A stretch of 64,000 nucleotides of DNA from Ignavibacteriota bacterium. GTDB lineage: Bacteria > Bacteroidota > Ignavibacteria > Ignavibacteriales > Melioribacteraceae. The position numbers were made by a program, and so were the translations under genes. The notes beneath the pieces are model-generated. The model was not told the DNA's origin. It saw only the letters and a list, made by a program, of their open reading frames with translations, and did no database searches. The stretch is from contig JABFGH010000009.1 of the NCBI GenBank assembly GCA_013112585.1, positions 62,001-126,000 of the forward strand. The letters run 5' to 3'. This document shows, in pieces, positions 1 to 64,000 of the stretch. Numbering within the stretch: position 1 is the stretch's first letter; each line of letters opens with the position of its first letter.

Positions 1-1
1 C

Positions 2-874
2 GACACATTAACTGCCGTTAAGAATTTAAATTTGGAGATCTTCCACGGCGAAATGTTCGGCTTGGTTGGACCGGATGGTGCGGGTAAAACTACAACGATA
101 CGAATACTTTGCGGATTGCTTGGGTTTGATAGCGGCGAGGTGAGTCTGCTTGGAGAAGATATTAAAAAAAGCAAAAAGAAAATTCAAAACAATATTGGGT
201 ATTTATCACAAAAATTTAGTTTGTACGGCGATTTAACAATTGATGAAAATATTGAATTTTTTGCCGACATACATAATGTTAAAAATTTTAAAGAACGGCG
301 TGATGAACTGCTTGAGTTTACACGGCTTACACCTTTTAGGGATAGGCTTGCGGATAAACTCTCCGGCGGAATGAAACAAAAACTTGCACTCTCTTGCAGT
401 TTAATTCACAAACCAAAAATTCTTTTCCTTGATGAACCAACGACAGGAGTTGACCCGGTATCGCGAAGAGATTTTTGGAAAATTCTATCAGACTTAAAAA
501 AGGATGGTATAACAATTTTAATGACCACTCCCTACTTAGATGAAGCGGAAAGATGTAACCGTGTTGCAATGATGAACAATGGTGAAATAATTGCGGTTGA
601 TACTCCGCAGAACATAAAAATTTCAATTAACAAAGTTGTTGTGGAAGTTGTATGCTCGCCGATTAGAAAAGCTTACGAAATTCTTAAAGAGAAAACTGAA
701 TTTGACATTCAGCTTTTCGGAGATAGAATAAACATTGTGATAAATAATTTTGAGAGCGAATTTCCTTCAATAGAAAAAATGCTGATTGATGAAGGAATAA
801 CAATAGCGGGCAGCAGAACAATTACACCAACTTTAGAAAATGTTTTTATTTATTTAATTAAAGAAGCCGGTTAA
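2..874 (+). CDS. ABC-2 type efflux transporter ATPase (5' end outside window)
   Basis: ATP-hydrolysing subunit of an export ABC transporter resembling the first half of YbhF. The reading frame is open to the left edge, where in-frame codons give the typical strand TLTAVKNLNLEI, so the start lies upstream and the TTG at 32 is not the start. Visible motifs are Walker A GPDGAGKTT, Q-loop YLSQKFSLYG, signature LSGGMKQK and Walker B FLDEPTTG. The H-loop histidine is replaced by proline (TTPYLDEAE), a substitution I believe also occurs in YbhF-like subunits. The stop touches the next gene, and the operon continues with TolC, a second ATPase and two permeases, so it probably pairs with the ATPase at 2271. 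Confidence 0.93.
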   Translation, partial: DTLTAVKNLNLEIFHGEMFGLVGPDGAGKTTTIRILCGLLGFDSGEVSLLGEDIKKSKKKIQNNIGYLSQKFSLYGDLTIDENIEFFADIHNVKNFKERRDELLEFTRLTPFRDRLADKLSGGMKQKLALSCSLIHKPKILFLDEPTTGVDPVSRRDFWKILSDLKKDGITILMTTPYLDEAERCNRVAMMNNGEIIAVDTPQNIKISINKVVVEVVCSPIRKAYEILKEKTEFDIQLFGDRINIVINNFESEFPSIEKMLIDEGITIAGSRTITPTLENVFIYLIKEAG

Positions 875-889
875 ATGTATGGTAACAAC

Positions 890-2203
890 ATGAAAAGAAT
901 ATTATTGATAAACATAATCTTAAGCTCAATACTTATTGGGCAGATCAAACAATTAACTCTTGAAGAAAGTCTGGAACTTGGACTAAGAAGCAGCAAAGAA
1001 TTAAAAATTTCGCAATCGAAAGTAACAGCATCGGATGCGAAAATAAGTGAAGTAGGATCAATGCTTCTTCCAAAGCTTTCGCTGAATGCAAGCTATACAA
1101 GGTTAAGCGAGGTTGATCCGTTTCAAGTAACAGTGCCATTTTCGCCTATGCCGATACAAATACAAGAATCAATTTTTGATAATTATGGATTGCAGCTAAG
1201 TCTTCAGCAGCCTTTGTTTACCGGCTTTAAGCTGATGTCCCTTCGCAAAGCAGCAAAGTATTCCTTTGAAGCTCAAACTGTTGAGCATACAAAAGAAATT
1301 AATGAAACTGCATTAAGAATTAGAACCGCGTTTTGGAGTTTTTACAAAGCACAAAAAGTATCGGAGCTAATCGAAGAAAACTTAAAAGCACTAGCAAAGC
1401 ATTTGAAGAACACACGCGAATTTTTGGAAAACGGATTAGTAACCAAAAATGATTTGCTGAAAATCGATGTTCAATATTCCAACTTAAAGCTGAAAAAGAT
1501 TGATGCCCAAAATAATGTAAATCTTGCAAGGGTTAATTTTAATAAGGCTGTTGGACTCCGGTTAGATGAGCCGACACAAATAAAAATTGACGATAATTTT
1601 TTTGACGTAACGGTTTATAAATATGATGACTTATTAAATGAAGCATTAGAAAAACGGGAAGAACTGAAAGCGCTCGGCTTGAAAATTAAAGCAGGTGAAG
1701 AAAATATTAGTGCGGCACAATCCGGCTGGTTCCCGGCTTTCTACTTGTTTGGACATATAAATTATAACAAACCCAATCAAAGAATATTGCCTCTCGAAAA
1801 TAAATTTAACAGCACATGGGGTGTTGGTGTTTCTATGAATTGGAGTTTGTGGGATTGGGGAAATACAAAGGCAAAAACAATTCAAGCAGAACAGCAGGTA
1901 ATTCAAACAGAAGAAATGCTTAAACTTTTGAAAGAAGGAGTTGAAACAGAAGTCTACCGCAATTACTTAAAGCTGATTAGCGAATCAGATAAAGTTGAGG
2001 TCAGCAAAAAAGTTATAGAATCAGCCGAAGAGAACTACCGGATAACCAATGAAAAATATTTGCAGCAGCTTGCTACCAGCAGCGATTTAATAGATGCAGA
2101 AGTTGAATTACTAAATGCCAAAACACAATTAGCCACATCAAAAGTTGATTTGGAATTAGCTAAGACTGAGTTAGAAAAATCAGTGGGAAGGAAAATTTAT
2201 TAA
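890..2203 (+). CDS. TolC-like outer membrane efflux protein
   Basis: Outer membrane exit duct for the ABC pump encoded around it. The protein has a short signal peptide (MKRILLINIILSSILIG), then the two long helical OEP repeats of the TolC family, with conserved phrases such as LQQPLFTGFKL in the first half and WSLWDWGNTKAK in the second. Its length of about 437 residues is normal. An ATG at 875 directly abuts the previous stop, but 890 gives a clean signal peptide and is preferred. A membrane-fusion (HlyD-type) subunit is missing here and is probably encoded just upstream of the window. A heptameric repeat palindrome lies 10 bases after the stop. Confidence 0.92.
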   Translation: MKRILLINIILSSILIGQIKQLTLEESLELGLRSSKELKISQSKVTASDAKISEVGSMLLPKLSLNASYTRLSEVDPFQVTVPFSPMPIQIQESIFDNYGLQLSLQQPLFTGFKLMSLRKAAKYSFEAQTVEHTKEINETALRIRTAFWSFYKAQKVSELIEENLKALAKHLKNTREFLENGLVTKNDLLKIDVQYSNLKLKKIDAQNNVNLARVNFNKAVGLRLDEPTQIKIDDNFFDVTVYKYDDLLNEALEKREELKALGLKIKAGEENISAAQSGWFPAFYLFGHINYNKPNQRILPLENKFNSTWGVGVSMNWSLWDWGNTKAKTIQAEQQVIQTEEMLKLLKEGVETEVYRNYLKLISESDKVEVSKKVIESAEENYRITNEKYLQQLATSSDLIDAEVELLNAKTQLATSKVDLELAKTELEKSVGRKIY

Positions 2204-2213
2204 GGAGCAAGAA

Positions 2214-2269
2214 GCTAGGAGTTAGTAGTTAGAATTCTGACTACTAACTTCCAACTCCTAACTACTAAT
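2214..2269 (+). repeat. heptamer array forming a palindrome
   Basis: Eight consecutive 7-base units lie between the TolC gene and the second ATPase. The first three are GTTAGNA-like and the last five are their complements. The centre, 2220-2249, is a nearly perfect 30-base palindrome (15-bp arms, one G-T pair). The GGAGTTA/CTAACTCC motif recurs at 4315 and 25255. Confidence 0.85.
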
Positions 2270-2270
2270 T

Positions 2271-3197
2271 ATGAAAAGTATTGAAATAAATAAACTAACA
2301 AAAAAATTCGGCGACTTTACTGCGGTTGATAATATTTCATTCGACGTGAAGAAGGGAGAAATATTTGGATTCCTCGGTGCAAACGGAGCCGGTAAATCTA
2401 TAACAATAAAAATGCTGTGCGGAATTTTAGAACCGACTTCCGGTGATGCTATTGTTGGCGGACACAGCATTGTTAAAGACCCTGATAAAGTAAAAATGCA
2501 TATCGGCTATATGTCGCAAAGGTTTTCACTTTATAATGATTTAACGGTTGAAGAAAACATAAACTTTTTCGGCGGGATTTATGGATTAGAAGGAAAGGAA
2601 TTTACCGATAGAAAAAATTGGGTTTTAGAAATAGCGAATCTGCAAGGAAAAGAAAAGTTATTAACTGAATCTTTACCAGGCGGCATAAAACAAAGGCTGG
2701 CATTGGGTACCGCGGTAATTCATAAACCGGGAATTGTTTTTCTGGATGAACCGACAAGCGGGGTCGATCCGATTTCACGTCGCGGATTTTGGGAATTGAT
2801 AAACGATCTATCCGACGAGGGAATAACGGTTTTTGTTACCACGCACTACTTAGAGGAAGCAGAGTTTTGCAACAATATTATTTTAATTAACGCAGGTAAA
2901 CTTATCGCTGAAGGTAATGCCAAAGAATTAAAAACAAATTATATAAAGAATACAATTTTAGAAGTCGAATGCGATAACGTTGTTGATGCTCTTGAAATTT
3001 TAGACAGACAAAGCTTTGTTGAAGAAACATCAATCTTCGGTAATACCATTCACATTAGCGTTGCAGAAAATTTCACGGATTATAAAATGATTTCATCCCT
3101 GTTAGCCGATAAACATTCAATCACCGTGAGTAAAATAACTAAAATCATTCCCACTCTTGAAGATGTATTTATTCATTTACTGGAGAAGAATAAATAA
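2271..3197 (+). CDS. ABC-2 type efflux transporter ATPase
   Basis: Second nucleotide-binding subunit of the exporter, corresponding to the second half of YbhF-like fusion ATPases. Walker A is GANGAGKSI (residues 36-44), with isoleucine where threonine is usual; the signature is LPGG instead of LSGG; Walker B FLDEPTSG and the H-loop histidine (TTHYLEEAE) are canonical. The C-terminal 70 residues form the extension ending in PTLEDVFIHLLE that is usual for this subfamily. Its stop overlaps the permease start (TAATG), so the two are translationally coupled. The deviations are complementary to those of the ATPase at position 2, suggesting a heterodimer with one degenerate ATP site. Confidence 0.95.
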   Translation: MKSIEINKLTKKFGDFTAVDNISFDVKKGEIFGFLGANGAGKSITIKMLCGILEPTSGDAIVGGHSIVKDPDKVKMHIGYMSQRFSLYNDLTVEENINFFGGIYGLEGKEFTDRKNWVLEIANLQGKEKLLTESLPGGIKQRLALGTAVIHKPGIVFLDEPTSGVDPISRRGFWELINDLSDEGITVFVTTHYLEEAEFCNNIILINAGKLIAEGNAKELKTNYIKNTILEVECDNVVDALEILDRQSFVEETSIFGNTIHISVAENFTDYKMISSLLADKHSITVSKITKIIPTLEDVFIHLLEKNK

Positions 3198-4324
3198 TGT
3201 ATTCAAGAATTAGAGCCATAGCGAAAAAAGAAATTAAACAGCTTATTCGAGATAAAAGAATGGTGTTTGTGCTTTTCTTTTTCCCGGTGTTTTTATTAGG
3301 CGTTTTCGGTTATGTGGTTGATTTTGATGTTCAGAATGTAAAGTTAGCCGTGCTGGATAATAGTAAATCAGAGACAAGCAGAGAGTTTGTAAACTCTTTA
3401 TCAAGCTCCGACTATTTTGATATAGTTTTGATAATTAAAAGTGAAAAAGAAATAAAAACCATACTGGATGAAAAAGAGGCTCAAGCAGTATTAGTTATTC
3501 CAAGCGAATTTGTGAGGAAACTTTATGGAAAAAAAGAAGAGGCAAGGCTTCAGTTTTTAATTGACGGAACTAATGGAAATACGGCGTCTATAATTCAAAA
3601 CTATGTTGCTTCTGCTGTTCAATCATTTAATGCAAAAATTCAAAAAGAGATGCTTGCACAAGCAGGTGCTAAATCATTTCAGCCAATTGCACTCGAGCCG
3701 ATCTTTATGTTCAACAAAGATCTAAAGTCAGCACGATTTTTAATTCCCGGTTTAATTGCCATGATATTAATTCTTGTCTCCGTAGTAAGCGTGTCTCTAT
3801 CTCTCGTTCGTGAAAAAGAGCGGGGAACGATTGAGCAGATTAATGTTTCATCGTTAAGCACGTTAGAACTGCTGATTGGTAAGGCAATGCCTTACGTTGT
3901 AATCTCCCTTATCAATGCGGCATTCATAATTTTTGCAGGCTATCTGCTTTTTGATGTTGCGGTAAAAGGGAGCTACATGCTTCTATTTATCAGCACATTA
4001 ATTTTCATTTTTTCATCGGTTAGTCTTGGTATTTTTATTTCTGTAGTGTCAGATTCACAGCAAGTAGCTTTTACTATGGCAACTTTCGCCACATTACTTC
4101 CTTCGTTAGTTTTATCCGGATTTATTTTTCCAATTGAAAGCATGCCTCCAATCATTCAAGCATTCACAAACATTACTCCGGCTAAATTTTTTATAGTTTC
4201 GCTTCGGGCAATTATGCTTCGTGGTGTGGGGCTTCCCATATTTTGGGAGCAGTTGGTTTATTTGCTTTTGTTTACTGTTTTGTTTTTAGGATTGGCAACG
4301 GTGATGGAGAAGAAAAGGAGTTAG
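3197..4324 (+). CDS. ABC-2 type permease
   Basis: Membrane subunit of the YbhS/YbhR type. One N-terminal membrane helix (about residues 22-42) is followed by a large extracytoplasmic domain (DNSKSETSREF, DGTNGNTASI) and about five C-terminal helices with the family phrase PGLIAMIL and the cytoplasmic REKERGTIEQI. Length is normal at 375 residues. It is about 30% similar by eye to the second permease at 4810, so the two probably form a heterodimer. The last codons and the TAG stop lie inside a GGAGTTA heptamer array. Confidence 0.94.
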   Translation: MYSRIRAIAKKEIKQLIRDKRMVFVLFFFPVFLLGVFGYVVDFDVQNVKLAVLDNSKSETSREFVNSLSSSDYFDIVLIIKSEKEIKTILDEKEAQAVLVIPSEFVRKLYGKKEEARLQFLIDGTNGNTASIIQNYVASAVQSFNAKIQKEMLAQAGAKSFQPIALEPIFMFNKDLKSARFLIPGLIAMILILVSVVSVSLSLVREKERGTIEQINVSSLSTLELLIGKAMPYVVISLINAAFIIFAGYLLFDVAVKGSYMLLFISTLIFIFSSVSLGIFISVVSDSQQVAFTMATFATLLPSLVLSGFIFPIESMPPIIQAFTNITPAKFFIVSLRAIMLRGVGLPIFWEQLVYLLLFTVLFLGLATVMEKKRS

Positions 4325-4355
4325 GAGTTAGGAGTTAGAAGTTAGGAGTTAGGAG
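4315..4355 (+). repeat. TTAGGAG heptamer array overlapping a stop codon
   Basis: Five exact-register 7-base units (4321-4355, four TTAGGAG and one TTAGAAG), preceded by a partial unit. The permease stop TAG at 4322-4324 is part of the first unit. Because the period is 7, the TAG in each unit falls in all three frames within 21 bases. Confidence 0.85.
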
Positions 4356-4368
4356 CTTGATTTATTTT

Positions 4369-4797
4369 GAATTCAGAATTAAGAATCCAGAATTAAGAAA
4401 TAAGAATAAAGGAAAACAACATTATGATAAAAGCAAAAGTATTTACAGACTTGATAGTTTGGCAAAAGGCGCACAAATTTGTACTACAGGTTTATAAATC
4501 GACAAAAGAATATCCCAAGGAAGAAATATACGGATTGACCTCACGGTTCAGGAGGGCAGCCGTTTCAATACCTGCTAATATTTCAGAAGGATTTAAGAAG
4601 AGAAGTAAACTTGATAAAGCTAGATATTTAAACATAGCTGAAGGATCACTTGAAGAATGTAGATATTACATAATCTTATCAAATGATTTGGGGTATTATA
4701 AAAAAGATGATCTAAATAAATTATTGGAAGAAGCAAGCAAACTTCTTTCAGCTTATAGAAATAAAATTGTGAATTCTTAATTCTGAATTCTGAATTC
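4369..4797 (+). mobile_element. IVS-like cassette: four-helix-bundle gene between inverted repeats
   Basis: The gene at 4424-4780 is bracketed by inverted repeats. The left copy 4369-4385 is perfectly complementary over 17 bases to the right copy 4774-4790, and both extend as degenerate 7-base GAATTCA/TGAATTC units (left to 4399, right to 4797). The right repeat contains the stop codon. This mirrors 23S rRNA intervening sequences, which carry this protein family inside a stem, but here the host sequence is an ABC transporter operon. Whether the cassette moves or is cut out of the mRNA is inference. Confidence 0.55.
4424..4780 (+). CDS. four-helix bundle protein (23S rRNA intervening-sequence / S23 family)
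   Basis: A 118-residue protein of the four-helix bundle family found in 23S rRNA intervening sequences and related to the Avd protein of diversity-generating retroelements. Typical blocks are LIVWQKAHKF at the N-terminus, TSRFRRAAVSIPANISEG in the middle and RYLNIAEGSLEECRYYIILS after it. Its biochemical role is unknown. It separates the two permease genes of an otherwise continuous operon and is read in the same direction. The stop codon lies inside the right flanking inverted repeat. There is no 23S rRNA in the window. Confidence 0.9.
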   Translation: MIKAKVFTDLIVWQKAHKFVLQVYKSTKEYPKEEIYGLTSRFRRAAVSIPANISEGFKKRSKLDKARYLNIAEGSLEECRYYIILSNDLGYYKKDDLNKLLEEASKLLSAYRNKIVNS

Positions 4798-4809
4798 TCT
4801 ACTAATAGA

Positions 4810-5940
4810 ATGAAAACAATACTACAAATAATAAAAAAAGAATTTCTACAATTTAGCCGCGACCCTAAAATGTTTTTGATGGTATTGGTTGCGCCGGTTG
4901 TACAGCTTATTCTTTTAGGATACGCCGCAAATTTAGATGTGGACATAGTTCACACTGCACTGCTTGATTATGATAAAACAGAAACGAGCAGAGAATTTAT
5001 TCAAAAGTTTGAAGGCTCCGGATATTTTGAATTTGATTATTATGTTAACAGCTATGATGAACTGCAGGAAAAAATTGACGCAGCGGAAGTTATTCTTGGA
5101 TTAGTAATTCCAAAAGATTTTGAAAGAAATATTGTACGAAGAGAGTCTGCCCCGGTGCAGGCAATATTCGACGGCTCCGATGGAAATACTGCTTCAATTG
5201 CGGCAGGATATGTTCAGGGAGTTACAGTCGATTACAGCAAGGAGATCATCACTGAATTTTTAGATCGTACAGGAAGAAAAATTCAGCCGGCAGGAACAGT
5301 TAGTACTGAAACGAGAGTTTGGTACAACCCGGAATTGAAAACGCGTGTATTTATGGTACCGGGAATTGTTGGTCTGCTGCTTATGATCATAACATTAATT
5401 TTAACTTCACTTGCAATAGTAAAAGAAAAAGAAATCGGCACACTGGAACAATTAATTGTAACTCCAATTAAATCTCACCAATTGCTTATCGGCAAACTGG
5501 TTCCCTTTGCCATACTTGGCTTTCTTTCAGTAATCATTATTATAAGTGCAATGTCGCTTATTTTTGATATTGCTGTTCGAGGAAGCACTACATTTCTTTT
5601 CTTTGCTACTTTCATATACATCCTATCCACACTTGGCTTGGGATTGTTTGTCTCAACAATTTCAAAAACGCAGCAGCAGGCAATGATGCTTGCAATTTTT
5701 GTTATCATGCTTCCGATGGTTTACCTGTCGGGTTTTGCATTCCCAATCGAAAATATGCCTGAGACCATTCAATATATAACTTATCTGATTCCGCTTAGAT
5801 ATTTTATGACAATTATTAGGGGCGTAATTTTAAAAGGAATTGGGTTTGCCGATCTTTGGCAGGAGATGCTTGTGCTTGCATTTATCGGTATCAGTATTCT
5901 AGCATTAAGTGCAAATCGTTTTAGAAAAAAATTAGATTGA
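4810..5940 (+). CDS. ABC-2 type permease
   Basis: Second membrane subunit of the exporter, 376 residues, with the same architecture as the permease at 3197: one N-terminal helix, an extracytoplasmic domain (DYDKTETSREF, DGSDGNTASIAAGYVQG) and a five-helix C-terminal block starting at VPGIVGLLLMI, with the KEKEIGTLEQL cytoplasmic motif. It follows the four-helix-bundle cassette by 29 bases and should be in the same transcript unless the cassette interferes. It is the last gene of the operon; the next gene has its own 108-base upstream region. Confidence 0.94.
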   Translation: MKTILQIIKKEFLQFSRDPKMFLMVLVAPVVQLILLGYAANLDVDIVHTALLDYDKTETSREFIQKFEGSGYFEFDYYVNSYDELQEKIDAAEVILGLVIPKDFERNIVRRESAPVQAIFDGSDGNTASIAAGYVQGVTVDYSKEIITEFLDRTGRKIQPAGTVSTETRVWYNPELKTRVFMVPGIVGLLLMIITLILTSLAIVKEKEIGTLEQLIVTPIKSHQLLIGKLVPFAILGFLSVIIIISAMSLIFDIAVRGSTTFLFFATFIYILSTLGLGLFVSTISKTQQQAMMLAIFVIMLPMVYLSGFAFPIENMPETIQYITYLIPLRYFMTIIRGVILKGIGFADLWQEMLVLAFIGISILALSANRFRKKLD

Positions 5941-6018
5941 AATAAACTTTTAATCTTCGCAATATTGATTTTCAATAATCAAAAAGTATATTCAAATCGA
6001 TTAAATATCAAATATTAT

Positions 6019-6026
6019 TATATTTG
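6019..6026 (+). promoter_or_regulatory. possible Bacteroidota-type -7 element
   Basis: TATATTTG matches the TAnnTTTG promoter element of Bacteroidota and lies 22 bases before the methyltransferase start. No TTTG-like upstream element is found at the expected distance, so this is weak support. Confidence 0.3.
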
Positions 6027-6048
6027 ACTCAACAATTATGGAATGTGA

Positions 6049-6867
6049 ATGAGATTGTTTTTAAGAAAAATTAGAAGACTGTGGCTATTCAATTTTTTTT
6101 CAAGAGTTATTTACGCTACAACATACTTTAATAAGAAATACTTACAAATACTCAAATGGGGCTTCAAGTCAAAAGAATACACAAACTATACATATGAGTT
6201 AACTGAAGGAAACATCGCAAACTTAGCACATATAGTTTCTGTAGTTACGAATGAAGATTATAAAAAAACACTTGGTTACATAAACGAAGCTAGAAATGAT
6301 GATAAACTAAAATCATATATTATAGAGCAAACCCAAAAATCAAAGATGAAAAAATTTGCAGATTTAAGATGTGATTTTGGTAGAAGACTGGGATGGTATG
6401 CTTTCGTTAGAATAATGAAGCCAAAAATAGTTGTTGAGACGGGAGTTGATAAAGGGTTAGGGTCCGTCTTGCTTTGCTCTGCTTTGCTAAAGAACAAAGA
6501 TGATGGCTTTACCGGAGAGTATTTCGGTACTGACATCAATCCTGATGCCGGGTACCTGTTGGCTGAGGAATACTCAAGCGTGGGAAAAATTCTTTACGGT
6601 GATTCAATAAAAAGTTTAGAGAAAATGAACAATGCAATTGATTTATTCATTAATGATAGTGATCACTCGGCTGAATATGAGTATCAGGAATACAAAACAA
6701 TTAAAAACCTATTGAATGATAAGTCAGTTATTTTGGGAGACAATGCTCACTGCACAGATATGCTTTCAAAGTTTTGTACAGAAAATAGTTTAAAGTATTT
6801 GTTTTTTCAGGAAATCCCGAAAAATCATTGGTACCCTGGTGCAGGAATAGGAATTGCATATAAATAG
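6049..6867 (+). CDS. class I SAM-dependent methyltransferase
   Basis: A 272-residue protein with a basic N-terminus (RLFLRKIRRLW) and a C-terminal Rossmann-type methyltransferase domain of the Methyltransf_24 kind from about residue 125. The SAM loop is VVETGVDKGLGS, followed by YFGTDINPDAG and the acidic FINDSDHSAEYEYQE strand. The N-terminal 110 residues have no motif I recognise. The substrate is unknown; relatives often sit in sugar or lipid modification loci, but the neighbours here (efflux pump, PaaG-like enzyme) give no clue. It appears to be a single-gene unit. Confidence 0.8.
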   Translation: MRLFLRKIRRLWLFNFFSRVIYATTYFNKKYLQILKWGFKSKEYTNYTYELTEGNIANLAHIVSVVTNEDYKKTLGYINEARNDDKLKSYIIEQTQKSKMKKFADLRCDFGRRLGWYAFVRIMKPKIVVETGVDKGLGSVLLCSALLKNKDDGFTGEYFGTDINPDAGYLLAEEYSSVGKILYGDSIKSLEKMNNAIDLFINDSDHSAEYEYQEYKTIKNLLNDKSVILGDNAHCTDMLSKFCTENSLKYLFFQEIPKNHWYPGAGIGIAYK

Positions 6868-6923
6868 ATTTCATCTATCAATTTAAAATAAATATTATAT
6901 CATAGTTATAGATTGGGCTGAAC

Positions 6924-7712
6924 ATGATTTACGAGCAAATAAATTACTTTGATGAAGGGGATTATTCTATAATCCAATTAAATCGCCCCGCTGTTTTTAA
7001 CAGTTTTAACAAGCAAATGGCAATTGAATTTCAGCAAGCGCTGACAGAAGCCGAAAAGAACAAAGCAAATAGAGCTATTTTAATTACCGGCAGCGGCAAA
7101 GCATTTTGTGCAGGGCAAGACTTACTTGAAGCAGCACCGCCGGGAAAAGAGTTGGCTGATTTAGGAAAAATAATTGACGAGTGTTACAATCCAATTATCA
7201 AACTTATAAGATCAATTGAAAAACCAATTGTGTGTGCAGTTAATGGAATTGCAGCAGGAGCCGGAGCAAACATTGCATTGGCTTGCGACATCGTTATTGC
7301 CGCTGAAAGTGCTGCTTTTCTTCAGGCATTTTCTAAAATTGGTTTAGTGCCCGATAGCGGCGGAACATATTTTTTACCCCGCCTTGTTGGTCTTCCAAGA
7401 GCAACAGCATTAATGATGCTTGGTGAAAAATTATCTGCAAATCATGCGCTGGCAATGGGGATGATTTATAAAGTTTTTCCCGATGCCGTACTCGAGGAAG
7501 AATCATTAAAACTAACCGCCGGATTAGCTGCAATGCCTACGAAAGCGCTGGGTTTAACAAAAATTGCATTGAACGAATCTTTCAATAATAATTTAAGTCA
7601 ACAATTAGATTTAGAAAAAACACTTCAAGTAGAAGCGGGAAACACACATGATTATAAAGAAGGTGTGCAGGCATTTTTAGAAAAAAGGAAGCCCGATTTT
7701 AAAGGCGAGTGA
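6924..7712 (+). CDS. enoyl-CoA hydratase/isomerase, PaaG-like
   Basis: Crotonase-fold enzyme of 262 residues, close by eye to E. coli PaaG, the 1,2-epoxyphenylacetyl-CoA isomerase. Shared features are GSGKAFCAGQDL, the oxyanion-hole block NGIAAGAGANIALACDIVIA, the catalytic-loop FSKIGLVPDSGGTYFLPRL with its aspartate, and the end EGVQAFLEKRKPDFKG. No other phenylacetate-pathway gene is nearby, so a more general fatty-acyl-CoA isomerase or hydratase role cannot be excluded. An octamer array starts one base after its TGA stop. Confidence 0.88.
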   Translation: MIYEQINYFDEGDYSIIQLNRPAVFNSFNKQMAIEFQQALTEAEKNKANRAILITGSGKAFCAGQDLLEAAPPGKELADLGKIIDECYNPIIKLIRSIEKPIVCAVNGIAAGAGANIALACDIVIAAESAAFLQAFSKIGLVPDSGGTYFLPRLVGLPRATALMMLGEKLSANHALAMGMIYKVFPDAVLEEESLKLTAGLAAMPTKALGLTKIALNESFNNNLSQQLDLEKTLQVEAGNTHDYKEGVQAFLEKRKPDFKGE

Positions 7713-8023
7713 CTGCATGATTGAATGGGTGCATGGCTGAAGAGGAGTATTGTTAAATTTTTGAGTGATATAAAATATATTTATTTGCAACTGCTAGTCC
7801 AACAGGGATTTTGTCATTTCGAATTGCGTTTTGTAGATGGGAAACCTCATTATATTCCTAGCAATAGATTTCTCAATCGTGCCGGAAAAATAAACGGTAC
7901 CACTATCGAAAAGACAATATTAAATTATCGATTACCGATTTTCGATTATCGCCCAAACCCTCTCAACATTTCAAAGTAAAAATTGTATATTTCGTTTCAT
8001 CAATAACAAATATTTTAGATGTA
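7713..8023. repeat. intergenic region with octamer and heptamer arrays
   Basis: At 7714-7740 there are three TGCATGNN-type octamers, the same family as at 53334. At 7926-7958 a degenerate (A)TTATCG/ATTACCG array precedes the next gene, the same family as at 53714. The long open frame across this region (7725-7979) is built from these arrays and shows no conserved motif, so I do not call it a gene. Confidence 0.6.
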
Positions 8024-9754
8024 ATGAATCTTAAAAAACAAATTAGTTCTGCACTCATAATTCCAATTTTGCTGCTTTCAATTTTCGTTTCAACAAGCTG
8101 CACGCAAAAAGAATACGCGAAACTTGTAGTGATTAATGGTAACGTTGCAACAATGGATGATACAAACAAAACCGCCGAAGCCATTGCTGTAAAGGGCGAT
8201 ACAATATTTGCAGTTGGAACAAATCAGGCAATTAAAAAATTAATTGGCGACAGCACAAAAGTAATTGATGCAGAAGGCAAATTTGTTATGCCGGGATTTA
8301 TTGAAAGTCATGCACATTTTTTAAGCTTAGGAAGATCAAAAAAACAGCTTGATTTAACCGGCGCAAGAAGCTGGCAGGAAATTGTTTTGCTCGTTGCCCA
8401 GGCTGCCGATAATGCTTTACCTGGCGAGTGGGTAATCGGCAGAGGGTGGCATCAGGAAAAATGGAATTCAGTTCCCGAACCCAATGTTAACGGCTACCCA
8501 TTCCATGACCAATTAAGCGCAGCATCTCCGAACAATCCCGTTTTGTTAACACACGCAAGCGGTCATGCACTTTTTGCAAATAGGTTGGCGATGGAATTAG
8601 CCGAAATAAATAATGAAACCCCAAATCCATCCGGCGGAAATATTGTTCGAAACAAAAACGGACGGGCAATTGGTGTGTTTGAAGAAAATGCCGAGGGACT
8701 GATTTATGAAGCAAGAAATAAAGTAAGCATCGATAAATCAAGAGCGGAAAAAATTGAAGAGATTAAAAAAATAGTTGCACTGGCAGAAAAAGAAAGTTTT
8801 TCGAAAGGCATTACAACCTTTCATGATGCAGGTGAAACCTTTGAAGAAATTGATTACCTCAAACAAATTGCAGACGAAGGTAATTTGAATATCCGGCTTT
8901 ATGTAATAGTTGGCGAAAGCAATAAAGCATTGAAGGATAAACTGCAAGATTACCGAATGATCGGTTATGCTAATAATCATTTAACCGTACGGGCAATTAA
9001 GCAATATATTGACGGCGCACTCGGCTCCCGCGGTGCATGGCTTTTAATGGAATATGCCGACTTGCCCGACTCTAAAGGACAAAATGTAAACAGCTTAAAA
9101 TATTTAAGCGAAACGGCAGAGATTGCCGCCGGTAATGGATTCCAGCTTTGCACACACGCAATTGGTGATAGAGGTGTTAGAGAAATTTTAAATATTTATG
9201 AAAAAGAAATCGAGCAATCAGAAACAGAAAATGATTTTAGATGGAGAATTGAACACTCGCAGCATATCAGCAGAGAGGATATTTCCCGTTATAAGGATTT
9301 AAATGTTATCGCCGCTATGCAGGGTATTCACTGTACATCAGATGCAATTTTTGTTTTAAAGCGATTGGGAAATTTGCGTGCAAAGGAAGGAGCCTATGTT
9401 TGGCGCAAACTTCTTGATGCCGGCGTAACTATCTGCAACGGAACAGATGCCCCGGTTGAAGATGTAAGTCCGATTAACTCTTTTTACGCAAGTGTTACCA
9501 GAAAACTTTCAACCGGAAATACATTTTTCCCCGATCAGAAAATGACGAGAGAAGAAGCGCTGAAAAGCTACACAATGAATGGAGCTTTTGCAGCGTTTGA
9601 GGAAGAGATCAAAGGCTCAATAACAAAAGGAAAGTTAGCCGATATTACAATTCTCTCTAACGATTTATTAAAAGTACCCGATGAAGAATTGTTAAATACA
9701 GAAGTACTTTACACAATTGTCGGCGGTGAAGTTAAGTATCAGAAAAAGAGGTAA
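8024..9754 (+). CDS. exported amidohydrolase (YtcJ-like, Amidohydro_3)
   Basis: Metal-dependent hydrolase of 576 residues, anchored as a lipoprotein: signal peptide followed by the lipobox STSC near residue 25. The amidohydrolase barrel shows VMPGFIESHAHF (metal-binding HxH), later histidines in LCTHAIGDRGV and RIEHSQHI, and a terminal aspartate motif in CNGTDAPVEDVSP. This is the YtcJ/Amidohydro_3 pattern, related to N-substituted formamide deformylase and periplasmic amidases. The substrate is unknown, probably an amide or cyclic amide from outside the cell. It seems to be transcribed alone and is followed directly by a tandem repeat block. Confidence 0.9.
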   Translation: MNLKKQISSALIIPILLLSIFVSTSCTQKEYAKLVVINGNVATMDDTNKTAEAIAVKGDTIFAVGTNQAIKKLIGDSTKVIDAEGKFVMPGFIESHAHFLSLGRSKKQLDLTGARSWQEIVLLVAQAADNALPGEWVIGRGWHQEKWNSVPEPNVNGYPFHDQLSAASPNNPVLLTHASGHALFANRLAMELAEINNETPNPSGGNIVRNKNGRAIGVFEENAEGLIYEARNKVSIDKSRAEKIEEIKKIVALAEKESFSKGITTFHDAGETFEEIDYLKQIADEGNLNIRLYVIVGESNKALKDKLQDYRMIGYANNHLTVRAIKQYIDGALGSRGAWLLMEYADLPDSKGQNVNSLKYLSETAEIAAGNGFQLCTHAIGDRGVREILNIYEKEIEQSETENDFRWRIEHSQHISREDISRYKDLNVIAAMQGIHCTSDAIFVLKRLGNLRAKEGAYVWRKLLDAGVTICNGTDAPVEDVSPINSFYASVTRKLSTGNTFFPDQKMTREEALKSYTMNGAFAAFEEEIKGSITKGKLADITILSNDLLKVPDEELLNTEVLYTIVGGEVKYQKKR

Positions 9755-10245
9755 AAGAAAAAGCAAAATGATACAAATCAAAAATCACGCATCGTTAATC
9801 GGTGTTCTTAAATCAAAGAGATCAATAGTTGATCCATTGGAAAAAAAAGATTTAAGAATAAAGATTGTTGATTTTAGATTTAAGAAGTAAAAGAAAAAAC
9901 AAAATTATACAGATCAAAAATCACAAATCGCTAATCGGTGTTCTGAGATCAAGGAGATCAAGTGTTGATCTATAAGAAAAAATGATTTAAGAATAATGAT
10001 TGTAGATTTAAGAAGAAAAAGCAAAATGATACAGATCAAAATTCACAAATCGTTAATCGGTGTTCTGAAATCAGGGGGATCAAGTGTTAATCTATAAGAA
10101 AAAATGATTAAAGAATAACGCCTGCATGCCGGTAGGCAGGATTGTTGATTTTTGATTTGAGAAGTAAAAACAAAATTATACACATCAAAAATCACAAATC
10201 GTTAATCGATATTCTGAGATCAAGTATTGCTCCATAAGATAAAAA
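9755..10245 (+). repeat. four tandem repeats of about 120-150 bp
   Basis: Four copies of one unit start with an AAAAT-ATAC anchor at 9765, 9901, 10023 and 10172. Each contains the run AAATCACAAATCGTTAATCG with small changes and a TTCTGAGATCA-like segment. Much of each unit is itself a degenerate 7-base NNNNATC array. Units 1 and 2 lack, and unit 3 contains, a 20-bp palindrome (10121-10140), which dates that insertion after the duplications. No gene is seen in 9755-10317. Confidence 0.85.
10121..10140. repeat. REP-like palindrome inside a tandem repeat unit
   Basis: Twenty bases with arms CCTGC and GCAGG around TGCCGGTA. The sister repeat units run straight from AAGAATAANG to ATTGT at this place, so the boundaries of the insertion are visible. 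A related palindrome is at 10262-10279. Confidence 0.75.
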
Positions 10246-10317
10246 AGTTTTTAAAATAGGTCTGCCTTCCGGTAGGTAGATCCATGACACAATTAACAAT
10301 AATAATATAAGGTAGAT

Positions 10318-10695
10318 ATGAAAATAGAAGTATCAAACGGCGAACTGGTTGACAAGGTCAGCATTCTTTCAATCAAGTTGAAAAAAATAAAAAACAAAGA
10401 GAAGCTGAAGAATATTCAAAAGGAATATGATTTGCTTTTTGAAGACATGAAAAAACTTGGCATTACCGAAGAAACGGAAGAGTACAAAAAGCTGATTGAA
10501 GTAAATACCGATCTTTGGGAAATTGAAGACCGTATAAGAATAAAAGAATCAAAAAAAGAATTTGATGATGAATTTATTGAGCTTGCCCGCTCTGTCTATT
10601 TTCAAAATGATATACGGTTCGACTTAAAAACCGCAGTTAATAAAAACACTTCATCATCACTGATTGAAGAAAAGGAATATGTAAAGTATAAGTGA
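10318..10695 (+). CDS. DUF6165 family protein
   Basis: A 125-residue, charged, mostly helical protein that begins with the family hallmark MKIEVSNGELVDKVSILSIKL and contains the later block DLWEIEDRIRIKE. It matches what I know as DUF6165, often seen near glycosyltransferase or surface-polysaccharide genes; the function is unknown. Its TGA overlaps the ATG of the next gene, so it is translationally coupled to a PLP enzyme rather than to sugar genes. A strong upstream sequence (AAGGTAG) fits the ATG at 10318. Confidence 0.8.
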   Translation: MKIEVSNGELVDKVSILSIKLKKIKNKEKLKNIQKEYDLLFEDMKKLGITEETEEYKKLIEVNTDLWEIEDRIRIKESKKEFDDEFIELARSVYFQNDIRFDLKTAVNKNTSSSLIEEKEYVKYK

Positions 10696-11633
10696 TGCCT
10701 CTATCACTAAACGATATTGAACAGCACGCAAACAAAAACAAAACAATTCTTCAAGAAGTGGAGCTTCCCGGACTAACCTCCCGTCCAACAGTTTACTTAA
10801 AAAGGGAGGACTTAATTCATCATGAAATTTCCGGCAACAAGTGGCACAAATTAAAATACAACTTAGTAGAAGCCGGCACTCAAGGATGTAGAACTATTCT
10901 AACATTTGGCGGAGCTTACTCAAATCACATTCATGCCGTTGCATCAGCGGGAAGAATTTTGGGATTTAACACAATTGGAATTATCCGGGGCGAAGAACAT
11001 CGCCCATTAAACCCGACCCTGGAACATGCAGTAAAATGCGGAATGAAATTAATTTATCTCGATAGAACAACTTACCGAAAAAGAAACGAGCCGAAATTTC
11101 AAAATGAGCTGAAAGAAAAATTTGGAAATGTTTATGTTGTTCCGGAAGGCGGTACAAATTCTTTAGCTGTAAAAGGCGCAAGTGAAATAATGACTGATAT
11201 AAACATTGACTACAATTACATTTGCACTGCCGTTGGAACCGGCGGAACACTTTCCGGATTGATCTGCGGTGCTAAAGGCAAGGGCACTGTGCTTGGGTTT
11301 TCAATTTTAAAAGGGGGCGCGTTTCTGATTGATGAAGTTGCAAGCCATGTTAAAAACTTTTCCGGTAATAGTTTTAGTAATTGGAAAATAAATCTCGATT
11401 ACCACTTCGGCGGATATGCAAAAATTAATTCTGAGTTAGTAAAGTTCATTCATGATTTTGAAAACTTGAACGGAATTCCCCTTGACCCAATCTACACCGG
11501 CAAAATGCTTTACGGAATTTGTGATTTAATAAAGCAGGAAAGATTTGGCGTTGATGATGTTATTGTTGCAATACACACCGGCGGACTGCAAGGTGTTGAG
11601 GGAATGAGGGGGAAGATGGCAAATCATCAATAA
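10695..11633 (+). CDS. PLP-dependent D-cysteine desulfhydrase / ACC deaminase family
   Basis: Fold-type II PLP enzyme of 312 residues. The cofactor lysine is in EISGNKWHKLKYN, followed by the substrate-contact loop TFGGAYSNHIHAVA and the glycine loop GTGGTLSGLI. Members deaminate 1-aminocyclopropane-1-carboxylate or desulfurise D-cysteine. A GTG at 10692 is also possible, but the ATG at 10695 overlaps the upstream stop as TGATG and is preferred. The pairing with a DUF6165 gene is conserved here only by overlap; I cannot say which substrate is used. Confidence 0.88.
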   Translation: MPLSLNDIEQHANKNKTILQEVELPGLTSRPTVYLKREDLIHHEISGNKWHKLKYNLVEAGTQGCRTILTFGGAYSNHIHAVASAGRILGFNTIGIIRGEEHRPLNPTLEHAVKCGMKLIYLDRTTYRKRNEPKFQNELKEKFGNVYVVPEGGTNSLAVKGASEIMTDINIDYNYICTAVGTGGTLSGLICGAKGKGTVLGFSILKGGAFLIDEVASHVKNFSGNSFSNWKINLDYHFGGYAKINSELVKFIHDFENLNGIPLDPIYTGKMLYGICDLIKQERFGVDDVIVAIHTGGLQGVEGMRGKMANHQ

Positions 11634-11700
11634 TACAGTTTCAAAGATATTTTTTCTTGGGTGTCGAGGATCACTCCTAGACACAGAAAATAGAGCTTAC

Positions 11701-11978
11701 TTTAACCCGAATTATGCATTAGAAGTAATTTATAAAACCTAATTAAAAATTGTCATTTTAATTGCACCGTCATTCCTGCCCGTCCGGCAGGCGGGTATGA
11801 CGGTGGTAAAAAATAAGAAATATGAGGGGACTTTAGCCCGCCTTTGCCGGTGGGCAGGCCCAAAACCTTTTGGGTTAAAACCCAATGTACTTGTTTGCTC
11901 AATCCCGCCTGCCGGACGGGCAGGATTCACGGAGCTAAAGCACCGTGCAATTTTCTCTTTTGCATAATTTGGGTTTAA
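11701..11978. mobile_element. MITE-like element, copy 1
   Basis: A 278-bp non-coding element with imperfect 18-bp terminal inverted repeats: TTTAACCCGAATTATGCA at the left and TGCATAATTTGGGTTTAA at the right. Inside are several small palindromes (CCTGCCCGTCCGGCAGGCGGG, GCACCGTGC-like). A second copy lies at 24927-25182 in the same orientation, with the same order of internal segments. It fills the gap 11634-12029, which holds no gene. Confidence 0.8.
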
Positions 11979-12029
11979 CACGCTAAAAACGTTTACCCTT
12001 CTCAACGTTTTAACGTTTTCACATAATAC

Positions 12030-12452
12030 TTATTCTTTCGTAAGCTCAAATTCTTTTTCAGCAGTAACCGTGCGTTGAGATAAATTATCATCAACAATAA
12101 AAACAATTTTATATTTACCCACAGCAAAAGAAGAATCAATTTCAATTTGAGTTTCTAAGGGAAGGTCCATCATCTCTTCTTCGCGTGTTTCATCCATTAA
12201 ACCATAATCAACATCGCTTAGTGTATCTGCGGCAGGAGTAATTAAATTGATTGTGTAGGAGAGTTTTGCATTGTAATTATCATCATCATCTTCCACTTGT
12301 GTAAAACCCTTTACACGGGCGGAGGCGTTTAGCTCCCAGCTCTCTTCCAAATAAAATGCAAAAGCTTCTTCGGAGAAAAGCTCTAATTTTTCCTGCTTCT
12401 TAGTACATGAAAAGAATGTTAATGTGATAAATATTAATATTAGTTTTTTCAT
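12030..12452 (-). CDS. small lipoprotein of unknown function
   Basis: A 140-residue acidic lipoprotein: MKKLILIFITLTFFSC gives a typical signal peptide with the lipobox cysteine at residue 16. The rest is predicted beta-rich with an acidic stretch (VEDDDDNYN) and an ending of alternating strands (KYKIVFIVDDN), like a small Ig-like or immunoglobulin-fold periplasmic domain. A start five residues upstream (12467) is possible, but 12452 gives the better signal. No family recognised. An octamer AACGTTTT array lies about 8 bases after its stop. Confidence 0.7.
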   Translation of the reverse strand: MKKLILIFITLTFFSCTKKQEKLELFSEEAFAFYLEESWELNASARVKGFTQVEDDDDNYNAKLSYTINLITPAADTLSDVDYGLMDETREEEMMDLPLETQIEIDSSFAVGKYKIVFIVDDNLSQRTVTAEKEFELTKE

Positions 12453-12497
12453 AAATTCAACCCGCAAAACATTTAATGAAATTATCTTAAAAAGAAA

Positions 12498-12556
12498 ATT
12501 GCACGGTGCTTCAGTTCCGTGAACATTGATACCGGTAGAGGCGGGCTAAAGCCCTG
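12498..12556 (-). repeat. partial relative of the MITE-like element
   Basis: Contains GCACGGTGCTT...CCGTGAA and GGCGGGCTAAAGCCC, which match internal segments of the elements at 11701 and 24927 in the opposite orientation. No terminal repeats are found, so it looks like a fragment. Confidence 0.5.
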
Positions 12557-12575
12557 CTTGCTTTTCTTGGATTTT

Positions 12576-12599
12576 AACTCCGGCAAAAATGCCGGAGTT
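12576..12599. terminator. strong hairpin after serC
   Basis: Perfect 10-bp arms AACTCCGGCA and TGCCGGAGTT around AAAA, 16 bases beyond the serC stop. The following T-tract is weak on both strands, so it could be a repeat palindrome rather than a terminator. Confidence 0.45.
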
Positions 12600-12614
12600 A
12601 TTAATTAATATGGC

Positions 12615-13700
12615 TTAATTATTTACTTTAAAATTTTTCATAAACTCAACCAAATCTTCAACGCCTTTTTTAGGGAAAGCGTTATAGATTGATGCTCTTA
12701 ATCCGCCTACGGAACGGTGACCTTTTAATCCGGAAAAACCTTTATCCGCTGCCTCGGAAATAAGTTTCTTTTCTAAATCTTCGTTCGGTAATCTAAAAGT
12801 TACATTCATTAATGACCTGTCTTCTTTAGCGGCAGTGCCTGAAAAATAGCCGCCGCTTGCATCCATAAAATCATATAGCAAAGCGGCTTTTTCTAAATTC
12901 ATTTTATACATTACATCCAATCCGCCTAAACCGATTAACCATTTTGCAACCAAGCCAATAATGTATATGCCGTAGGTTGATGGAGTGTTGTACATTGAAT
13001 CTTTTTCAACATGAGTGTTGTAGTTTAGGTATGTGTGTAAATCGGCAGGGGCTCTATCAAGTAAGTTCTTTTTAATAATTACTAAAGCCACACCGGCAGG
13101 ACCCATATTTTTTTGAGCGCCTGCGTAGATCAAGCCATATTTGTTAACATCAATTTTTTTATGAAGAATATCAGAAGAAGCATCGCAAACTAAGGGAACA
13201 TCGCCAACTGAAGGTTCGGCGCTGAACTGTGTTCCGAAGATTGTGTTGTTAGATGTAAAATGAACATACGAGGCTTCAGCATCTAATTTCATGTCTTCCT
13301 GTTTTGGAATGTTATTAAAATTTGATTCCTCTGAGCTTGCAGCAATATTAACATCACCAACCCGCTTAGCTTCTTTAACTGCTTTTTTAGACCATGAACC
13401 TGTAACAATATAATCGGCTTTATTATTAGGAGCCATAATATTTAACGGCACCATTGAAAACTGTAATGTTGCTCCGCCTTGTAAAAAGAGCACGGCATAA
13501 TCATCACCGATATTAAGCAGCGTCCTAATATCTCTTTCAGCAGCTTTAATTATATCATCGTAAGTTTTTGAGCGGTGACTCATTTCCATCACCGACATGC
13601 CCGTACCTTTGTAAGAAACAAAATCTTCCTTTGCTTCTTTAAGAACATCTAAAGGCAAAATAGCAGGACCCGCACTGAAATTATAAATTCTGTTTTCCAT
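12615..13700 (-). CDS. serC: phosphoserine aminotransferase
   Basis: Converts 3-phosphohydroxypyruvate and glutamate to O-phospho-L-serine in serine synthesis. The 361-residue length is normal. Diagnostic blocks are NFSAGPAILPLDVL at the start, the MSHRSK substrate motif, LFLQGGATLQFS, and YAGAQKNMGPAGV with the PLP lysine; it ends with RSVGGLRASIYNA. It is 27 bases downstream of the DUF1015 gene and presumably co-transcribed; serA is not in the window. Cytosolic. Confidence 0.97.
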   Translation of the reverse strand: MENRIYNFSAGPAILPLDVLKEAKEDFVSYKGTGMSVMEMSHRSKTYDDIIKAAERDIRTLLNIGDDYAVLFLQGGATLQFSMVPLNIMAPNNKADYIVTGSWSKKAVKEAKRVGDVNIAASSEESNFNNIPKQEDMKLDAEASYVHFTSNNTIFGTQFSAEPSVGDVPLVCDASSDILHKKIDVNKYGLIYAGAQKNMGPAGVALVIIKKNLLDRAPADLHTYLNYNTHVEKDSMYNTPSTYGIYIIGLVAKWLIGLGGLDVMYKMNLEKAALLYDFMDASGGYFSGTAAKEDRSLMNVTFRLPNEDLEKKLISEAADKGFSGLKGHRSVGGLRASIYNAFPKKGVEDLVEFMKNFKVNN

Positions 13701-13727
13701 TATCTTTTTCCTTATTTAAATCATTTA

Positions 13728-14960
13728 TTAAATAGTATGAACAACTAATCCATCTCTCAATTTAGGTTCGAACCAGGTTGATTTTGGGGGCATTGTTTCG
13801 CCTGCATCGGAAATATTTATTAAATCCTGAACTGCAACCGGGTACATTGAAAACGCAGCAGAGGCTTTGCCGTTATTAACCAGCTTTTCCAATTCCTCCG
13901 TTCCCCTTATGCCACCTATAAAATCTACGTTTGTATCGGTTCTAATATCTTCAACACCAAGTATTGGTTTTAGTAAAAAATTCTGCAGCAGACTAACATC
14001 AAGTTTATCGCCAACAGCATCACCGGGAACAACATTACTGTTTGGTTTTAATAAGTACCAATTATTTTCGATGTACATACACATTGTTTTTCTTTCTTTA
14101 GGCGAAGCAAAATCACATGGTTCAACATCAAAATATTGTTTTACTTTTTCAATAAAGCCAGCGGTGCTCATTCCTTTTAAGTCAAATACCACACGATTGT
14201 AAGGAAGTATCTTTAATTCCTCTGCGGGAAAAAGAACTGCAAGAAAATAGTTGTATTCTTCGGTTCCGTTATGACTTGAGTTATTATCCATTTTAACTTT
14301 TTGCGAACGGCTTGCACTTGCAGCACGGTGATGACCATCAGCTATGTATAAATTTTTAACCTTTGCAATTTCACTTATAACAGTCTCGTTATAATCTTCG
14401 GGCATAATCCAAACGGTGTGTTTAATTCCATCGGGAGCGGTAAAATCATAAATGGGATTAGTTTTCATTGTACTTTTAACCACATCATTAACTTCGGCAA
14501 CACCTTTGTAAGTTAAAAATACAGCGCCGGTTTGTGCATTGGTATTTACTATGTGATTTGTTCTATCATCTTCTTTAACTTTACGGGTCTTCTCGTGCTT
14601 CATTATAACATCATTATTATAATCTTCTGATGAAAATGTAGCCGCGATACCAACTTGTTCCTGTTCGCCCATTATTAATTTGTAAACATAAAAGCCGGGG
14701 CGTTCTTCTTGAATAAGAGGAGCTTCGGCTTTTAATCTTTTAAAGTTTTCCGATGCCTTTTTATAAACCTCTTCGGCATACGGATTAACATCACTGTCCA
14801 GTTCAATTTCGGAACGTGTTACACGCAGAAAGCTTAACGGATTACCTTTTGCAAGCTCTGCGGCTTCCTCTCTATTCACAACATCATAAGGAACGCTTGC
14901 TACAAGATGTGCAACTTTATCTAAAGGTCTTACGGCTCTAAAGGGTCTTATTACTGCCAT
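13728..14960 (-). CDS. DUF1015 family protein, serine-locus associated
   Basis: A 410-residue protein matching DUF1015, starting AVIRPFRAVRP with the VASVPYDVV block and carrying KHEKTRKVKEDDR and the central motif IADGHHRAASAS. DUF1015 genes commonly accompany serA/serC in Bacteroidota and Firmicutes, as here. The DGHHRxxA motif resembles the G-x-R-R/H-R motif of ParB-fold proteins, a fold that includes the archaeal serine kinase SerK, so a role in phosphoserine metabolism is plausible but unproven. It is the first gene of the serC operon. Confidence 0.85.
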   Translation of the reverse strand: MAVIRPFRAVRPLDKVAHLVASVPYDVVNREEAAELAKGNPLSFLRVTRSEIELDSDVNPYAEEVYKKASENFKRLKAEAPLIQEERPGFYVYKLIMGEQEQVGIAATFSSEDYNNDVIMKHEKTRKVKEDDRTNHIVNTNAQTGAVFLTYKGVAEVNDVVKSTMKTNPIYDFTAPDGIKHTVWIMPEDYNETVISEIAKVKNLYIADGHHRAASASRSQKVKMDNNSSHNGTEEYNYFLAVLFPAEELKILPYNRVVFDLKGMSTAGFIEKVKQYFDVEPCDFASPKERKTMCMYIENNWYLLKPNSNVVPGDAVGDKLDVSLLQNFLLKPILGVEDIRTDTNVDFIGGIRGTEELEKLVNNGKASAAFSMYPVAVQDLINISDAGETMPPKSTWFEPKLRDGLVVHTI

Positions 14961-15214
14961 AATTTCTCCTAAATTTTTAATTGTTATTTTACCGCCGGGT
15001 TTACTTTTTTATAACGATAAAAAGATGAAAATTACTTAAATGAACTAATTAAAAATATTAAATGGCATTGTCATTCCCAAAATATATTTTTCTTTTGATT
15101 TTATAATCCGTCTTAATTTTTTTGTTTGAATAGAGATTTATTTAGCCGAAAAATAATTTACATAAAGTTGTTATATTTAATAACTCATTTTAGAAGATAT
15201 TCAACAAATACAGT

Positions 15215-16825
15215 ATGCATTTTTCAAATAGATTTATTATCACTTTTATTTTAATTACAGCAATTTTCAGCAGCGTGCAGGCTCAAAGCCGGTTAAAAAT
15301 TTCTGTTAATATAGGCGGTAAAACAGAACGGGTATCCTTTTTTATTAAAAGAGGGAATGTATTTGTATCGAGCCGGGAGTTAGGGCAGGTTTTAGCAAAC
15401 AATATTTACTACAACGATACAGCATCAAAGCTTGAAATAAAATTTCCGAACAGAACATTAAAAATTACATCAAACAATCGATTTGTTGTTTTAACCAACC
15501 GAAGCAGCGGTTTAAAACAAATCTTTCAAGCACCGGTTTCCGGAATTAAACGGGATGACGATATTTATATTCCTATCGAAAGTTATGTTGAGTACTTGAG
15601 TTTGGCGAGTGAGCAGGAGGTAATTTTTGATAACGGCAGAAAACATTTAATGGTAACGGATAACAAAATTAAAGTTCATGATGTTTTTGATAAACCGGCG
15701 CCAATAAATTTAGACCCATCCAACTATTCAAAAGCCACCGCAGAAAATATTAATTCAGCTTTTGATGTGTATGGTTTAGATGTTGAAGAAAAATCTAACG
15801 GAACATTAATACGTGTAAAATCTAATAAGCGGATTATTAGATTCAGCAGTTCTATCAGCGAAGGAATACTTTATTTGTTTTTATCAGGAGTGAGCGTTGA
15901 CCCCATTGTAGAAAAAGAATCGAAGCCGGTAGGGTTTGTAAGGAATGTTAAACGAAAACAGATAGCCGGCAATATTCAAATTCAATTTAAACTGCGCGGT
16001 GATTACAGAGATTCCGAAGCGTTTCAGGATCCGGACGGAAACGATATTCTAATTACTATACGAAATAATGTTGAAACAAACAGCCGCGACCTGCTGACCG
16101 AAATTAATAAATGGAAACTTGACGCAGTGGTTATTGATGCGGGTCATGGCGGCAGAGACCCCGGCGCTATTGGCATTACCGGACTGTATGAGAAAAAGGT
16201 TAACCTGGGCATTGCTCTTAAGCTGGGTAAACTTATTGAAGAAAACCTTGACAGCGTTAAGGTTATTTATACACGCAAGACTGACAAATTTGTTGAGCTT
16301 TTTAAGCGGGGGAAAATTGCCAACGAGAATAACGGCAAATTATTTATTTCAATTCACTGCAATTCACTTGGCAAAAAAAGACCTGACGTAAGCGGGTTTG
16401 AAGTTTATCTTTTGAGACCGGGGCGAACCGAAGAAGCAATTGCAATTGCAGAATTTGAAAACAGTGTAATTGAATATGAAGAAGACCCGACAAAATATAA
16501 GGAGTTAACAGACGAAAATTTTATTCTGGTTTCAATGGCTCACTCATCTTATATGCGTTACTCCGAAAAATTTTCCGATGTACTTAATCAAAGATGGAAA
16601 TTGGATGTGGGTATTAAATCACGCGGAATTAAGCAGGCGGGGTTTTATGTTCTCGTCGGCGCATCAATGCCCGGCGTGCTTATTGAATCGGGTTATTTAT
16701 CTAACCGCTCCGATGAAAAATACCTAAAGAGCCAGCGCGGACAAAAAGAAATAGCCGAAGCGATATTTAATGCAATAAAGGAGTATAAAGTTTATTATGA
16801 TTCGTCTTTTGAAACGGAAGGGTGA
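15215..16825 (+). CDS. N-acetylmuramoyl-L-alanine amidase (Amidase_3)
   Basis: Cell-wall hydrolase that cuts the amide bond between muramic acid and the peptide. Of its 536 residues, 1-23 are a signal peptide ending AQS; 30-150 resemble a copper-amine-oxidase-N-like domain; 160-280 look like an AMIN-type beta domain; and 305-530 are the zinc amidase, with VIDAGHGGRDPGAIG, the glutamate in LYEKKVNLGIA, SIHCNS and the catalytic VLIESGYLSN. Periplasmic, likely in cell separation. Transcribed divergently from DUF1015-serC. A small palindrome (16828-16840) follows its stop. Confidence 0.93.
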   Translation: MHFSNRFIITFILITAIFSSVQAQSRLKISVNIGGKTERVSFFIKRGNVFVSSRELGQVLANNIYYNDTASKLEIKFPNRTLKITSNNRFVVLTNRSSGLKQIFQAPVSGIKRDDDIYIPIESYVEYLSLASEQEVIFDNGRKHLMVTDNKIKVHDVFDKPAPINLDPSNYSKATAENINSAFDVYGLDVEEKSNGTLIRVKSNKRIIRFSSSISEGILYLFLSGVSVDPIVEKESKPVGFVRNVKRKQIAGNIQIQFKLRGDYRDSEAFQDPDGNDILITIRNNVETNSRDLLTEINKWKLDAVVIDAGHGGRDPGAIGITGLYEKKVNLGIALKLGKLIEENLDSVKVIYTRKTDKFVELFKRGKIANENNGKLFISIHCNSLGKKRPDVSGFEVYLLRPGRTEEAIAIAEFENSVIEYEEDPTKYKELTDENFILVSMAHSSYMRYSEKFSDVLNQRWKLDVGIKSRGIKQAGFYVLVGASMPGVLIESGYLSNRSDEKYLKSQRGQKEIAEAIFNAIKEYKVYYDSSFETEG

Positions 16826-16827
16826 AA

Positions 16828-16840
16828 CCTGCCGGCAGGC
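16828..16840. repeat. REP-like palindrome CCTGCCGGCAGG
   Basis: Perfect 12-base palindrome two bases after the amidase stop and just before the ribosome binding site of the next gene; same family as 10121, 50045 and 53752. Confidence 0.55.
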
Positions 16841-16852
16841 AAGAGGAAATAA

Positions 16853-17587
16853 ATGAAGCAATACGAACAAGTAATTAATGTAATGGATGAAAACGGCGGC
16901 TTTGCTACTCTTGGCTATCTAAATGAAAATGTTGATGTTTCAAATTGGAAGACAAAGACCCCATTTGCCAGCATTAGAAGAATTGTTCAAGATGAACGAT
17001 TTTTTTTCAAAATAAAACCCGGTTTATGGGCGTTAAAAAATTACAGTGATTTACCAAAAAACATCTTAAGATTAGTTGAAGAAGAAAAATATGATTTAGA
17101 CAAAGACAAAAAATATACCCACTATTATTATCAAGGTATAATTGCTGAGATAGGTAAAATAAACCAGCACCAAGTTTATATTCCTGCACAAGATAAAAAC
17201 AAACCGTATTTAAACGGAAAACTGCAGGATGTAATAAGTATCAGCTCTATACCTCAATTTACTTATCAATCAATTTTAAAAAGCATTAAAAGCATAGATG
17301 TAATTTGGATGAATAGCCGAAATTTTCCCAACTCAGTTTTTGAAGTTGAACATAGTACAAAATTTAAAAACTCACTTTGTAAGTATCATGAACTAATTGA
17401 TTTTAAAACGAATATGATAATAGTTGCAGATGAAAGAAAGCGGAGAGAATTCGATTCCGTAATAAGTCTTCAAGCATTTTCAAAATTAAAAAGCAGAGTA
17501 ATTTTTTGTAACTATAAAAGTTTAGATGACTATCATTTAAACCCCTATAAGTATAGTAACTTCAACAATTTCCTTGGGAGAAATTAA
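16853..17587 (+). CDS. putative restriction-endonuclease-like protein with winged helix
   Basis: Two parts can be seen in 244 residues. Residues 1-65 (SIRRIVQDERFFFKIKPGLWALK) look like a HARE-HTH/winged-helix DNA-binding domain. Residues 90-240 have a PD-(D/E)XK-like order: the lone glutamate helix QGIIAEIGKIN, then SIDVIWMN, then FEVEHSTKF (E-x-E), then a strand MIIVADE. The EVEHST motif is one I associate with uncharacterised nucleases near restriction or defence genes. The next gene starts two bases after its stop. Function is inferred; it could also bind DNA without cutting. Confidence 0.55.
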   Translation: MKQYEQVINVMDENGGFATLGYLNENVDVSNWKTKTPFASIRRIVQDERFFFKIKPGLWALKNYSDLPKNILRLVEEEKYDLDKDKKYTHYYYQGIIAEIGKINQHQVYIPAQDKNKPYLNGKLQDVISISSIPQFTYQSILKSIKSIDVIWMNSRNFPNSVFEVEHSTKFKNSLCKYHELIDFKTNMIIVADERKRREFDSVISLQAFSKLKSRVIFCNYKSLDDYHLNPYKYSNFNNFLGRN

Positions 17588-17588
17588 G

Positions 17589-17861
17589 ATGAATAATCTT
17601 AAGACATTTATTTTTTTGACCGAAGAAGGATATACAGATGCGCCGAATTATGAACTTAACAATACAGCTATTGAAAACTTGCAGGTGATTGGCTGGTCAA
17701 AAGGAAAAAACTCTGATGAGGCTTTTAAAATTTTAATTGAAGAAAATAATTATTTATTAACAACGGAATTTGATAAAATTTTTTCATTACAGTTAAGAAA
17801 CGGAATTGAAGAACGGGAATATTATTATTTAAGCGAACAAGGTTCAGAGTTTATTAACTGA
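17589..17861 (+). CDS. small protein coupled to the putative nuclease
   Basis: Ninety residues starting MNNLKTFIFLTEEGYTD and containing ENLQVIGWSKGKNSDEAF and LIEENNYLL. I recall similar small proteins next to restriction-type systems but cannot name a family. The ATG at 17589 has a GGGAG ribosome binding site at 17576-17580, inside the end of the nuclease gene, and is better than the TTG at 17574. The two-base gap to the nuclease stop implies translational coupling, so it may be a regulator, partner or immunity factor. Confidence 0.55.
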   Translation: MNNLKTFIFLTEEGYTDAPNYELNNTAIENLQVIGWSKGKNSDEAFKILIEENNYLLTTEFDKIFSLQLRNGIEEREYYYLSEQGSEFIN

Positions 17862-17953
17862 AAACTCTTAAATAATTATCCAGCACTTTGGTTTGATTTT
17901 CATACCGTATAAGACTAATTTTACAGTTCAATTTTTTAGAAAAGGATATAAGA

Positions 17954-18367
17954 ATGACGAATGCTCAAAAATGGGTAGCAGTTTTTTTAGGATTATTTGT
18001 AGTACTATTTATTATAGGTAAAGCAACAAAAGAAGAAGAAAGTTTCGGCGATTCAGATTATTACGGCAGCACCGAAGGAGCTGCTGAGGTTAGCGGTCTT
18101 GAATTAATTGAATCTGTTGGATGTATTAGATGCCATGGCATTGACCTGCAAGGAACGGCATTGGCACCCGGGTTATACGAGGCAAAAAATCACTGGAGCC
18201 GAAAAGACTTAATAAATTATTTAAGAAATCCCTCCGCCTACGATGGCGATGAAAGATTTGATAAATATCGTGATAAATACTCCGGTTCAATAATGCCCTC
18301 CTACGGCAACCGAGATGTAAAAGAATTAGGCAAGATTGCCGACTACTTACTTTCTTTAGATAAATAA
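17954..18367 (+). CDS. membrane-anchored mono-haem cytochrome c
   Basis: Electron carrier of 137 residues. An uncleaved N-terminal anchor (WVAVFLGLFVVLFIIG) is followed by an acidic linker and a class I cytochrome c domain, with haem motif CIRCH near residue 56 and the distal methionine in IMPSYG near 117. The domain ends with the usual C-terminal helix IADYLLSL. No oxidase or reductase partner is encoded nearby. GGATAT just before the start is a plausible binding site. Confidence 0.85.
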   Translation: MTNAQKWVAVFLGLFVVLFIIGKATKEEESFGDSDYYGSTEGAAEVSGLELIESVGCIRCHGIDLQGTALAPGLYEAKNHWSRKDLINYLRNPSAYDGDERFDKYRDKYSGSIMPSYGNRDVKELGKIADYLLSLDK

Positions 18368-18870
18368 TCTAACCGTAGTTTGAATTGTCCGCCGAATTTT
18401 GTTCTACTCAAACCTTCGAGGTTTCTAAAACCTCGAAGGTTTTTAAGTCTCATCTTTCTTTTTCGGTTCATTAAAATTAATCCGGTTACTGAGTAACCCA
18501 GCATCCAGCCTGCCCGCCTGTGTTGTTGGCGGGAAGCAAGCATCCAGAATCCAGCAACCAGGACGGTTGTTTCGATACATACCGCCAAACTGCGGCGGCA
18601 AACTCAACCACCTTTGATGCTCGTTATGAATAAAATCATGACTATATTTGGCACCACCGAAATCTCAATCTGCTTTTCTTTTTACTTTTTCCTTTTTAAT
18701 TTTTCCTTTTCACCTTTCACCTTTCACCTTACACCTTACACCTCTCACGCCCAAGGAGGCTGAGTTGTTCTTTAGTATCGAAGCCGGTGCAGTATTGAAA
18801 AAGCCTTTCACGTAAAGCCGCAGAGAAAAAACCAGAGTCTAGCAGCCAGAATCCAGTAACCAGTATCCAG
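18368..18870. repeat. gene-free region made of stacked repeats
   Basis: Contains a perfect palindrome (18410-18424 and 18428-18442, arms AAACCTTCGAGGTTT, loop CTA), a degenerate CATCCAG array split by a 32-bp GC-rich palindrome (18509-18540), exact TCACCTT heptamers at 18710-18748, and NCCAGNN heptamers at 18831-18872 running into the stop codon of the class I aldolase. No gene is supported. Confidence 0.75.
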
Positions 18871-19917
18871 CTATGCTACAGTAACATCCTTACACAAATA
18901 AACATCTTGAATCACATTCAATAATTTTATTCCATCCTTCATAGGTCTTTGAAAAGCTTTTCTGCCGGAGATTAGTCCCATACCGCCGGCTCGTTTATTA
19001 ATTACTGCGGTTTTACAAGCATCGGCAAAGTCGTTATCTCCCGAAGCCCCGCCGCTATTGATCAATCCGGCTCTTCCCAAATAATTATTAATTACCTGGT
19101 AGCGGGTTAAATCAATCGGGTTATCAGTTGTTAATTCATCATAAACTTTTTTATGTGTTTTACCGAACTTGATAGCGTTGAATCCGCCATTATTTGTGGG
19201 AAGTTTCTGCTTAATAATATCGGCTTCAATTGTAACGCCAAGGTGATTTGCCTGTCCGGTTAAATCTGCAGCAGTGTGATAATCTTTATCCTTCTTAAAT
19301 TCAGGGTTGCGGAGGTAGCACCACAAAATAGTTGCAAGTCCCAGCTCGTGTGCATACTGGAATGCTTCGCTTACTTCAATAATTTGTCTGCTGCTTTCTT
19401 CCGACCCGAAATAAATAGTTGCTCCAACTGCAGCGGCGCCCATGTCAAAAGCCTGATCAACACTGGCAAACATTATTTGATCAAATTTGTTAGGGTAAGT
19501 TAAAAGCTCATTATGATTCAGCTTTACTATAAAAGGAATTTTAGGGGCATACTTTCTTGCCGTCATACCAAGCACGCCAAGTGTAGAAGCCACAGCATTA
19601 CACCCGCCCTCAATTGCAAGTTTAACAATGTTTTCCGGATCAAAATAAATTGGATTGGGAGCAAAAGATGCGCCCGCGGAATGTTCTATTCCCTGATCAA
19701 CAGGGAGGATTGATACATGTCCGGTTCCGGCAAGTCTGCCTGTTTGAAAAATCCATTCAAGATTTTTAAGCACATTTACACTCCTATCGGTTTGGGCAAA
19801 AACCCTATCAACAAAATCAGGTCCGGGCAAGCTTAATTGCTCTTTCGGAAAAACTGCTTTGTAGGTTAAAATGTTATTAGCTTCATTACCAAGATACTCT
19901 CTTATTTTTTCAATCAT
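18871..19917 (-). CDS. fbaB: class I fructose-bisphosphate aldolase (DhnA/FbaB type)
   Basis: Schiff-base aldolase of the archaeal/DhnA type, 348 residues. It shows [17 protein letters not shown] at the start of the barrel, FIVKLNHNE, the lysine-bearing strand [10 protein letters not shown], and the phosphate-binding end NSGGASG and [12 protein letters not shown]. It interconverts fructose 1,6-bisphosphate with the triose phosphates in glycolysis or gluconeogenesis. A class II enzyme for the same reaction is encoded 430 bases upstream on the same strand. The TAG stop abuts a heptamer array. Confidence 0.94.
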
Positions 19918-20347
19918 TTTTGCCTCTCAACTTTAGTTAGTTTAAAAATTAATAGAATGTAGTAAATAGAAATGATAGAGTAAAATGGAAACTTGTTGCG
20001 TGTTAGCAAGTTACAGGTTGCAGGTTGGCAGGTTTCAGGTTAAAAGGCTTGAAGGTTAAAAGTTTATTGAATTGTTATACTTGTTTGGTTTTTATTTTCG
20101 ATTAACGATTTTCGTTCACACTACCGCGCTTCGATACGGCTCAGCCACTCAGCACTCGGATTGAGTTTAAACCTTTACATCTTGATATTTCCACTTCATC
20201 ATCATCTTAGTGTTCCAGCAGCTAGATACGGCTTGACACCCGCCAAATCAATAGCGGGCAAGCCTGCCTAACGACAGGCTCAATGCTCCGACTGAATTCT
20301 AAACTTCTACCCTTCTAAACTCCTCTACTTCTCAACGTTTCCACGTT
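19918..20347. repeat. gene-free region between the two aldolase genes
   Basis: Holds a CAGGTTG-like heptamer array (about 20008-20042), a TTCGATTAACG stretch (20095-20115), a segment with CGCTTCGATACGGCTCAG of a kind common in Bacteroidota intergenic DNA, a palindrome CCCGCC...GGCGGG-like at 20238-20279, and an octamer array (about 20290-20355) that contains the stop codon of the class II aldolase. Confidence 0.65.
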
Positions 20348-21379
20348 TTAACGTGATAAAGTAGTTCCTTCTCCGCGTAAATCTTTAACCGCTTGAATAA
20401 CTCTATCTTTCATTCCGGCTTCTGCTTTTTTCAAATATCCGCGGGGATCATACATTTTTTTGTTTCCAACATCGCCGTCAACTTTTAATACGCCGTCATA
20501 ATTTTTAAACATGTGTTCAACAATCGGTCTGCTGAAAGCATATTGTGTATCAGTATCAACATTCATTTTTATTACGCCGTAATCAAGAGTTTCACGAATT
20601 TCTTCTAACGAAGAACCGCTGCCGCCGTGGAAAACTAAATCGAACGAAGCAGCATCGCCATATTTTGCAACAACGGCATCTTGACCTTGCTTAAGTATGC
20701 CCGGCTTTAATTTAACATTACCCGGTTTATAAACCCCGTGCACATTACCGAAAGTTGCAGCGAACATATATCTTCCGCCTTCAACTTTGCTTAACTGCTC
20801 ATAAACATAGAGCATGTCTTCGGGAGTAGTGTAAAGTTTTTCAGCTGGAGCATCTTCATTACTTACGCCGTCTTCCTCTCCGCCTACAACACCTGCCTCG
20901 ACTTCTAAAATCATCCCCAGTTCTTTTAACTCTTTCATAAGCTCAACTGCTATTTTCATATTTTCTTCAATTGGTAAAGCGCTGCCGTCAAACATATGCG
21001 AGTTAAATAAAGGTTTCATTCCGGCATTAACTCGTTTTCTTGATTCTTCTATAAGAGGCTTTAAGAATGAATCAACTTTATTTGCCTGGCAATGATCTGT
21101 ATGCAGAGCAACGTTGATATCATATCTATCAGCAACAAGATGAATATGGTTGGCAATTGATATAGCACCAAGTGCGGCATCTTTTAAGGCAACGCCCGAT
21201 GCAAACTCGCCGCCTCCGGTAGATACTTGAATTATTCCATCTGATTTAGTTTCAGCAAATGCTTCTAAACATGCGTTGGCAGTAACTTCCGAGGTAACAT
21301 TAATTGCTGGATATGCAAATTTATTTTTCTTTGCGTTATCTAACATTTTACAATATTTTTCATAATCAACAACAGGCAT
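20348..21379 (-). CDS. fbaA: class II fructose-bisphosphate aldolase
   Basis: Zinc-dependent aldolase of 343 residues, E. coli FbaA-like. Key blocks are VALHTDHCQANK (zinc histidine and catalytic aspartate), SHMFDGSALPIEEN, EVEAGVVGGEEDG, the second zinc histidine in AATFGNVHGVYKPG, and the phosphate loop VFHGGSGSS followed by GVIKMNVDTDTQ. Same reaction as the class I enzyme downstream but an unrelated mechanism; the pair may serve opposite flux directions, as proposed in other bacteria. The last codon and TAA stop lie within an octamer repeat. Confidence 0.96.
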   Translation of the reverse strand: MPVVDYEKYCKMLDNAKKNKFAYPAINVTSEVTANACLEAFAETKSDGIIQVSTGGGEFASGVALKDAALGAISIANHIHLVADRYDINVALHTDHCQANKVDSFLKPLIEESRKRVNAGMKPLFNSHMFDGSALPIEENMKIAVELMKELKELGMILEVEAGVVGGEEDGVSNEDAPAEKLYTTPEDMLYVYEQLSKVEGGRYMFAATFGNVHGVYKPGNVKLKPGILKQGQDAVVAKYGDAASFDLVFHGGSGSSLEEIRETLDYGVIKMNVDTDTQYAFSRPIVEHMFKNYDGVLKVDGDVGNKKMYDPRGYLKKAEAGMKDRVIQAVKDLRGEGTTLSR

Positions 21380-21894
21380 ATAAATAATCTCCTAATTTAA
21401 ATTAACTGTATTCTTTAAAATTCAAGCAACAATAATAAGGCAAAATGGAAGTAATATCAATAAATAGACTTGACATATAAACGGGGATATTTTACATTAA
21501 ATCAAGCAAGTTTTCAAAAAACATCGTGGCATATTCGGTTGATAGAAATGATTTTTTGTTTAATTAGCGCACTCTACAGAATTTTTGTGTTTGAATATAA
21601 AATAACACAAATATTAGGCACATACACAAATTATTATTTTCATTAACTGACACCCAATTGTCTTGGTGTGTGAACTTTAGCGAATCTGCAAATATTTTTA
21701 ACATGGGTGGCTTATTTGAAAAATTGTACAATAAGTAGATGATCAATTCCAAAACAATTCAAAATATTAAAGACTGAGCAAGGATGGTTTAATCATCGGA
21801 GCTTATTATAAAAGGATCTTTAACGAGTATCGAAACCATCGCCATGCTCAATTTTAACTACCAAGTTTGTTTCCTGAATTACAACTGAATAACC
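21380..21894. other. gene-free region with an imperfect hairpin
   Basis: No supported gene in 515 bases. At 21776-21849 there is an imperfect inverted repeat: GAGCA pairs with TGCTC and GATGGTTT with AAACCATC across a 42-base loop, ending 45 bases before the DinB-type gene, so it may be part of its leader. A TTGACA at 21469 with TACATT 17 bases on could be a promoter but leads to no clear gene. Confidence 0.4.
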
Positions 21895-22443
21895 ATGAAA
21901 GAATTTAATCAGAATACAGAAAACTTTTTGAAACAGTATAAAGATTTACATTCTTGGGCTGATAGATTAAAGATTAATTTAACTGAAGAAAAATTTAATC
22001 ATAAACCAGCGAGCGGCGGATGGTCTGTTGGGGAATGCATTGAGCATTTAAACCAAGTTGCTGAAATGTATTTGCCTCAAATTAAGGATGCCATTACTAA
22101 AGCCGAGAAGAAAGAACTATTCTCAAATAAGGAGTTCAAACCAAGATTCATACAGAAAAAAATGATAGACTCGCTCGAGCCGCCTTATAAAATGAAAATG
22201 AAAACATTTAAATCAATGAAGCCCTCTAGCAGCTTAAGCATGGAAGAAGTTTTGGGAAGGTTTAATAAATTGAACAATGATTTTATCGGATTGATTGAAG
22301 AATCGGATAAGCTAGATTACGGCAGCGTAGTTGTTACCTCACCTGTATCATCATTAATAAAATTTAAACTTGGAGAAGCATATTTGTTTCTCGCAGTTCA
22401 TACCCGCCGTCATCTTTGGCAGGCAGAGCAAGTACTTAAATGA
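21895..22443 (+). CDS. DinB superfamily protein
   Basis: A 182-residue four-helix DinB-like protein, probably a metal-dependent thiol S-transferase or hydrolase (DinB_2 type). It shows the usual tryptophan/histidine pattern: the GGWSVGECIEHLNQ helix with one metal histidine, and HTRRHLWQAEQVL at the C-terminus with two more. The substrate is unknown; members often act on bacillithiol- or other thiol-related compounds. It appears to be a lone gene. A perfect 34-base palindrome starts 14 bases after its stop. Confidence 0.82.
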   Translation: MKEFNQNTENFLKQYKDLHSWADRLKINLTEEKFNHKPASGGWSVGECIEHLNQVAEMYLPQIKDAITKAEKKELFSNKEFKPRFIQKKMIDSLEPPYKMKMKTFKSMKPSSSLSMEEVLGRFNKLNNDFIGLIEESDKLDYGSVVVTSPVSSLIKFKLGEAYLFLAVHTRRHLWQAEQVLK

Positions 22444-22456
22444 TAAACAGACAACA

Positions 22457-22490
22457 AAACCTTCAAGGTTTTTAAAAACCTTGAAGGTTT
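22457..22490. repeat. perfect 34-base palindrome
   Basis: Two 17-base arms (AAACCTTCAAGGTTTTT and its complement) with no loop; related to the palindrome at 18410. It could act as a terminator for the DinB-type gene, but the sequence is a recurring repeat type in this group. Confidence 0.7.
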
Positions 22491-22500
22491 CTGACGCAAC

Positions 22501-22610
22501 ATAAATGACAACCAAGGACGTTTCTTCTTTATAACAATAAATGACTATCGAGTAACAACAGAATAACAATTTAATTACCATCGAATTCCCACCGAATAAC
22601 TCTTAAAATA
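22501..22610 (-). repeat. 11-bp-period degenerate array
   Basis: On the minus strand this region reads as successive 11-base units of the form TTATTCGGTGG or TTATTCTGTTG, the same family as at 61575-61640 and 62895-63020 but inverted. Confidence 0.55.
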
Positions 22611-22679
22611 ATCTAATTAGATAAACACCAATTTTATTGTTAATTTTACTTCCCAGTAATTAAGCCACAATTATTTCAA

Positions 22680-24764
22680 TTGGAGATTCTTTTGCAGCAA
22701 AACATTTTCAAGAATATTTATGCTTCACTTTCCAAAAGAACAAATCTTGTAATTGAGCGGGCAAAATTAACCGAGCATACATTTATGATAATTGTTGCAA
22801 TTATCATCGGCATACTCGCCGGGTTTGCTGCTATCGGAATTCGTTTTTTAATTGAAGAAATATCGAGCATATCATTTGCCGGCGATGGCAACTTACTTGA
22901 AAATATAATTGCCTCCCCCTGGTATATAATAGTTCTTGCCCCAATTATCGGCGGATTAATTGTGGGTCCACTTATTTACTTTTTTGCGCCTGAAGCAAAA
23001 GGACATGGTGTCCCCGAAGTAATGCAGGCAATACTTTTGCGGGGTGGAAATATTCGTCCGCGTGTAGCAATTGTAAAAGCTTTGGCTTCCGCAATTACAA
23101 TCGGCACCGGCGGTTCAGTTGGTCGCGAGGGACCAATAATTCAAATCGGTTCAAGTCTCGGCTCAACAGTGGGGCAGTTTTTTAGAATTCCATCCAAGCG
23201 GTTAAAAACTTTAGTTGGCTGCGGCGCTGCTGCAGGAATAGCGGCTGCATTTAATGCCCCAATTGCCGGTGCGTTATTCGCAGTAGAAATTATTTTAATG
23301 GATTTTGCCGTAGCTCAATTTTCGCCGATAGTAATATCATCGGTAATGGCAACGGTTATCTCTCATAGCTTCGAAGGGAATTTTGCTGCTTTTAGAGTAC
23401 CTGCATACGAACTTGTATCTCCCTACGAAATCAGTTTTTACTTTTTACTTGGCGCGCTTGCCGGGATTGTTTCATATTTATTTATAAAGGTTCTATACTT
23501 TTCCGAAGAATTCTTTGACGAAAAATTAAAGTTTCCCGAATACCTTCGCCCAATAATCGGCGGTTTGGGAATTGGATTAATTGCATTAGTCTTCCCCCAA
23601 GTAATGGGTGTCGGTTATGATTCAATAAACCTTGCCCTTCATGGTGATATGCTTTGGTATCTTGCTTTCGGATTAATATTTTTGAAAATATTTGCAACTT
23701 CATTAACATTAGGTTCAGGCGGCTCAGGCGGAATTTTTGCACCTTCACTTTTTATGGGAGCTATGGTTGGGGCATTTTTCGGATACGTTGTTAATATAGT
23801 TTTTCCTGAAATTACTGCCGGTCCCGGTGCTTACGCTTTAGTTGCAATGGGAGGAATGGTAGCCGGCACAACTCGCGCACCGATTACAGCAATAATTATT
23901 GTATTTGAATTAACTAAAGAGTATGAAATTATTCTTCCTTTAATGATCACCTGTATTATAAGTATGATAATATCATCAAGGTTATCGCGCGAATCGATTT
24001 ATACACTTAAGCTTTTACTTAGGAACATCAGTATTAAAGAGGGCGCAGAAATTAATGTGATGGAATCAATTTATACAAAAGAAGTTTACACCGATGATTA
24101 TACTGCAATCAATTTGAGAGATAATTTTAGTCAAGTTGTTAATGAAATGGTTGGGGGCAGGGGAAGTGTTTTTCCCGTAGTTAATGACAGCGGAAGAATT
24201 AGCGGAGTGATTACAACTAACAGTATTAAAGATTATTTATTTGAGAGAGATTCCCTTTCCAGTTTACTAATTGCAAATGATATTTTGATAACTGAATTTG
24301 AAACTGTAACGCCGGATGATAACTGCCAGGCTGCTCTGGATAAAATGCGTAAGTATGACTTTGATGGAATTCCGGTTGTTGATGCACGCAGCCCTAAAGT
24401 TTTACTTGGTATGATATGGTTAAAAGATATTCAGCATGCATACCAGCGCGAAATTGAAAGACGTGATATAACATCGAGCTTAGCGAGCAGTATAAGCATG
24501 AAGGAAGATGAACAGCACGTTCACTTTATTGAAGGATACTCGATTGCTGAAATTAAACCACCGGCATCTTTTACAAATAAGTCTATAAAAGAATTAAATA
24601 TAAGAGCAAAATTCGGTGTCGATGTACTCTCCGTAAAAACAAAGGAGAAAAGGGGAGAGAAGATTAAAGCTATTCCGAGTCCGGATTACATCATTACAGA
24701 AAATGATACGCTGGTTGTAGCAGGAGAAATTCGAAGCATTAATTTACTTAAACATATTGATTGA
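22680..24764 (+). CDS. CLC-type chloride channel/transporter with CBS and TrkA-C domains
   Basis: Anion channel or H+/Cl- exchanger of 694 residues. The membrane part (residues 35-440) has the CLC signatures GHGVPEV, GSVGREGP with the gating glutamate, and GSGGSGGIFAP. Two CBS domains follow (about 465-590), then a TrkA-C/RCK-C domain (about 610-694) ending with the typical ENDTLVVAGE, so it is probably ligand-regulated. The serine of the usual GSGIPE loop is histidine, and the internal proton glutamate position appears to be isoleucine (LFAVEII), which would favour channel behaviour; this rests on my by-eye alignment. The start is a TTG; no ATG precedes the conserved region. Confidence 0.92.
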   Translation: MEILLQQNIFKNIYASLSKRTNLVIERAKLTEHTFMIIVAIIIGILAGFAAIGIRFLIEEISSISFAGDGNLLENIIASPWYIIVLAPIIGGLIVGPLIYFFAPEAKGHGVPEVMQAILLRGGNIRPRVAIVKALASAITIGTGGSVGREGPIIQIGSSLGSTVGQFFRIPSKRLKTLVGCGAAAGIAAAFNAPIAGALFAVEIILMDFAVAQFSPIVISSVMATVISHSFEGNFAAFRVPAYELVSPYEISFYFLLGALAGIVSYLFIKVLYFSEEFFDEKLKFPEYLRPIIGGLGIGLIALVFPQVMGVGYDSINLALHGDMLWYLAFGLIFLKIFATSLTLGSGGSGGIFAPSLFMGAMVGAFFGYVVNIVFPEITAGPGAYALVAMGGMVAGTTRAPITAIIIVFELTKEYEIILPLMITCIISMIISSRLSRESIYTLKLLLRNISIKEGAEINVMESIYTKEVYTDDYTAINLRDNFSQVVNEMVGGRGSVFPVVNDSGRISGVITTNSIKDYLFERDSLSSLLIANDILITEFETVTPDDNCQAALDKMRKYDFDGIPVVDARSPKVLLGMIWLKDIQHAYQREIERRDITSSLASSISMKEDEQHVHFIEGYSIAEIKPPASFTNKSIKELNIRAKFGVDVLSVKTKEKRGEKIKAIPSPDYIITENDTLVVAGEIRSINLLKHID

Positions 24765-24926
24765 ATTTAAGCAGCTTATTTTTGTAGTGATCGCATTTCT
24801 ATTCAAAAGATATTAATATTTATTTTTCCTTACGAATGAATTCATAAATCATATTTATAAATATTAATATTTCAAATTGTTCCTCACGCAGATTAAATTT
24901 TAGTTTAGTAAATATTACTATATCAA

Positions 24927-25182
24927 TTAAACCCGAATTATGCATTAGAAATAATTTATAAAGCTAAATAAAAATTGTCCTTGTAATTGCACCGTCATTC
25001 CTGCCCGTCCGGCAGGCGGGTATGACGGTGATTGATTTTAAAATTATTTAAGGGGCTTTAGCCTGCCTATGCCGGTAGGCAGGCCCAAAACCATTTGGGT
25101 TAAAACCCAATATTTATGTTTGCTCAATATTCACGGCGCTAAAGCACCGTGTTATTATCTCTTTTGCATAATTCGGGTTAAA
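24927..25182. mobile_element. MITE-like element, copy 2
   Basis: A 256-bp element with 18-bp terminal inverted repeats: TTAAACCCGAATTATGCA on the left and TGCATAATTCGGGTTAAA on the right (one swap). It shares its full internal order with the copy at 11701, but lacks one internal palindrome (about 22 bp, CCCGCCTGCCGGACGGGCAGG at 11906 in copy 1). It lies between the CLC gene and the terminator of the T9SS gene; the rest of 24765-24926 is AT-rich and empty. Confidence 0.8.
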
Positions 25183-25220
25183 TAAAAAAAGCCGCCACTC
25201 AAATAAATGAATGACGGCTT
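25183..25220 (-). terminator. rho-independent terminator of the T9SS gene at 25314
   Basis: On the minus strand 13-bp arms (AAGCCGTCATTCA and TGAGTGGCGGCTT, two G-U pairs) are followed by TTTTTTTATTT. The MITE-like element ends directly next to it. Confidence 0.85.
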
Positions 25221-25254
25221 GAAATTGGTCAGTATTAAGTTTTATCTTTTATAC

Positions 25255-25316
25255 TAACTCCTAACTCCTAACTCCTAACTCCCGCCCAACAAAATGGCAG
25301 GCAAGCCTAACTCCTA
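25255..25316 (-). repeat. GGAGTTA heptamer array with an inserted palindrome
   Basis: Four exact TAACTCC units (25255-25282, plus-strand reading), then a 25-bp insert with GCCCAAC...GGCAGGC, then a further unit (25308-25314). The TAG stop of the T9SS gene is formed by the unit nearest to it. Same repeat as at 4315. Confidence 0.8.
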
Positions 25317-28300
25317 TTTCAGCAGCATCATCTTCTTAACTGAAACAAAGTTTTTATTGTTATTTCCGGTTGCAGCAATTCGGTAAATATAAATACCGCT
25401 TGCCAATCCGCTGGCTATTGCAGATGAATTAAACTCTGCTGTATGATAACCGGCTGATTGCTCTTCGTTAACTACCGTTGCTACTTTTTCACCCGTAATG
25501 CTGTACAATTCTAATTTAACTTTTGAATCTACAGGAAGTGCATATTCAATTTTTGTACTTGGGTTAAACGGATTAGGATAGTTTTGACTTAATGTAAATT
25601 CAGTAGGCAAGCCGATTGTAACCTCAACTCTATTACTGTATTCATAAGTTCCGTCAAAATCAACCATCTTTAATCTGTATTCATAGGAGTTTGTATTTAG
25701 TTTTGTATCGGTAAATGAATAAGATTGTTTTACAGTTGAATTACCTGCGGACTTAATTTCACCGATAGCAGTCCATTCTTCCGATTCTGCAATTGATCTT
25801 TGAACTACATATTTGTCTGAGTTGCTTTCGGTTGCTGTTTGCCAGCTTAAAACAACATCTCTATCATTGGTTGATGCGGCAAAAGAGGTGAGTTCAACAG
25901 GAATTTGTGTGCTGTCTAAACCAAATTCAATTGCTACCGGTGAGCTGAATATTGGACCGCCAATACCGTTAAAACGATATGTTAAGCCCAATGTTCCGTC
26001 ACTATTTTCAATTCCAACTGTTGAACCGTCCAAGTCAATACTAGCCCCATGATTCGCATACTGAAGCTTAATATTTCCATTTCTCTTAAGAATAATTTGT
26101 GCTGTTACCCATCCGTCAACATCAGCGCCAAATTCAGGATAGTTAATCATACTAACCACCAGGTTGCTATCAGCATCATAGCCATAAATACATTCCTTGT
26201 TCAATACATCCGCATCAGCAGGATTCATGTCATCCCAGAATAAAGCTATTATATTGTTAGGTAAAGTTGCATCCGGCATGGTTATATTTACTCTTTGCTG
26301 AGATCCTGTTGAGGCGGCATTATCATCAAATGATATCCATCCGTTTGAAGAAACCCAGAATTGTGTATAGTCTGTTCCAAAATAATTAAATGCGAAACCG
26401 ATATCATAAGGTCCAACAATATTATCATCAGAAAGACCGGCTAATATGCTCGTACCGGTTGTAGAAATATCAATCCAGTTATAAAGCGGCTGAGCAGGAG
26501 CAGAAGCAGCACCGGGCTGTGAATTAGCAAAATAATATCCGCCTGATAGCGGGTCTGCAGGTCCGCCGCCGTGATTAAAATTAACCCCATTACCTGTTAA
26601 GTAAACAGACGCTACATCTTCTTGCACAGGGTATGTGATATCAAGCTGTGTAGCTTTTAGTCCGGCTGTGGCAGGAGAAAAAGCAACATCTACATTTGCT
26701 GCTTCAAAAGCGGAAAGCATAATGGGATAACTATTAGTATCAATAAGTACGAAATCAGTATCATCGAGTAAAGCAATTGAAGTTAAATGAAGTGTTCCGC
26801 CGCCGATATTTGATATTGTTAATGTCATTGCGGCAGTAGTATCTAATACATTTGCTATACCAAAATTAAGTGAATCACTGCTTACACTAATGATAGGAAT
26901 TATTGGAGCTTCACCGATTGCAACATCATCAATGGTTATATCACTTCTAAAACCTGTAGATTCAAGTGCTCTGAAACGTACTTGAGTTGTTGAGGATTTA
27001 TAAGGAGTTAAATCAACACCAACAATTTCCCAAGCACCATTTCCGGTTACCACTTTAACATCATCATTCCATGCAGTTCCATCATAAACATCTACATGCA
27101 GTTCAGATAAATCATCATCAACGCCTATCCAATACCAGAAAGTCATTCCTGGGTTTGTTAAACTTGTTAAATCTAATGGCGGAGTTAATAAATTAGCCGG
27201 CTGTGTAGTAGGAGATGAGTCATCAACCCAAGCAACATAGCCGGTTCCGCTTGTGTGGTCATGGGTTGCACCGTACTGTACAGGATTCGAGCCGCCGCCC
27301 GGAATGTCAAATTTCCAATCTTCAGCATTAGCTGGATCATGACTCCAGTCAGTTGGAATATTTCCGCCATCTTCAAAATCAACAATATATGGGAAGGCAG
27401 TAACTACTGGTGAGTATTCATAAGCAGTTCCAATAATAACGTTACCGTCAGTATAACTAACCAGTAATTCATTGTAACCGTCACCGTCCATATCCACATC
27501 CGACATGAATAGTCCAAAACTTCCGGTTACAGTTGGGTGCTCCCCAAGTATTGAAGCTGTGTAATTTAACGGATCGGTTATATCTCCGCCTGTATATTCA
27601 TGGCTTATAATTCTTCCGCTGGCATAAGCAGCAGTGTACAAAGAAACATCACCATTACCGTCAACATCACCGGAAGCGATACCATAACCGCCTGACTCGC
27701 CCGGTGCGGCAACTTCATAAACACTATTAGTTTGTGTCATGCTGTCTAACTCGGTAACGCATCTCATTCCCATAAGTGCACCTGAACCGGCACCGCTGTA
27801 TAAAGTTGCATAAACTTCATCGCGACCGTCGTTGTCTAAATCTACGGCAATAATATTATCTAAAGGAACAGCATCGCCGCCTGTTAAATCCATTTTAATA
27901 TAGTTTTTAAATTCATAAGTGTCGGGAGCTGTAGCTTCAACCACTAGAATTGCGCAATTATCCCAAATACCGAATAATGCTTCATAATTCCCATCGCCGT
28001 CAAGATCCCCGTAAGTAGCGTTCATTGCACTGCCGCCCAAAGGTGTGCTGGCATTTTTGCCCCATGCAAACTCGGTTACTTGTGTAGCACCGCCATCGAA
28101 GGTTCCGTTAAATGAAATAACATAACAGCTGTCAAATGATCCGGTTCCATTATTGGAGATCATAATTTCCTCTTTGCCGTCATTGTCAACATCAAAGATA
28201 TCAAAACCTTCAATGTTCCATCGATTAGAAAGAGCGCCGCTGTCAATAACAGTATGATACCCTGCATCCCAACTGGTTGTAGCCATTGAGTATTCATAAA

Positions 28301-28742
28301 TCATTAAACCGCCTACAGCATCATCTACGCCGCCGGACCCGTTAACAGATAACACTAATTCAAAATCTCCGTTGCCGTCTAAGTCAGCAACATGCACACC
28401 TCTAACATTTGAAGAAGATGAAGACCCGATATTTGGAGATGTCCAGATTTCAGAAGCATTATTATCGCCGTCAATTTCAAATACGTGTACTTTACCGCCA
28501 TCGCTGTAGCTGGTAAAAATCACTTCGTATAATCCGTTTTGGTTTATATCGCTGCCGGCATAAACTGCTCTAGCTTGTGTAGAGGTTCCGACTGTAAAAT
28601 CGAATGAACCGACAACATCTTCAATAGCATATTGTTCGGTTAAAACATTGGTGAGGTTAGTTAATATTGACTCGTCCTTTTCTTGAGCATAAAGAACTGC
28701 CGCAAATAATAAAAGGAAAAGAAATAATAAAAGTTTTTTCAT
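25314..28742 (-). CDS. large T9SS-exported protein with FG-GAP/VCBS-like repeats
   Basis: Secreted or cell-surface protein of 1142 residues. There is a signal peptide (residues 1-19), then about seven FG-GAP/VCBS-like repeats to residue ~440, each with a D-x-D-G-x-G-type calcium loop (DVDGNGDVS, DLDNDGRDE). Next comes a galactose-binding/MAM-like region (FEDGGNIPTDW, ~455-610), a choice-of-anchor D-like domain (SDSLNFGIANV, ~615-720), a nidogen-like region (YTQFWVSSNGWISF), a fibronectin-like region, and the T9SS sorting domain from ~1050 (SQNYPNPFNPST). It probably binds rather than cuts. Monocistronic, with its own terminator. Confidence 0.88.
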   Translation of the reverse strand: MKKLLLFLFLLLFAAVLYAQEKDESILTNLTNVLTEQYAIEDVVGSFDFTVGTSTQARAVYAGSDINQNGLYEVIFTSYSDGGKVHVFEIDGDNNASEIWTSPNIGSSSSSNVRGVHVADLDGNGDFELVLSVNGSGGVDDAVGGLMIYEYSMATTSWDAGYHTVIDSGALSNRWNIEGFDIFDVDNDGKEEIMISNNGTGSFDSCYVISFNGTFDGGATQVTEFAWGKNASTPLGGSAMNATYGDLDGDGNYEALFGIWDNCAILVVEATAPDTYEFKNYIKMDLTGGDAVPLDNIIAVDLDNDGRDEVYATLYSGAGSGALMGMRCVTELDSMTQTNSVYEVAAPGESGGYGIASGDVDGNGDVSLYTAAYASGRIISHEYTGGDITDPLNYTASILGEHPTVTGSFGLFMSDVDMDGDGYNELLVSYTDGNVIIGTAYEYSPVVTAFPYIVDFEDGGNIPTDWSHDPANAEDWKFDIPGGGSNPVQYGATHDHTSGTGYVAWVDDSSPTTQPANLLTPPLDLTSLTNPGMTFWYWIGVDDDLSELHVDVYDGTAWNDDVKVVTGNGAWEIVGVDLTPYKSSTTQVRFRALESTGFRSDITIDDVAIGEAPIIPIISVSSDSLNFGIANVLDTTAAMTLTISNIGGGTLHLTSIALLDDTDFVLIDTNSYPIMLSAFEAANVDVAFSPATAGLKATQLDITYPVQEDVASVYLTGNGVNFNHGGGPADPLSGGYYFANSQPGAASAPAQPLYNWIDISTTGTSILAGLSDDNIVGPYDIGFAFNYFGTDYTQFWVSSNGWISFDDNAASTGSQQRVNITMPDATLPNNIIALFWDDMNPADADVLNKECIYGYDADSNLVVSMINYPEFGADVDGWVTAQIILKRNGNIKLQYANHGASIDLDGSTVGIENSDGTLGLTYRFNGIGGPIFSSPVAIEFGLDSTQIPVELTSFAASTNDRDVVLSWQTATESNSDKYVVQRSIAESEEWTAIGEIKSAGNSTVKQSYSFTDTKLNTNSYEYRLKMVDFDGTYEYSNRVEVTIGLPTEFTLSQNYPNPFNPSTKIEYALPVDSKVKLELYSITGEKVATVVNEEQSAGYHTAEFNSSAIASGLASGIYIYRIAATGNNNKNFVSVKKMMLLK

Positions 28743-29115
28743 GCTTTCTCCTGCAATTTTTGAATGTGGTTTATGTATTTGTTTGTAACTAAATTATTTC
28801 TGAAACGAATCTAACAGCAAATTAAATTTGGCTGCAATCATTAAGGATTATTAAAAGTCCCACTTTAATCAATCCTAATTTGTATAAATATAATAGCTTG
28901 TGATTTCAAAATATATAAACTGTAATTAAACATTCGTAAATAAACATGTTTGAACGTATAATATTTTAATAGTACTAATTTAAATATTTACAATTAATAT
29001 ATAAAATAAATGCTTTATACTCAAAGATTAAGCGTTGAATAAAATCAAAATCAAATCAGTTTGATTAAATATTATTAACTTTAAAAATAAATTAATAAGA
29101 TAAAGGACAAATAGA
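28743..29115. other. AT-rich divergent intergenic region
   Basis: Promoter region between the T9SS gene (minus) and the transporter gene (plus). I see no gene, repeat array or clear operator. TAAAGGA at 29101-29107 is a likely ribosome binding site for a start at 29116. Confidence 0.4.
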
Positions 29116-30408
29116 ATTAGTACCGAATTATCACTGAATAAAATTTTTAAGTTTTGGCTTCCGCTTGCGGCAACGTGGCTTATGATGTCTGTAGAGGGTC
29201 CGTTTTTAGCAGCAGTTATTGCTCGTATGTTCGAACCGAAATTTAATCTTGCCGCTTACGGAGTTGCCTTTTCATTTGCATTAATTATTGAAGCACCAAT
29301 AATATTAATTATGAGTGCCGCTACCGCTCTGGTGAAAGATAAACTTTCATTCTGCAAACTTAGAAACTTTACATATACCATAAACTTTGCAATAACGGGG
29401 ATAATGTTAATCTTTTTGATTCCCCCTGTATTTTATTTTATTGCAGAAGATTTAATTGAATTACCGCGCAAGGTTGCTGAGCTGACATATTTGGCAACAT
29501 TTATTTTGCTGCCCTGGCCCGGTGCTATCGGCTACAGAAGGTTTTATCAGGGAATATTAATTCGGTATAATTTAACAAGGCGAGTAGCTTACGGAACAAT
29601 AATCAGACTTGCTTCGATGGGAGCTACTGCACTCGGATTTTATTTTTTCACTGATCTTCCGGGAGTCGCTGTCGGAGCAGCAGCATTATCAGGCGGTGTT
29701 ATGGTAGAGGCAATTGCCAGTAAGTTGATGTCGTACAAAATAGTAAAAAAAATAAAATTGACTGAAACTGAGGAAGGAAGAAATTTAAGCTACAAAGATA
29801 TTTACAATTTTTATTACCCGCTGGCATTAACATCAATTTTAACTCTGGGTGTGCATCCAATGGTAACATTTTTTATCGGGCAAAGCCGCATGCCTTTGGA
29901 ATCTTTAGCTGTACTTCCGGTAATTAATTCACTTGTTTTTATTTTCAGAAGTATCGGTTTATCTTTTCAGGAAGTTGTTATTGCTTTAATGGGCGAGGAC
30001 AAATCGGGTTACAAACCATTAAAGAAATTTGCAGCCATACTTGCTTCGGGGGTTTTCATTTGCCTTGCTGTTATTGCTTTCACGCCGCTCTCAGATTTTT
30101 GGTTCAGCACAGTATCAGGGTTGTCAAATGAATTAACCGCGTTTGCAAAAGTCCCATTAATGATAATAATACTTATGCCTGTGCTAACAGTTCTAATTAA
30201 TTTTCAAAGGGGAACTTTGGTTAGTTCAAAAATTACCAAGCCAATAACGTATGCTACAAGTATGGAGGTTGCGGGTATTCTATTCGCTTTATTTATCGCA
30301 ATTAGTTTTTTTGATGCTGTGGGTGCTGTTGCTGCAATGGCGGCTTATACTTTCGGCAGAGTGTTGGCAAATATTTATTTGGCTATAACTATTAAAAAAT
30401 CAATTTAA
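29116..30408 (+). CDS. MATE/ANK-like multi-spanning transporter
   Basis: Inner membrane protein with about 12 helices, 430 residues if started at 29116. The block WLPLAATWLMMSVEGPFLAAVIAR followed by an inverted second half (FYYPLALTSILTLGVHPMV) suggests a MATE or progressive-ankylosis-like exporter; the substrate is unknown. The first ATG (29182) would cut off half of the first membrane helix. The frame stays open back to 29104 with no ATG, GTG or TTG, and AAGGA lies eight bases before an ATT at 29116, so I infer an ATT start (or CTG at 29134). The 3' end overlaps the convergent response regulator by 17 bases. Confidence 0.75.
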   Translation: MSTELSLNKIFKFWLPLAATWLMMSVEGPFLAAVIARMFEPKFNLAAYGVAFSFALIIEAPIILIMSAATALVKDKLSFCKLRNFTYTINFAITGIMLIFLIPPVFYFIAEDLIELPRKVAELTYLATFILLPWPGAIGYRRFYQGILIRYNLTRRVAYGTIIRLASMGATALGFYFFTDLPGVAVGAAALSGGVMVEAIASKLMSYKIVKKIKLTETEEGRNLSYKDIYNFYYPLALTSILTLGVHPMVTFFIGQSRMPLESLAVLPVINSLVFIFRSIGLSFQEVVIALMGEDKSGYKPLKKFAAILASGVFICLAVIAFTPLSDFWFSTVSGLSNELTAFAKVPLMIIILMPVLTVLINFQRGTLVSSKITKPITYATSMEVAGILFALFIAISFFDAVGAVAAMAAYTFGRVLANIYLAITIKKSI

Positions 30409-31090
30409 AACCAAGTCCGTGAACATTTGCAATTTCAATTGAGGAATCTTCTTTTAAGTAGCTTCTTAATTTTGCAATGTAAACATCCATGCTGCGGGAT
30501 GTGAAATATGTATTTTCTTTCCAGATAGCATTTAATGCGGTTGTACGTTCAAGCAATTTATTATTATGCTCGCAAAGAAGTTTCAATAATTCCGATTCTT
30601 TTGAAGTGAGCCGTTTCGCTTTATCATTCAGCTTCAACATTCTATTCTTATAATTGAATAGATAATTACCAATTTTAAATTCTACATTTTCATTTGCTGA
30701 TGCTGTTTCCCTTTGAGCACTGCTTCGTTTTAAAATTCTGCTTAATCTTAAAAACAATTCTTCGGTACTGAATGGTTTTGTAATATAATCATCGGCACCT
30801 ATTTTCAACCCTTCTATTTTATCTGCCTGCATCGATTTTGCCGTTAAAAATATTAGAGGGATATCTTTATTCATTTTTCTAATTTGCCCGGCAAGTGAAA
30901 ACCCGTCGAGTTTCGGCATCATCACATCAAGGATGCAAAGATCATATTTATTCTTTTTGAAAGTCTGCAAACCATTTAATCCATCCAGGCAATGAGTTGT
31001 GCTGTATCCTTTTACTTCTAAAAATTCTTTTAAAAGTGAGCCAAGGTTTAGATCATCTTCAACCAACAAAATTTTTACAGATTTATTCAT
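30392..31090 (-). CDS. OmpR/PhoB-family response regulator
   Basis: Transcription factor of a two-component system, about 232 residues. The receiver domain (1-118) has the acidic pair in LLVEDD, the phospho-accepting aspartate in LCILDVMMP, a threonine in IFLTAKS and the lysine in YITKPF. The C-terminal winged helix (~135-232) has LTSKESELLKLL and SRSMDVYIAKLRSYL. The ATG at 31090 overlaps the end of the kinase gene and is preferred to a start four codons upstream. It probably binds the TTTAACA repeats at 32691. Confidence 0.95.
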   Translation of the reverse strand: MNKSVKILLVEDDLNLGSLLKEFLEVKGYSTTHCLDGLNGLQTFKKNKYDLCILDVMMPKLDGFSLAGQIRKMNKDIPLIFLTAKSMQADKIEGLKIGADDYITKPFSTEELFLRLSRILKRSSAQRETASANENVEFKIGNYLFNYKNRMLKLNDKAKRLTSKESELLKLLCEHNNKLLERTTALNAIWKENTYFTSRSMDVYIAKLRSYLKEDSSIEIANVHGLGFKLIF

Positions 31091-32651
31091 TGTCAAACTC
31101 AATTTTTATTTTTGTTCCTTTTCCCAAAGTACTATTTGCAGTAACTTTACCATTGTTTGCTTCAGTCAGTATTTTAACATAGTGCAGACCCATGCCGCTT
31201 CCCTGCACGTTTTGAATATTTCCTGTCGGTACGCGATAGAAGGAATCAAAAATATTTTTAAGCTCGCCTCTTTTTATACCAATACCATTATCTAAAATTT
31301 CAACTAAAATTTTATTGTCTGAATTTTCGGTTGAAATAATTATGTGCGGTTCACTCTCGTTGTATTTTATTGCGTTATCAATAATGTTGTTCATTATAAT
31401 CGATAGATGAAAAGGGTCTGCAATAATTCTATCATTTTCTGCATTCAAATTCATAACAAAACTTCCATTTCGTTTTTGTATTTGCAGATCAAAATGCTGC
31501 ACCGCTTGTTTTATATTTTCGTTAAGGCTAATACTTTGTTTATTAATTTCAAATTCACCTTTTTCCAGGGCGGCAGAATTCAATAGGTTATCAACAAGAT
31601 TCCGGATACGTAAATTTTCATCGTTAATTATTTTTGAATATTTAAGAACAGCACTATTGTCGGCTAAAAGTTTCGGTTCGTTCAAAGCCTCGCATGCTAA
31701 AGATATTGTTGAAAGGGGCGTTTTGAATTCATGCGTAATATTATTTATAAGATCATTTTTAATATCAGTAATTTTCTTTTGCCTGATGAGCATTTGAACA
31801 GTTTTATAGAAGACGACAATTATCAAAATGATAAACAGCAAAGACAACCCCAGTGTTGCCGCCATTGATTTCAAAACATATTCTCTCTGATTAGGGAAAG
31901 AGACGATTAGAAAGTTAGGCTCAGATATTACATCTTCCGGAAAAAGCCGGGATTTAAATTTGGCTTGCAGCAATTTATCGGGATCAGTTTTTTCGGTTAG
32001 ATAAACAAATTTATTTTTCTCTTCATTTAAAATTCCGAAATTAAAATCAGCAGTTATTCCTGCGTTTTCAAATTCCTGAATTAAAAGTGTATCTAATTTC
32101 TCCTTTTCAATTCTATCCTCAATATTTGCAACCTGACTTATGGTAACTAGTTCCTCAATAACGTCTTCAAATACTTCTCTCTTCTTCGTAACAAATTTAT
32201 TTAAATTCTTTTTCTTTAATACTTTCTTTTCCTTTTTTTTACCGCCGTTTGAATATGAATAAACAATTACATTAGAATTAGAAGAATCTGAATTCTGTGA
32301 AACTGAAATATTTACACCTATTGCACTATCATCGCTTGAAGTGAGAAATTCAATTTCTGTATCTTCGAATAATGAATCTCCCACACTGTAATTTTGTTTA
32401 ATGGTTTTATGTTCACTGGTCCAAATCAATGGTACATCATTATCCTTTACGGCGCTTCTAATAACCACGTTAGCAGTTTCCTGCTTATCAATTCTATTTA
32501 TCACAAGTGATATTGCATCGCTGACGGCACTTCCAAATCTGGCTTCTTCCAGTTTAACTAAATTGGCTACCCAATAAAGCTGTATTGTGATTAAACCAAT
32601 TAAAGCAAAAGTCATAATTGCAATAATTATTTTTAGTCTGCGCTCTTTCAT
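31083..32651 (-). CDS. sensor histidine kinase
   Basis: Membrane sensor of 522 residues. TM1 is at about 10-30, an extracytoplasmic sensing region spans about 31-262, and TM2 (LSLLFIILIIVVFY) is at about 268-285. The kinase core follows: H-box ITHEFKTPLSTIS, N-box NNIIDNAIKYN, G1 DNGIGIKRGE and G2 GSGMGLHYVK. The sensing part carries a basic KKKEKKVLKKK patch that could contact the acidic exported protein encoded divergently. First gene of the kinase-regulator operon. Confidence 0.95.
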   Translation of the reverse strand: MKERRLKIIIAIMTFALIGLITIQLYWVANLVKLEEARFGSAVSDAISLVINRIDKQETANVVIRSAVKDNDVPLIWTSEHKTIKQNYSVGDSLFEDTEIEFLTSSDDSAIGVNISVSQNSDSSNSNVIVYSYSNGGKKKEKKVLKKKNLNKFVTKKREVFEDVIEELVTISQVANIEDRIEKEKLDTLLIQEFENAGITADFNFGILNEEKNKFVYLTEKTDPDKLLQAKFKSRLFPEDVISEPNFLIVSFPNQREYVLKSMAATLGLSLLFIILIIVVFYKTVQMLIRQKKITDIKNDLINNITHEFKTPLSTISLACEALNEPKLLADNSAVLKYSKIINDENLRIRNLVDNLLNSAALEKGEFEINKQSISLNENIKQAVQHFDLQIQKRNGSFVMNLNAENDRIIADPFHLSIIMNNIIDNAIKYNESEPHIIISTENSDNKILVEILDNGIGIKRGELKNIFDSFYRVPTGNIQNVQGSGMGLHYVKILTEANNGKVTANSTLGKGTKIKIEFDNE

Positions 32652-32690
32652 AGTTCCAAATTTAACAGAACAGTTGGACTAATTCTTCTT

Positions 32691-32728
32691 TTTAACATTT
32701 TTTAACACTCTTTAACATGCGGTTAACA
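32691..32728. promoter_or_regulatory. TTTAACA direct repeats, probable response-regulator box
   Basis: TTTAACA at 32691, 32701 and 32711 (exact 10-base spacing) and GTTAACA at 32722 (11 bases on), with a further lone TTTAACA at 32661. Direct repeats with one helical turn spacing are the standard site form for OmpR/PhoB-type regulators. They lie in the 145-base divergent region, 38-75 bases from both start codons. Confidence 0.7.
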
Positions 32729-32796
32729 TTATGTTAATTCATAATAATATATTTTATCAAAGCAAAAATATTATTCAATGATTAAGGAATACAAAA

Positions 32797-33729
32797 ATGA
32801 AAAATTATAACCAAACTCTATTTCAAAAGTTAATGGCTGCAATGGTTGTTTTGTTTTTTATGTACGGCATAATCAGCGCTCAACCAAATCAAAATGACTT
32901 AGACGAAAAAATTAAAAATATTAAAGATGATATTGAAAAAATAATAATAAATGCAGGCGGCGAAGAATATACTTTTACTGGTGATGATGCGAAAGAATTA
33001 TTTAAAAGATTAAAATCTGAAAATGATAAAAGGGTAATGGTAAAAGTAATTGAAGGCGTGGATGATGGCGGAACAGTTTGGGTAACTAAGGGGAACGATG
33101 ATGTAAATGTTAATGCAGTTTTTGAAGATGAATATGAATTTCATTTTGAAGAGGAAGGTGAAAATGGAGAAAAAATTAAAAAGGAAATTGAAGTAGAAGT
33201 TGAAGACGGCGAGAAGAAAGTAACCGTAACCACGACCAAAAATGGGGAAGAAACCACTGAAGTTTTTGAAGGTGAAGAGGCAGAGGAGTTTTTAAAGAAT
33301 TCAAAGCATAGTAAAAAGTATAATATAAAAATTTATGATGATGAAGATTTGGAATGGACTAGTGAAGGTGATGTAAATATGATTTTTATTTCGGAAGAGA
33401 TGGAAGGGGAAGAGGGTGTTGAAAAAGAAATAAAAATAAATATTGAAGATGGAAAAAAGAAAGTGACGGTTAAAACCACTAAAGACGGCAAAGAAGATGT
33501 GAAAATTTATGAGGGAGATGAGGCTGATGAGTATCTTGAAAAAATGAAAGGTGATGGACATGGAGTTAAGTTTTTCTCCTCTGACGATAATGTGTTTATA
33601 ATGAAGAAGGGAAAGATCGATGGTAAAAACGATGATGACTTGATTGAAGTAATTGTTGATAAAGATAGCAAAAAGAAAAAGATGAAGAAAATAATTATCA
33701 AAAAGGAAAAGGATAGGAAAGAAAAATAA
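32797..33729 (+). CDS. exported acidic/lysine-rich repeat protein, unknown
   Basis: A 310-residue protein with a signal peptide ending ISAQ (residue ~29) and no membrane segment after it. The rest is extremely charged and made of about three degenerate repeats of some 75 residues: a strand pair like KKVTVTTTKNG, then FEGEEAEEFLKN or YEGDEADEYLEK, then EDLEWTSEGDVNMIF or FSSDDNVFIMKK. It ends in a lysine-rich tail (KKKKMKKIIIKKEK). I know no family. Position opposite a two-component operon, sharing TTTAACA boxes, suggests it is controlled by that system and may be its stress output or sensor accessory. Confidence 0.75.
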   Translation: MKNYNQTLFQKLMAAMVVLFFMYGIISAQPNQNDLDEKIKNIKDDIEKIIINAGGEEYTFTGDDAKELFKRLKSENDKRVMVKVIEGVDDGGTVWVTKGNDDVNVNAVFEDEYEFHFEEEGENGEKIKKEIEVEVEDGEKKVTVTTTKNGEETTEVFEGEEAEEFLKNSKHSKKYNIKIYDDEDLEWTSEGDVNMIFISEEMEGEEGVEKEIKINIEDGKKKVTVKTTKDGKEDVKIYEGDEADEYLEKMKGDGHGVKFFSSDDNVFIMKKGKIDGKNDDDLIEVIVDKDSKKKKMKKIIIKKEKDRKEK

Positions 33730-33750
33730 ATTTGCTCTAAAAATTTTTTG

Positions 33751-33793
33751 GAAGGATCTTGCTTTTTTTATTTGGGGGGAAGCAAGGTCCTTC
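33751..33793 (+). terminator. hairpin after the acidic protein gene
   Basis: Fourteen-bp stem with one G-T pair (GAAGGATCTTGCTT against AAGCAAGGTCCTTC), followed by a short pyrimidine tract; 22 bases beyond the stop. Confidence 0.6.
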
Positions 33794-33873
33794 TTCTATA
33801 TTAATTTGTATTTTGTTCCGCATGAAAGTAATTTAAGTCTTAATTAAACAAAATTATTATTCCGGACTTAATC

Positions 33874-35895
33874 ATGTCGAACACTCAAAAATTAGTCGCC
33901 CTCATTTTGCTGCTTATCCAACCGGCAATTTTCTCGCAAACATTATCACACAATTATTTTGAAAAGAACAGGGAAGTTTATTTTAAGATTGAGCTAAATG
34001 ATAAGAGCCGGCTAGCCGAACTGAGTAGAATTATTTCGATTGATAATTTTGCTGCCGGAGAAGTTTACGCTTACGCCAATGAAAATGAATTTAGAAATTT
34101 TTCAAAACTCAATTTAGAATATCAAATTCTTCCGCATCCCGGTGATGTTGAAAATGTTCAAATGAGTGACGATTTAAAGAGCATTGAAGATTGGAATGTT
34201 TATCCAACTTATGATGCTTATGTAAATATGATGTATCAATTTCAATCGGCATATCCCAACATTTGCAGAATTGAAAGTATAGGCGCCACTGTTGAAGGAC
34301 GGGAATTATTATTTGCTGTCATATCGGATAATATTAATCAGAGGGAAGCCGAGCCGCAATTTATGTATTCATCAACAATGCACGGCGATGAAACAACGGG
34401 CTATGTTTTAATGCTGCGGCTTATAGATTCATTGCTCACTTCATATAATTCCGATACTCGAATTACAAATTTAATTAACAATGTTGAAATATGGATTAAT
34501 CCAAACGCAAATCCCGACGGAACATACAGGAGCGGAAATCATACAGTATCAGGCGCTACCAGATATAATGCAAATTCGGTAAATCTAAATCGAAATTTTC
34601 CCGATCCCGATGACGGACCCCACCCTGACGGAAATGCATGGCAGCCGGAAACAATTGCAATGATGAATTTAGCAAGTGCCCAACACTTTGTTCTTTCGGC
34701 AAATTTTCACGGCGGTGCCGAAGTCGTAAATTACCCGTGGGATACATGGAGTGATCTTCATCCCGATGATAATTGGTTTAAGTATATTAGCAGGCAATAC
34801 GCCGACACAGTTCACACATTCGCGCCATCAAATTATATGACTGGTTTTGATAATGGCATTACAAACGGTTACCAATGGTACACAATCAGCGGAGGCAGAC
34901 AAGACTACTTTACTTACTATCATGGCTGCAGAGAGGTAACAATTGAAATTTCAGATTCAAAACTTTTATCGGCTTCCCTTTTACCCGCTCACTGGGAGTA
35001 CAATAAAAATTCATTATTAAATTATATCGAGCAGTGTACATTTGGTCTGCGCGGTATTGTTTCAAATACAACCGGTGATTTTTTAAAAGCAAAAATTACT
35101 ATACTCAATCATGATTTTAATAACTCAGAGATTTATTCCGATTCATCAAACGGCGGTTATTATAGAATGATTGAACCGGGAAATTATACAATCGTATTCG
35201 AGGCAGACAGCCATGAAACAAAAACCATCGAAAATATTCAAATTGAAAATGGCACGGTTTATAACCTGGATGTAGTTTTAACACCTGATTATATTGTGCC
35301 CGTTGAACTTGTCTCATTTTCTGCAGACTTAAACGAAAGTAAGGTATCAATCAAATGGGCAACAGCTACCGAGACAAATAATTATGGATTTGAAGTTGAA
35401 CGTAAATTAGATAACTCGGAATTTGAAAAAATAAAATTTATTGAAGGAGCCGGAACAACCGCAGGTCCTCAAAATTATTTTTACGAAGATCATTTGAACG
35501 GGATAATTTCTGATGAAATTATATATAGATTAAAACAAATTGATTTTAGCGGAGATGTTAATTTCAGCAATGAAGTTTTAATTAATAATTTAACTCCTAA
35601 TGATTTCGAGCTTAGTCAAAATTACCCGAATCCATTCAATCCAGCTACCAAAATTAAATTTTCAACCCCACCCCAGCCCTCCCCTTACCAAGGGGAGGGA
35701 GTAAAGGAGAGGTTTATTACTCTGACAATTTACGACATCCTCGGCAATGAAATTACCGTATTAGTAAATGAACAAAAACATCCCGGCAGTTATGAAGTTA
35801 TATGGAATGCGGAAGATCAGACGAGCGGAGTGTACATTTGTAAATTAGCTGCGGGAAGTATTAGTAAATCAATAAAGATGATACTCCTGCGTTAG
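33874..35895 (+). CDS. T9SS-exported M14 zinc carboxypeptidase
   Basis: Secreted carboxypeptidase of 673 residues. A signal peptide (1-21) and propeptide-like region lead to the M14 domain (~110-390): zinc ligands in MHGDETTGYVL (HxxE) and LSANFHGGAE (His), the NPNANPDGTYR and NLNRNFPDP substrate loops, and the catalytic glutamate in VTIEISDSK. Then come a carboxypeptidase-regulatory-like beta domain (~395-470), a fibronectin-like domain and the T9SS sorting domain from ~580. A palindromic insertion codes for residues 602-609 (PSPYQGEG) in the sorting domain, between two strands conserved in the other T9SS proteins. Confidence 0.92.
   Translation: MSNTQKLVALILLLIQPAIFSQTLSHNYFEKNREVYFKIELNDKSRLAELSRIISIDNFAAGEVYAYANENEFRNFSKLNLEYQILPHPGDVENVQMSDDLKSIEDWNVYPTYDAYVNMMYQFQSAYPNICRIESIGATVEGRELLFAVISDNINQREAEPQFMYSSTMHGDETTGYVLMLRLIDSLLTSYNSDTRITNLINNVEIWINPNANPDGTYRSGNHTVSGATRYNANSVNLNRNFPDPDDGPHPDGNAWQPETIAMMNLASAQHFVLSANFHGGAEVVNYPWDTWSDLHPDDNWFKYISRQYADTVHTFAPSNYMTGFDNGITNGYQWYTISGGRQDYFTYYHGCREVTIEISDSKLLSASLLPAHWEYNKNSLLNYIEQCTFGLRGIVSNTTGDFLKAKITILNHDFNNSEIYSDSSNGGYYRMIEPGNYTIVFEADSHETKTIENIQIENGTVYNLDVVLTPDYIVPVELVSFSADLNESKVSIKWATATETNNYGFEVERKLDNSEFEKIKFIEGAGTTAGPQNYFYEDHLNGIISDEIIYRLKQIDFSGDVNFSNEVLINNLTPNDFELSQNYPNPFNPATKIKFSTPPQPSPYQGEGVKERFITLTIYDILGNEITVLVNEQKHPGSYEVIWNAEDQTSGVYICKLAAGSISKSIKMILLR
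35677..35699. repeat. palindrome inside coding sequence (T9SS domain)
   Basis: Perfect 23-base palindrome with 10-bp arms (CCCTCCCCTT) and loop ACC, read in frame. Homologous to the one at 48618 in an otherwise different gene and at the same place in the sorting domain. Confidence 0.85.
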
Positions 35896-35932
35896 ACGTC
35901 GGAGGATAAAATTTGATGAAAGAAATATACTA

Positions 35933-36568
35933 TTAAAATATTTCTGATAGTGAATCAAGGATAGTACAATTACAGCCAGCGAGGTTTTCTTTTACTTGAT
36001 GACCCCTGCTGATCAGTAAACAATCTGCGCCAATTTCAGCGGCAACTTCATAATCATGCACAGTATCTCCAATCAGCAATACCTCGTGATTATCATGCCG
36101 CAATTCGCCCATCCATTTTTTGCCGTTATCCATTTTACTTGCCGCGTAAATGTTATCAAGTCCAACAAGCTTTTCAAAGTGAATATCAATATTAAATTTA
36201 GCAACAATCTCTTCCAAGGTATGCTGGGAATAAGCAGATAAAATTGATTGAGTCTTTCCCAGCTCAGCAAATTTTTCTAATGTGGGCAATGCATCATCAA
36301 AAAGTATGCACTCATATTTCCTTCGTTCATAATCATTAATAAATTCGTGACTCAATTTTTCCCAATTAGCATCGCTAACATCAAGCCCCAGCTTTTCATA
36401 ATATTTTTTAACAGGAAAAGTAAAAACACTTCTATATTTTTCCAAAGTTATTTGGGGCATATTCCTTCGCTTCCTTATTGTGTTCATAATATCACAGCAA
36501 AGTGCTATATCATTAAATAATGTTCCGTTCCAATCCCAAATTATATGTTTGTATTTTTTAATATCCAT
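35933..36568 (-). CDS. HAD-family hydrolase (phosphoglycolate phosphatase-like)
   Basis: Phosphatase-type HAD protein of 211 residues. Motif I is WDWNGTLFND, with asparagine in place of the second aspartate (DxN), as in one subgroup of these proteins. A helical cap follows, motif II is around ILSAYSQHT, the motif III lysine is around DNGKKWMG, and motif IV is LIGDTVHDYEVA. Substrate unknown, probably a small phosphorylated metabolite. Convergent with the carboxypeptidase gene; downstream of sucC on the same strand but beyond the terminator at 36605, so probably its own unit. Confidence 0.85.
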   Translation of the reverse strand: MDIKKYKHIIWDWNGTLFNDIALCCDIMNTIRKRRNMPQITLEKYRSVFTFPVKKYYEKLGLDVSDANWEKLSHEFINDYERRKYECILFDDALPTLEKFAELGKTQSILSAYSQHTLEEIVAKFNIDIHFEKLVGLDNIYAASKMDNGKKWMGELRHDNHEVLLIGDTVHDYEVAAEIGADCLLISRGHQVKENLAGCNCTILDSLSEIF

Positions 36569-36604
36569 AAAATTTAAAGTTTAATGTGATTTTGAATAGT
36601 TAGA

Positions 36605-36636
36605 AAATAAAAAAGCCGCCACAAAATAGGGCGGCT
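36605..36636 (-). terminator. rho-independent terminator of sucC
   Basis: Minus strand: AGCCGCC, nine-base loop, GGCGGCT, then TTTTTTATTTT. It lies 22 bases after the sucC stop. Confidence 0.88.
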
Positions 36637-36657
36637 ATATTAAAAGAAAATTTTACT

Positions 36658-37833
36658 TTATTTTTTGAGAACAGAAGTAACTTTTTGAGCAGCATCTTCT
36701 AAACTCTCGGCAACTTCAAAATTTAATCCCGAATTCTTCAAGAGGACTCCTGCTTCAACTGCATTTGTTCCTTCAAGTCTAACAACAATCGGCAGTTCAA
36801 CATGAATTTCATTTACTGCATCAATTACACCTTGTGCAACGCGGTCGCATCTAACGATACCGCCGAAAATATTTATCAATATTGCTTTAACATTTTTATC
36901 CGATAAAATAATTTTAAATCCGTTTGCAACTGTTTCTTTATTAGCACCACCGCCTACATCAAGAAAGTTAGCTGGCTCACCGCCGGCAAGTTTAATAATA
37001 TCCATTGTTGCCATCGCTAATCCGGCGCCGTTAACCATACAGCCAACGTTGCCGTCAAGCTTAATGTAATTCAAATCATATTTCGAAGCTTCAATTTCCA
37101 GCGGTTCTTCTTCATCAAAATCTCTATACTTAAGAATATCTTTGTTGCGATAAAGAGCATTATCATCAAAATTCATTTTTGCGTCTAAGGCAATCACATC
37201 GCCTTCTTTGGTAACAACAAGCGGATTTATTTCAGCGATTGATGCATCTGTTGCTTCATAAACTTTGTAAAGGTTGATTAAAAATTTAACTGCATTTTTA
37301 AATTGATTACCTGATAGCCCCAAACCGAAAGCTAATTTTCTAGCCTGGTAAGCCTGCAGTCCGACTGCGGGATCAACAGCTTCCTTAATTATTTTTTCCG
37401 GAGTTTCTTCCGCCACTTTTTCAATTTCAACACCGCCTTCTGTAGAAACCATAAATACATTTTTAGATTGAGCCCTGTCTAATGTAATGCCAACATAAAG
37501 TTCTTGTGCAATATTAATTCCTTCTTCAATCAATAATCGGTTCACAACTTTTCCTTCCGGTCCGGTTTGGTGGGTTACTAAATTCATCCCGAGAATTTCA
37601 TCAGCATATTTTCTTACTTGCGGTATCGACTTTGCAACTTTTACTCCGCCACCTTTACCTCTTCCGCCTGCATGAATTTGAGCCTTAACGACCCAGACTT
37701 TTCCTCCTAATTCTTTCGCTGCTCTTACTGCGCCGCCTTTAACATCATCAACTTTTTTAGCTACTTTTCCGTTTGGTACAGCTACATTAAATTTTCTAAA
37801 GATTTCTTTTGCCTGATATTCATGAATTTTCAT
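36658..37833 (-). CDS. sucC: succinyl-CoA ligase (ADP-forming) beta subunit
   Basis: Citric-acid-cycle enzyme subunit of 391 residues with normal length and start [15 protein letters not shown]. The ATP-grasp half contains [16 protein letters not shown], and the C-terminal ligase half contains [22 protein letters not shown] and [12 protein letters not shown]. It makes ATP while converting succinyl-CoA to succinate with SucD. The alpha subunit gene sucD is not adjacent, so the two are encoded apart in this genome. A good terminator follows. Confidence 0.97.
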
Positions 37834-38020
37834 AAATGGTTTCCAAAATTTTATTGTTAAATGATTTATCTGCTAATCTGAATTCTCAAAAATTAAACTA
37901 TTTGAGTATAAGAATCAATTTGAAGATTACGATTATTAAGTAACGAATTTTATAAAATGATTTTATTTAGTAATTAAAAATTTAATTTATATTTTAATCA
38001 TTATAAATTAATTAACTAAA

Positions 38021-38263
38021 ATGAATAAGAAACAGAAGCTATTAATATTAACCGGTTCAATAATAGTAATTGCCTCATTTGCAATTTGGTTCTTTTCCGG
38101 TATGGAAATGCTTACTCACTACACACCAAAAATGAATGGTAAAAGTAAATTATTGTCTTTGACCGAGGAAGAATTTATTTGGGGCTTGGACCTAACATTA
38201 ATTATTAGCGGTGCAGCCTTGTTGGTAACCGGTTATGTTTATAATAAGCTCACCAAATTGTAA
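38021..38263 (+). CDS. small two-helix membrane protein
   Basis: Eighty residues with membrane helices at about 8-28 (LILTGSIIVIASFAIWFFSG) and 55-74 (LTLIISGAALLVTGYVY), and a short loop rich in lysine and glutamate between them. No family recognised. The start follows an AT-rich promoter region divergent from sucC; codon use and two clean helices support it as a real gene. Hairpins follow its stop. Confidence 0.6.
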   Translation: MNKKQKLLILTGSIIVIASFAIWFFSGMEMLTHYTPKMNGKSKLLSLTEEEFIWGLDLTLIISGAALLVTGYVYNKLTKL

Positions 38264-38330
38264 CGCGATATTTATATCGCGAGTGTGTTTTTAATGGTTG
38301 TTTTTTAAAAGCAGCGAGATGAATCTCGCT
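38264..38330. terminator. two hairpins between convergent genes
   Basis: CGCGATAT and ATATCGCG (38264-38281) follow the small membrane protein gene directly and precede GTGTGTTTTT; AGCGAGAT and ATCTCGCT (38313-38330) lie before the sufE stop and are followed, on the minus strand, by GCTTTT. Together they can stop transcription from both sides; they also resemble recurring repeat palindromes. Confidence 0.6.
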
Positions 38331-38338
38331 TTACAAAA

Positions 38339-38761
38339 CTATTTGGCTAATGCTTTGTAAGCTAAAGCAAACATTTGAATTTGTTTTAACATTGCTCCTA
38401 ATCCATTTTTTCTTGTAAGAGAAAGATGTTTGTCTATACCAATTTCATTTATAAAATCCGGGGGTGAGTTTAATATTTCTTCGGGCTTGTGATTTGAATA
38501 AACCTTTAATATCATTGCTATCAATCCCTTTACAATCATCGCATCGCTATCAGCTTCAAAACTAACTTTACCCTCTTTTATTTCTGCATGGATCCATACC
38601 TGTGATTGACAACCTTCAATCTTGTTTTTTTCAATTCTATATTCTTCGTTAAAATCAGGCAGTTCTTTTCCCATCTTTATAATTTTAGCGTATCGATCAT
38701 CCCAATCTTCAATTTCCTTAAATTCGTTTATCAGTTCTTGTTGTTTTTCTTTAATTGTCAT
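38339..38761 (-). CDS. sufE: SufE-family sulfur acceptor
   Basis: Fe-S cluster assembly factor of 140 residues that takes sulfur from the SufS desulfurase. The active cysteine is in KIEGCQSQVWI (~51), and the family C-terminal part LSLTRKNGLGAML is present. No other suf gene is nearby. It lies 25 bases downstream of the esterase gene on the same strand, so the two may be co-transcribed. Confidence 0.93.
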   Translation of the reverse strand: MTIKEKQQELINEFKEIEDWDDRYAKIIKMGKELPDFNEEYRIEKNKIEGCQSQVWIHAEIKEGKVSFEADSDAMIVKGLIAMILKVYSNHKPEEILNSPPDFINEIGIDKHLSLTRKNGLGAMLKQIQMFALAYKALAK

Positions 38762-38786
38762 TAAAAAATCTCACGTATTTGTTTAC

Positions 38787-39527
38787 TTAATTTTTTTTTG
38801 TTAATTCGTTCAGAAAATAAGGCAGCATCTGCAGCCAGGTTGACCATTCATGTTTTATATCGTGCCCCCATAAATCCAGCCAATGCTTAATTCCCTTTGA
38901 GTTCAAAATCTCTGATAAGTATTTTGATGAACTAGGGTCTTCATAATCTCCCTGCCCTGAAGCAATCACAACTCCTAAATTATCTCTCATTAAATTCAGT
39001 CGATTCACATCATTCAAATCGGGCAAGTAATCAATGGGGGAGTTATAATAAACATTATCGTCATAATAACCGCCGGTGTAATACTTTAAATCATACACTC
39101 CGCTCATTGCAATAGTTCCTCTTACAATATCGGGGCATCTAAAAAAAGTATTTGCGGCATGTAAAGCTCCAAACGATGCGCCTGCGGTAATTATAGGTAC
39201 GCGGTTTTTACAATTGTCAAAAATAAAAGGGAATACTTCTTCGATAACATATTGGTTGTATTGACCATGCTTAATTGATTTATGAGGCGGGTACATTGAA
39301 TCGTTCAGCCAGCTTTCATTGTTTACGCTTCCTATTGAAAATAATTTAACTCTGCCGTCGTCAATCAAAGGTTTAACAGCCTCTATTAATTTAAACCGCT
39401 CATACTCTAAATGATCTGCCGCAGCAGTGGGGAACAATAGTATCGCTGTTCCGTAATGTCCATAAACGGCTAACTCCATATCCTTATTTAAACTTGGACT
39501 ATACCAATTGTGTATTTCTCTTAACAT
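38787..39527 (-). CDS. esterase-like alpha/beta hydrolase
   Basis: A 246-residue serine hydrolase of the putative-esterase (EstD-like) type. The nucleophile elbow is GASFGA (~118), and the catalytic histidine is probably in LWGHDIKHEWSTW (~222), with GQGDYEDPSSS supplying the acid. No signal peptide, so cytosolic. Members are annotated as esterases or phosphopantetheinyl-related hydrolases; the substrate is unknown. First of a two-gene unit with sufE. Confidence 0.82.
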   Translation of the reverse strand: MLREIHNWYSPSLNKDMELAVYGHYGTAILLFPTAAADHLEYERFKLIEAVKPLIDDGRVKLFSIGSVNNESWLNDSMYPPHKSIKHGQYNQYVIEEVFPFIFDNCKNRVPIITAGASFGALHAANTFFRCPDIVRGTIAMSGVYDLKYYTGGYYDDNVYYNSPIDYLPDLNDVNRLNLMRDNLGVVIASGQGDYEDPSSSKYLSEILNSKGIKHWLDLWGHDIKHEWSTWLQMLPYFLNELTKKN

Positions 39528-39757
39528 ACAGCCTCATTTGTTTTTATTCTCTCTTTTTAAAAAACTCTTAACACAAACATAAACAAATAGAATAAAAGTT
39601 TAAGCGATAAAAATACAACCGCTGATATTTTTGTTAAATAATAAGCTAAATACGTATATGCTTGAAAAACTTACAATATTTATCTACCTTTAATACTAAT
39701 TGTATTTTATTAGGAATTTGTGTCCTATTAACTTTTAAACAATTTAATCAGCAGGCA

Positions 39758-40369
39758 ATGGGAAATAAAATATTAAATGTCGTTAAATATATTATTCTTT
39801 TAACATTTTTGGCTAGTGCCTGCAAAAATGTAAAGGTTGATAAAGTGATTGCTGATCCTAATTCATTACCTGCTGAAATTATCGAGGCATCTGACAATTT
39901 TATTATTTCAAAAGTTGGTGAACCGTTTTTCATAAAATTCATTTCACTTGATACTTCTAAATCAAAAAAAATTAAAGATCAATTTGAGGTACACTATAAA
40001 TTAACTCATCCGGAAAAAAGTTTTGTTGATGAGGAAATTATTTTTTACGTAAACAATAATGGTAAAATTGATACAGAAAAAAGTATTACCGGAATTCCTT
40101 CAATTAAAGAAACCTCCGCCGAAATAATGTTTAACTTTAATGAAGAGTCAGCAAGGGATGCAGCACTTAGTTACGGATTGAAGGAAGGTGTAAAAGATTG
40201 GAAGGTAAGTTATGAATGGTCGGCACTGCATAAGCAATATGTTTGGCATGTTCTGGCAACATATAAATCTTACGGCGAGGATGAAAATTTTAGAGGAAGC
40301 GGTGAAGAGGTTTACATCAATCCTTTTGACGGTTCATTAATCAGTAAACAAGAATGGAATATTAGATAA
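39758..40369 (+). CDS. lipoprotein of unknown function
   Basis: A 203-residue lipoprotein: the ATG at 39758 gives a signal peptide YIILLTFLASAC with the lipobox cysteine near residue 22. A TTG at 39662 would add 32 residues without function and is not preferred. The mature part contains a region (DAALSYGLKEGVKDWKVSYEW...YVWHVLATYKSYGEDENFRGSGEEVYINPFDGSLI) that looks like a PepSY-type domain, often found in inhibitors or scaffold proteins. Two bases separate it from the aldo/keto reductase gene. Confidence 0.7.
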   Translation: MGNKILNVVKYIILLTFLASACKNVKVDKVIADPNSLPAEIIEASDNFIISKVGEPFFIKFISLDTSKSKKIKDQFEVHYKLTHPEKSFVDEEIIFYVNNNGKIDTEKSITGIPSIKETSAEIMFNFNEESARDAALSYGLKEGVKDWKVSYEWSALHKQYVWHVLATYKSYGEDENFRGSGEEVYINPFDGSLISKQEWNIR

Positions 40370-40371
40370 AA

Positions 40372-41343
40372 ATGAAATACAGAAAATTAGGCAATAGCGA
40401 TATAGAAGTTTCGGAAATCAGTTTAGGCTGCTGGACTATGGGCGGGTTGAATTGGAATAATGGTACATCAATTGGCTGGGCAAATGTTGATGAAGATGAA
40501 GTAAGAAAAGGCATTTATTATGCTTTGGATAATGGAGTTAATCATTTTGATAATGCCGATGTTTACGGTAATGGAAGAGCTGAAAGAATGCTTGCGAGAA
40601 TATTGGACGACAAAGTTAATGATGTTATCATTGCTACAAAAGTAGGCTGGTTCCAAGGTACTGCCAAACATGCCTATGAGCCGCTCCATATCAGGCATCA
40701 ATGTGAACAGTCGCTGATAAACTTGAACAGAGATTATATTGATATTTATTATTTTCATCACGGCAACTTTGGAGAAAATGACGAATACCTTGATGATGCC
40801 GTTGGAATGATTTATAAATTGAAGGAAGAAGGAAAGATTAGAATTATTGGGCAGTCGGCATACTCAAACGAAGATTTTGAAAAACTTGTTCCGAAAGTTA
40901 AGCCAACTGTGCTGCAAAGTTCTGCACATGCTATTGATCATCATTTTATTGCGGATGGCGAACCGGTTAGGAAATTATTAGAAGTTTATAAAATGTCATT
41001 TGTTGCATTTAGTCCTTTGGCACAAGGCTTACTGCTTGATAAATATGATAAAGATAATCCCCCTAAATTCGAGAGCGGAGATCATAGAGAGAGATCACCA
41101 AAATTTACTAAAGAGTATTTAACGGAATTAGAACCGAAGCTTGAAAAAATAAAATCTAAATTTGGAAGTGAAGTAAATGAATTATCCAGAGCCGCTCAGC
41201 AGTATCTGCTTCATTTTAATGTTGTTGGTGCGGTTATACCCGGCTTTAGAAATTTAAAGCAGGTAACAGATAATTTATATGCGTCAGATAAACCTCTTAC
41301 AGATGAGGAATTCGAGTATATTAAAAAAGTGTTTTCTCAATAA
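40372..41343 (+). CDS. aldo/keto reductase
   Basis: NADPH-dependent carbonyl reductase of 323 residues. The tetrad is visible: HFDNADVYGNGRAE (Asp and Tyr), IATKVGW (Lys) and YYFHHGNFGEND (His); the cofactor end is NVVGAVIPGFRNLKQV. Closest in feel to the YhdN/YajO group acting on small aldehydes or ketones. It directly follows the lipoprotein gene and precedes a small Cys-rich gene, so these three likely form one transcript. Confidence 0.92.
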   Translation: MKYRKLGNSDIEVSEISLGCWTMGGLNWNNGTSIGWANVDEDEVRKGIYYALDNGVNHFDNADVYGNGRAERMLARILDDKVNDVIIATKVGWFQGTAKHAYEPLHIRHQCEQSLINLNRDYIDIYYFHHGNFGENDEYLDDAVGMIYKLKEEGKIRIIGQSAYSNEDFEKLVPKVKPTVLQSSAHAIDHHFIADGEPVRKLLEVYKMSFVAFSPLAQGLLLDKYDKDNPPKFESGDHRERSPKFTKEYLTELEPKLEKIKSKFGSEVNELSRAAQQYLLHFNVVGAVIPGFRNLKQVTDNLYASDKPLTDEEFEYIKKVFSQ

Positions 41344-41364
41344 CCTAAAGGAAAGGGTCTTATA

Positions 41365-41544
41365 ATGGATCCAATCAAAATGCAATCAGAAGTGCAGGAA
41401 AAAGATTGCACTCATGCAACTCATAAAGAATGTTTAGACTGCCCGGAATTTGAACAATGCCCGGAAAGGCAAAAACGATTTTATGAGTATATCATTTTTG
41501 CAGTAGTGATCGCATTGTTTGCAGTGGTTACACTAATTTTGTAA
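41365..41544 (+). CDS. 59-residue Cys-rich single-pass membrane protein
   Basis: Short gene supported by a strong ribosome binding site (AAAGGAAAGGG, 41348-41358) and by its composition. The N-terminal half has four cysteines in the order CTHATHKECLDCPEFEQC, with two histidines, followed by PERQKRF. The C-terminal half is one clean membrane helix (YIIFAVVIALFAVVTLIL). It could bind a metal on the cytoplasmic face. I do not know a family. It follows the aldo/keto reductase by 21 bases and is probably co-transcribed. Confidence 0.65.
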   Translation: MDPIKMQSEVQEKDCTHATHKECLDCPEFEQCPERQKRFYEYIIFAVVIALFAVVTLIL

Positions 41545-41561
41545 GAATTATCGGGGCTATT

Positions 41562-42863
41562 TTATTCTATTTTTAATACTGTTTTGTAAAACTCCCGTGA
41601 TAAGAGTAAATAAAAAGGAATGTATTGAATTAAGTAAACCCACCAGTATTCTTGCCATTCTGCATTCAGCGGAGAAAGATTAGTTAAATTATTAGTAAAG
41701 AAAAAACTAAACAGCGAATAAAATCCGAACATTGGATTTAATACAGCCGCCCAGCCTAAGTACCACGGATAAAGAGTTGCAGCAAACATTATAAAGCAAA
41801 TCCACACACCATACACACCTTTAAGAAAATCATTATAACGAATTGCAATATTGCCGACTGCAACCATTAACAGAACAAGAACAATACTTCTTGCAGTGCT
41901 TTCATTAAATATCAAATTAAATAATGAATAGAAAGAACCATTGAAACTCCAAGTTGAAAGGTATGTAAATAGTGATGCATTTACTGAACGCTCGTTTGGA
42001 ATAAAAGGAAACATGCCAGCAATAATAACGAACATAAGTACTGATGAAAAAATAATGAAATTTTTGAGCCGCAGTTTTTTCATCAACAGCGGGAAAATCA
42101 TAAGCGGGTAAAGTTTGATGAGGACACTAATTGCAAAAGGTAAAACGGCAGCTATATATTTATCCTTCAGCATAAAATAAATGAACATAATAAAAAATGA
42201 AATTCCCACCACATCAATATGCGAGTTGATAAAGTATTCCATTATCGGAAGCGGAAGCCATGCATAAACTAAAAGAAAATTTTTATTCAGTTTACGAAGC
42301 TCCAATATTTTTATCAAAAAGATAAAGGTTAAAATTTCAGCGAGCAGATAAATTAATTTCAGACCAAAATCATTTTCACCGCTTATAATATACCCCAGCG
42401 TAAAAATCACCTGTGCTGCAGCAGGATAAATTGTTGTCATATCTTTGTATGATACAACATCGGGAAAATCTTCAGAATGAAGATAATCCAAATCAGGATT
42501 CTCGGGTGCTTTTGCAAAAGGATTTTCTCCATGATAAACTAATTTGCCTTCCCATATATATCTGTAAACATCATCGGAGGTTGAAGGTACTGTTGGAAGT
42601 AATGTAGCTCTGAATAAAACTCCAAATACAAAAATTAAAATTGTAGTTTTTGATGAAAGCAATTTTATTTCATCTTTGCTTTTTGATTTCACAAAAATAT
42701 AAGCGGTGAAGTAAATAATGAATGCGGCTGCATAAACTATCATGTATAATATAATTGACTTTTCGGCATTCTGAAAAATTGTAAACGTGAGGTAAAATAA
42801 TTCTGCGATTATACCGAGAGGCAGTAAAATACTAAAAAGCGGATAACGATTAAAAATTTTCAT
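41562..42863 (-). CDS. GT-C type polyprenol-phosphate glycosyltransferase
   Basis: Integral membrane glycosyltransferase of 433 residues with about 11-12 helices. The first outer loop carries the acidic motif STSDDVYRYIWEGKLVYHGENPF, typical of GT87/DUF2029-like mannosyltransferases that use a polyprenol-phosphate sugar. Later features are PLPIMEYFINSHIDV and KLYPLMIFPLL. It probably adds a sugar to a surface lipid or polymer. Alone on its strand, convergent with the small Cys-rich gene and divergent from rlpA. Confidence 0.82.
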   Translation of the reverse strand: MKIFNRYPLFSILLPLGIIAELFYLTFTIFQNAEKSIILYMIVYAAAFIIYFTAYIFVKSKSKDEIKLLSSKTTILIFVFGVLFRATLLPTVPSTSDDVYRYIWEGKLVYHGENPFAKAPENPDLDYLHSEDFPDVVSYKDMTTIYPAAAQVIFTLGYIISGENDFGLKLIYLLAEILTFIFLIKILELRKLNKNFLLVYAWLPLPIMEYFINSHIDVVGISFFIMFIYFMLKDKYIAAVLPFAISVLIKLYPLMIFPLLMKKLRLKNFIIFSSVLMFVIIAGMFPFIPNERSVNASLFTYLSTWSFNGSFYSLFNLIFNESTARSIVLVLLMVAVGNIAIRYNDFLKGVYGVWICFIMFAATLYPWYLGWAAVLNPMFGFYSLFSFFFTNNLTNLSPLNAEWQEYWWVYLIQYIPFYLLLSREFYKTVLKIE

Positions 42864-42918
42864 AAGCAGTTATAATTATGTTCTTTACTTTTTGATCTAC
42901 ATAATGATAAATTATAAT

Positions 42919-43404
42919 ATGAAGATAATATTTTCCATCATAAGTATAATGTTGATAATTTTTTTTGCATCTTGTTCCTCATCAACGAGATTTACAAAAG
43001 AGAATGATGAAATACCCCAGCCAATTATTGAAAATCCAAACCCTTACGATGAGACAATCAGCTACAGCAACAATCCGCCAATAATTACTGAAACCGGAAC
43101 CGCATCGTATTACGCCCATAAATTTCATGGCAGGCTAACCGCCAATGGCGAGATCTATGATATGTATGGTTTAACAGCGGCGCATCCTACATTGCCATTA
43201 AACTCTGTGATTAGAGTAACTAATTTAAGTAATGATAAAAATTTAGTCGTTAGAATAAACGATAGAATGCCGCAGCATCCTTCACGCATAATTGATTTAT
43301 CATTAGGCACTGCACAAAAACTTGATATGGTGGAAGACGGGCTTGCTGAAGTGAAAATTGAAGTTCTTAAGATGGGCGATAATAAATACAAAAAACAGAA
43401 ATAA
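42919..43404 (+). CDS. rlpA: RlpA-family septal ring lytic transglycosylase lipoprotein
   Basis: Peptidoglycan-modifying lipoprotein of 161 residues, with signal peptide SIMLIIFFASC and lipobox near residue 19. The double-psi beta-barrel has the RlpA blocks GTASYYAHKFHGRLTANGE, YGLTAAHPTLPLNS, VVRINDRMP and RIIDLSLGTAQKLDM. The catalytic aspartate-arginine pair (NDRMP) is intact; the C-terminal SPOR domain of longer homologues is absent. ATGs at 42904 and 42919 are both possible; the latter gives the cleaner signal. Confidence 0.9.
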   Translation: MKIIFSIISIMLIIFFASCSSSTRFTKENDEIPQPIIENPNPYDETISYSNNPPIITETGTASYYAHKFHGRLTANGEIYDMYGLTAAHPTLPLNSVIRVTNLSNDKNLVVRINDRMPQHPSRIIDLSLGTAQKLDMVEDGLAEVKIEVLKMGDNKYKKQK

Positions 43405-43680
43405 ATTTTCTTTTATACTAAAAATTTCGTTCCAGAAAAAATTCTTTTAATGATCTCATAGCGTCAACCAGAAAAACAAGATCATATCTTCGCAGTTTGA
43501 AGATAGGATCTTTGAGAAAAAAGGAAGCGATACTTCATCTAATCATCAAAGTATTAAATCAGAAGGTGATTATAAGCTAGGATTTTACTTCAGCGGCATT
43601 TATCCGCCGAAGTCTTCAAGGCAGTCTCGGTCGCACCGTGACTGATAGCATAAACTTGGCTGGTACGTGAAAGAGTCTAG
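43405..43680. other. convergent intergenic region with three stem-loops
   Basis: Three consecutive hairpins: 43480-43510 (GATC plus TATCTTC arms, seven-base loop), 43588-43612 (CTTC and GCGG arms), and 43622-43644 (CAGTC and CGGT arms). The region is less AT-rich than the flanks and encodes no protein. It could hold a small structured RNA, or be a terminator and repeat composite. Confidence 0.4.
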
Positions 43681-46332
43681 TCACTTCATTAACACCATTT
43701 GTTTTGTTATTGAATTATTACCCGCACTCAATCTATAAAAATAAATTCCGCTTGAAATCCGTCGGTTGACAGACGAAGCATTGAATTCAACTTCGTAAGT
43801 GCCTGGTTGTTTTTGCTCATTAACCAGTGTTGTTATTTCATTGCCGAGGATATCGTAAATTTTTAATTGTATGTGAGACGTTTTCCCAAACGACTCTACG
43901 TTTTCCGGGATTACAAATTTTATTTTTGTACTTGGGTTAAATGGATTGGGATAATTTTGACTCAGTTCAAATTCAAACGGCAGAGTTTCATTTTTTTCTA
44001 CTTCAACTCCTGTTACTTCGTTCAAATTGATTTTGTACATTGATCTGCCATGTGTACCTGCTGCCAAATAATTATCCGTCGGGTGAATTTTCATATCATA
44101 AACTGAAACAATAGGCATACCTTCGCCAAGAGCATTCCACTCGGTGCCCAGATTTGTTGTATAAAACACACCAACATCATTGCCGACATACAGTACATCA
44201 GAATTATTATTATCAATTGCAAAAACATTTATTGGTGCATCGGGCAGGTTGCCATTTATGCTGCTCCAGTTCCCGCCGTAATTAGTGCTTCTAAATAATC
44301 TTGGTTCAGCATCACCCCATTTTAATCCTGAAAATGCTGCATAAACAATTGCTGCATTATTCGGGTCAACTGCAACTCGCGAAACCCAGCGGAAAGGGAG
44401 ATCTGTTGAAATGTCTGTCCAATTGCTGCCGAGATCAGTTGTTACCCAAACCTTGCTATCATCAGTTCCGATATAAATTACATTGGAGTTTGAAGGAGCC
44501 ACCGCAATTGTTGTAAGTGTTCCGTAACGTGGAGTGCTCGGGCTGTTCAATGCTAAATTACTGCTTATTGCTGTCCAGCTATTTGCACCGTTGGTTGTTC
44601 GGTAAAGTCTATTTGTGCCGTAATATAAAACTTGCGGATTGTTGGGGTCCATCACAACCGGTGTTGACCAATTCGTTGGCTCATTAAAATCGATACCATT
44701 CGTGGCTGAAAAAAATGAATTACCGCCGTTTGTTGATTTTGCCAAGTTCCCCCATTGAGATTCAGCATAAATTATATTTGAATTTGTCGGATCAACAATA
44801 ACATAAAATCCATCACCGCCCAATATTGCTTCCCAATCATCAATGCTGCCTGTTGTTGTTCTTACGGTATTGTTATCCTGGGTGCCGCCGTAAAGTCTTT
44901 CCGGTTTTAAGTAATCTAATCCTATTTCATAAAACTGCGTTATTGGTAAATACTTCGGCTGCGACCAGTTTGTACCGCCATCTGTTGAAATATTGATGCC
45001 TCCGTCGTTGCCGCTTATTAAATAATTTGGATTATCGGGCTTAAATGCTAATGCATGATGATCAACATGAAGCACACTTGGTCCGCCGTAACCATAAATT
45101 AAAGGGAAAGAATTTCCGCTATTAGTTGATCTCATAAAGGCTACATCAAGAACATAAACAGTTTCAGGATTTGTTGGATGAACACGCACCTGCCCGAAGT
45201 ACCAGCTAAAAGAACTTGCACCATTCAATAAATCGGAACCAAGATCTTTTTTCTCCCAGGTTCCACCGAAATCTGTTGATTTATAAAAACCTGAAATCAC
45301 GCCCCCATCATTATAAAGTGAGTACACAATTGAAGGATTTGATGGACTAATTGCCAATCCAATTCTGCCGATGCCGCTATCATCAGCAGGCAGCCCGTTT
45401 GAGATTCCCAATTTATTCCAGTTCTCTCCGCCGTCAATACTTTTAAATATTCCACTTTGCGGACCAAACGATGATTCGGATTGACCATAGCCCGGTCTTC
45501 TTACCCTTTGCCACATTGTTGCCAATAGTTCACTCGTGTTATCAGGATTAAGTACAATGTCTATTGCACCGGTTGAGTCCGAAACAAATAAAACCTTATC
45601 CCAGCTTGTTCCTCCGTCAGTTGATTTATAAACTCCTCTATCGGGCGTTGGAGAAAAATTTGAACCTACAGCAGCAGTATAAATTAATTGAGTGTTATTC
45701 GGGTCAATTAAAATTCTTCCGATTTGACTTGTATTGGTTAACCCGATATGGTTCCAGGTTATTCCGGCATCTGTTGATTTGAACATGCCTGCGCCTGGTA
45801 AATTGTTATGGCTTCCGTTCGGCTCACCGGTTCCAACATAAACTATATCTGAATTTATTGGATCAACGGCTATATCTCCGGCAGGTAAAATTGCCTGGTC
45901 ATCAAATATCGGGAACCACGTTTCCCCGGTATTAGTTGACTTAAAGACACCGCCCGTTGCAGCAGCGGCATACACAATATTTGTTTGATTAGGATTAAAT
46001 TCAATGTCGGAAATTCTTCCGCCGATGTTATAAGGACCTGCAAATTCCCATTGGGGAATACTTTTATTTTTCTGCAATAATTTATTATTTGATTCAATTC
46101 TTAATTGGTTGGCTTCTTCAATTGCATCAAGCTGAGCAAGTGGATCGGCTGCATCGTTGGGGAAAACCCTTTGCATCCATGCCCAATCGCTTGGTCTGTT
46201 TTTATCTATTTTATTGTTTTCAGTATCCGGTTTATAAATCACATTCTCAGCTTTATCGCCCCCAAGCCAAATTATTATTGCCAGTAAAATTAAAATCAAT
46301 ATACCCGTTATGGAATAAATATTTTTTTTCAT
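43681..46332 (-). CDS. T9SS-exported BNR/VPS10-like beta-propeller protein
   Basis: Surface or secreted protein of 883 residues. After a signal anchor (8-24) come about 13 BNR/Asp-box-type units with the repeated pattern GVFKSTDGGxxW and DPNNPxxVYxGT, as in sortilin-like or exo-alpha-sialidase propellers (PLPITQFYEIGLD region included). The T9SS sorting domain spans ~790-883 (SQNYPNPFNPSTKIKF, ending KQMVLMK). Two short extra stretches within it (VESFGKTSHI and NRRIS) may be remnants of small repeat insertions. Enzyme activity cannot be told; homologues are mostly of unknown function. Confidence 0.9.
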   Translation of the reverse strand: MKKNIYSITGILILILLAIIIWLGGDKAENVIYKPDTENNKIDKNRPSDWAWMQRVFPNDAADPLAQLDAIEEANQLRIESNNKLLQKNKSIPQWEFAGPYNIGGRISDIEFNPNQTNIVYAAAATGGVFKSTNTGETWFPIFDDQAILPAGDIAVDPINSDIVYVGTGEPNGSHNNLPGAGMFKSTDAGITWNHIGLTNTSQIGRILIDPNNTQLIYTAAVGSNFSPTPDRGVYKSTDGGTSWDKVLFVSDSTGAIDIVLNPDNTSELLATMWQRVRRPGYGQSESSFGPQSGIFKSIDGGENWNKLGISNGLPADDSGIGRIGLAISPSNPSIVYSLYNDGGVISGFYKSTDFGGTWEKKDLGSDLLNGASSFSWYFGQVRVHPTNPETVYVLDVAFMRSTNSGNSFPLIYGYGGPSVLHVDHHALAFKPDNPNYLISGNDGGINISTDGGTNWSQPKYLPITQFYEIGLDYLKPERLYGGTQDNNTVRTTTGSIDDWEAILGGDGFYVIVDPTNSNIIYAESQWGNLAKSTNGGNSFFSATNGIDFNEPTNWSTPVVMDPNNPQVLYYGTNRLYRTTNGANSWTAISSNLALNSPSTPRYGTLTTIAVAPSNSNVIYIGTDDSKVWVTTDLGSNWTDISTDLPFRWVSRVAVDPNNAAIVYAAFSGLKWGDAEPRLFRSTNYGGNWSSINGNLPDAPINVFAIDNNNSDVLYVGNDVGVFYTTNLGTEWNALGEGMPIVSVYDMKIHPTDNYLAAGTHGRSMYKINLNEVTGVEVEKNETLPFEFELSQNYPNPFNPSTKIKFVIPENVESFGKTSHIQLKIYDILGNEITTLVNEQKQPGTYEVEFNASSVNRRISSGIYFYRLSAGNNSITKQMVLMK

Positions 46333-46564
46333 CAGTCTCTTTAAGATTTATAAAAGTTACTATTAGTTAAAATTGCAATATTAAATATAATTTACAATTA
46401 CTTTAAAAATCTAAATAAAAGTAATGCAGTAATTTATAGTTGTTGATAAAGGACATTATTGTTAGTACATTAAAAATATCAGAGAAAGAAAGTCTTAAAA
46501 TATATCGGTACTTTGCAGAAATAAATTTGGTCATTTTTTATTTACCAAATAAACGGAGGTAAAA

Positions 46565-47038
46565 ATGCCTGCAAAAAAACTAAAAGATTTTTTAGATAGC
46601 AATGATGTTAAGTATGTTTCGGTTAGCCACTCAAAAGCATACACGGCGCAAGAAATTGCAGCCTCGGCACACATACCCGGCAAAGAATTAGCAAAAACAG
46701 TAATGATTAAAATTGACGGACATCTTGCAATGGCTGTTCTTCCGGCATCATACAAAGTTGATTTTGCCTTACTGCAGAAAACCTTAGGTGCTGATAGAGT
46801 GAGATTAGCTTATGAACAGGAGTTCAAAGATAGGTGCTCCGATTGTGAAGTTGGAGCAATGCCCCCTTTCGGTAATTTGTATAACCTGGATGTTTATGTA
46901 GCACAAAGTTTAACCGAAGATGAAGAGATTGCCTTTAATGCCGGCACGCATACCGAACTTATCAAAATGAAGTATGAAGATTATGAGAGGATTGTCAGTC
47001 CTAAAATTTTAATGTTTTCCACTAAGGTAAAAACTTAA
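46565..47038 (+). CDS. YbaK/aminoacyl-tRNA deacylase domain protein
   Basis: Editing-domain protein of 157 residues that likely hydrolyses mischarged tRNA such as Cys-tRNA(Pro) or Ala-tRNA(Pro). Family marks are AYTAQEIAASAHIPG, the lysine in GKELAKTVMIK, GAMPPFGNLYN and FNAGTHTELIKM. An excellent ribosome binding site (GGAGGT) lies before the ATG. The lone gene is flanked by T9SS genes. Confidence 0.87.
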   Translation: MPAKKLKDFLDSNDVKYVSVSHSKAYTAQEIAASAHIPGKELAKTVMIKIDGHLAMAVLPASYKVDFALLQKTLGADRVRLAYEQEFKDRCSDCEVGAMPPFGNLYNLDVYVAQSLTEDEEIAFNAGTHTELIKMKYEDYERIVSPKILMFSTKVKT

Positions 47039-47456
47039 TTTAAACTGCGATTCTGCTCTAATTATTTTTTATGGTTAAGTTCTAATTATCGTAGCAATTA
47101 TTCATCAACTCCTATGGGGTTTCGGTTATATGCCATTTCCTTTATTCCATAGGATTCTCCTATGGTTATTTGTATTTAAATACTTCGTAGTCGTACAAAA
47201 TTACCCCGCAGGTGTTAAAGTTTAATAGCCGTGGATAAAATCCGTGGTAAAAGATAACAATACGACAATGAACACGAAGTAGTTCAATAAAATTATTTGG
47301 CTGTGATGATTGGAACTCAGCCTTTTTTATCTAACGAACTTTTTTAAGCTGTGTTAATTCATTTTCATTCGCATACAATAAAATTATTATGATTGAATTG
47401 AAATAAAAGTATTTCTACTTTTATATATAATTTTTAAAATAAACTTAATTCCTTTT
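47039..47456. other. gene-free region with palindromes
   Basis: A 19-base palindrome at 47147-47165 (CCATAGGA, loop TTC, TCCTATGG). An interrupted inverted repeat at 47182-47280 (ACTTCGT and GTCGTA pairing with TACGAC and ACGAAGT) encloses a CCGTGG...CCGTGG segment. Both look like small repeat elements; no gene is supported. Confidence 0.5.
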
Positions 47457-48836
47457 TTGAAAAGTAAAGCATCAATATTATTCAAACTGTTTTTTGTAAG
47501 CGCATTAATATTTACAAAAAATATACATGCTCAAGACCCGCTGTTTGTAAAAATTTCAAATCTTATCGATTCAGTATCCATCAGCAATTTAACAAATACC
47601 ATAACTTGGCTGGAAGAGCCGGCAGGGCATAATAGCAGAGTAAATTTTACTCCCGGTAATGATAGCGCCGCAGCATACATTTATAATGAGTTTAAAAAAA
47701 TGCCGGGCATTACATCTGTTGAGCTTGATACATTTTATATAGAAAGTGCAGAGGAACCCTTTAATACAAGACCGCTCGTAAATGTTATCGCCACTTTTGA
47801 AGGAAAAACAGAGCCGGAAAAATATTATCTTCTCGGCGCTCATTTGGATGCCTCTGCAAGTAATGAAACTAATTGGGATTCACTTTGGCAGACAATTGAT
47901 GCACCCGGTGCCGATGATAACGCAACCGGCGTTGCCGCGATTCTTGAAATTGCAAGAATTATTTCCGATCCAATAAATAATTTTGAAAATGATTACACAT
48001 TGAAATTCGCAGCATTCGGTGCTGAGGAAGCGGGACCTGTATATTCCGGTTATCATATCGGCAGCACACATTATGCACAGAATGCAAAAGCAAACTCACA
48101 TCAAATACTTGGAATGATATCTATTGACTTGATTGGGTTCAATGATAATTATAATTATCAAGCGATTGCAACAGATACATCAAATCAAAATTTCGTTTCT
48201 TTTGCTGAAAAATTTTTCATTGCAAATAATCAATTCGGAATTGATCTAATAATGGAAGGACCTCCTTTCTTCTATGGAACCTGGAGTGATCACCTTTCAT
48301 TTTGGAGCGAAGGATATCCTGCTATATTAATGCTTGAACATGCTCCGCCGTGGGATACTTCGGCTTTCTATCAAATAAAAAACCCTAATCTGCATACTTC
48401 AAATGATACTTTAGGCTATTTAAATATGGAACTTGTAAAAAAAGTTACCCAGCTTAATCTTGCTACATTCGCCTCACTTAGCGCATCATTAAATTTAACA
48501 GATGTTAAGCAAAACGAAGATTTGATAGCCGATGAATTTCTGCTTTTGCAAAATTATCCTAATCCGTTTAACCCGAGTACTAAAATGAAATTTAAAGTCC
48601 CGACCTCACCCTTTAATCCCTCTCCTTACCAAGGAGAGGGAAATAGGGAGAGGTTTATCACATTAGTTGTTTACGATATACTTGGGAATAAAATTGCTGT
48701 GCTAGTGAACGAAATAAAAACACCCGGCACATATGAAGTTGAATTCGACGGTTCCAAACTGACAAGCGGAATTTATATTTATACCTTACGTTCAGGTTCA
48801 AATTTTATCAGCCGAAAAATGATTCTCCTTAAATAA
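47457..48836 (+). CDS. T9SS-exported M28 zinc peptidase
   Basis: Secreted aminopeptidase-type enzyme of 459 residues. A signal peptide (~1-24) precedes the M28 domain (~30-345), with zinc ligands in LLGAHLDAS, PGADDNATGVAA, FAAFGAEEAG, SIDLIGFN and NLHTSNDT. The T9SS domain starts at ~358 (LQNYPNPFNPSTKM). Residues ~388-395 (PSPYQGEG) are encoded by a palindromic insertion. The start is a TTG; no ATG is available. A close paralogue follows directly, so this is a tandem duplication. Confidence 0.92.
   Translation: MKSKASILFKLFFVSALIFTKNIHAQDPLFVKISNLIDSVSISNLTNTITWLEEPAGHNSRVNFTPGNDSAAAYIYNEFKKMPGITSVELDTFYIESAEEPFNTRPLVNVIATFEGKTEPEKYYLLGAHLDASASNETNWDSLWQTIDAPGADDNATGVAAILEIARIISDPINNFENDYTLKFAAFGAEEAGPVYSGYHIGSTHYAQNAKANSHQILGMISIDLIGFNDNYNYQAIATDTSNQNFVSFAEKFFIANNQFGIDLIMEGPPFFYGTWSDHLSFWSEGYPAILMLEHAPPWDTSAFYQIKNPNLHTSNDTLGYLNMELVKKVTQLNLATFASLSASLNLTDVKQNEDLIADEFLLLQNYPNPFNPSTKMKFKVPTSPFNPSPYQGEGNRERFITLVVYDILGNKIAVLVNEIKTPGTYEVEFDGSKLTSGIYIYTLRSGSNFISRKMILLK
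48618..48640. repeat. palindrome inside coding sequence (T9SS domain)
   Basis: Perfect 23-base palindrome with 10-bp arms CCCTCTCCTT and loop ACC, in frame. Differs from the one at 35677 by a compensated base pair on each arm and is followed by the same GGGAGAGGTTTAT-like tail. Confidence 0.85.
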
Positions 48837-48867
48837 TCCTTTACCAGAAAACAATCTCGAGTTTATT

Positions 48868-50277
48868 TTGAAAACGAATTTCCCCAAAATGTCCAGTTCA
48901 ATAATTTTCATTTTTATATTGGTCATATTTTTCATTAGTAACAGTTCAAATTATGCCCAGAGTTTATATCAGCAAATCCTCAGTATGGTTGATTCTGTCT
49001 CAACTGAAAATCTTACTAATCATATTCAATGGCTTGAAGAACCGGGCGGGGAAAACAGCAGGGTGAATTTCACAGCCGGTAATGACAGCGCTTCTGTATA
49101 TATCAAAAATGAGTTCGATAAAATTTCCGGTTTAACTACTGTGGAGTTTGATACATTTTATATTCCATCAGCAAATCCGCCATTAAATTTAAAGCCAATG
49201 GTAAATGTGGTAGCAACGTTAGAAGGAACAGCAAACCCAAACATGTATTTTGTCATCGGTGCGCATCTTGATTGCTCTGCAAGCAGAATGGGACAGAGTA
49301 TTTGGAATTCACAATGGAGTACTATTACCGCACCGGGTGCTGATGACAATGCAACCGGAATTGCAGCAATTTTGGAAATTGCTAGGATCTTAGCAGACCC
49401 GGCAAACTATTTCGATCATGCTGTTACTCTTAAGTTCATTGCTTTTGGGGCAGAGGAGTTAGGTCCCGCTTACTCAGGTTCGCATCACGGCAGCAGGCAT
49501 TATGCTAAGTATGCAAAAGAAAATAATCATAATGTATTGGGAATGGTATCAATTGATATGATAGGCTATAACCCAAGTTTTGATTACCAGTCAATTGTAT
49601 CAAACAATGCTTCCGTTTCGTTTGCCGAGCAGTTTATTCATGCTAATGATATATTTTCGATTGATCTTATATTGGAAGGACCGCCTTTCCCTTACGGGAC
49701 TTATAGTGATCATGATACATTTTGGGATGAAGGATACCCGGCAGTTTTATTTATTGAAAACGGACCGCCGTGGAACAGCAATCAATATTATTCAGCTAAT
49801 CCATACTATCACAAATCAACCGATACCTATGAAACATTAAACATGGATCTTGTTACAAAAGTAACAAAACTTAATCTGGCTGCATTCGCTGCTTTCAGCG
49901 GACCATTAACAGATGTTGCTGAAACCGAAAATACTATTCCCGAAGAATTTTCTTTATCGCAAAATTATCCTAATCCATTCAACCCTACCACAAAAATTAG
50001 TTTTACCGTTCAATCATATACACACCCCTCAATCCCCTCTCGAGCCATGCCTGTCGGCAGACAGGAGGGGAGGGAGCGTAGCGACAGGGGTGTGTTGGTA
50101 ACTCTCAAAGTGTATGATATACTCGGCAATGAAATTGATGTATTGGTTGAGGAACAAAAATCACCGGGAACGTATGAGGTTGAATTTTCAGGAAGGGGAT
50201 TAACTAGCGGTGTTTACTTCTACAGATTGACGGCAGGTGATTTCTCAATTACAAAACAGATGATGTTAGTGAAGTGA
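48868..50277 (+). CDS. T9SS-exported M28 zinc peptidase (tandem paralogue)
   Basis: Second M28 peptidase, 469 residues, colinear with the one before it: signal peptide (~1-31), zinc ligands in VIGAHLDCSAS, PGADDNATGIAA, IAFGAEELG, SIDMIGYN and a final histidine in YYHKSTDT. The T9SS domain begins near 360. Again TTG is the only plausible start. The sorting domain is interrupted by a longer in-frame repeat insertion (residues ~385-409) that differs from the one in its paralogue, so the insertions postdate the gene duplication. Probably co-transcribed with the upstream copy (31-base gap). Confidence 0.92.
   Translation: MKTNFPKMSSSIIFIFILVIFFISNSSNYAQSLYQQILSMVDSVSTENLTNHIQWLEEPGGENSRVNFTAGNDSASVYIKNEFDKISGLTTVEFDTFYIPSANPPLNLKPMVNVVATLEGTANPNMYFVIGAHLDCSASRMGQSIWNSQWSTITAPGADDNATGIAAILEIARILADPANYFDHAVTLKFIAFGAEELGPAYSGSHHGSRHYAKYAKENNHNVLGMVSIDMIGYNPSFDYQSIVSNNASVSFAEQFIHANDIFSIDLILEGPPFPYGTYSDHDTFWDEGYPAVLFIENGPPWNSNQYYSANPYYHKSTDTYETLNMDLVTKVTKLNLAAFAAFSGPLTDVAETENTIPEEFSLSQNYPNPFNPTTKISFTVQSYTHPSIPSRAMPVGRQEGRERSDRGVLVTLKVYDILGNEIDVLVEEQKSPGTYEVEFSGRGLTSGVYFYRLTAGDFSITKQMMLVK
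50021..50094. repeat. nested palindromes inside coding sequence
   Basis: The outer arms CACACCCCT (50021-50029) and AGGGGTGTG (50086-50094) are perfectly complementary. Between them a second palindrome with CCTGTCGGCAGACAGG (50050-50065) of the REP-like family splits the element. The whole stays in frame in the peptidase gene. Confidence 0.75.
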
Positions 50278-50434
50278 TATTTTCATGCTGGTGCGACTAT
50301 GATTGCTTAAAAAGTTAATTAATTCGACCCTTTTATATAATTCTCTTGCTTTAGAGTAATATACCCGATATTTTTTGGACTTAAAGATGCTCTTATATAA
50401 CTAATTATTATATATATTAATACAGGAAGTTGTA

Positions 50435-51652
50435 ATGAGTATAAGTCAAATCGCAAAATCCATCAGTGAATCAGTTACCCTAAAATTAAATGAAAAGGCG
50501 GCGATCCTACGAGAGAAAGGTGACCCGGTAATTCATTTAGGCGGAGGAGAACCAAAATGCAAGGCGCCAATGGATGCATTGGTTGCAACAGCGGCACATC
50601 TAAACACGGGGGAAATTAGGTACACTCCCGCCGACGGCACGCCGGCATTAAAGAAAGCAATTATCAGATACACAGAAGAAAATTATAACAGAAAAGCTGC
50701 ACCCGAAAATGTTATGGCTTCCGGCGGTGCTAAGCAGGCAATTATGGTGGCGCTGCAGGCAGTAGTTAATCCGCAGGAAGAGGTTATCTTTCCTTGCCCC
50801 TACTGGGTTAGTTATCCAGATATGGTTAAGCTTTGCCAGGGCATTCCTGTTCCGGTCAAACCGGAGGACGGCACATTTTATCCAAGAATTCAGGACATCG
50901 AACAGAGAGTAGGTTCTTACACAAAGGCTGTAATAATTAATAGTCCAAATAATCCGTCGGGAGCAATGTACTCACAGGAGTTTATTGCCGACATTGTTGA
51001 GTTTTGTGAAAAGAGAGATCTCTATTTAATAATGGATGATATTTATCATCGTTTAGTTTTTGACGGCAAAAAACCAATCAACAGTTACGAATTTGCAAAA
51101 GATCATTCTGAAAATTCAAAACTCATTTTAATTAATGGTGTGTCAAAAGTTTATGCTATGTCAGGCTTTAGAATCGGCTGGGCGGTTGCCAATAAAAATC
51201 TGATCAAAGTAATGACGAACATTCAAAGTCATCAAACATCCGGTCCATCTGTACTTTTACAAAAAGCAGCTATCGGTGCTATGAACGGAATACAATCGCC
51301 AATCGAAAACATGCGAGTCACGCTTGAAAACAATAGAAATATAATGGTCGATCACTTGAATTCTTTTGAGGGCGTAAAGGTTACAAAACCGGATGGAACA
51401 TTTTATTGTTTTGCAGATTTCAGCAACTACGATGAGGACTCTACACGATTATCGAACATGCTGATAGACAAAGTGCAGGTGCTTACTGTACCGGGAGTTG
51501 AATTTGGAATGGAAGGATTTTTACGTTTGAGTTACTGCGGTTCAATTAAAGATATTAAAGAAGGAATTGAACGAATGAAATGGGCGCTCGACTTGAATTC
51601 ACCTAATGAACTTTACATTGGCGATAGAAAATTAGTGAGGGACTGGGCATGA
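50435..51652 (+). CDS. class I/II aminotransferase, aspartate aminotransferase type
   Basis: PLP aminotransferase of 405 residues, group Ib aspartate aminotransferase-like. Marks are IHLGGGEPKCKAP, ASGGAKQAIMVALQA, NSPNNPSGAMYS, and the PLP lysine in INGVSKVYAMSGFRIGW. It probably interconverts aspartate and oxaloacetate. The GCATGA overlap with the next gene couples it to PEP carboxykinase, making a two-step route aspartate to oxaloacetate to PEP. Confidence 0.9.
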   Translation: MSISQIAKSISESVTLKLNEKAAILREKGDPVIHLGGGEPKCKAPMDALVATAAHLNTGEIRYTPADGTPALKKAIIRYTEENYNRKAAPENVMASGGAKQAIMVALQAVVNPQEEVIFPCPYWVSYPDMVKLCQGIPVPVKPEDGTFYPRIQDIEQRVGSYTKAVIINSPNNPSGAMYSQEFIADIVEFCEKRDLYLIMDDIYHRLVFDGKKPINSYEFAKDHSENSKLILINGVSKVYAMSGFRIGWAVANKNLIKVMTNIQSHQTSGPSVLLQKAAIGAMNGIQSPIENMRVTLENNRNIMVDHLNSFEGVKVTKPDGTFYCFADFSNYDEDSTRLSNMLIDKVQVLTVPGVEFGMEGFLRLSYCGSIKDIKEGIERMKWALDLNSPNELYIGDRKLVRDWA

Positions 51653-53295
51653 AATATTTAGAATTTAATACTCCCGCAACAAAGGAAGCAATGGATTTAG
51701 CTTCCGATTATCGATTGAAAAATCAAGGCTTAACTCATTTAGATAGAGTTTTCTGGAACTTGCCCGATTCTGCTTTATACGAAGAGGCAATATTTAGAAA
51801 TGAAGCGCACATTGCAAATAAAGGTCCGCTGTTAGTAAAAACGGGTAAGCACACCGCCCGAGCTGCCGCCGATAAGTTTATTGTTAAAGAAACTACCACC
51901 GAAGATAAAATTTGGTGGGGTGAACACAATAGACCGATCACTGTTGAAAAGTATAATCAAATTTTTAACAGGGTGCAGGCTTATTGTCAGGACGAGGAAT
52001 TATTTGTGCAGGACTGCTACGCCGGTGCTGACCCGGAATACAGAAAGCCTGTAAGAATTATCTGCGAAAAAGCATGGCATAGCTTATTTGCGAGGAATAT
52101 GTTTATAACAACGGGTGATAGAGAATTACTCAAAAATTTTATTCCGGATTTTACTGTTATTTGTCTGCCGGGTTTTAAAGTTGATCCTAAAATTGACGGT
52201 ACACGAACGGAAACAGGAATAATTTTAAATTTTGAAGAACGTACATGTATAATCGCAAACTCATTGTATGGCGGAGAAATAAAAAAATCAGTATTCACGG
52301 TTTTAAATTTTCTACTAACATTTAAAGATGTACTGCCTATGCATTGCTCAGCTAACGTCGGTGATGATGGGGATGCAGCATTGTTTTTCGGTTTGTCGGG
52401 TACGGGTAAAACAACTCTTTCAGCGGATCCTAAAAGAAAATTAATTGGCGATGATGAGCACGGCTGGAGTTCGGAAGGAGTTTTTAATTTTGAAGGCGGG
52501 TGTTATGCAAAAGTTATCCGATTATCAGCAGAAGCAGAACCGCAGATCTACGCTTGTACGCGAAGCTTTGGAACAATTTTGGAAAATGTTGTTTATGATC
52601 CGGTATCAAGAATGATCGATTTAGATGATGATATAATAACGGAAAACACGCGAGCGTCATACCCGATCGATCTTATACCAAACATTGTTAAAGAAGGTTA
52701 TGCAATGGCGCATCCAAAGAACATAATCTTTTTAACTTGTGATGCTTCCGGTGTAATGCCTCCAATTGCTAAACTAAATCCTGAACAAGCGCAGTACCAT
52801 TTTGTAAGCGGTTATACTTCAAAAATTGCCGGTACCGAAATTGGATTGGGTTTAGAACCGCAAATTACATTTAGTGCCTGCTTTGGTGCGCCATTTATGG
52901 TCAGGCATCCGTTTGAATATTCAGAGATGTTAAAGCAGCGAATGCTGAAACATAACGCAAATGTTTGGCTGGTTAATACCGGCTGGGTAGGTGGAAGATT
53001 TGGTGTAGGGAAACGAATTAGTATTCGTCACACACGTAATTTGCTGAACGCCGCGCTTGAAGGAAAATTAGATGATGTAAAATATAGAAAAGATAAATTG
53101 TTCGGATTTGAAGTCCCATTAAGCTGCCCTGAAGTTCCCGAAGATGTTCTTAAGCCTTCGAACAGTTGGGGTAACAAGGATGAATACTGGAAAAAATATG
53201 ATGCACTTGCAGCAAGATTTATTGAAAACTTTAAACTCTTTACAAAGGATGTTTCTCAAGATGTTAGAGACGCCGGACCGAAAAGATTGAAGTGA
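51649..53295 (+). CDS. pckA: phosphoenolpyruvate carboxykinase (ATP)
   Basis: Gluconeogenic enzyme of 548 residues converting oxaloacetate and ATP to PEP and CO2. The kinase-1a loop is GLSGTGKTTLSAD (~248), with the kinase-2 and metal region DDEHGW, the MHCSANVG block before it, the oxaloacetate-binding arginine in DPEYRKPVR (~125) and the ENTRASYPI region. Overlaps the aminotransferase by four bases. The C-terminus is complete. The octamer array at 53334 follows 38 bases later. Confidence 0.97.
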   Translation: MKYLEFNTPATKEAMDLASDYRLKNQGLTHLDRVFWNLPDSALYEEAIFRNEAHIANKGPLLVKTGKHTARAAADKFIVKETTTEDKIWWGEHNRPITVEKYNQIFNRVQAYCQDEELFVQDCYAGADPEYRKPVRIICEKAWHSLFARNMFITTGDRELLKNFIPDFTVICLPGFKVDPKIDGTRTETGIILNFEERTCIIANSLYGGEIKKSVFTVLNFLLTFKDVLPMHCSANVGDDGDAALFFGLSGTGKTTLSADPKRKLIGDDEHGWSSEGVFNFEGGCYAKVIRLSAEAEPQIYACTRSFGTILENVVYDPVSRMIDLDDDIITENTRASYPIDLIPNIVKEGYAMAHPKNIIFLTCDASGVMPPIAKLNPEQAQYHFVSGYTSKIAGTEIGLGLEPQITFSACFGAPFMVRHPFEYSEMLKQRMLKHNANVWLVNTGWVGGRFGVGKRISIRHTRNLLNAALEGKLDDVKYRKDKLFGFEVPLSCPEVPEDVLKPSNSWGNKDEYWKKYDALAARFIENFKLFTKDVSQDVRDAGPKRLK

Positions 53296-53823
53296 AGATA
53301 ATATTTGCATCGGTGAAAGAATGGCAGCATTGCTGCATGACTGCATGGTTGAATGGTTGCATGGCTGTAAGATTGCATGGTTGTATATTTAATAAAGGAT
53401 TAAGTTTATTCATCATAAAAAATATCAGAATAAATTTTCATTCTTTTAACTCCGTTCGGAGTGGAATGTTTGTAGAATTCAATACCTGAACTACTTAAAA
53501 AACTCCGTAGGGCTGATATAATTCTTCTTAGAAAATAAGAATTTTATGCCACTCCTACGGAGTTCTAAAGTCTTATTATGTCTCCTTACTATAAATATTT
53601 CATCCCTCCGGGATTTTTATGAATATATCAATTATTCGTTGCATGAATTTTTTTATTCTTAAACGTGACTATAAAAATTTAATGGTTGACAGATCTGTAG
53701 TTCTGATTATTTTCCGATTACCGATTACCGATTACCGATTACCGATTACCGCCTGCCTGCCGAAGGCAGGATTACCGATTCTTTGTTAGGGTAGTTAATT
53801 ATGCTGCTTAAATAAGAGAATGG
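53296..53823. repeat. gene-free region of stacked repeats
   Basis: In order: six exact 8-base TGCATGGT-type units (53334-53381); an AACTCCG/CGGAGTT inverted-repeat element (53448-53464, 53501-53512 pairing with 53551-53564); a CATCCCTCCGGGAT palindrome near 53600; and exact CCGATTA heptamers (53714-53751, resumed at 53771) split by a 19-bp palindrome at 53752-53770. The open frame at 53292-53489 is repeat-derived. Confidence 0.8.
53752..53770. repeat. REP-like palindrome splitting a heptamer unit
   Basis: CCTGCCTGCCGAAGGCAGG lies exactly between CCG and ATTA of a CCGATTA unit, so removing it restores a perfect heptamer array. Confidence 0.8.
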
Positions 53824-54729
53824 CTAATTAGAAATATCAAAAATATCGTGATCCTCTTTTAGATATTTTTGTAAGATTGTAAATATCTCGTCGGTAGGCA
53901 TTTTTTCACCTGTCCAAATTTCATAGGATTTTGCACCCTGCTCAACAAACATCTTTAATCCATTAATAGTTGTAGCGCCCCGGCTCTTTGCAATCTTAAG
54001 CAATTTGGTTATCATCGGATTATAAACAACATCAAATACTATCTGCTGATCATGGAATGATTCTTCGATAGTTGTAGCACTGTCATCCGGGGAAGGGAAC
54101 ATACCGAGTGAAGATGAATTGATAATTAATTTTGATTCATTTAGTACGCTTACTATATCGGGCGGAATAAGTTCAAATGTCTTAAACTTTTTGAAATGCA
54201 TTTTTGCATCAAAATATTCTTTAAGTGATTCAGCAATTTGGCTTGTACGATTTATTATGTTAATCTGCCTAACTTTAAAATTTCTGATCAAAGCATAAAT
54301 GCAGCTGCGTGCAGCACCGCCGGCACCAATAACAGTAACTGCTTCTCCTTCAAGTTGATGTTTATAGGAAATCAATGATTCCACAATTCCGTGAACATCT
54401 GTATTATGCCCGTAGAGTTGTCCGTTTTCATTAACAACAGTATTTACTGCCCCGATAACTCCAGCCTCTTCCGATACGTTATGAAGGTACTGAGCAATTT
54501 TTTCTTTAAGTGGAATTGTAATATTGAATCCTTTAATACCAAGTGCAGTCATTCCGGTTAGAGCATCTTTTAAGTTTTCAGCAGGAACGCTAAAAGGCAA
54601 ATAGATATAATTCAAGTTTGCAATTCTAAACGAACTGTTATGCATAAGCGGGGAAAGCGACTGCTTAATCGGATGCCCGATAATGCCAATAATATTAGTA
54701 TTGCTGTCGAAGTTAAATTTAGATTGCAT
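53824..54729 (-). CDS. aroE: shikimate dehydrogenase
   Basis: Reduces 3-dehydroshikimate to shikimate in aromatic amino acid synthesis. The 301 residues show IGHPIKQSLSPLMHN (substrate site), FNITIPLKEKIA with the catalytic lysine, GAVNTV, GHNTDVHG, the nucleotide loop VIGAGGAARS and INRTS. The C-terminal extension of about 15 residues (KYLKEDHDIFDISN) is unusual but harmless. It is the last gene of a minus-strand unit with the TPR gene (13-base gap). Confidence 0.95.
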   Translation of the reverse strand: MQSKFNFDSNTNIIGIIGHPIKQSLSPLMHNSSFRIANLNYIYLPFSVPAENLKDALTGMTALGIKGFNITIPLKEKIAQYLHNVSEEAGVIGAVNTVVNENGQLYGHNTDVHGIVESLISYKHQLEGEAVTVIGAGGAARSCIYALIRNFKVRQINIINRTSQIAESLKEYFDAKMHFKKFKTFELIPPDIVSVLNESKLIINSSSLGMFPSPDDSATTIEESFHDQQIVFDVVYNPMITKLLKIAKSRGATTINGLKMFVEQGAKSYEIWTGEKMPTDEIFTILQKYLKEDHDIFDISN

Positions 54730-54742
54730 GCCCGTAAATTAT

Positions 54743-56161
54743 TTAATTTGTTCCTTCAATTAATGAACTAAAGAACTTTGATGATTTTACTTCGGGATAA
54801 TCCCTTACAAAATTGTTTTTAATAACCGGGTCTAATTCAAAAGCTGATTTTAAACAATCGAATGCTTCTTTAGTTTTTTCGAGTATAATATATATTTTAG
54901 CTTTTCCGTAAAAGGATTTGGCATGTTTTGCATTTATTTTTAAGCACTCATCGTAGCAGTCGGAGGATCGGCTGTAATTTCCGGCTTCATAATATGCTTC
55001 GCCAAGTTTGTACCAAACATCAAAGTTCTGCGGATCAAGACTAACAGCTTTCTGATAACTTTCAATTGAATTCTGCAGGTTTCCGAGTGAATATTCCAAA
55101 TCAGCTTTAGCAAACCAGGCATCGCCCGATTCATTTGATACGGAAACTGCTTTATTGAAATCTGAAAGTGCAGAATTGTATTCACCTAATGAATCGTAAC
55201 AGCTGCCTCTTGCTAAATAAACTTCAAAAAAATCTCTATCCAATTCCAAGGCTTTATTATAATGCTGAATCGCTTTCTGCAGCTCGTTTAAGTCTTCGTA
55301 AATCTGCCCGATGTTAAACCAAATAATTTCATCGTATGGTTCAATTTCAGCAGCTTTCTGAAATGCGTTTAAAGCTTCATTAAGTTTATTAAGATTAGCG
55401 TATGCAACACCGCAGTTGAACCAAGCACTGGAAAAATTATCTTTGATTGCAATTGCAAGTTCAAAACTGCTTATAGCTTTTTCCATCTCGCTTAATCTAA
55501 TTTGTACAATCCCTTTATTATACCAGCCTGTAGCATTGTAGGGGTCAATATCTAAAAATTTATCATAAGCAATTAGTGCTTGATTTAGGTTGTTCAAATT
55601 TTCATGACAATAACCAAGTTCGTACCAGGCATCGGCGTAAGTATCATCAATAATTAAGCATTCCTTAAAATATTTTATTGCCTGAACAAAATTTTCTTGT
55701 CTCTCGTAAATAATGCCTAAATTGTAAAGCACCTCTTCATTGCCCGGTTCAATTTTAATTGCTTCGATCAAAGTATTTACAGCTTCATCTGTTAACCCAA
55801 GATTTTCTTCCGTAATTGATTTGTTCAGCAATGTTTCAACATCAAGGGGATTTAAAGACAAGGATTTATTTAAACATTCGTATGCTTCTTCAAACTCAAA
55901 AATAGTGTTTAAAAATATTCCTTTAAACTGCCAGAATTCTGAATTATAAGGAGCTATACTTAAAACAGCTTCGGCAAGTTCAATTCCATCTTCAGGCATG
56001 TCTTCTTCCATGCAGAGATGCAGACCTTCTTCTATAGTTTCGAGGTAATTAAAAATTTGCCCGGAAGATATATATTCTTTACAGACTAATATCTTCCTCT
56101 TAATTTCATTTACATCTTTTTGATAGTCCCGATTAAAACTAAAGTCATCGGAAAAACTCAT
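54743..56161 (-). CDS. tetratricopeptide repeat protein
   Basis: A 472-residue protein composed of about eleven TPR units of 34 residues (typical: NLGIIYERQENFVQAIKYFKECL, WYKLGEAYYEAGNYSRSSDCYDECL) after an N-terminal helical region. No signal peptide or membrane helix, so a cytosolic scaffold. Such proteins are common in this group with no assigned partner. It lies between the galactokinase-like gene and aroE on one strand. Confidence 0.92.
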   Translation of the reverse strand: MSFSDDFSFNRDYQKDVNEIKRKILVCKEYISSGQIFNYLETIEEGLHLCMEEDMPEDGIELAEAVLSIAPYNSEFWQFKGIFLNTIFEFEEAYECLNKSLSLNPLDVETLLNKSITEENLGLTDEAVNTLIEAIKIEPGNEEVLYNLGIIYERQENFVQAIKYFKECLIIDDTYADAWYELGYCHENLNNLNQALIAYDKFLDIDPYNATGWYNKGIVQIRLSEMEKAISSFELAIAIKDNFSSAWFNCGVAYANLNKLNEALNAFQKAAEIEPYDEIIWFNIGQIYEDLNELQKAIQHYNKALELDRDFFEVYLARGSCYDSLGEYNSALSDFNKAVSVSNESGDAWFAKADLEYSLGNLQNSIESYQKAVSLDPQNFDVWYKLGEAYYEAGNYSRSSDCYDECLKINAKHAKSFYGKAKIYIILEKTKEAFDCLKSAFELDPVIKNNFVRDYPEVKSSKFFSSLIEGTN

Positions 56162-56271
56162 AAAACACCTAGTAATTTTGAAAAAAAAGCTATAACTAAA
56201 CTAACTGAAAATCAAGTTGATTTTAAGGTAAGAAATTTTAGGTGATAAACTAATTTTTATTAAAATATATA

Positions 56272-57468
56272 TTACTTATCTGTTATAAATTTTGCTCCGT
56301 TACTCGTACTAAATTTGTAAGCAGTTAATTTAGTGTTAGTGCTGCCAGATATTTCAAATCTTTTTTTCATCGAACGAATTATTTTTTGGCAGTTTGCAGT
56401 TTTAACAATTGTATAAATACATTTTGCCGGAGTACAGCTAATTGATTTTGCAGCAATTATATCGGGAATGTTTTTAGTTTCTTCAACAAGTTTTGTTAAT
56501 TCGGGATAGTTTAGCTCGTAATGTTTAACTATGCTGTCGAACGAATCGTAAATTTCATTGCCGAAATCATTATACTTTTTTGTGCGTATAAATTTAGCTG
56601 CATTTATAACTCTTTGCTTTTCCGTTACATTATAAACACATCTTTTGTAAACTAACTGCGGAGTCATATTAATATGTTTCTCTAAAAATTCAATATTAAC
56701 GTCACGTAAATTTTTAATTCCCCAAATGTAAAGTCTTAATGCCTCTACACCAACAGAGCATTCTTCAATTCGTGTTCTGCAAATATTTTCGGAATTTTTA
56801 ATGGTTAAGTTTGTATCAAAAACTATAAAACAGAATTCATCGTTATTAAACTTCAAACATTTATGAGTGTTCTCGCGTAAATCAACAAGCATTAAACAAT
56901 TTTCCTTACCAAAAAAGGAGCAAAAGTAATTAGCCTTGTTTGAAATCTGTCCTATAAATTCCTGCTCAATTTTATGAGCAATCTCAATCATTTCTAAATC
57001 GGATAGCTTTAATCTGAATACTTTTTTTGCAGCTTTAAATAAACCGATTTGCAGTGAAGAATAATAACCGAGTCCGATGCTTTTGGGTATTTCGCTAACA
57101 ATAACGCATTCAACTCCGCCTTTTATCAAATCTCGAAAAATTAACGTCTGAAAAATCCGCTTAATTATTGTATAAGTATAATTTGTACTTTTCGATGGAT
57201 TGTATTCCTTAAGGTTTTTTAGCGGAACTGCTGTCCCGTTAAACACAATCTTAAAGGAATCTGCTTTTGTTTTGCGCATCATTAAATATGTATGTGTATT
57301 AAGGGGAGCGGCAATTAATAAACCATCATTATAATGTGTATGATCACCAAGCAGGGTAAGGCTTGCGGGACTTTTAACAATCACAGTTTTATCAGTATCG
57401 CTAAAATGTTCTGCAAATTGTTTTTCTAAACTTTCAATATTATTATCAATAGCGGTTTGAGTTTCCAT
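56272..57468 (-). CDS. galactokinase-like protein with degenerate active site
   Basis: GHMP-fold protein of 398 residues, colinear with galactokinase (LTLLGDHTHYNDGLLIAAPLN; NCLMLVDLRE). All three signature regions are eroded. In motif 1 the usual R and D of GRVNLIGEHTDY are S and H; motif 2 GLSSSA is GLGYYS; the catalytic MDQ aspartate aligns with N in KANYFCS; and the glycines of motif 3 (TGGGFGG) are replaced (SISCTPA). The frame is intact, so a non-catalytic role (binding or regulation) is more likely than a dead gene. No galactose-pathway gene is nearby. Upstream of the TPR gene by 110 bases. Confidence 0.75.
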   Translation of the reverse strand: METQTAIDNNIESLEKQFAEHFSDTDKTVIVKSPASLTLLGDHTHYNDGLLIAAPLNTHTYLMMRKTKADSFKIVFNGTAVPLKNLKEYNPSKSTNYTYTIIKRIFQTLIFRDLIKGGVECVIVSEIPKSIGLGYYSSLQIGLFKAAKKVFRLKLSDLEMIEIAHKIEQEFIGQISNKANYFCSFFGKENCLMLVDLRENTHKCLKFNNDEFCFIVFDTNLTIKNSENICRTRIEECSVGVEALRLYIWGIKNLRDVNIEFLEKHINMTPQLVYKRCVYNVTEKQRVINAAKFIRTKKYNDFGNEIYDSFDSIVKHYELNYPELTKLVEETKNIPDIIAAKSISCTPAKCIYTIVKTANCQKIIRSMKKRFEISGSTNTKLTAYKFSTSNGAKFITDK

Positions 57469-57693
57469 CGTAGTTTCAATTATTAGTAAATGGATTTTTT
57501 ATCAAAAGATATTTTAGTTTATAATTACTTTTTATCTCATTATAAAAGTAACCAATTAAAATTATAATAGCTATTTACTTTTTAGATGTCGTTGCTTCTT
57601 TTTGCTTCCGGTTCAGAAACCACGGTGCATCTTGAATTTAGTAATCATTAATTGTTATCTTAATTTTATTCAGTCATACAAAAAATATTTTAA

Positions 57694-58209
57694 TTGAATT
57701 TTCTTAAACGCTACATAGACTTTGCCGATAAATTTATTTCAACAACGGGCAGGGCAGTTGCCTGGTTAACTACTGTTTTAGTATTAGTGGTTTGCTATGA
57801 TGTATTCACAAGATACTTTTTGAAATCGAGCAGCGTGGCGGTGCAGGAAATGGAGTGGCATTTATTTGCATTAATATTTTTACTCGGTGCAGCGTACACA
57901 CTTAAAACAGAAAACCATGTAAGGGTAGATGTTTTTTATTCTAAGTTAAGCGAAAGAGGAAAAGCCTGGGTAAATTTGTTCGGCACTTTACTATTTTTAA
58001 TTCCATTCTGTTTAATGTTAATTTATGCTTCAAAAAATTTTGTGATCAATTCATTTAATATCGGCGAGACTTCACCCGATCCCGGAGGGCTGCCCGGCAG
58101 GTATATTCTAAAATCTATAATTCCCATTGCTTTTTTTCTACTGCTTATTCAGAGTATTTCTCTAATGTTCAAATCAATTTTAACTATTGCTGCAAGGAAG
58201 AATAAATAG
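57694..58209 (+). CDS. TRAP transporter small permease (DctQ)
   Basis: Four-helix membrane subunit of a tripartite ATP-independent (sodium- or proton-driven) carboxylate importer, 171 residues. It has the DctQ phrases VQEMEWHLFALIFLLGAAYTLK and HVRVDVFYSKLSERGKAWV. The start is a TTG; the next gene begins immediately after its stop. Confidence 0.93.
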   Translation: MNFLKRYIDFADKFISTTGRAVAWLTTVLVLVVCYDVFTRYFLKSSSVAVQEMEWHLFALIFLLGAAYTLKTENHVRVDVFYSKLSERGKAWVNLFGTLLFLIPFCLMLIYASKNFVINSFNIGETSPDPGGLPGRYILKSIIPIAFFLLLIQSISLMFKSILTIAARKNK

Positions 58210-59526
58210 TTGGAAGCATTACCATTAATATTTTTCGCCGTAGTTTTAATTATGCTGCTATTGGGGTTTCCCGTTGCGTTCACTCTCGGCGGAGTTTCCC
58301 TCATCTTCGGTTTATTTATTTTTGGATTAAACTTTTTTAACCTGCTTCCCCTTCGCATTTGGGGCATAATGAGCAATTATATTCTACTTGCTGTACCTCT
58401 TTTTATTTACATGGGAGTCATGTTCGAAAAGTCCGGATTGGCGGAAGAGCTGCTCGAAACAATGGCATTGCTTTTCGGAAAGCTGCGGGGCGGATTAGCA
58501 ATATCAGTATTGGCTGTGGGTACACTGCTTGCCGCCGCTACGGGAATAGTTGGAGCAACCGTTGTTACAATGGGCGTTTTAAGCTTACCCACCATGCTTA
58601 AAAAAGGTTACGATCCTGAAGTTTCGACAGGAATTATTTCAGCATCGGGCACATTGGGGCAAATTATTCCGCCGAGTATAGTTTTAGTTTTGCTCGGCAG
58701 TGTGCTTAATATTTCCGTGGGTGATCTTTTTATTGCTGCAGTATTCCCCGGATTCATTTTAGTTTTTCTCTACCTCCTTTGGATTATCTATAATGCACTC
58801 TTCAACCCCAAATCAGTTCCGGCTATGCCTGCTGAGGAGCGTGCAAACTTTATTGGAATTGTAAAACTTAAAAAAGTGGTCACTGCTTTTATCATTCCAT
58901 TTTTTTTAATACTGGCTGTGCTGGGTTCAATATTTGCGGGAATTGCATCGCCCACCGAAGCTGCCGCTATTGGTGCCTTTGGGGCAACTTGCTTAACAAT
59001 AATACGGGGTAAGTTTAATCTTACTACACTTAAAGAGGTAATGGAGAGAACAACAACACTAACAAGCATGGCATTTACAATTTTAGTCGGCGCGGCTGCA
59101 TTTGGTCTGGTGTTTAGAGGGATGGGCGGCGATAGATATTTAACTGAACTTATAACAACCTCTAACTTAAGTCCTAATCATTTTCTTGCGATTGTTATGG
59201 TTATAATTTTTGTTGCCGGATTTTTTATCGACTTTATTGAAATAACATTTATTATTGTTCCTGTTGTTGCTCCAATTTTCATTAGTCTAAATATTGATTT
59301 GTTGTGGATTGGAATTTTGATAGCAATAAATCTGCAAACTTCCTTTTTAACACCTCCGTTCGGGTTTTCACTTTTTTACTTAAAAGGGGTTGCGCCTAAA
59401 AGTATTACTACAAAGCATATTTATAAGGGAATAATTCCTTATGTGGCTATTCAGTTAACCGGGCTTGCTCTGGTAATTTTCTTTCCCGATTTAGCACTTT
59501 GGCTTCCCAAGTTTTTATCAAATTGA
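58210..59526 (+). CDS. TRAP transporter large permease (DctM)
   Basis: Twelve-helix transport subunit of 438 residues, with GFPVAFTLGG, GIVGATVVTMGVLSLP, ISASGTLGQIIPPSIVLV and SPTEAAAIGAFG, all typical DctM. TTG start directly after the DctQ stop, so translationally coupled. Its 3' end overlaps the convergent binding-protein gene by nine bases. Confidence 0.95.
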   Translation: MEALPLIFFAVVLIMLLLGFPVAFTLGGVSLIFGLFIFGLNFFNLLPLRIWGIMSNYILLAVPLFIYMGVMFEKSGLAEELLETMALLFGKLRGGLAISVLAVGTLLAAATGIVGATVVTMGVLSLPTMLKKGYDPEVSTGIISASGTLGQIIPPSIVLVLLGSVLNISVGDLFIAAVFPGFILVFLYLLWIIYNALFNPKSVPAMPAEERANFIGIVKLKKVVTAFIIPFFLILAVLGSIFAGIASPTEAAAIGAFGATCLTIIRGKFNLTTLKEVMERTTTLTSMAFTILVGAAAFGLVFRGMGGDRYLTELITTSNLSPNHFLAIVMVIIFVAGFFIDFIEITFIIVPVVAPIFISLNIDLLWIGILIAINLQTSFLTPPFGFSLFYLKGVAPKSITTKHIYKGIIPYVAIQLTGLALVIFFPDLALWLPKFLSN

Positions 59527-60627
59527 TATACCATAATTGCTGTCGGCAGATTTTGACCACGATGCAATTTTTTTCTGATATGCTGAATATGATTTATAAA
59601 CTTTTCTACTCATTTCATCATTAGCAATAATATCATCTAAAATTTCTGCGGAATAAATTTTCAGCTTATTAAAAACCTCATTAGGAAACGGCTTTACCTC
59701 AACATCCTCTTCATCAATAATTTTATTTAAGTATTCTTGATTCTTTTTTTCAATTTCTGCAAGCATATCAAGGTTTGCGGCTCTGCATGCCTGATCTATA
59801 ATTAATTGCAGATCCTTAGGAAGCTTTTCAAATTGATCTTTATTTACAAACATCTCCAAAACACCGGTAGGCTCATGCCAGGCGGGGTAATAGTAATATT
59901 TAGCAATTTTATGAAAGCCCATTAAATAATCATGATAAGGACCAATCCACTCTGTTGCATCAATAACTCCTCTTTCCAAATTGGTATAAATCTCTCCGCC
60001 GGGAGAAAGAATTGCCTGCGCGCCTGCTTCGGTAATTACTTTGCCGCCTAACCCCGGCTGCCGGATTTTCAATCCCTGTAAGTCATCTATAGAATTAATT
60101 TCTTTGTTGAACCAGCCGCCCATCTGCGCGCCGGTGTTGCCTGCGGGAAAAGGAATAAGATTAAACGGCTCGTACAATTCCCGCCAAAGCTCCAAACCGC
60201 CGCCGGAATAAAGCCATGAGTAAGTCTGCAATGTATTCATTCCAAAAGGGATACCGGTAAAAAACTGTGCTGCGGGGGCTTTGCCTGCCCAATAGTAGGA
60301 AGCCGAATGCCCGGCTTCAACTGCGCCGAGTGAAACCGCATCAAAGCTTTCCAATGCGGGAACAAGTTCACCTCCGCCGTAAACGGTAATTTTTAATCTT
60401 CCGGCTGACATTTGCTCAATTTGCTCAGCCAATTTTTGTGCGCCTTCACCCAAGATGGGAAAACGGGGCGGCCAGGCAGTTACCATTTTCCATTCAAAGT
60501 TTTTTTTAAAATTTATATAAACATTTTTCTCTTTACTCTTGCTTTCGCATCCTGCTAAAATGGCGCTGCCTGCTAATGAAGCTATGGATGCTTTTTTGAT
60601 AAAATCTCTTCGTTCAATTTTGTTCAT
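59518..60627 (-). CDS. TRAP transporter substrate-binding lipoprotein (DctP, TakP-like)
   Basis: Binding protein of 369 residues for the neighbouring permease. The N-terminus combines a twin-arginine motif (RRDFIKK) with a lipobox (ILAGC), so it is probably Tat-exported and lipid-anchored. The DctP arginine motif is LKIRQPGLGGKV, followed by TEWIGPYHDYLMGFH, as in the TakP subgroup that binds 2-oxo acids through a cation; other carboxylates are possible. It faces the DctQM genes and overlaps DctM, an unusual arrangement. Confidence 0.93.
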   Translation of the reverse strand: MNKIERRDFIKKASIASLAGSAILAGCESKSKEKNVYINFKKNFEWKMVTAWPPRFPILGEGAQKLAEQIEQMSAGRLKITVYGGGELVPALESFDAVSLGAVEAGHSASYYWAGKAPAAQFFTGIPFGMNTLQTYSWLYSGGGLELWRELYEPFNLIPFPAGNTGAQMGGWFNKEINSIDDLQGLKIRQPGLGGKVITEAGAQAILSPGGEIYTNLERGVIDATEWIGPYHDYLMGFHKIAKYYYYPAWHEPTGVLEMFVNKDQFEKLPKDLQLIIDQACRAANLDMLAEIEKKNQEYLNKIIDEEDVEVKPFPNEVFNKLKIYSAEILDDIIANDEMSRKVYKSYSAYQKKIASWSKSADSNYGISI

Positions 60628-60653
60628 TACCTCTCCGAATAAATCAGAAATAA

Positions 60654-61517
60654 TTAATTGCCGTTCAACAATTTTTTAAACTTTTCTATTGTCTTTGGGG
60701 CGCACCCTTCATAATGATTATTAACATTCAAATAAACATCCACCTCTTTTGAGAGTAAGTTGATAATCATTTCTGAAATCTTATTAATCGCTTCATCTTT
60801 AGGCTCAACAATTTCACTCCAATTGCCGCCGGTTTTTTCTTCAATCCCTTTTCTATTTGGTCCGTGTAACCTGATAACAACGGTGCCATTAATATATTCC
60901 TCAAATTTTTTATAGGTGTCAACTATTGAAGGCATGTAGTAACCTTCAAGAAAAACATGGGTAAGATCATTTTCATTAAGGAATTCAAAATATGATTTGT
61001 TGAGGTAGTTGGGGTTTCGGATCTCGAATGCGTAATTATATTCAGTAGGAAGTTTTTCTATAAACTCACCTGCCAAAATTTGAAAATCAAATTGTGATTT
61101 CATTTTCTGTTTGTTCAAATATTCAAACTGAAACATTAAGGGTCCAGTTTTACTGCCGAAAGATTTAATATTTGCTAAAGTCTGTTCAGTTAATTCCTGC
61201 GAAAAGAAATTCGGATTCGGAATCAGCGGGTCACTTTTTTTCTTTGAATAAAAATGAGTAAGCGAAATACTGTTAGGCATTTTAATTGTAAACTTAAAAT
61301 TATTAGGGACAGATAAATTATAAGCTTCAACAACTTTTGGATTTGGCAGTATTACTTTTTTATTTGCAAATAGCGACCAGAACCACTGGTCAATTTCCAC
61401 AGAATTATATTTTTCAGAGTATTCTTTTAGATAGTTTATTTTTGGATCATCAGAATAAACAAATCCGCGCCATGAATCATATTTCCAACTGCAAGTGCCA
61501 ATGTGTAGATTTGCCAT
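60654..61517 (-). CDS. DUF72 (YecE-like) protein
   Basis: TIM-barrel-like protein of 287 residues with the DUF72 marks IGTCSWKYDSWRGFVY, YNSVEIDQWFWSL, YAFEIRNPNYL and VIRLHGPNRKG. Function unknown. It is 26 bases upstream of the DctP gene on the same strand and may share its transcript. Confidence 0.9.
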   Translation of the reverse strand: MANLHIGTCSWKYDSWRGFVYSDDPKINYLKEYSEKYNSVEIDQWFWSLFANKKVILPNPKVVEAYNLSVPNNFKFTIKMPNSISLTHFYSKKKSDPLIPNPNFFSQELTEQTLANIKSFGSKTGPLMFQFEYLNKQKMKSQFDFQILAGEFIEKLPTEYNYAFEIRNPNYLNKSYFEFLNENDLTHVFLEGYYMPSIVDTYKKFEEYINGTVVIRLHGPNRKGIEEKTGGNWSEIVEPKDEAINKISEMIINLLSKEVDVYLNVNNHYEGCAPKTIEKFKKLLNGN

Positions 61518-61821
61518 TTTAACTCATTTTGTTCTGTTTTGTTAAAATTACAAAATATTGGATAAATAATTAAATGTTAATTCGGTGGTTATTCAGTGGA
61601 AATTCTGTGGTTATTCGGTTGTTATTCTATTGTCATTTATAGTCATTTGTGGTCATTAAATAAGGCGTCATTTGTTGTCATTTATTCTGACTCCTGGATT
61701 CTGGATTCTTGATTCTTGATCCTGGATTCTTGATCCTAACTTCTAACTTTTGCTTCAATGTTATTCGATAGCTATTCGGTGGAAATTCGGTTGTTATTCT
61801 GTTGTTATTTATGGTAGAGGA
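61518..61821. repeat. gene-free region of 11-mer and heptamer arrays
   Basis: From about 61575 to 61650 the sequence has 11-base TTATTCNGTGG-like units; from 61681 to 61750 ten consecutive exact 7-base units (TTTATTC, TGACTCC, TGGATTC, TTGATCC, TAACTTC types). The block 61621-61805 is repeated in the same orientation at 63003-63165. Confidence 0.8.
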
Positions 61822-62796
61822 TTATTTCAATAAAATACTCTTTCGCATATCTGAAAATACCGGGATGTTATTCTCGTTTTTTATCTCTATCCTAAATAAA
61901 TATACTCCGCTTGATAACCCTAATGCCTTTGCATCCCAATCCACTTCGTAATAACCCGCATGCTGAAACTTATTTACCAACTCGGTTATCTTCTCACCTT
62001 TCATATCATAAATTACTATGCGGACTGTTCCGTTTTCTTTTAATCTATAACTTAATGTTGTTGATGGGTTAAACGGATTTGGATAGTTTGGATAAAGCTT
62101 AAAGTCAGAAATAGAAATATTAGGGAAATCCTTTACTGAAGTTATAATATTTGTTGTGTCGCCATATAGTGTATCATTTATATAACAACCTTTTAAATAG
62201 ATATCTCCCACTAACTCGCCACCTCCACGTGACCATAATCCGAACCCCTTAGCCAAAACATCACCATAATTTGCTAGTCCTGAAGTATCACTAGAATCAG
62301 TAGCATTGTAATATACATATGCTTTGAAAGTAGTTTGAATCCCAAAAAGTTGATCTTCCCAGACTTTTTTAACTCGCGCCATCTCATATCCATAAATTGT
62401 AGAGCTATCTTGATGAGTATAAAGAACCCACTGGTCACCGAGGTTTGCATTTAGTTTATAGATTAACAGATTTTCTGCCCCAACCCCACCTTGCATATAA
62501 GGACCAAATACATTGAAATTAGTATCAATTTTATAATATCCGGTGTCGGGAAAAAGAACCGCCCATTCTATTGGATTTATTCGCCTTGCAAACTGAGTGA
62601 TATAAATGTTGCCCTCAGCATCAACTGAATCATGAATATTAAAATTCTGAACTGTGTCAGGATATTGAAGATCATTCCAAAAATATTCCCACATATCACC
62701 TTCTTTATGCGGAAAGAATTCAAGTGGATTTGGAACTTGTGCCTTTAGCAAAGGCAAGGAAATTAAAAATAACAAATAAATAAGTTTGGAATTCAT
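61822..62796 (-). CDS. T9SS-exported protein of unknown function
   Basis: A 324-residue protein with a signal peptide (1-19, ending LKAQ). A beta-rich central region (~25-220) starts with the pattern NPLEFFPHKEGDMWEYFWND, which I recall from small T9SS-linked proteins with no assigned role. The sorting domain follows from ~232 (NYPNPFNPSTTLSY, ending RKSILLK). No catalytic motif is visible. Direct repeats of about 160-185 bases flank the gene. Confidence 0.82.
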   Translation of the reverse strand: MNSKLIYLLFLISLPLLKAQVPNPLEFFPHKEGDMWEYFWNDLQYPDTVQNFNIHDSVDAEGNIYITQFARRINPIEWAVLFPDTGYYKIDTNFNVFGPYMQGGVGAENLLIYKLNANLGDQWVLYTHQDSSTIYGYEMARVKKVWEDQLFGIQTTFKAYVYYNATDSSDTSGLANYGDVLAKGFGLWSRGGGELVGDIYLKGCYINDTLYGDTTNIITSVKDFPNISISDFKLYPNYPNPFNPSTTLSYRLKENGTVRIVIYDMKGEKITELVNKFQHAGYYEVDWDAKALGLSSGVYLFRIEIKNENNIPVFSDMRKSILLK

Positions 62797-63476
62797 CTAA
62801 CAACCCTTCTTATTGTTCATAAGTAAAATATAGCTACAATACTCTTTCATATCAGCCCAGGAATATTGTGAGTTAAATTAACAAATTTTCAAAGGTTGTT
62901 CAATTGTTATTCAGTATAAATTCGGTTGATATTCGGTTGCTATTCTCCAAAGGAGTCCTTCGGACAATGGTTATTAGGTTGTTATTCTGTGGAAGTTTGG
63001 TAGTTATTCTATTGTCATTTATAGTCATTTGGTGAAACGTCATTTGTTGTCATTTATTCTATCTCCTGGATTCTGGATTCTTGATCCTAACTTCTAACTT
63101 CTGCTTCACTGTTATTCGATAGCTATTAGGTGGGAATTCAATTGTTATTCAATTGTAATTCGGTTGAAAATATTGGAATGTAACCATGCAATCATTCAAG
63201 CTTCAATCATTCCTTTCTTTTGTCATTAACTGCTTTATATTCTCACTACTAACTACTAACTACTAACTACTAACTACTAACTTCTGTCTTCTGACTTCTG
63301 CTTTTCCGTCATTTATAGACGTAAAGATGAACCTCAATCAAATATGCAGTTTTTAATTTCTTTAAATGTCCACTTTCATCTGATGCATTACACAATTAAA
63401 TAAATACTAATTCAATTGGCATAATTGTTTAATGTTAATTAGTTTTGATGGTTAATAAATAATAGGTTTTACTTTA
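62797..63476. repeat. gene-free region of repeat arrays before trkA
   Basis: Contains 11-base TTATTCNGTGG units (about 62895-63020) interrupted by a near-palindrome TCCAAAGGA-G-TCCTTCGGA (62946-62964), the direct repeat 63003-63165, and seven exact heptamers at 63250-63298 (TAACTAC four times, then TAACTTC, TGTCTTC, TGACTTC). The last 175 bases are AT-rich and probably hold the trkA promoter. Confidence 0.8.
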
Positions 63477-64000
63477 ATGAAAATTATTATTGCGGGTGCC
63501 GGAGAAGTAGGTTACCATCTTGCAAAACAATTATCGAATGAAGAGCACGATATAAGTGTTATAGATATTAACGGCAGTCAGCTTGAGCGCACCGATGCTG
63601 TTTCCGATGTGCTTACAATTACCGGTTCATCAACAAATATTGCAACGCTTAATTCGGCTAATATTAAAGATACAGATTTAATAGTAGCGGTAACTTCGCT
63701 GGAATCCGTAAATATAAATACAGCCATACTCGCAAAAAAGCTGGGCGCTAAAAGAACAATTGCGCGGGTTTCAAATGCTGAATATACTGAACCTGAAAAC
63801 AAAGAATTATTTAGGTCGCTTGGTATTGACGAATTAATTTACCCGGAAGAGTTAGCCGCACTTGAAGTAGAAAAACTGATTGAGCGTGCCGCTGCAACTG
63901 ATGTGCTTGAGTTCGGCGACGGTAAAATTTCTCTGCTCGGTTTAAAGATCGATTCAAACGCGCCGATTGGAAGAAAATCATTAGAGGAAATTTCTTCGAT
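63477..64000 (+). CDS. trkA: Trk potassium uptake regulatory protein TrkA (3' end outside window)
   Basis: The NAD-binding regulatory subunit of the Trk potassium importer; about 174 residues are visible. It starts MKIIIAGAGEVGYHLAKQL with the Rossmann loop GAGEVG, the acidic residue in ISVIDIN, then TGSSTNIATL, and KRTIARVSNAEY; a TrkA-C domain begins near residue 145 (ISLLGLKIDSNAPIG). The gene runs off the right edge, and a trkH partner presumably follows. Confidence 0.93.
   Translation, partial: MKIIIAGAGEVGYHLAKQLSNEEHDISVIDINGSQLERTDAVSDVLTITGSSTNIATLNSANIKDTDLIVAVTSLESVNINTAILAKKLGAKRTIARVSNAEYTEPENKELFRSLGIDELIYPEELAALEVEKLIERAAATDVLEFGDGKISLLGLKIDSNAPIGRKSLEEISS

Follow-up and report, generated by a model that had tools for sequence, protein, structure and literature searches.

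The closest described counterparts of the element reported here are the intervening sequences (IVSs) of 23S rRNA in Coxiella and Leptospira. According to the available passages of PMC4990558, the Coxiella IVS bears the tandem heptamers GACAGAT and GACAGAA ahead of its S23 gene, which is read in the sense orientation, and its 28-bp terminal stem is cut by RNase III in vitro. The same passages argue that Coxiella probably does not make S23 and that the protein is decaying, and report that E. coli expressing the Coxiella IVS or its protein has no growth defect (PMC4990558). In a search of the open-access full-text literature, with subscription journals outside its scope, the available part of that paper (PMC4990558) supplied the sole link of the family to heptad repeats, and no tie was found between the family, PF05635, and heptad arms outside rRNA. 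Heptamer repeats have been described separately in cyanobacteria, Xanthomonas and Beggiatoaceae (PMC4692102, PMC4679880), among them GGGAATC in Xanthomonas and TAACTGA in Beggiatoaceae. As presented in the available portions of these two papers, they resemble the tracts described below in being intergenic 7-nt tandem repeats, arranged as inverted pairs in Xanthomonas and of unexplained origin; those portions name no gene associated with the heptamers or lying beside them, whereas here the arms bracket a PF05635 gene.

The gene in question lies in the window (the whole 64-kb stretch of Ignavibacteriota DNA analysed), within an ABC efflux operon having the order TolC-like gene, ATPase, permease, cassette, permease. 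Profile matches identify the ABC ATPase gene (2271-3197) and the two ABC-2 permease genes that flank the cassette upstream (3197-4324) and downstream (4810-5940), all on the + strand. Between the permeases, ORF calling, profile matches and AlphaFold place a four-helix-bundle gene of 118 aa (4424-4780, + strand), whose product matches PF05635 (23S_rRNA_IVP, or S23) at 125.8 bits (1e-36; cut-off 33.8) and TIGR02436 at 2.1e-33, bearing out the first-pass annotation, which had recognised an S23/IVS gene between two permeases. The left arm (4369-4408, + strand) is built from the units TCAGAAT, TAAGAAT, CCAGAAT and TAAGAAA, and the right arm (4765-4798, + strand) from the complementary units ATTCTGA and ATTCTTA, with the TAA stop codon of the gene (4778-4780) inside it; the earlier description of arms in 7-base units that include the stop codon was thus accurate. 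Its inverted repeats are also real, but their perfect part is 18 bp long (4369-4386 with 4773-4790) instead of 17, being made of the overlapping 17-mer pairs 4369/4774 and 4370/4773, and it is contained in longer 33-nt arms at 85%. Perfect 17-mer inverted pairs spaced 20-450 nt apart occur at two places in the 64-kb window (the cassette and 11774/11904), and at none in 30 first-order Markov copies of it. The second place is a 22-nt perfect inverted repeat at 11774-11925, with arms about 108 nt apart. By sequence, a further tract of the same unit type as the arms (TTAGGAG/TTAGAAG, about 4316-4354, + strand) overlaps the upstream permease gene at its final codons and stop (4322-4324), and a gene-less hairpin of like 7-nt units (2205-2270, + strand; fold z -3.58) occupies the junction between the TolC-like and ATPase genes. 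Inspection by eye also picked out short intergenic tracts at 7731-7760 and 7920-7975 that resemble degenerate heptad or related repeats.

Set beside the 23S IVSs of Coxiella and Leptospira, as these appear in the available passages of PMC4990558, the window cassette has a gene of the same protein family, held in the loop of a stem formed by terminal inverted repeats (in the window a predicted stem) and sense to the host transcript, which in the window is judged from the strand of the neighbours; with the Coxiella IVS in particular it shares tandem heptamers in the 5' arm. It differs in lying between protein genes, where the IVSs occupy helix 9, 25 or 45 of 23S rRNA. At Rfam gathering cut-offs there was no match in the whole 64-kb window, and among the 80 named loci of the cross-phylum set described below (the best 80 of at least 557) Rfam detected no rRNA. 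Because the rRNA location is lacking, the window unit is not strictly a 23S IVS, although the anatomy of an IVS is present. Insertions in the rRNA genes of CPR bacteria are reportedly the subject of one paper, which may bear on the link to rRNA.

In the predicted RNA fold of the cassette, a closing stem of 24 bp, 18 of them perfect, holds the gene in its loop; 4369-4386 pairs with 4773-4790, and the closing stem is kept in the centroid structure. The fold is moderately better than those of shuffled sequences (z -2.54, with 1/100 shuffles as good). From this model we infer that the stem would form in vivo and be a target for RNase III. Both neighbours of the window gene lie on its own strand, so that by the predicted transcript its ORF is sense. 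The same arrangement was found in 91/99 loci (of 106 intact), compared to 43/69 control genes, for which gene calling was similar to that for the loci, not identical.

The family is common in these bacteria: it is present in 36/38 genomes, this one counted, and this genome has 10 PF05635 genes in 4.94 Mb, one of which (L003) ends about 0.2 kb before the window start, upstream of the window's first ABC gene. Mirrored flanks were sought with a score that compares the 120 nt upstream of a gene with the reverse complement of the 140 nt around and after its stop, the threshold being the 95th percentile of mispaired flanks. The loci of this genome and its order furnished 75 usable cases of 79, four being short, broken or at a contig end and dropped; the named cross-phylum set, the best 80 of at least 557 confirmed stretches in a scan with the window's subfamily, furnished 74 (6 dropped), and by that design consists of close relatives of the window protein. 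The sets overlap slightly (L190 comes from G027 and L222 from G019). As controls, 79 genes of 90-180 aa were taken from a 400-kb sample of this genome. The search for PF05635 genes with flanking inverted repeats in other places, which the first-pass annotation had proposed, was successful: 56/75 loci of the genome and order exceeded the threshold (8/10 in this genome) against 4/79 controls, and 18/30 phylum-level loci against 4/300 mispaired flanks. Among the cross-phylum loci (the best 80 of at least 557) 48/74 passed, but so did 188/400 mispaired flanks, because these loci share one unit. Below the threshold were 19/75, 12/30 and 26/74 loci, respectively, the last again among the best 80 of at least 557.

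The arms have a characteristic period of 7 nt. Strong tracts, defined by 19 of 28 positions, were present upstream in 33/75 and downstream in 38/75 loci of the genome and order, compared with 2/79 and 1/79 controls; at the same loci period 14 came next (19 and 21), period 8 was slight (8 and 5), and the rest gave little. The corresponding counts were no more than 9/30 upstream and 8/30 downstream at phylum level, and 48/74 upstream and 61/74 downstream in the cross-phylum set (best 80 of at least 557). With a looser cut of 18 of 28 on either side, at least one 7-nt arm was found at 8/10 loci of this genome, 47/64 of the order, 18/30 of the phylum, 68/71 of the cross-phylum set (best 80 of at least 557) and 20/40 further phylum loci, compared with 6/79 controls. 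Tracts were concentrated in the flanks next to the gene; by comparison, few occurred in windows of these loci at a distance of over 250 nt (66/150 vs 3/300 and 16/60 vs 2/120, and in two more sets 82/146 vs 10/292 and 27/80 vs 1/160). Gene-less tracts also occur: 400 kb free of PF05635 genes (L100-L119) contained 26 of period 7, of which 23 were mostly intergenic, and 0-4 for each of the periods 5, 6 and 8-11. Several of these gene-less tracts resemble units of resident cassettes. The GxxExxY genes (PF13366) were considered as carriers of the same heptads and rejected, there being no 7-nt period and a weak 9-10-nt one across 28 loci. Thirty such loci (L040-L069) were fetched, L067 being left out as broken and L049, also broken, from the period count; inverted arms above threshold, with CACAGAG-like units, were present in 22/29, compared with 28/200 mispaired.

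The heptad unit goes with the protein subfamily. In a comparison that kept 197 of 216 loci (less than 90% alike), 151 of them with a measurable unit, heptad similarity in the best phase correlated with protein identity (Spearman 0.514, reached by 0/1000 permutations); the correlation was 0.161 for the 77 loci remaining without the window subfamily, again reached by 0/1000 permutations, and heptad similarity showed a step at about 50% protein identity. The pattern NNHAGRA, which was derived from the window's subfamily itself, fits 65/72 loci of that subfamily and 7/77 others. Another subfamily, that of L034, has the unit GTTCGAC. Among the named loci (the best 80 of at least 557), those that fit span all 15 phylum groups, the labels being taken from the records of metagenomic bins that may hold foreign contigs. 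Within the subfamily, pairs at 60-70% protein identity have a heptad identity of 0.62, when their fourfold sites agree at 0.31 (chance 0.265), so that the unit has been kept though silent sites are nearly saturated; for reference, heptad identity is 0.435 between the window subfamily and other subfamilies, and 0.73 within one locus. The subfamily tree, in which many forks are unresolved, mixes phyla, with 29 changes among 15 groups (minimum 14, shuffled mean 53.3), and this fits horizontal transfer, without proving it. A common weak frame, AGT with variable positions, runs through all subfamilies, at 1.93 bits with the window subfamily excluded, whereas 60 null runs averaged 1.59 and peaked at 1.71 bits. 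At the nuoC-nuoD and dehydrogenase-like junctions, inspection by eye found units that vary among genomes and arms of one copy that are alike, so that both arms of a copy seem to change together. The association of heptad and protein could come from co-inheritance of a unit, and not from binding. Of the two Coxiella heptamers, GACAGAA is a unit in 4/72 loci of the window subfamily and fits NNHAGRA, and GACAGAT is one base off. On these sequence comparisons we read the rRNA IVSs as probably occupying one niche within a larger family of cassettes bracketed by heptads.

The first-pass annotation had expected the operon to be found both with and without the cassette, and this was the case: of 29 other genomes compared at the junction between the permeases, 26 have no gene there. 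By eye, empty gaps there run from 0 to about 110 nt (111 nt in L090) when the evident GTG or TTG starts are adopted. In the nearest relative, G019, whose permease is 71% identical, the PF05635 gene at this junction is truncated. A GIY-YIG-like gene within inverted repeats of another kind occupies it in G009, the contig of G010 ends there, and the sequence from G001 is a distant match (31%) that may be a paralogue. Such GIY-YIG-like genes, recognised by eye in L078 (G009) and L099 (G001), lie in the inverted repeats GTCATTCCGGC.. and GTCTTTGCGAGG.., in the same operon type, and L083 (G022) has in the same operon, upstream of a permease, a RAYT-like gene with AACCTTGAAGGTT palindromes (by eye; a Y1_Tnp match is found there). 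At the TolC-ATPase junction a PF05635 cassette is present in G019, G023, G027 and G010, where this genome holds the gene-less hairpin 2205-2270. G036 has a gene-less hairpin there too, resembling by eye the arms of GxxExxY genes; in G035 a PF05635 cassette follows the TolC-like gene at a contig end, and in at least nine relatives the junction is shorter than 50 nt (by eye).

An insertion within a coding sequence was found in G095, whose DNA methyltransferase gene (PF01555) contains arms and a PF05635 gene. With 5 of 10 loci aligned, the insert site corresponds in L328, L330 and L333 to about 8 residues, the adjoining 123 residues being 85, 76 and 68% identical, and in a fourth aligned orthologue, L329 (87%), to a loop of about 30 residues. 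The reading frame of the host methyltransferase is uninterrupted by the insert, which it crosses in frame +2 relative to the PF05635 gene. A fully open +2 frame was found in 5/221 intact loci (L163, L178, L186, L225 and L245) and a fully open +1 frame in none; at L163 (G095), L178 (G059) and L186 (G080) a host gene with DNA-methyltransferase domains reads through the cassette. On sequence comparison, the G095 methyltransferase appears to be the cleanest case of insertion. At 70/96 scorable loci (of 176) the heptads begin no more than 20 nt from the upstream stop codon; nothing is drawn from this as to placement at stop codons, because heptads often contain them.

The proposal of a mobile IVS-like element outside rRNA fared unevenly. 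The cassette does lie outside rRNA; movement at the present day is not indicated, since for 26/28 copies at four shared junctions (nuoC-nuoD, TolC-ATPase, dehydrogenase-like and thiolase-like, labelled by eye) the nearest relative sits at the same junction, which implies that much of the inheritance is vertical. Considered as an autonomous element, the unit is present and absent at orthologous sites and brings no DNA-cutting enzyme of its own, its one gene matching PF05635 and, below cut-off, Avd-like models. Its boundary is masked by the tandem arms, which would hide any target-site duplication. In the RAYT/REP-REPIN systems, a small protein gene is flanked by its own inverted repeats and accompanied by many gene-less repeat copies, and REPs outnumber RAYTs. 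The PF05635 cassettes are similar in that the gene is flanked by its own inverted repeats and gene-less heptad tracts outnumber genes, and differ in that the window protein has no HUH/Y1 domain by profile and structure searches and the arms are 7-nt tandems, not the single palindrome of a REP.

Several candidate movers were rejected. A resident reverse transcriptase does not seem to be required, RVT_1 matches being confined to 12/38 genomes (this one among the 38); none was found in this genome (10 copies) or in G014 (31), G036 (19), G030 (16) or G022 (15), and a lost or distant reverse transcriptase may still have acted. A Y1/RAYT transposase as common mover is disfavoured because, although 33/38 genomes match Y1_Tnp, G003, G004, G005 and G028 have PF05635 without it, an exclusion weakened by the incompleteness of G003 (88% complete) and G004 (81%). 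As regards phages as carriers, the window protein had no match in the phage collection searched; 27 plasmid records, mostly cyanobacterial, do match it. At L212, a group II intron match (3571-3657) lies about 0.7 kb from the PF05635 gene.

The window protein is predicted by AlphaFold to be a four-helix bundle (pLDDT 95.8), and a Foldseek search with the predicted model matched it to Xanthomonas XCC0516 (PDB 2gsc; TM up to 0.91) and Bacteroides BT_0352 (PDB 2rld; TM 0.74-0.78). Profile and structure searches detected no nuclease, ligase or transposase domain in it. The four-helix-bundle fold is common to the window protein and Avd of diversity-generating retroelements (DGRs), the model matching 8ube and 4dwl at TM 0.76-0.77 with Foldseek E of about 0.1, and Avd in the DGR ribonucleoprotein at TM 0.74-0.77 with 10-11% identity and Foldseek E 0.09-0.65. 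The two differ in that the window protein scores 30.6 bits with the Avd model, under its curated cut-off of 80, and the host genome has no RVT_1 match; on both counts the assignment of the window protein as a DGR accessory Avd was rejected. Among DGR-linked genes, the accessible part of one survey gives PF05635 as the most frequent Pfam (PMC10053308).

The arms are part of the unit: mirrored 7-nt tandems, present or absent with it at orthologous sites and matched to the protein subfamily. We consider it probable that the left heptad arm, the PF05635 gene and the right heptad arm together constitute a discrete insertion cassette, of one kind with the 23S IVSs that encode S23, lying in sense in the operon. 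The protein, a four-helix bundle, or a ring formed from it, would recognise its own heptads, in the manner of a RAYT with its REPs or a transposase with its ends, and gene-less heptad hairpins would be relics or progeny of the unit that are not autonomous. At the RNA level the arms would pair, with the gene in the loop, to give a stem that RNase III could cut, and the stem and its cutting would allow the unit to be tolerated at low cost in an rRNA or mRNA transcript. The enzyme that cuts and joins DNA would come from outside the cassette, and a resident reverse transcriptase would not be needed to keep it.

Other readings of the same observations have to be set against this. The heptad tracts might be host-wide intergenic tandem repeats with a mechanism of their own, among which PF05635 genes merely tend to lie; gene-less tracts do outnumber the genes, at 26 in 400 kb as opposed to 10 genes in 4.94 Mb, and the available portions of the reports on cyanobacteria, Xanthomonas and Beggiatoaceae describe heptamers with no such gene named (PMC4692102, PMC4679880). 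We regard this as rather improbable: within a given locus the tracts crowd around the gene at a much higher density than elsewhere, the unit follows the protein subfamily across phyla, and the two arms match each other and not random partners. An involvement of reverse transcriptase, with the protein working as Avd does and the cassette moving as RNA, would draw on the Avd-like fold (TM 0.74-0.77, 10-11% identity, Foldseek E 0.09-0.65), on the prominence of PF05635 as commonest Pfam in the accessible part of a survey of DGR-linked genes (PMC10053308), and on the sense orientation in operons. Such a partnership appears very doubtful, given that RVT_1 was found in just 12/38 genomes and neither here nor in the copy-rich G014, G036, G030 and G022.

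The predicted closing stem of 24 bp, 18 of them perfect, together with the sense orientation and lasting presence of cassettes at shared junctions, also invites an explanation in terms of benefit to the host, in which RNase III would cut at the stem and the protein would bind RNA as a regulator, fixing how much upstream operon product is made relative to downstream. This develops the idea in the first-pass annotation that the cassette insulates the parts of the operon mRNA from one another. It is unlikely, if somewhat less so than the two preceding alternatives: presence among relatives is patchy, a truncated gene and gene-less hairpins are found at such junctions, one cassette lies within a coding sequence, and, in the available passages of PMC4990558, neither the IVS nor its protein caused a growth defect when expressed in E. 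coli.

A broader proposal is that a protein-repeat code operates, with widespread and mostly non-rRNA mobile cassettes, lacking a nuclease of their own, in which each subfamily would recognise its own heptad, rRNA IVSs would be one niche, and the cassettes would have seeded the unexplained heptamer repeats of many genomes; we put the chances for and against this code as even. Until now S23/IVP genes have been seen mainly as curious passengers in fragmented rRNA, and heptamer repeats as intergenic curiosities. Should they prove to be connected, this very common family of proteins would gain a cognate nucleic acid that can be tested immediately, the rRNA intervening sequences would be a single instance of a more general cassette, and a unit that is mobile but has no evident DNA-cutting enzyme would call for a mover.
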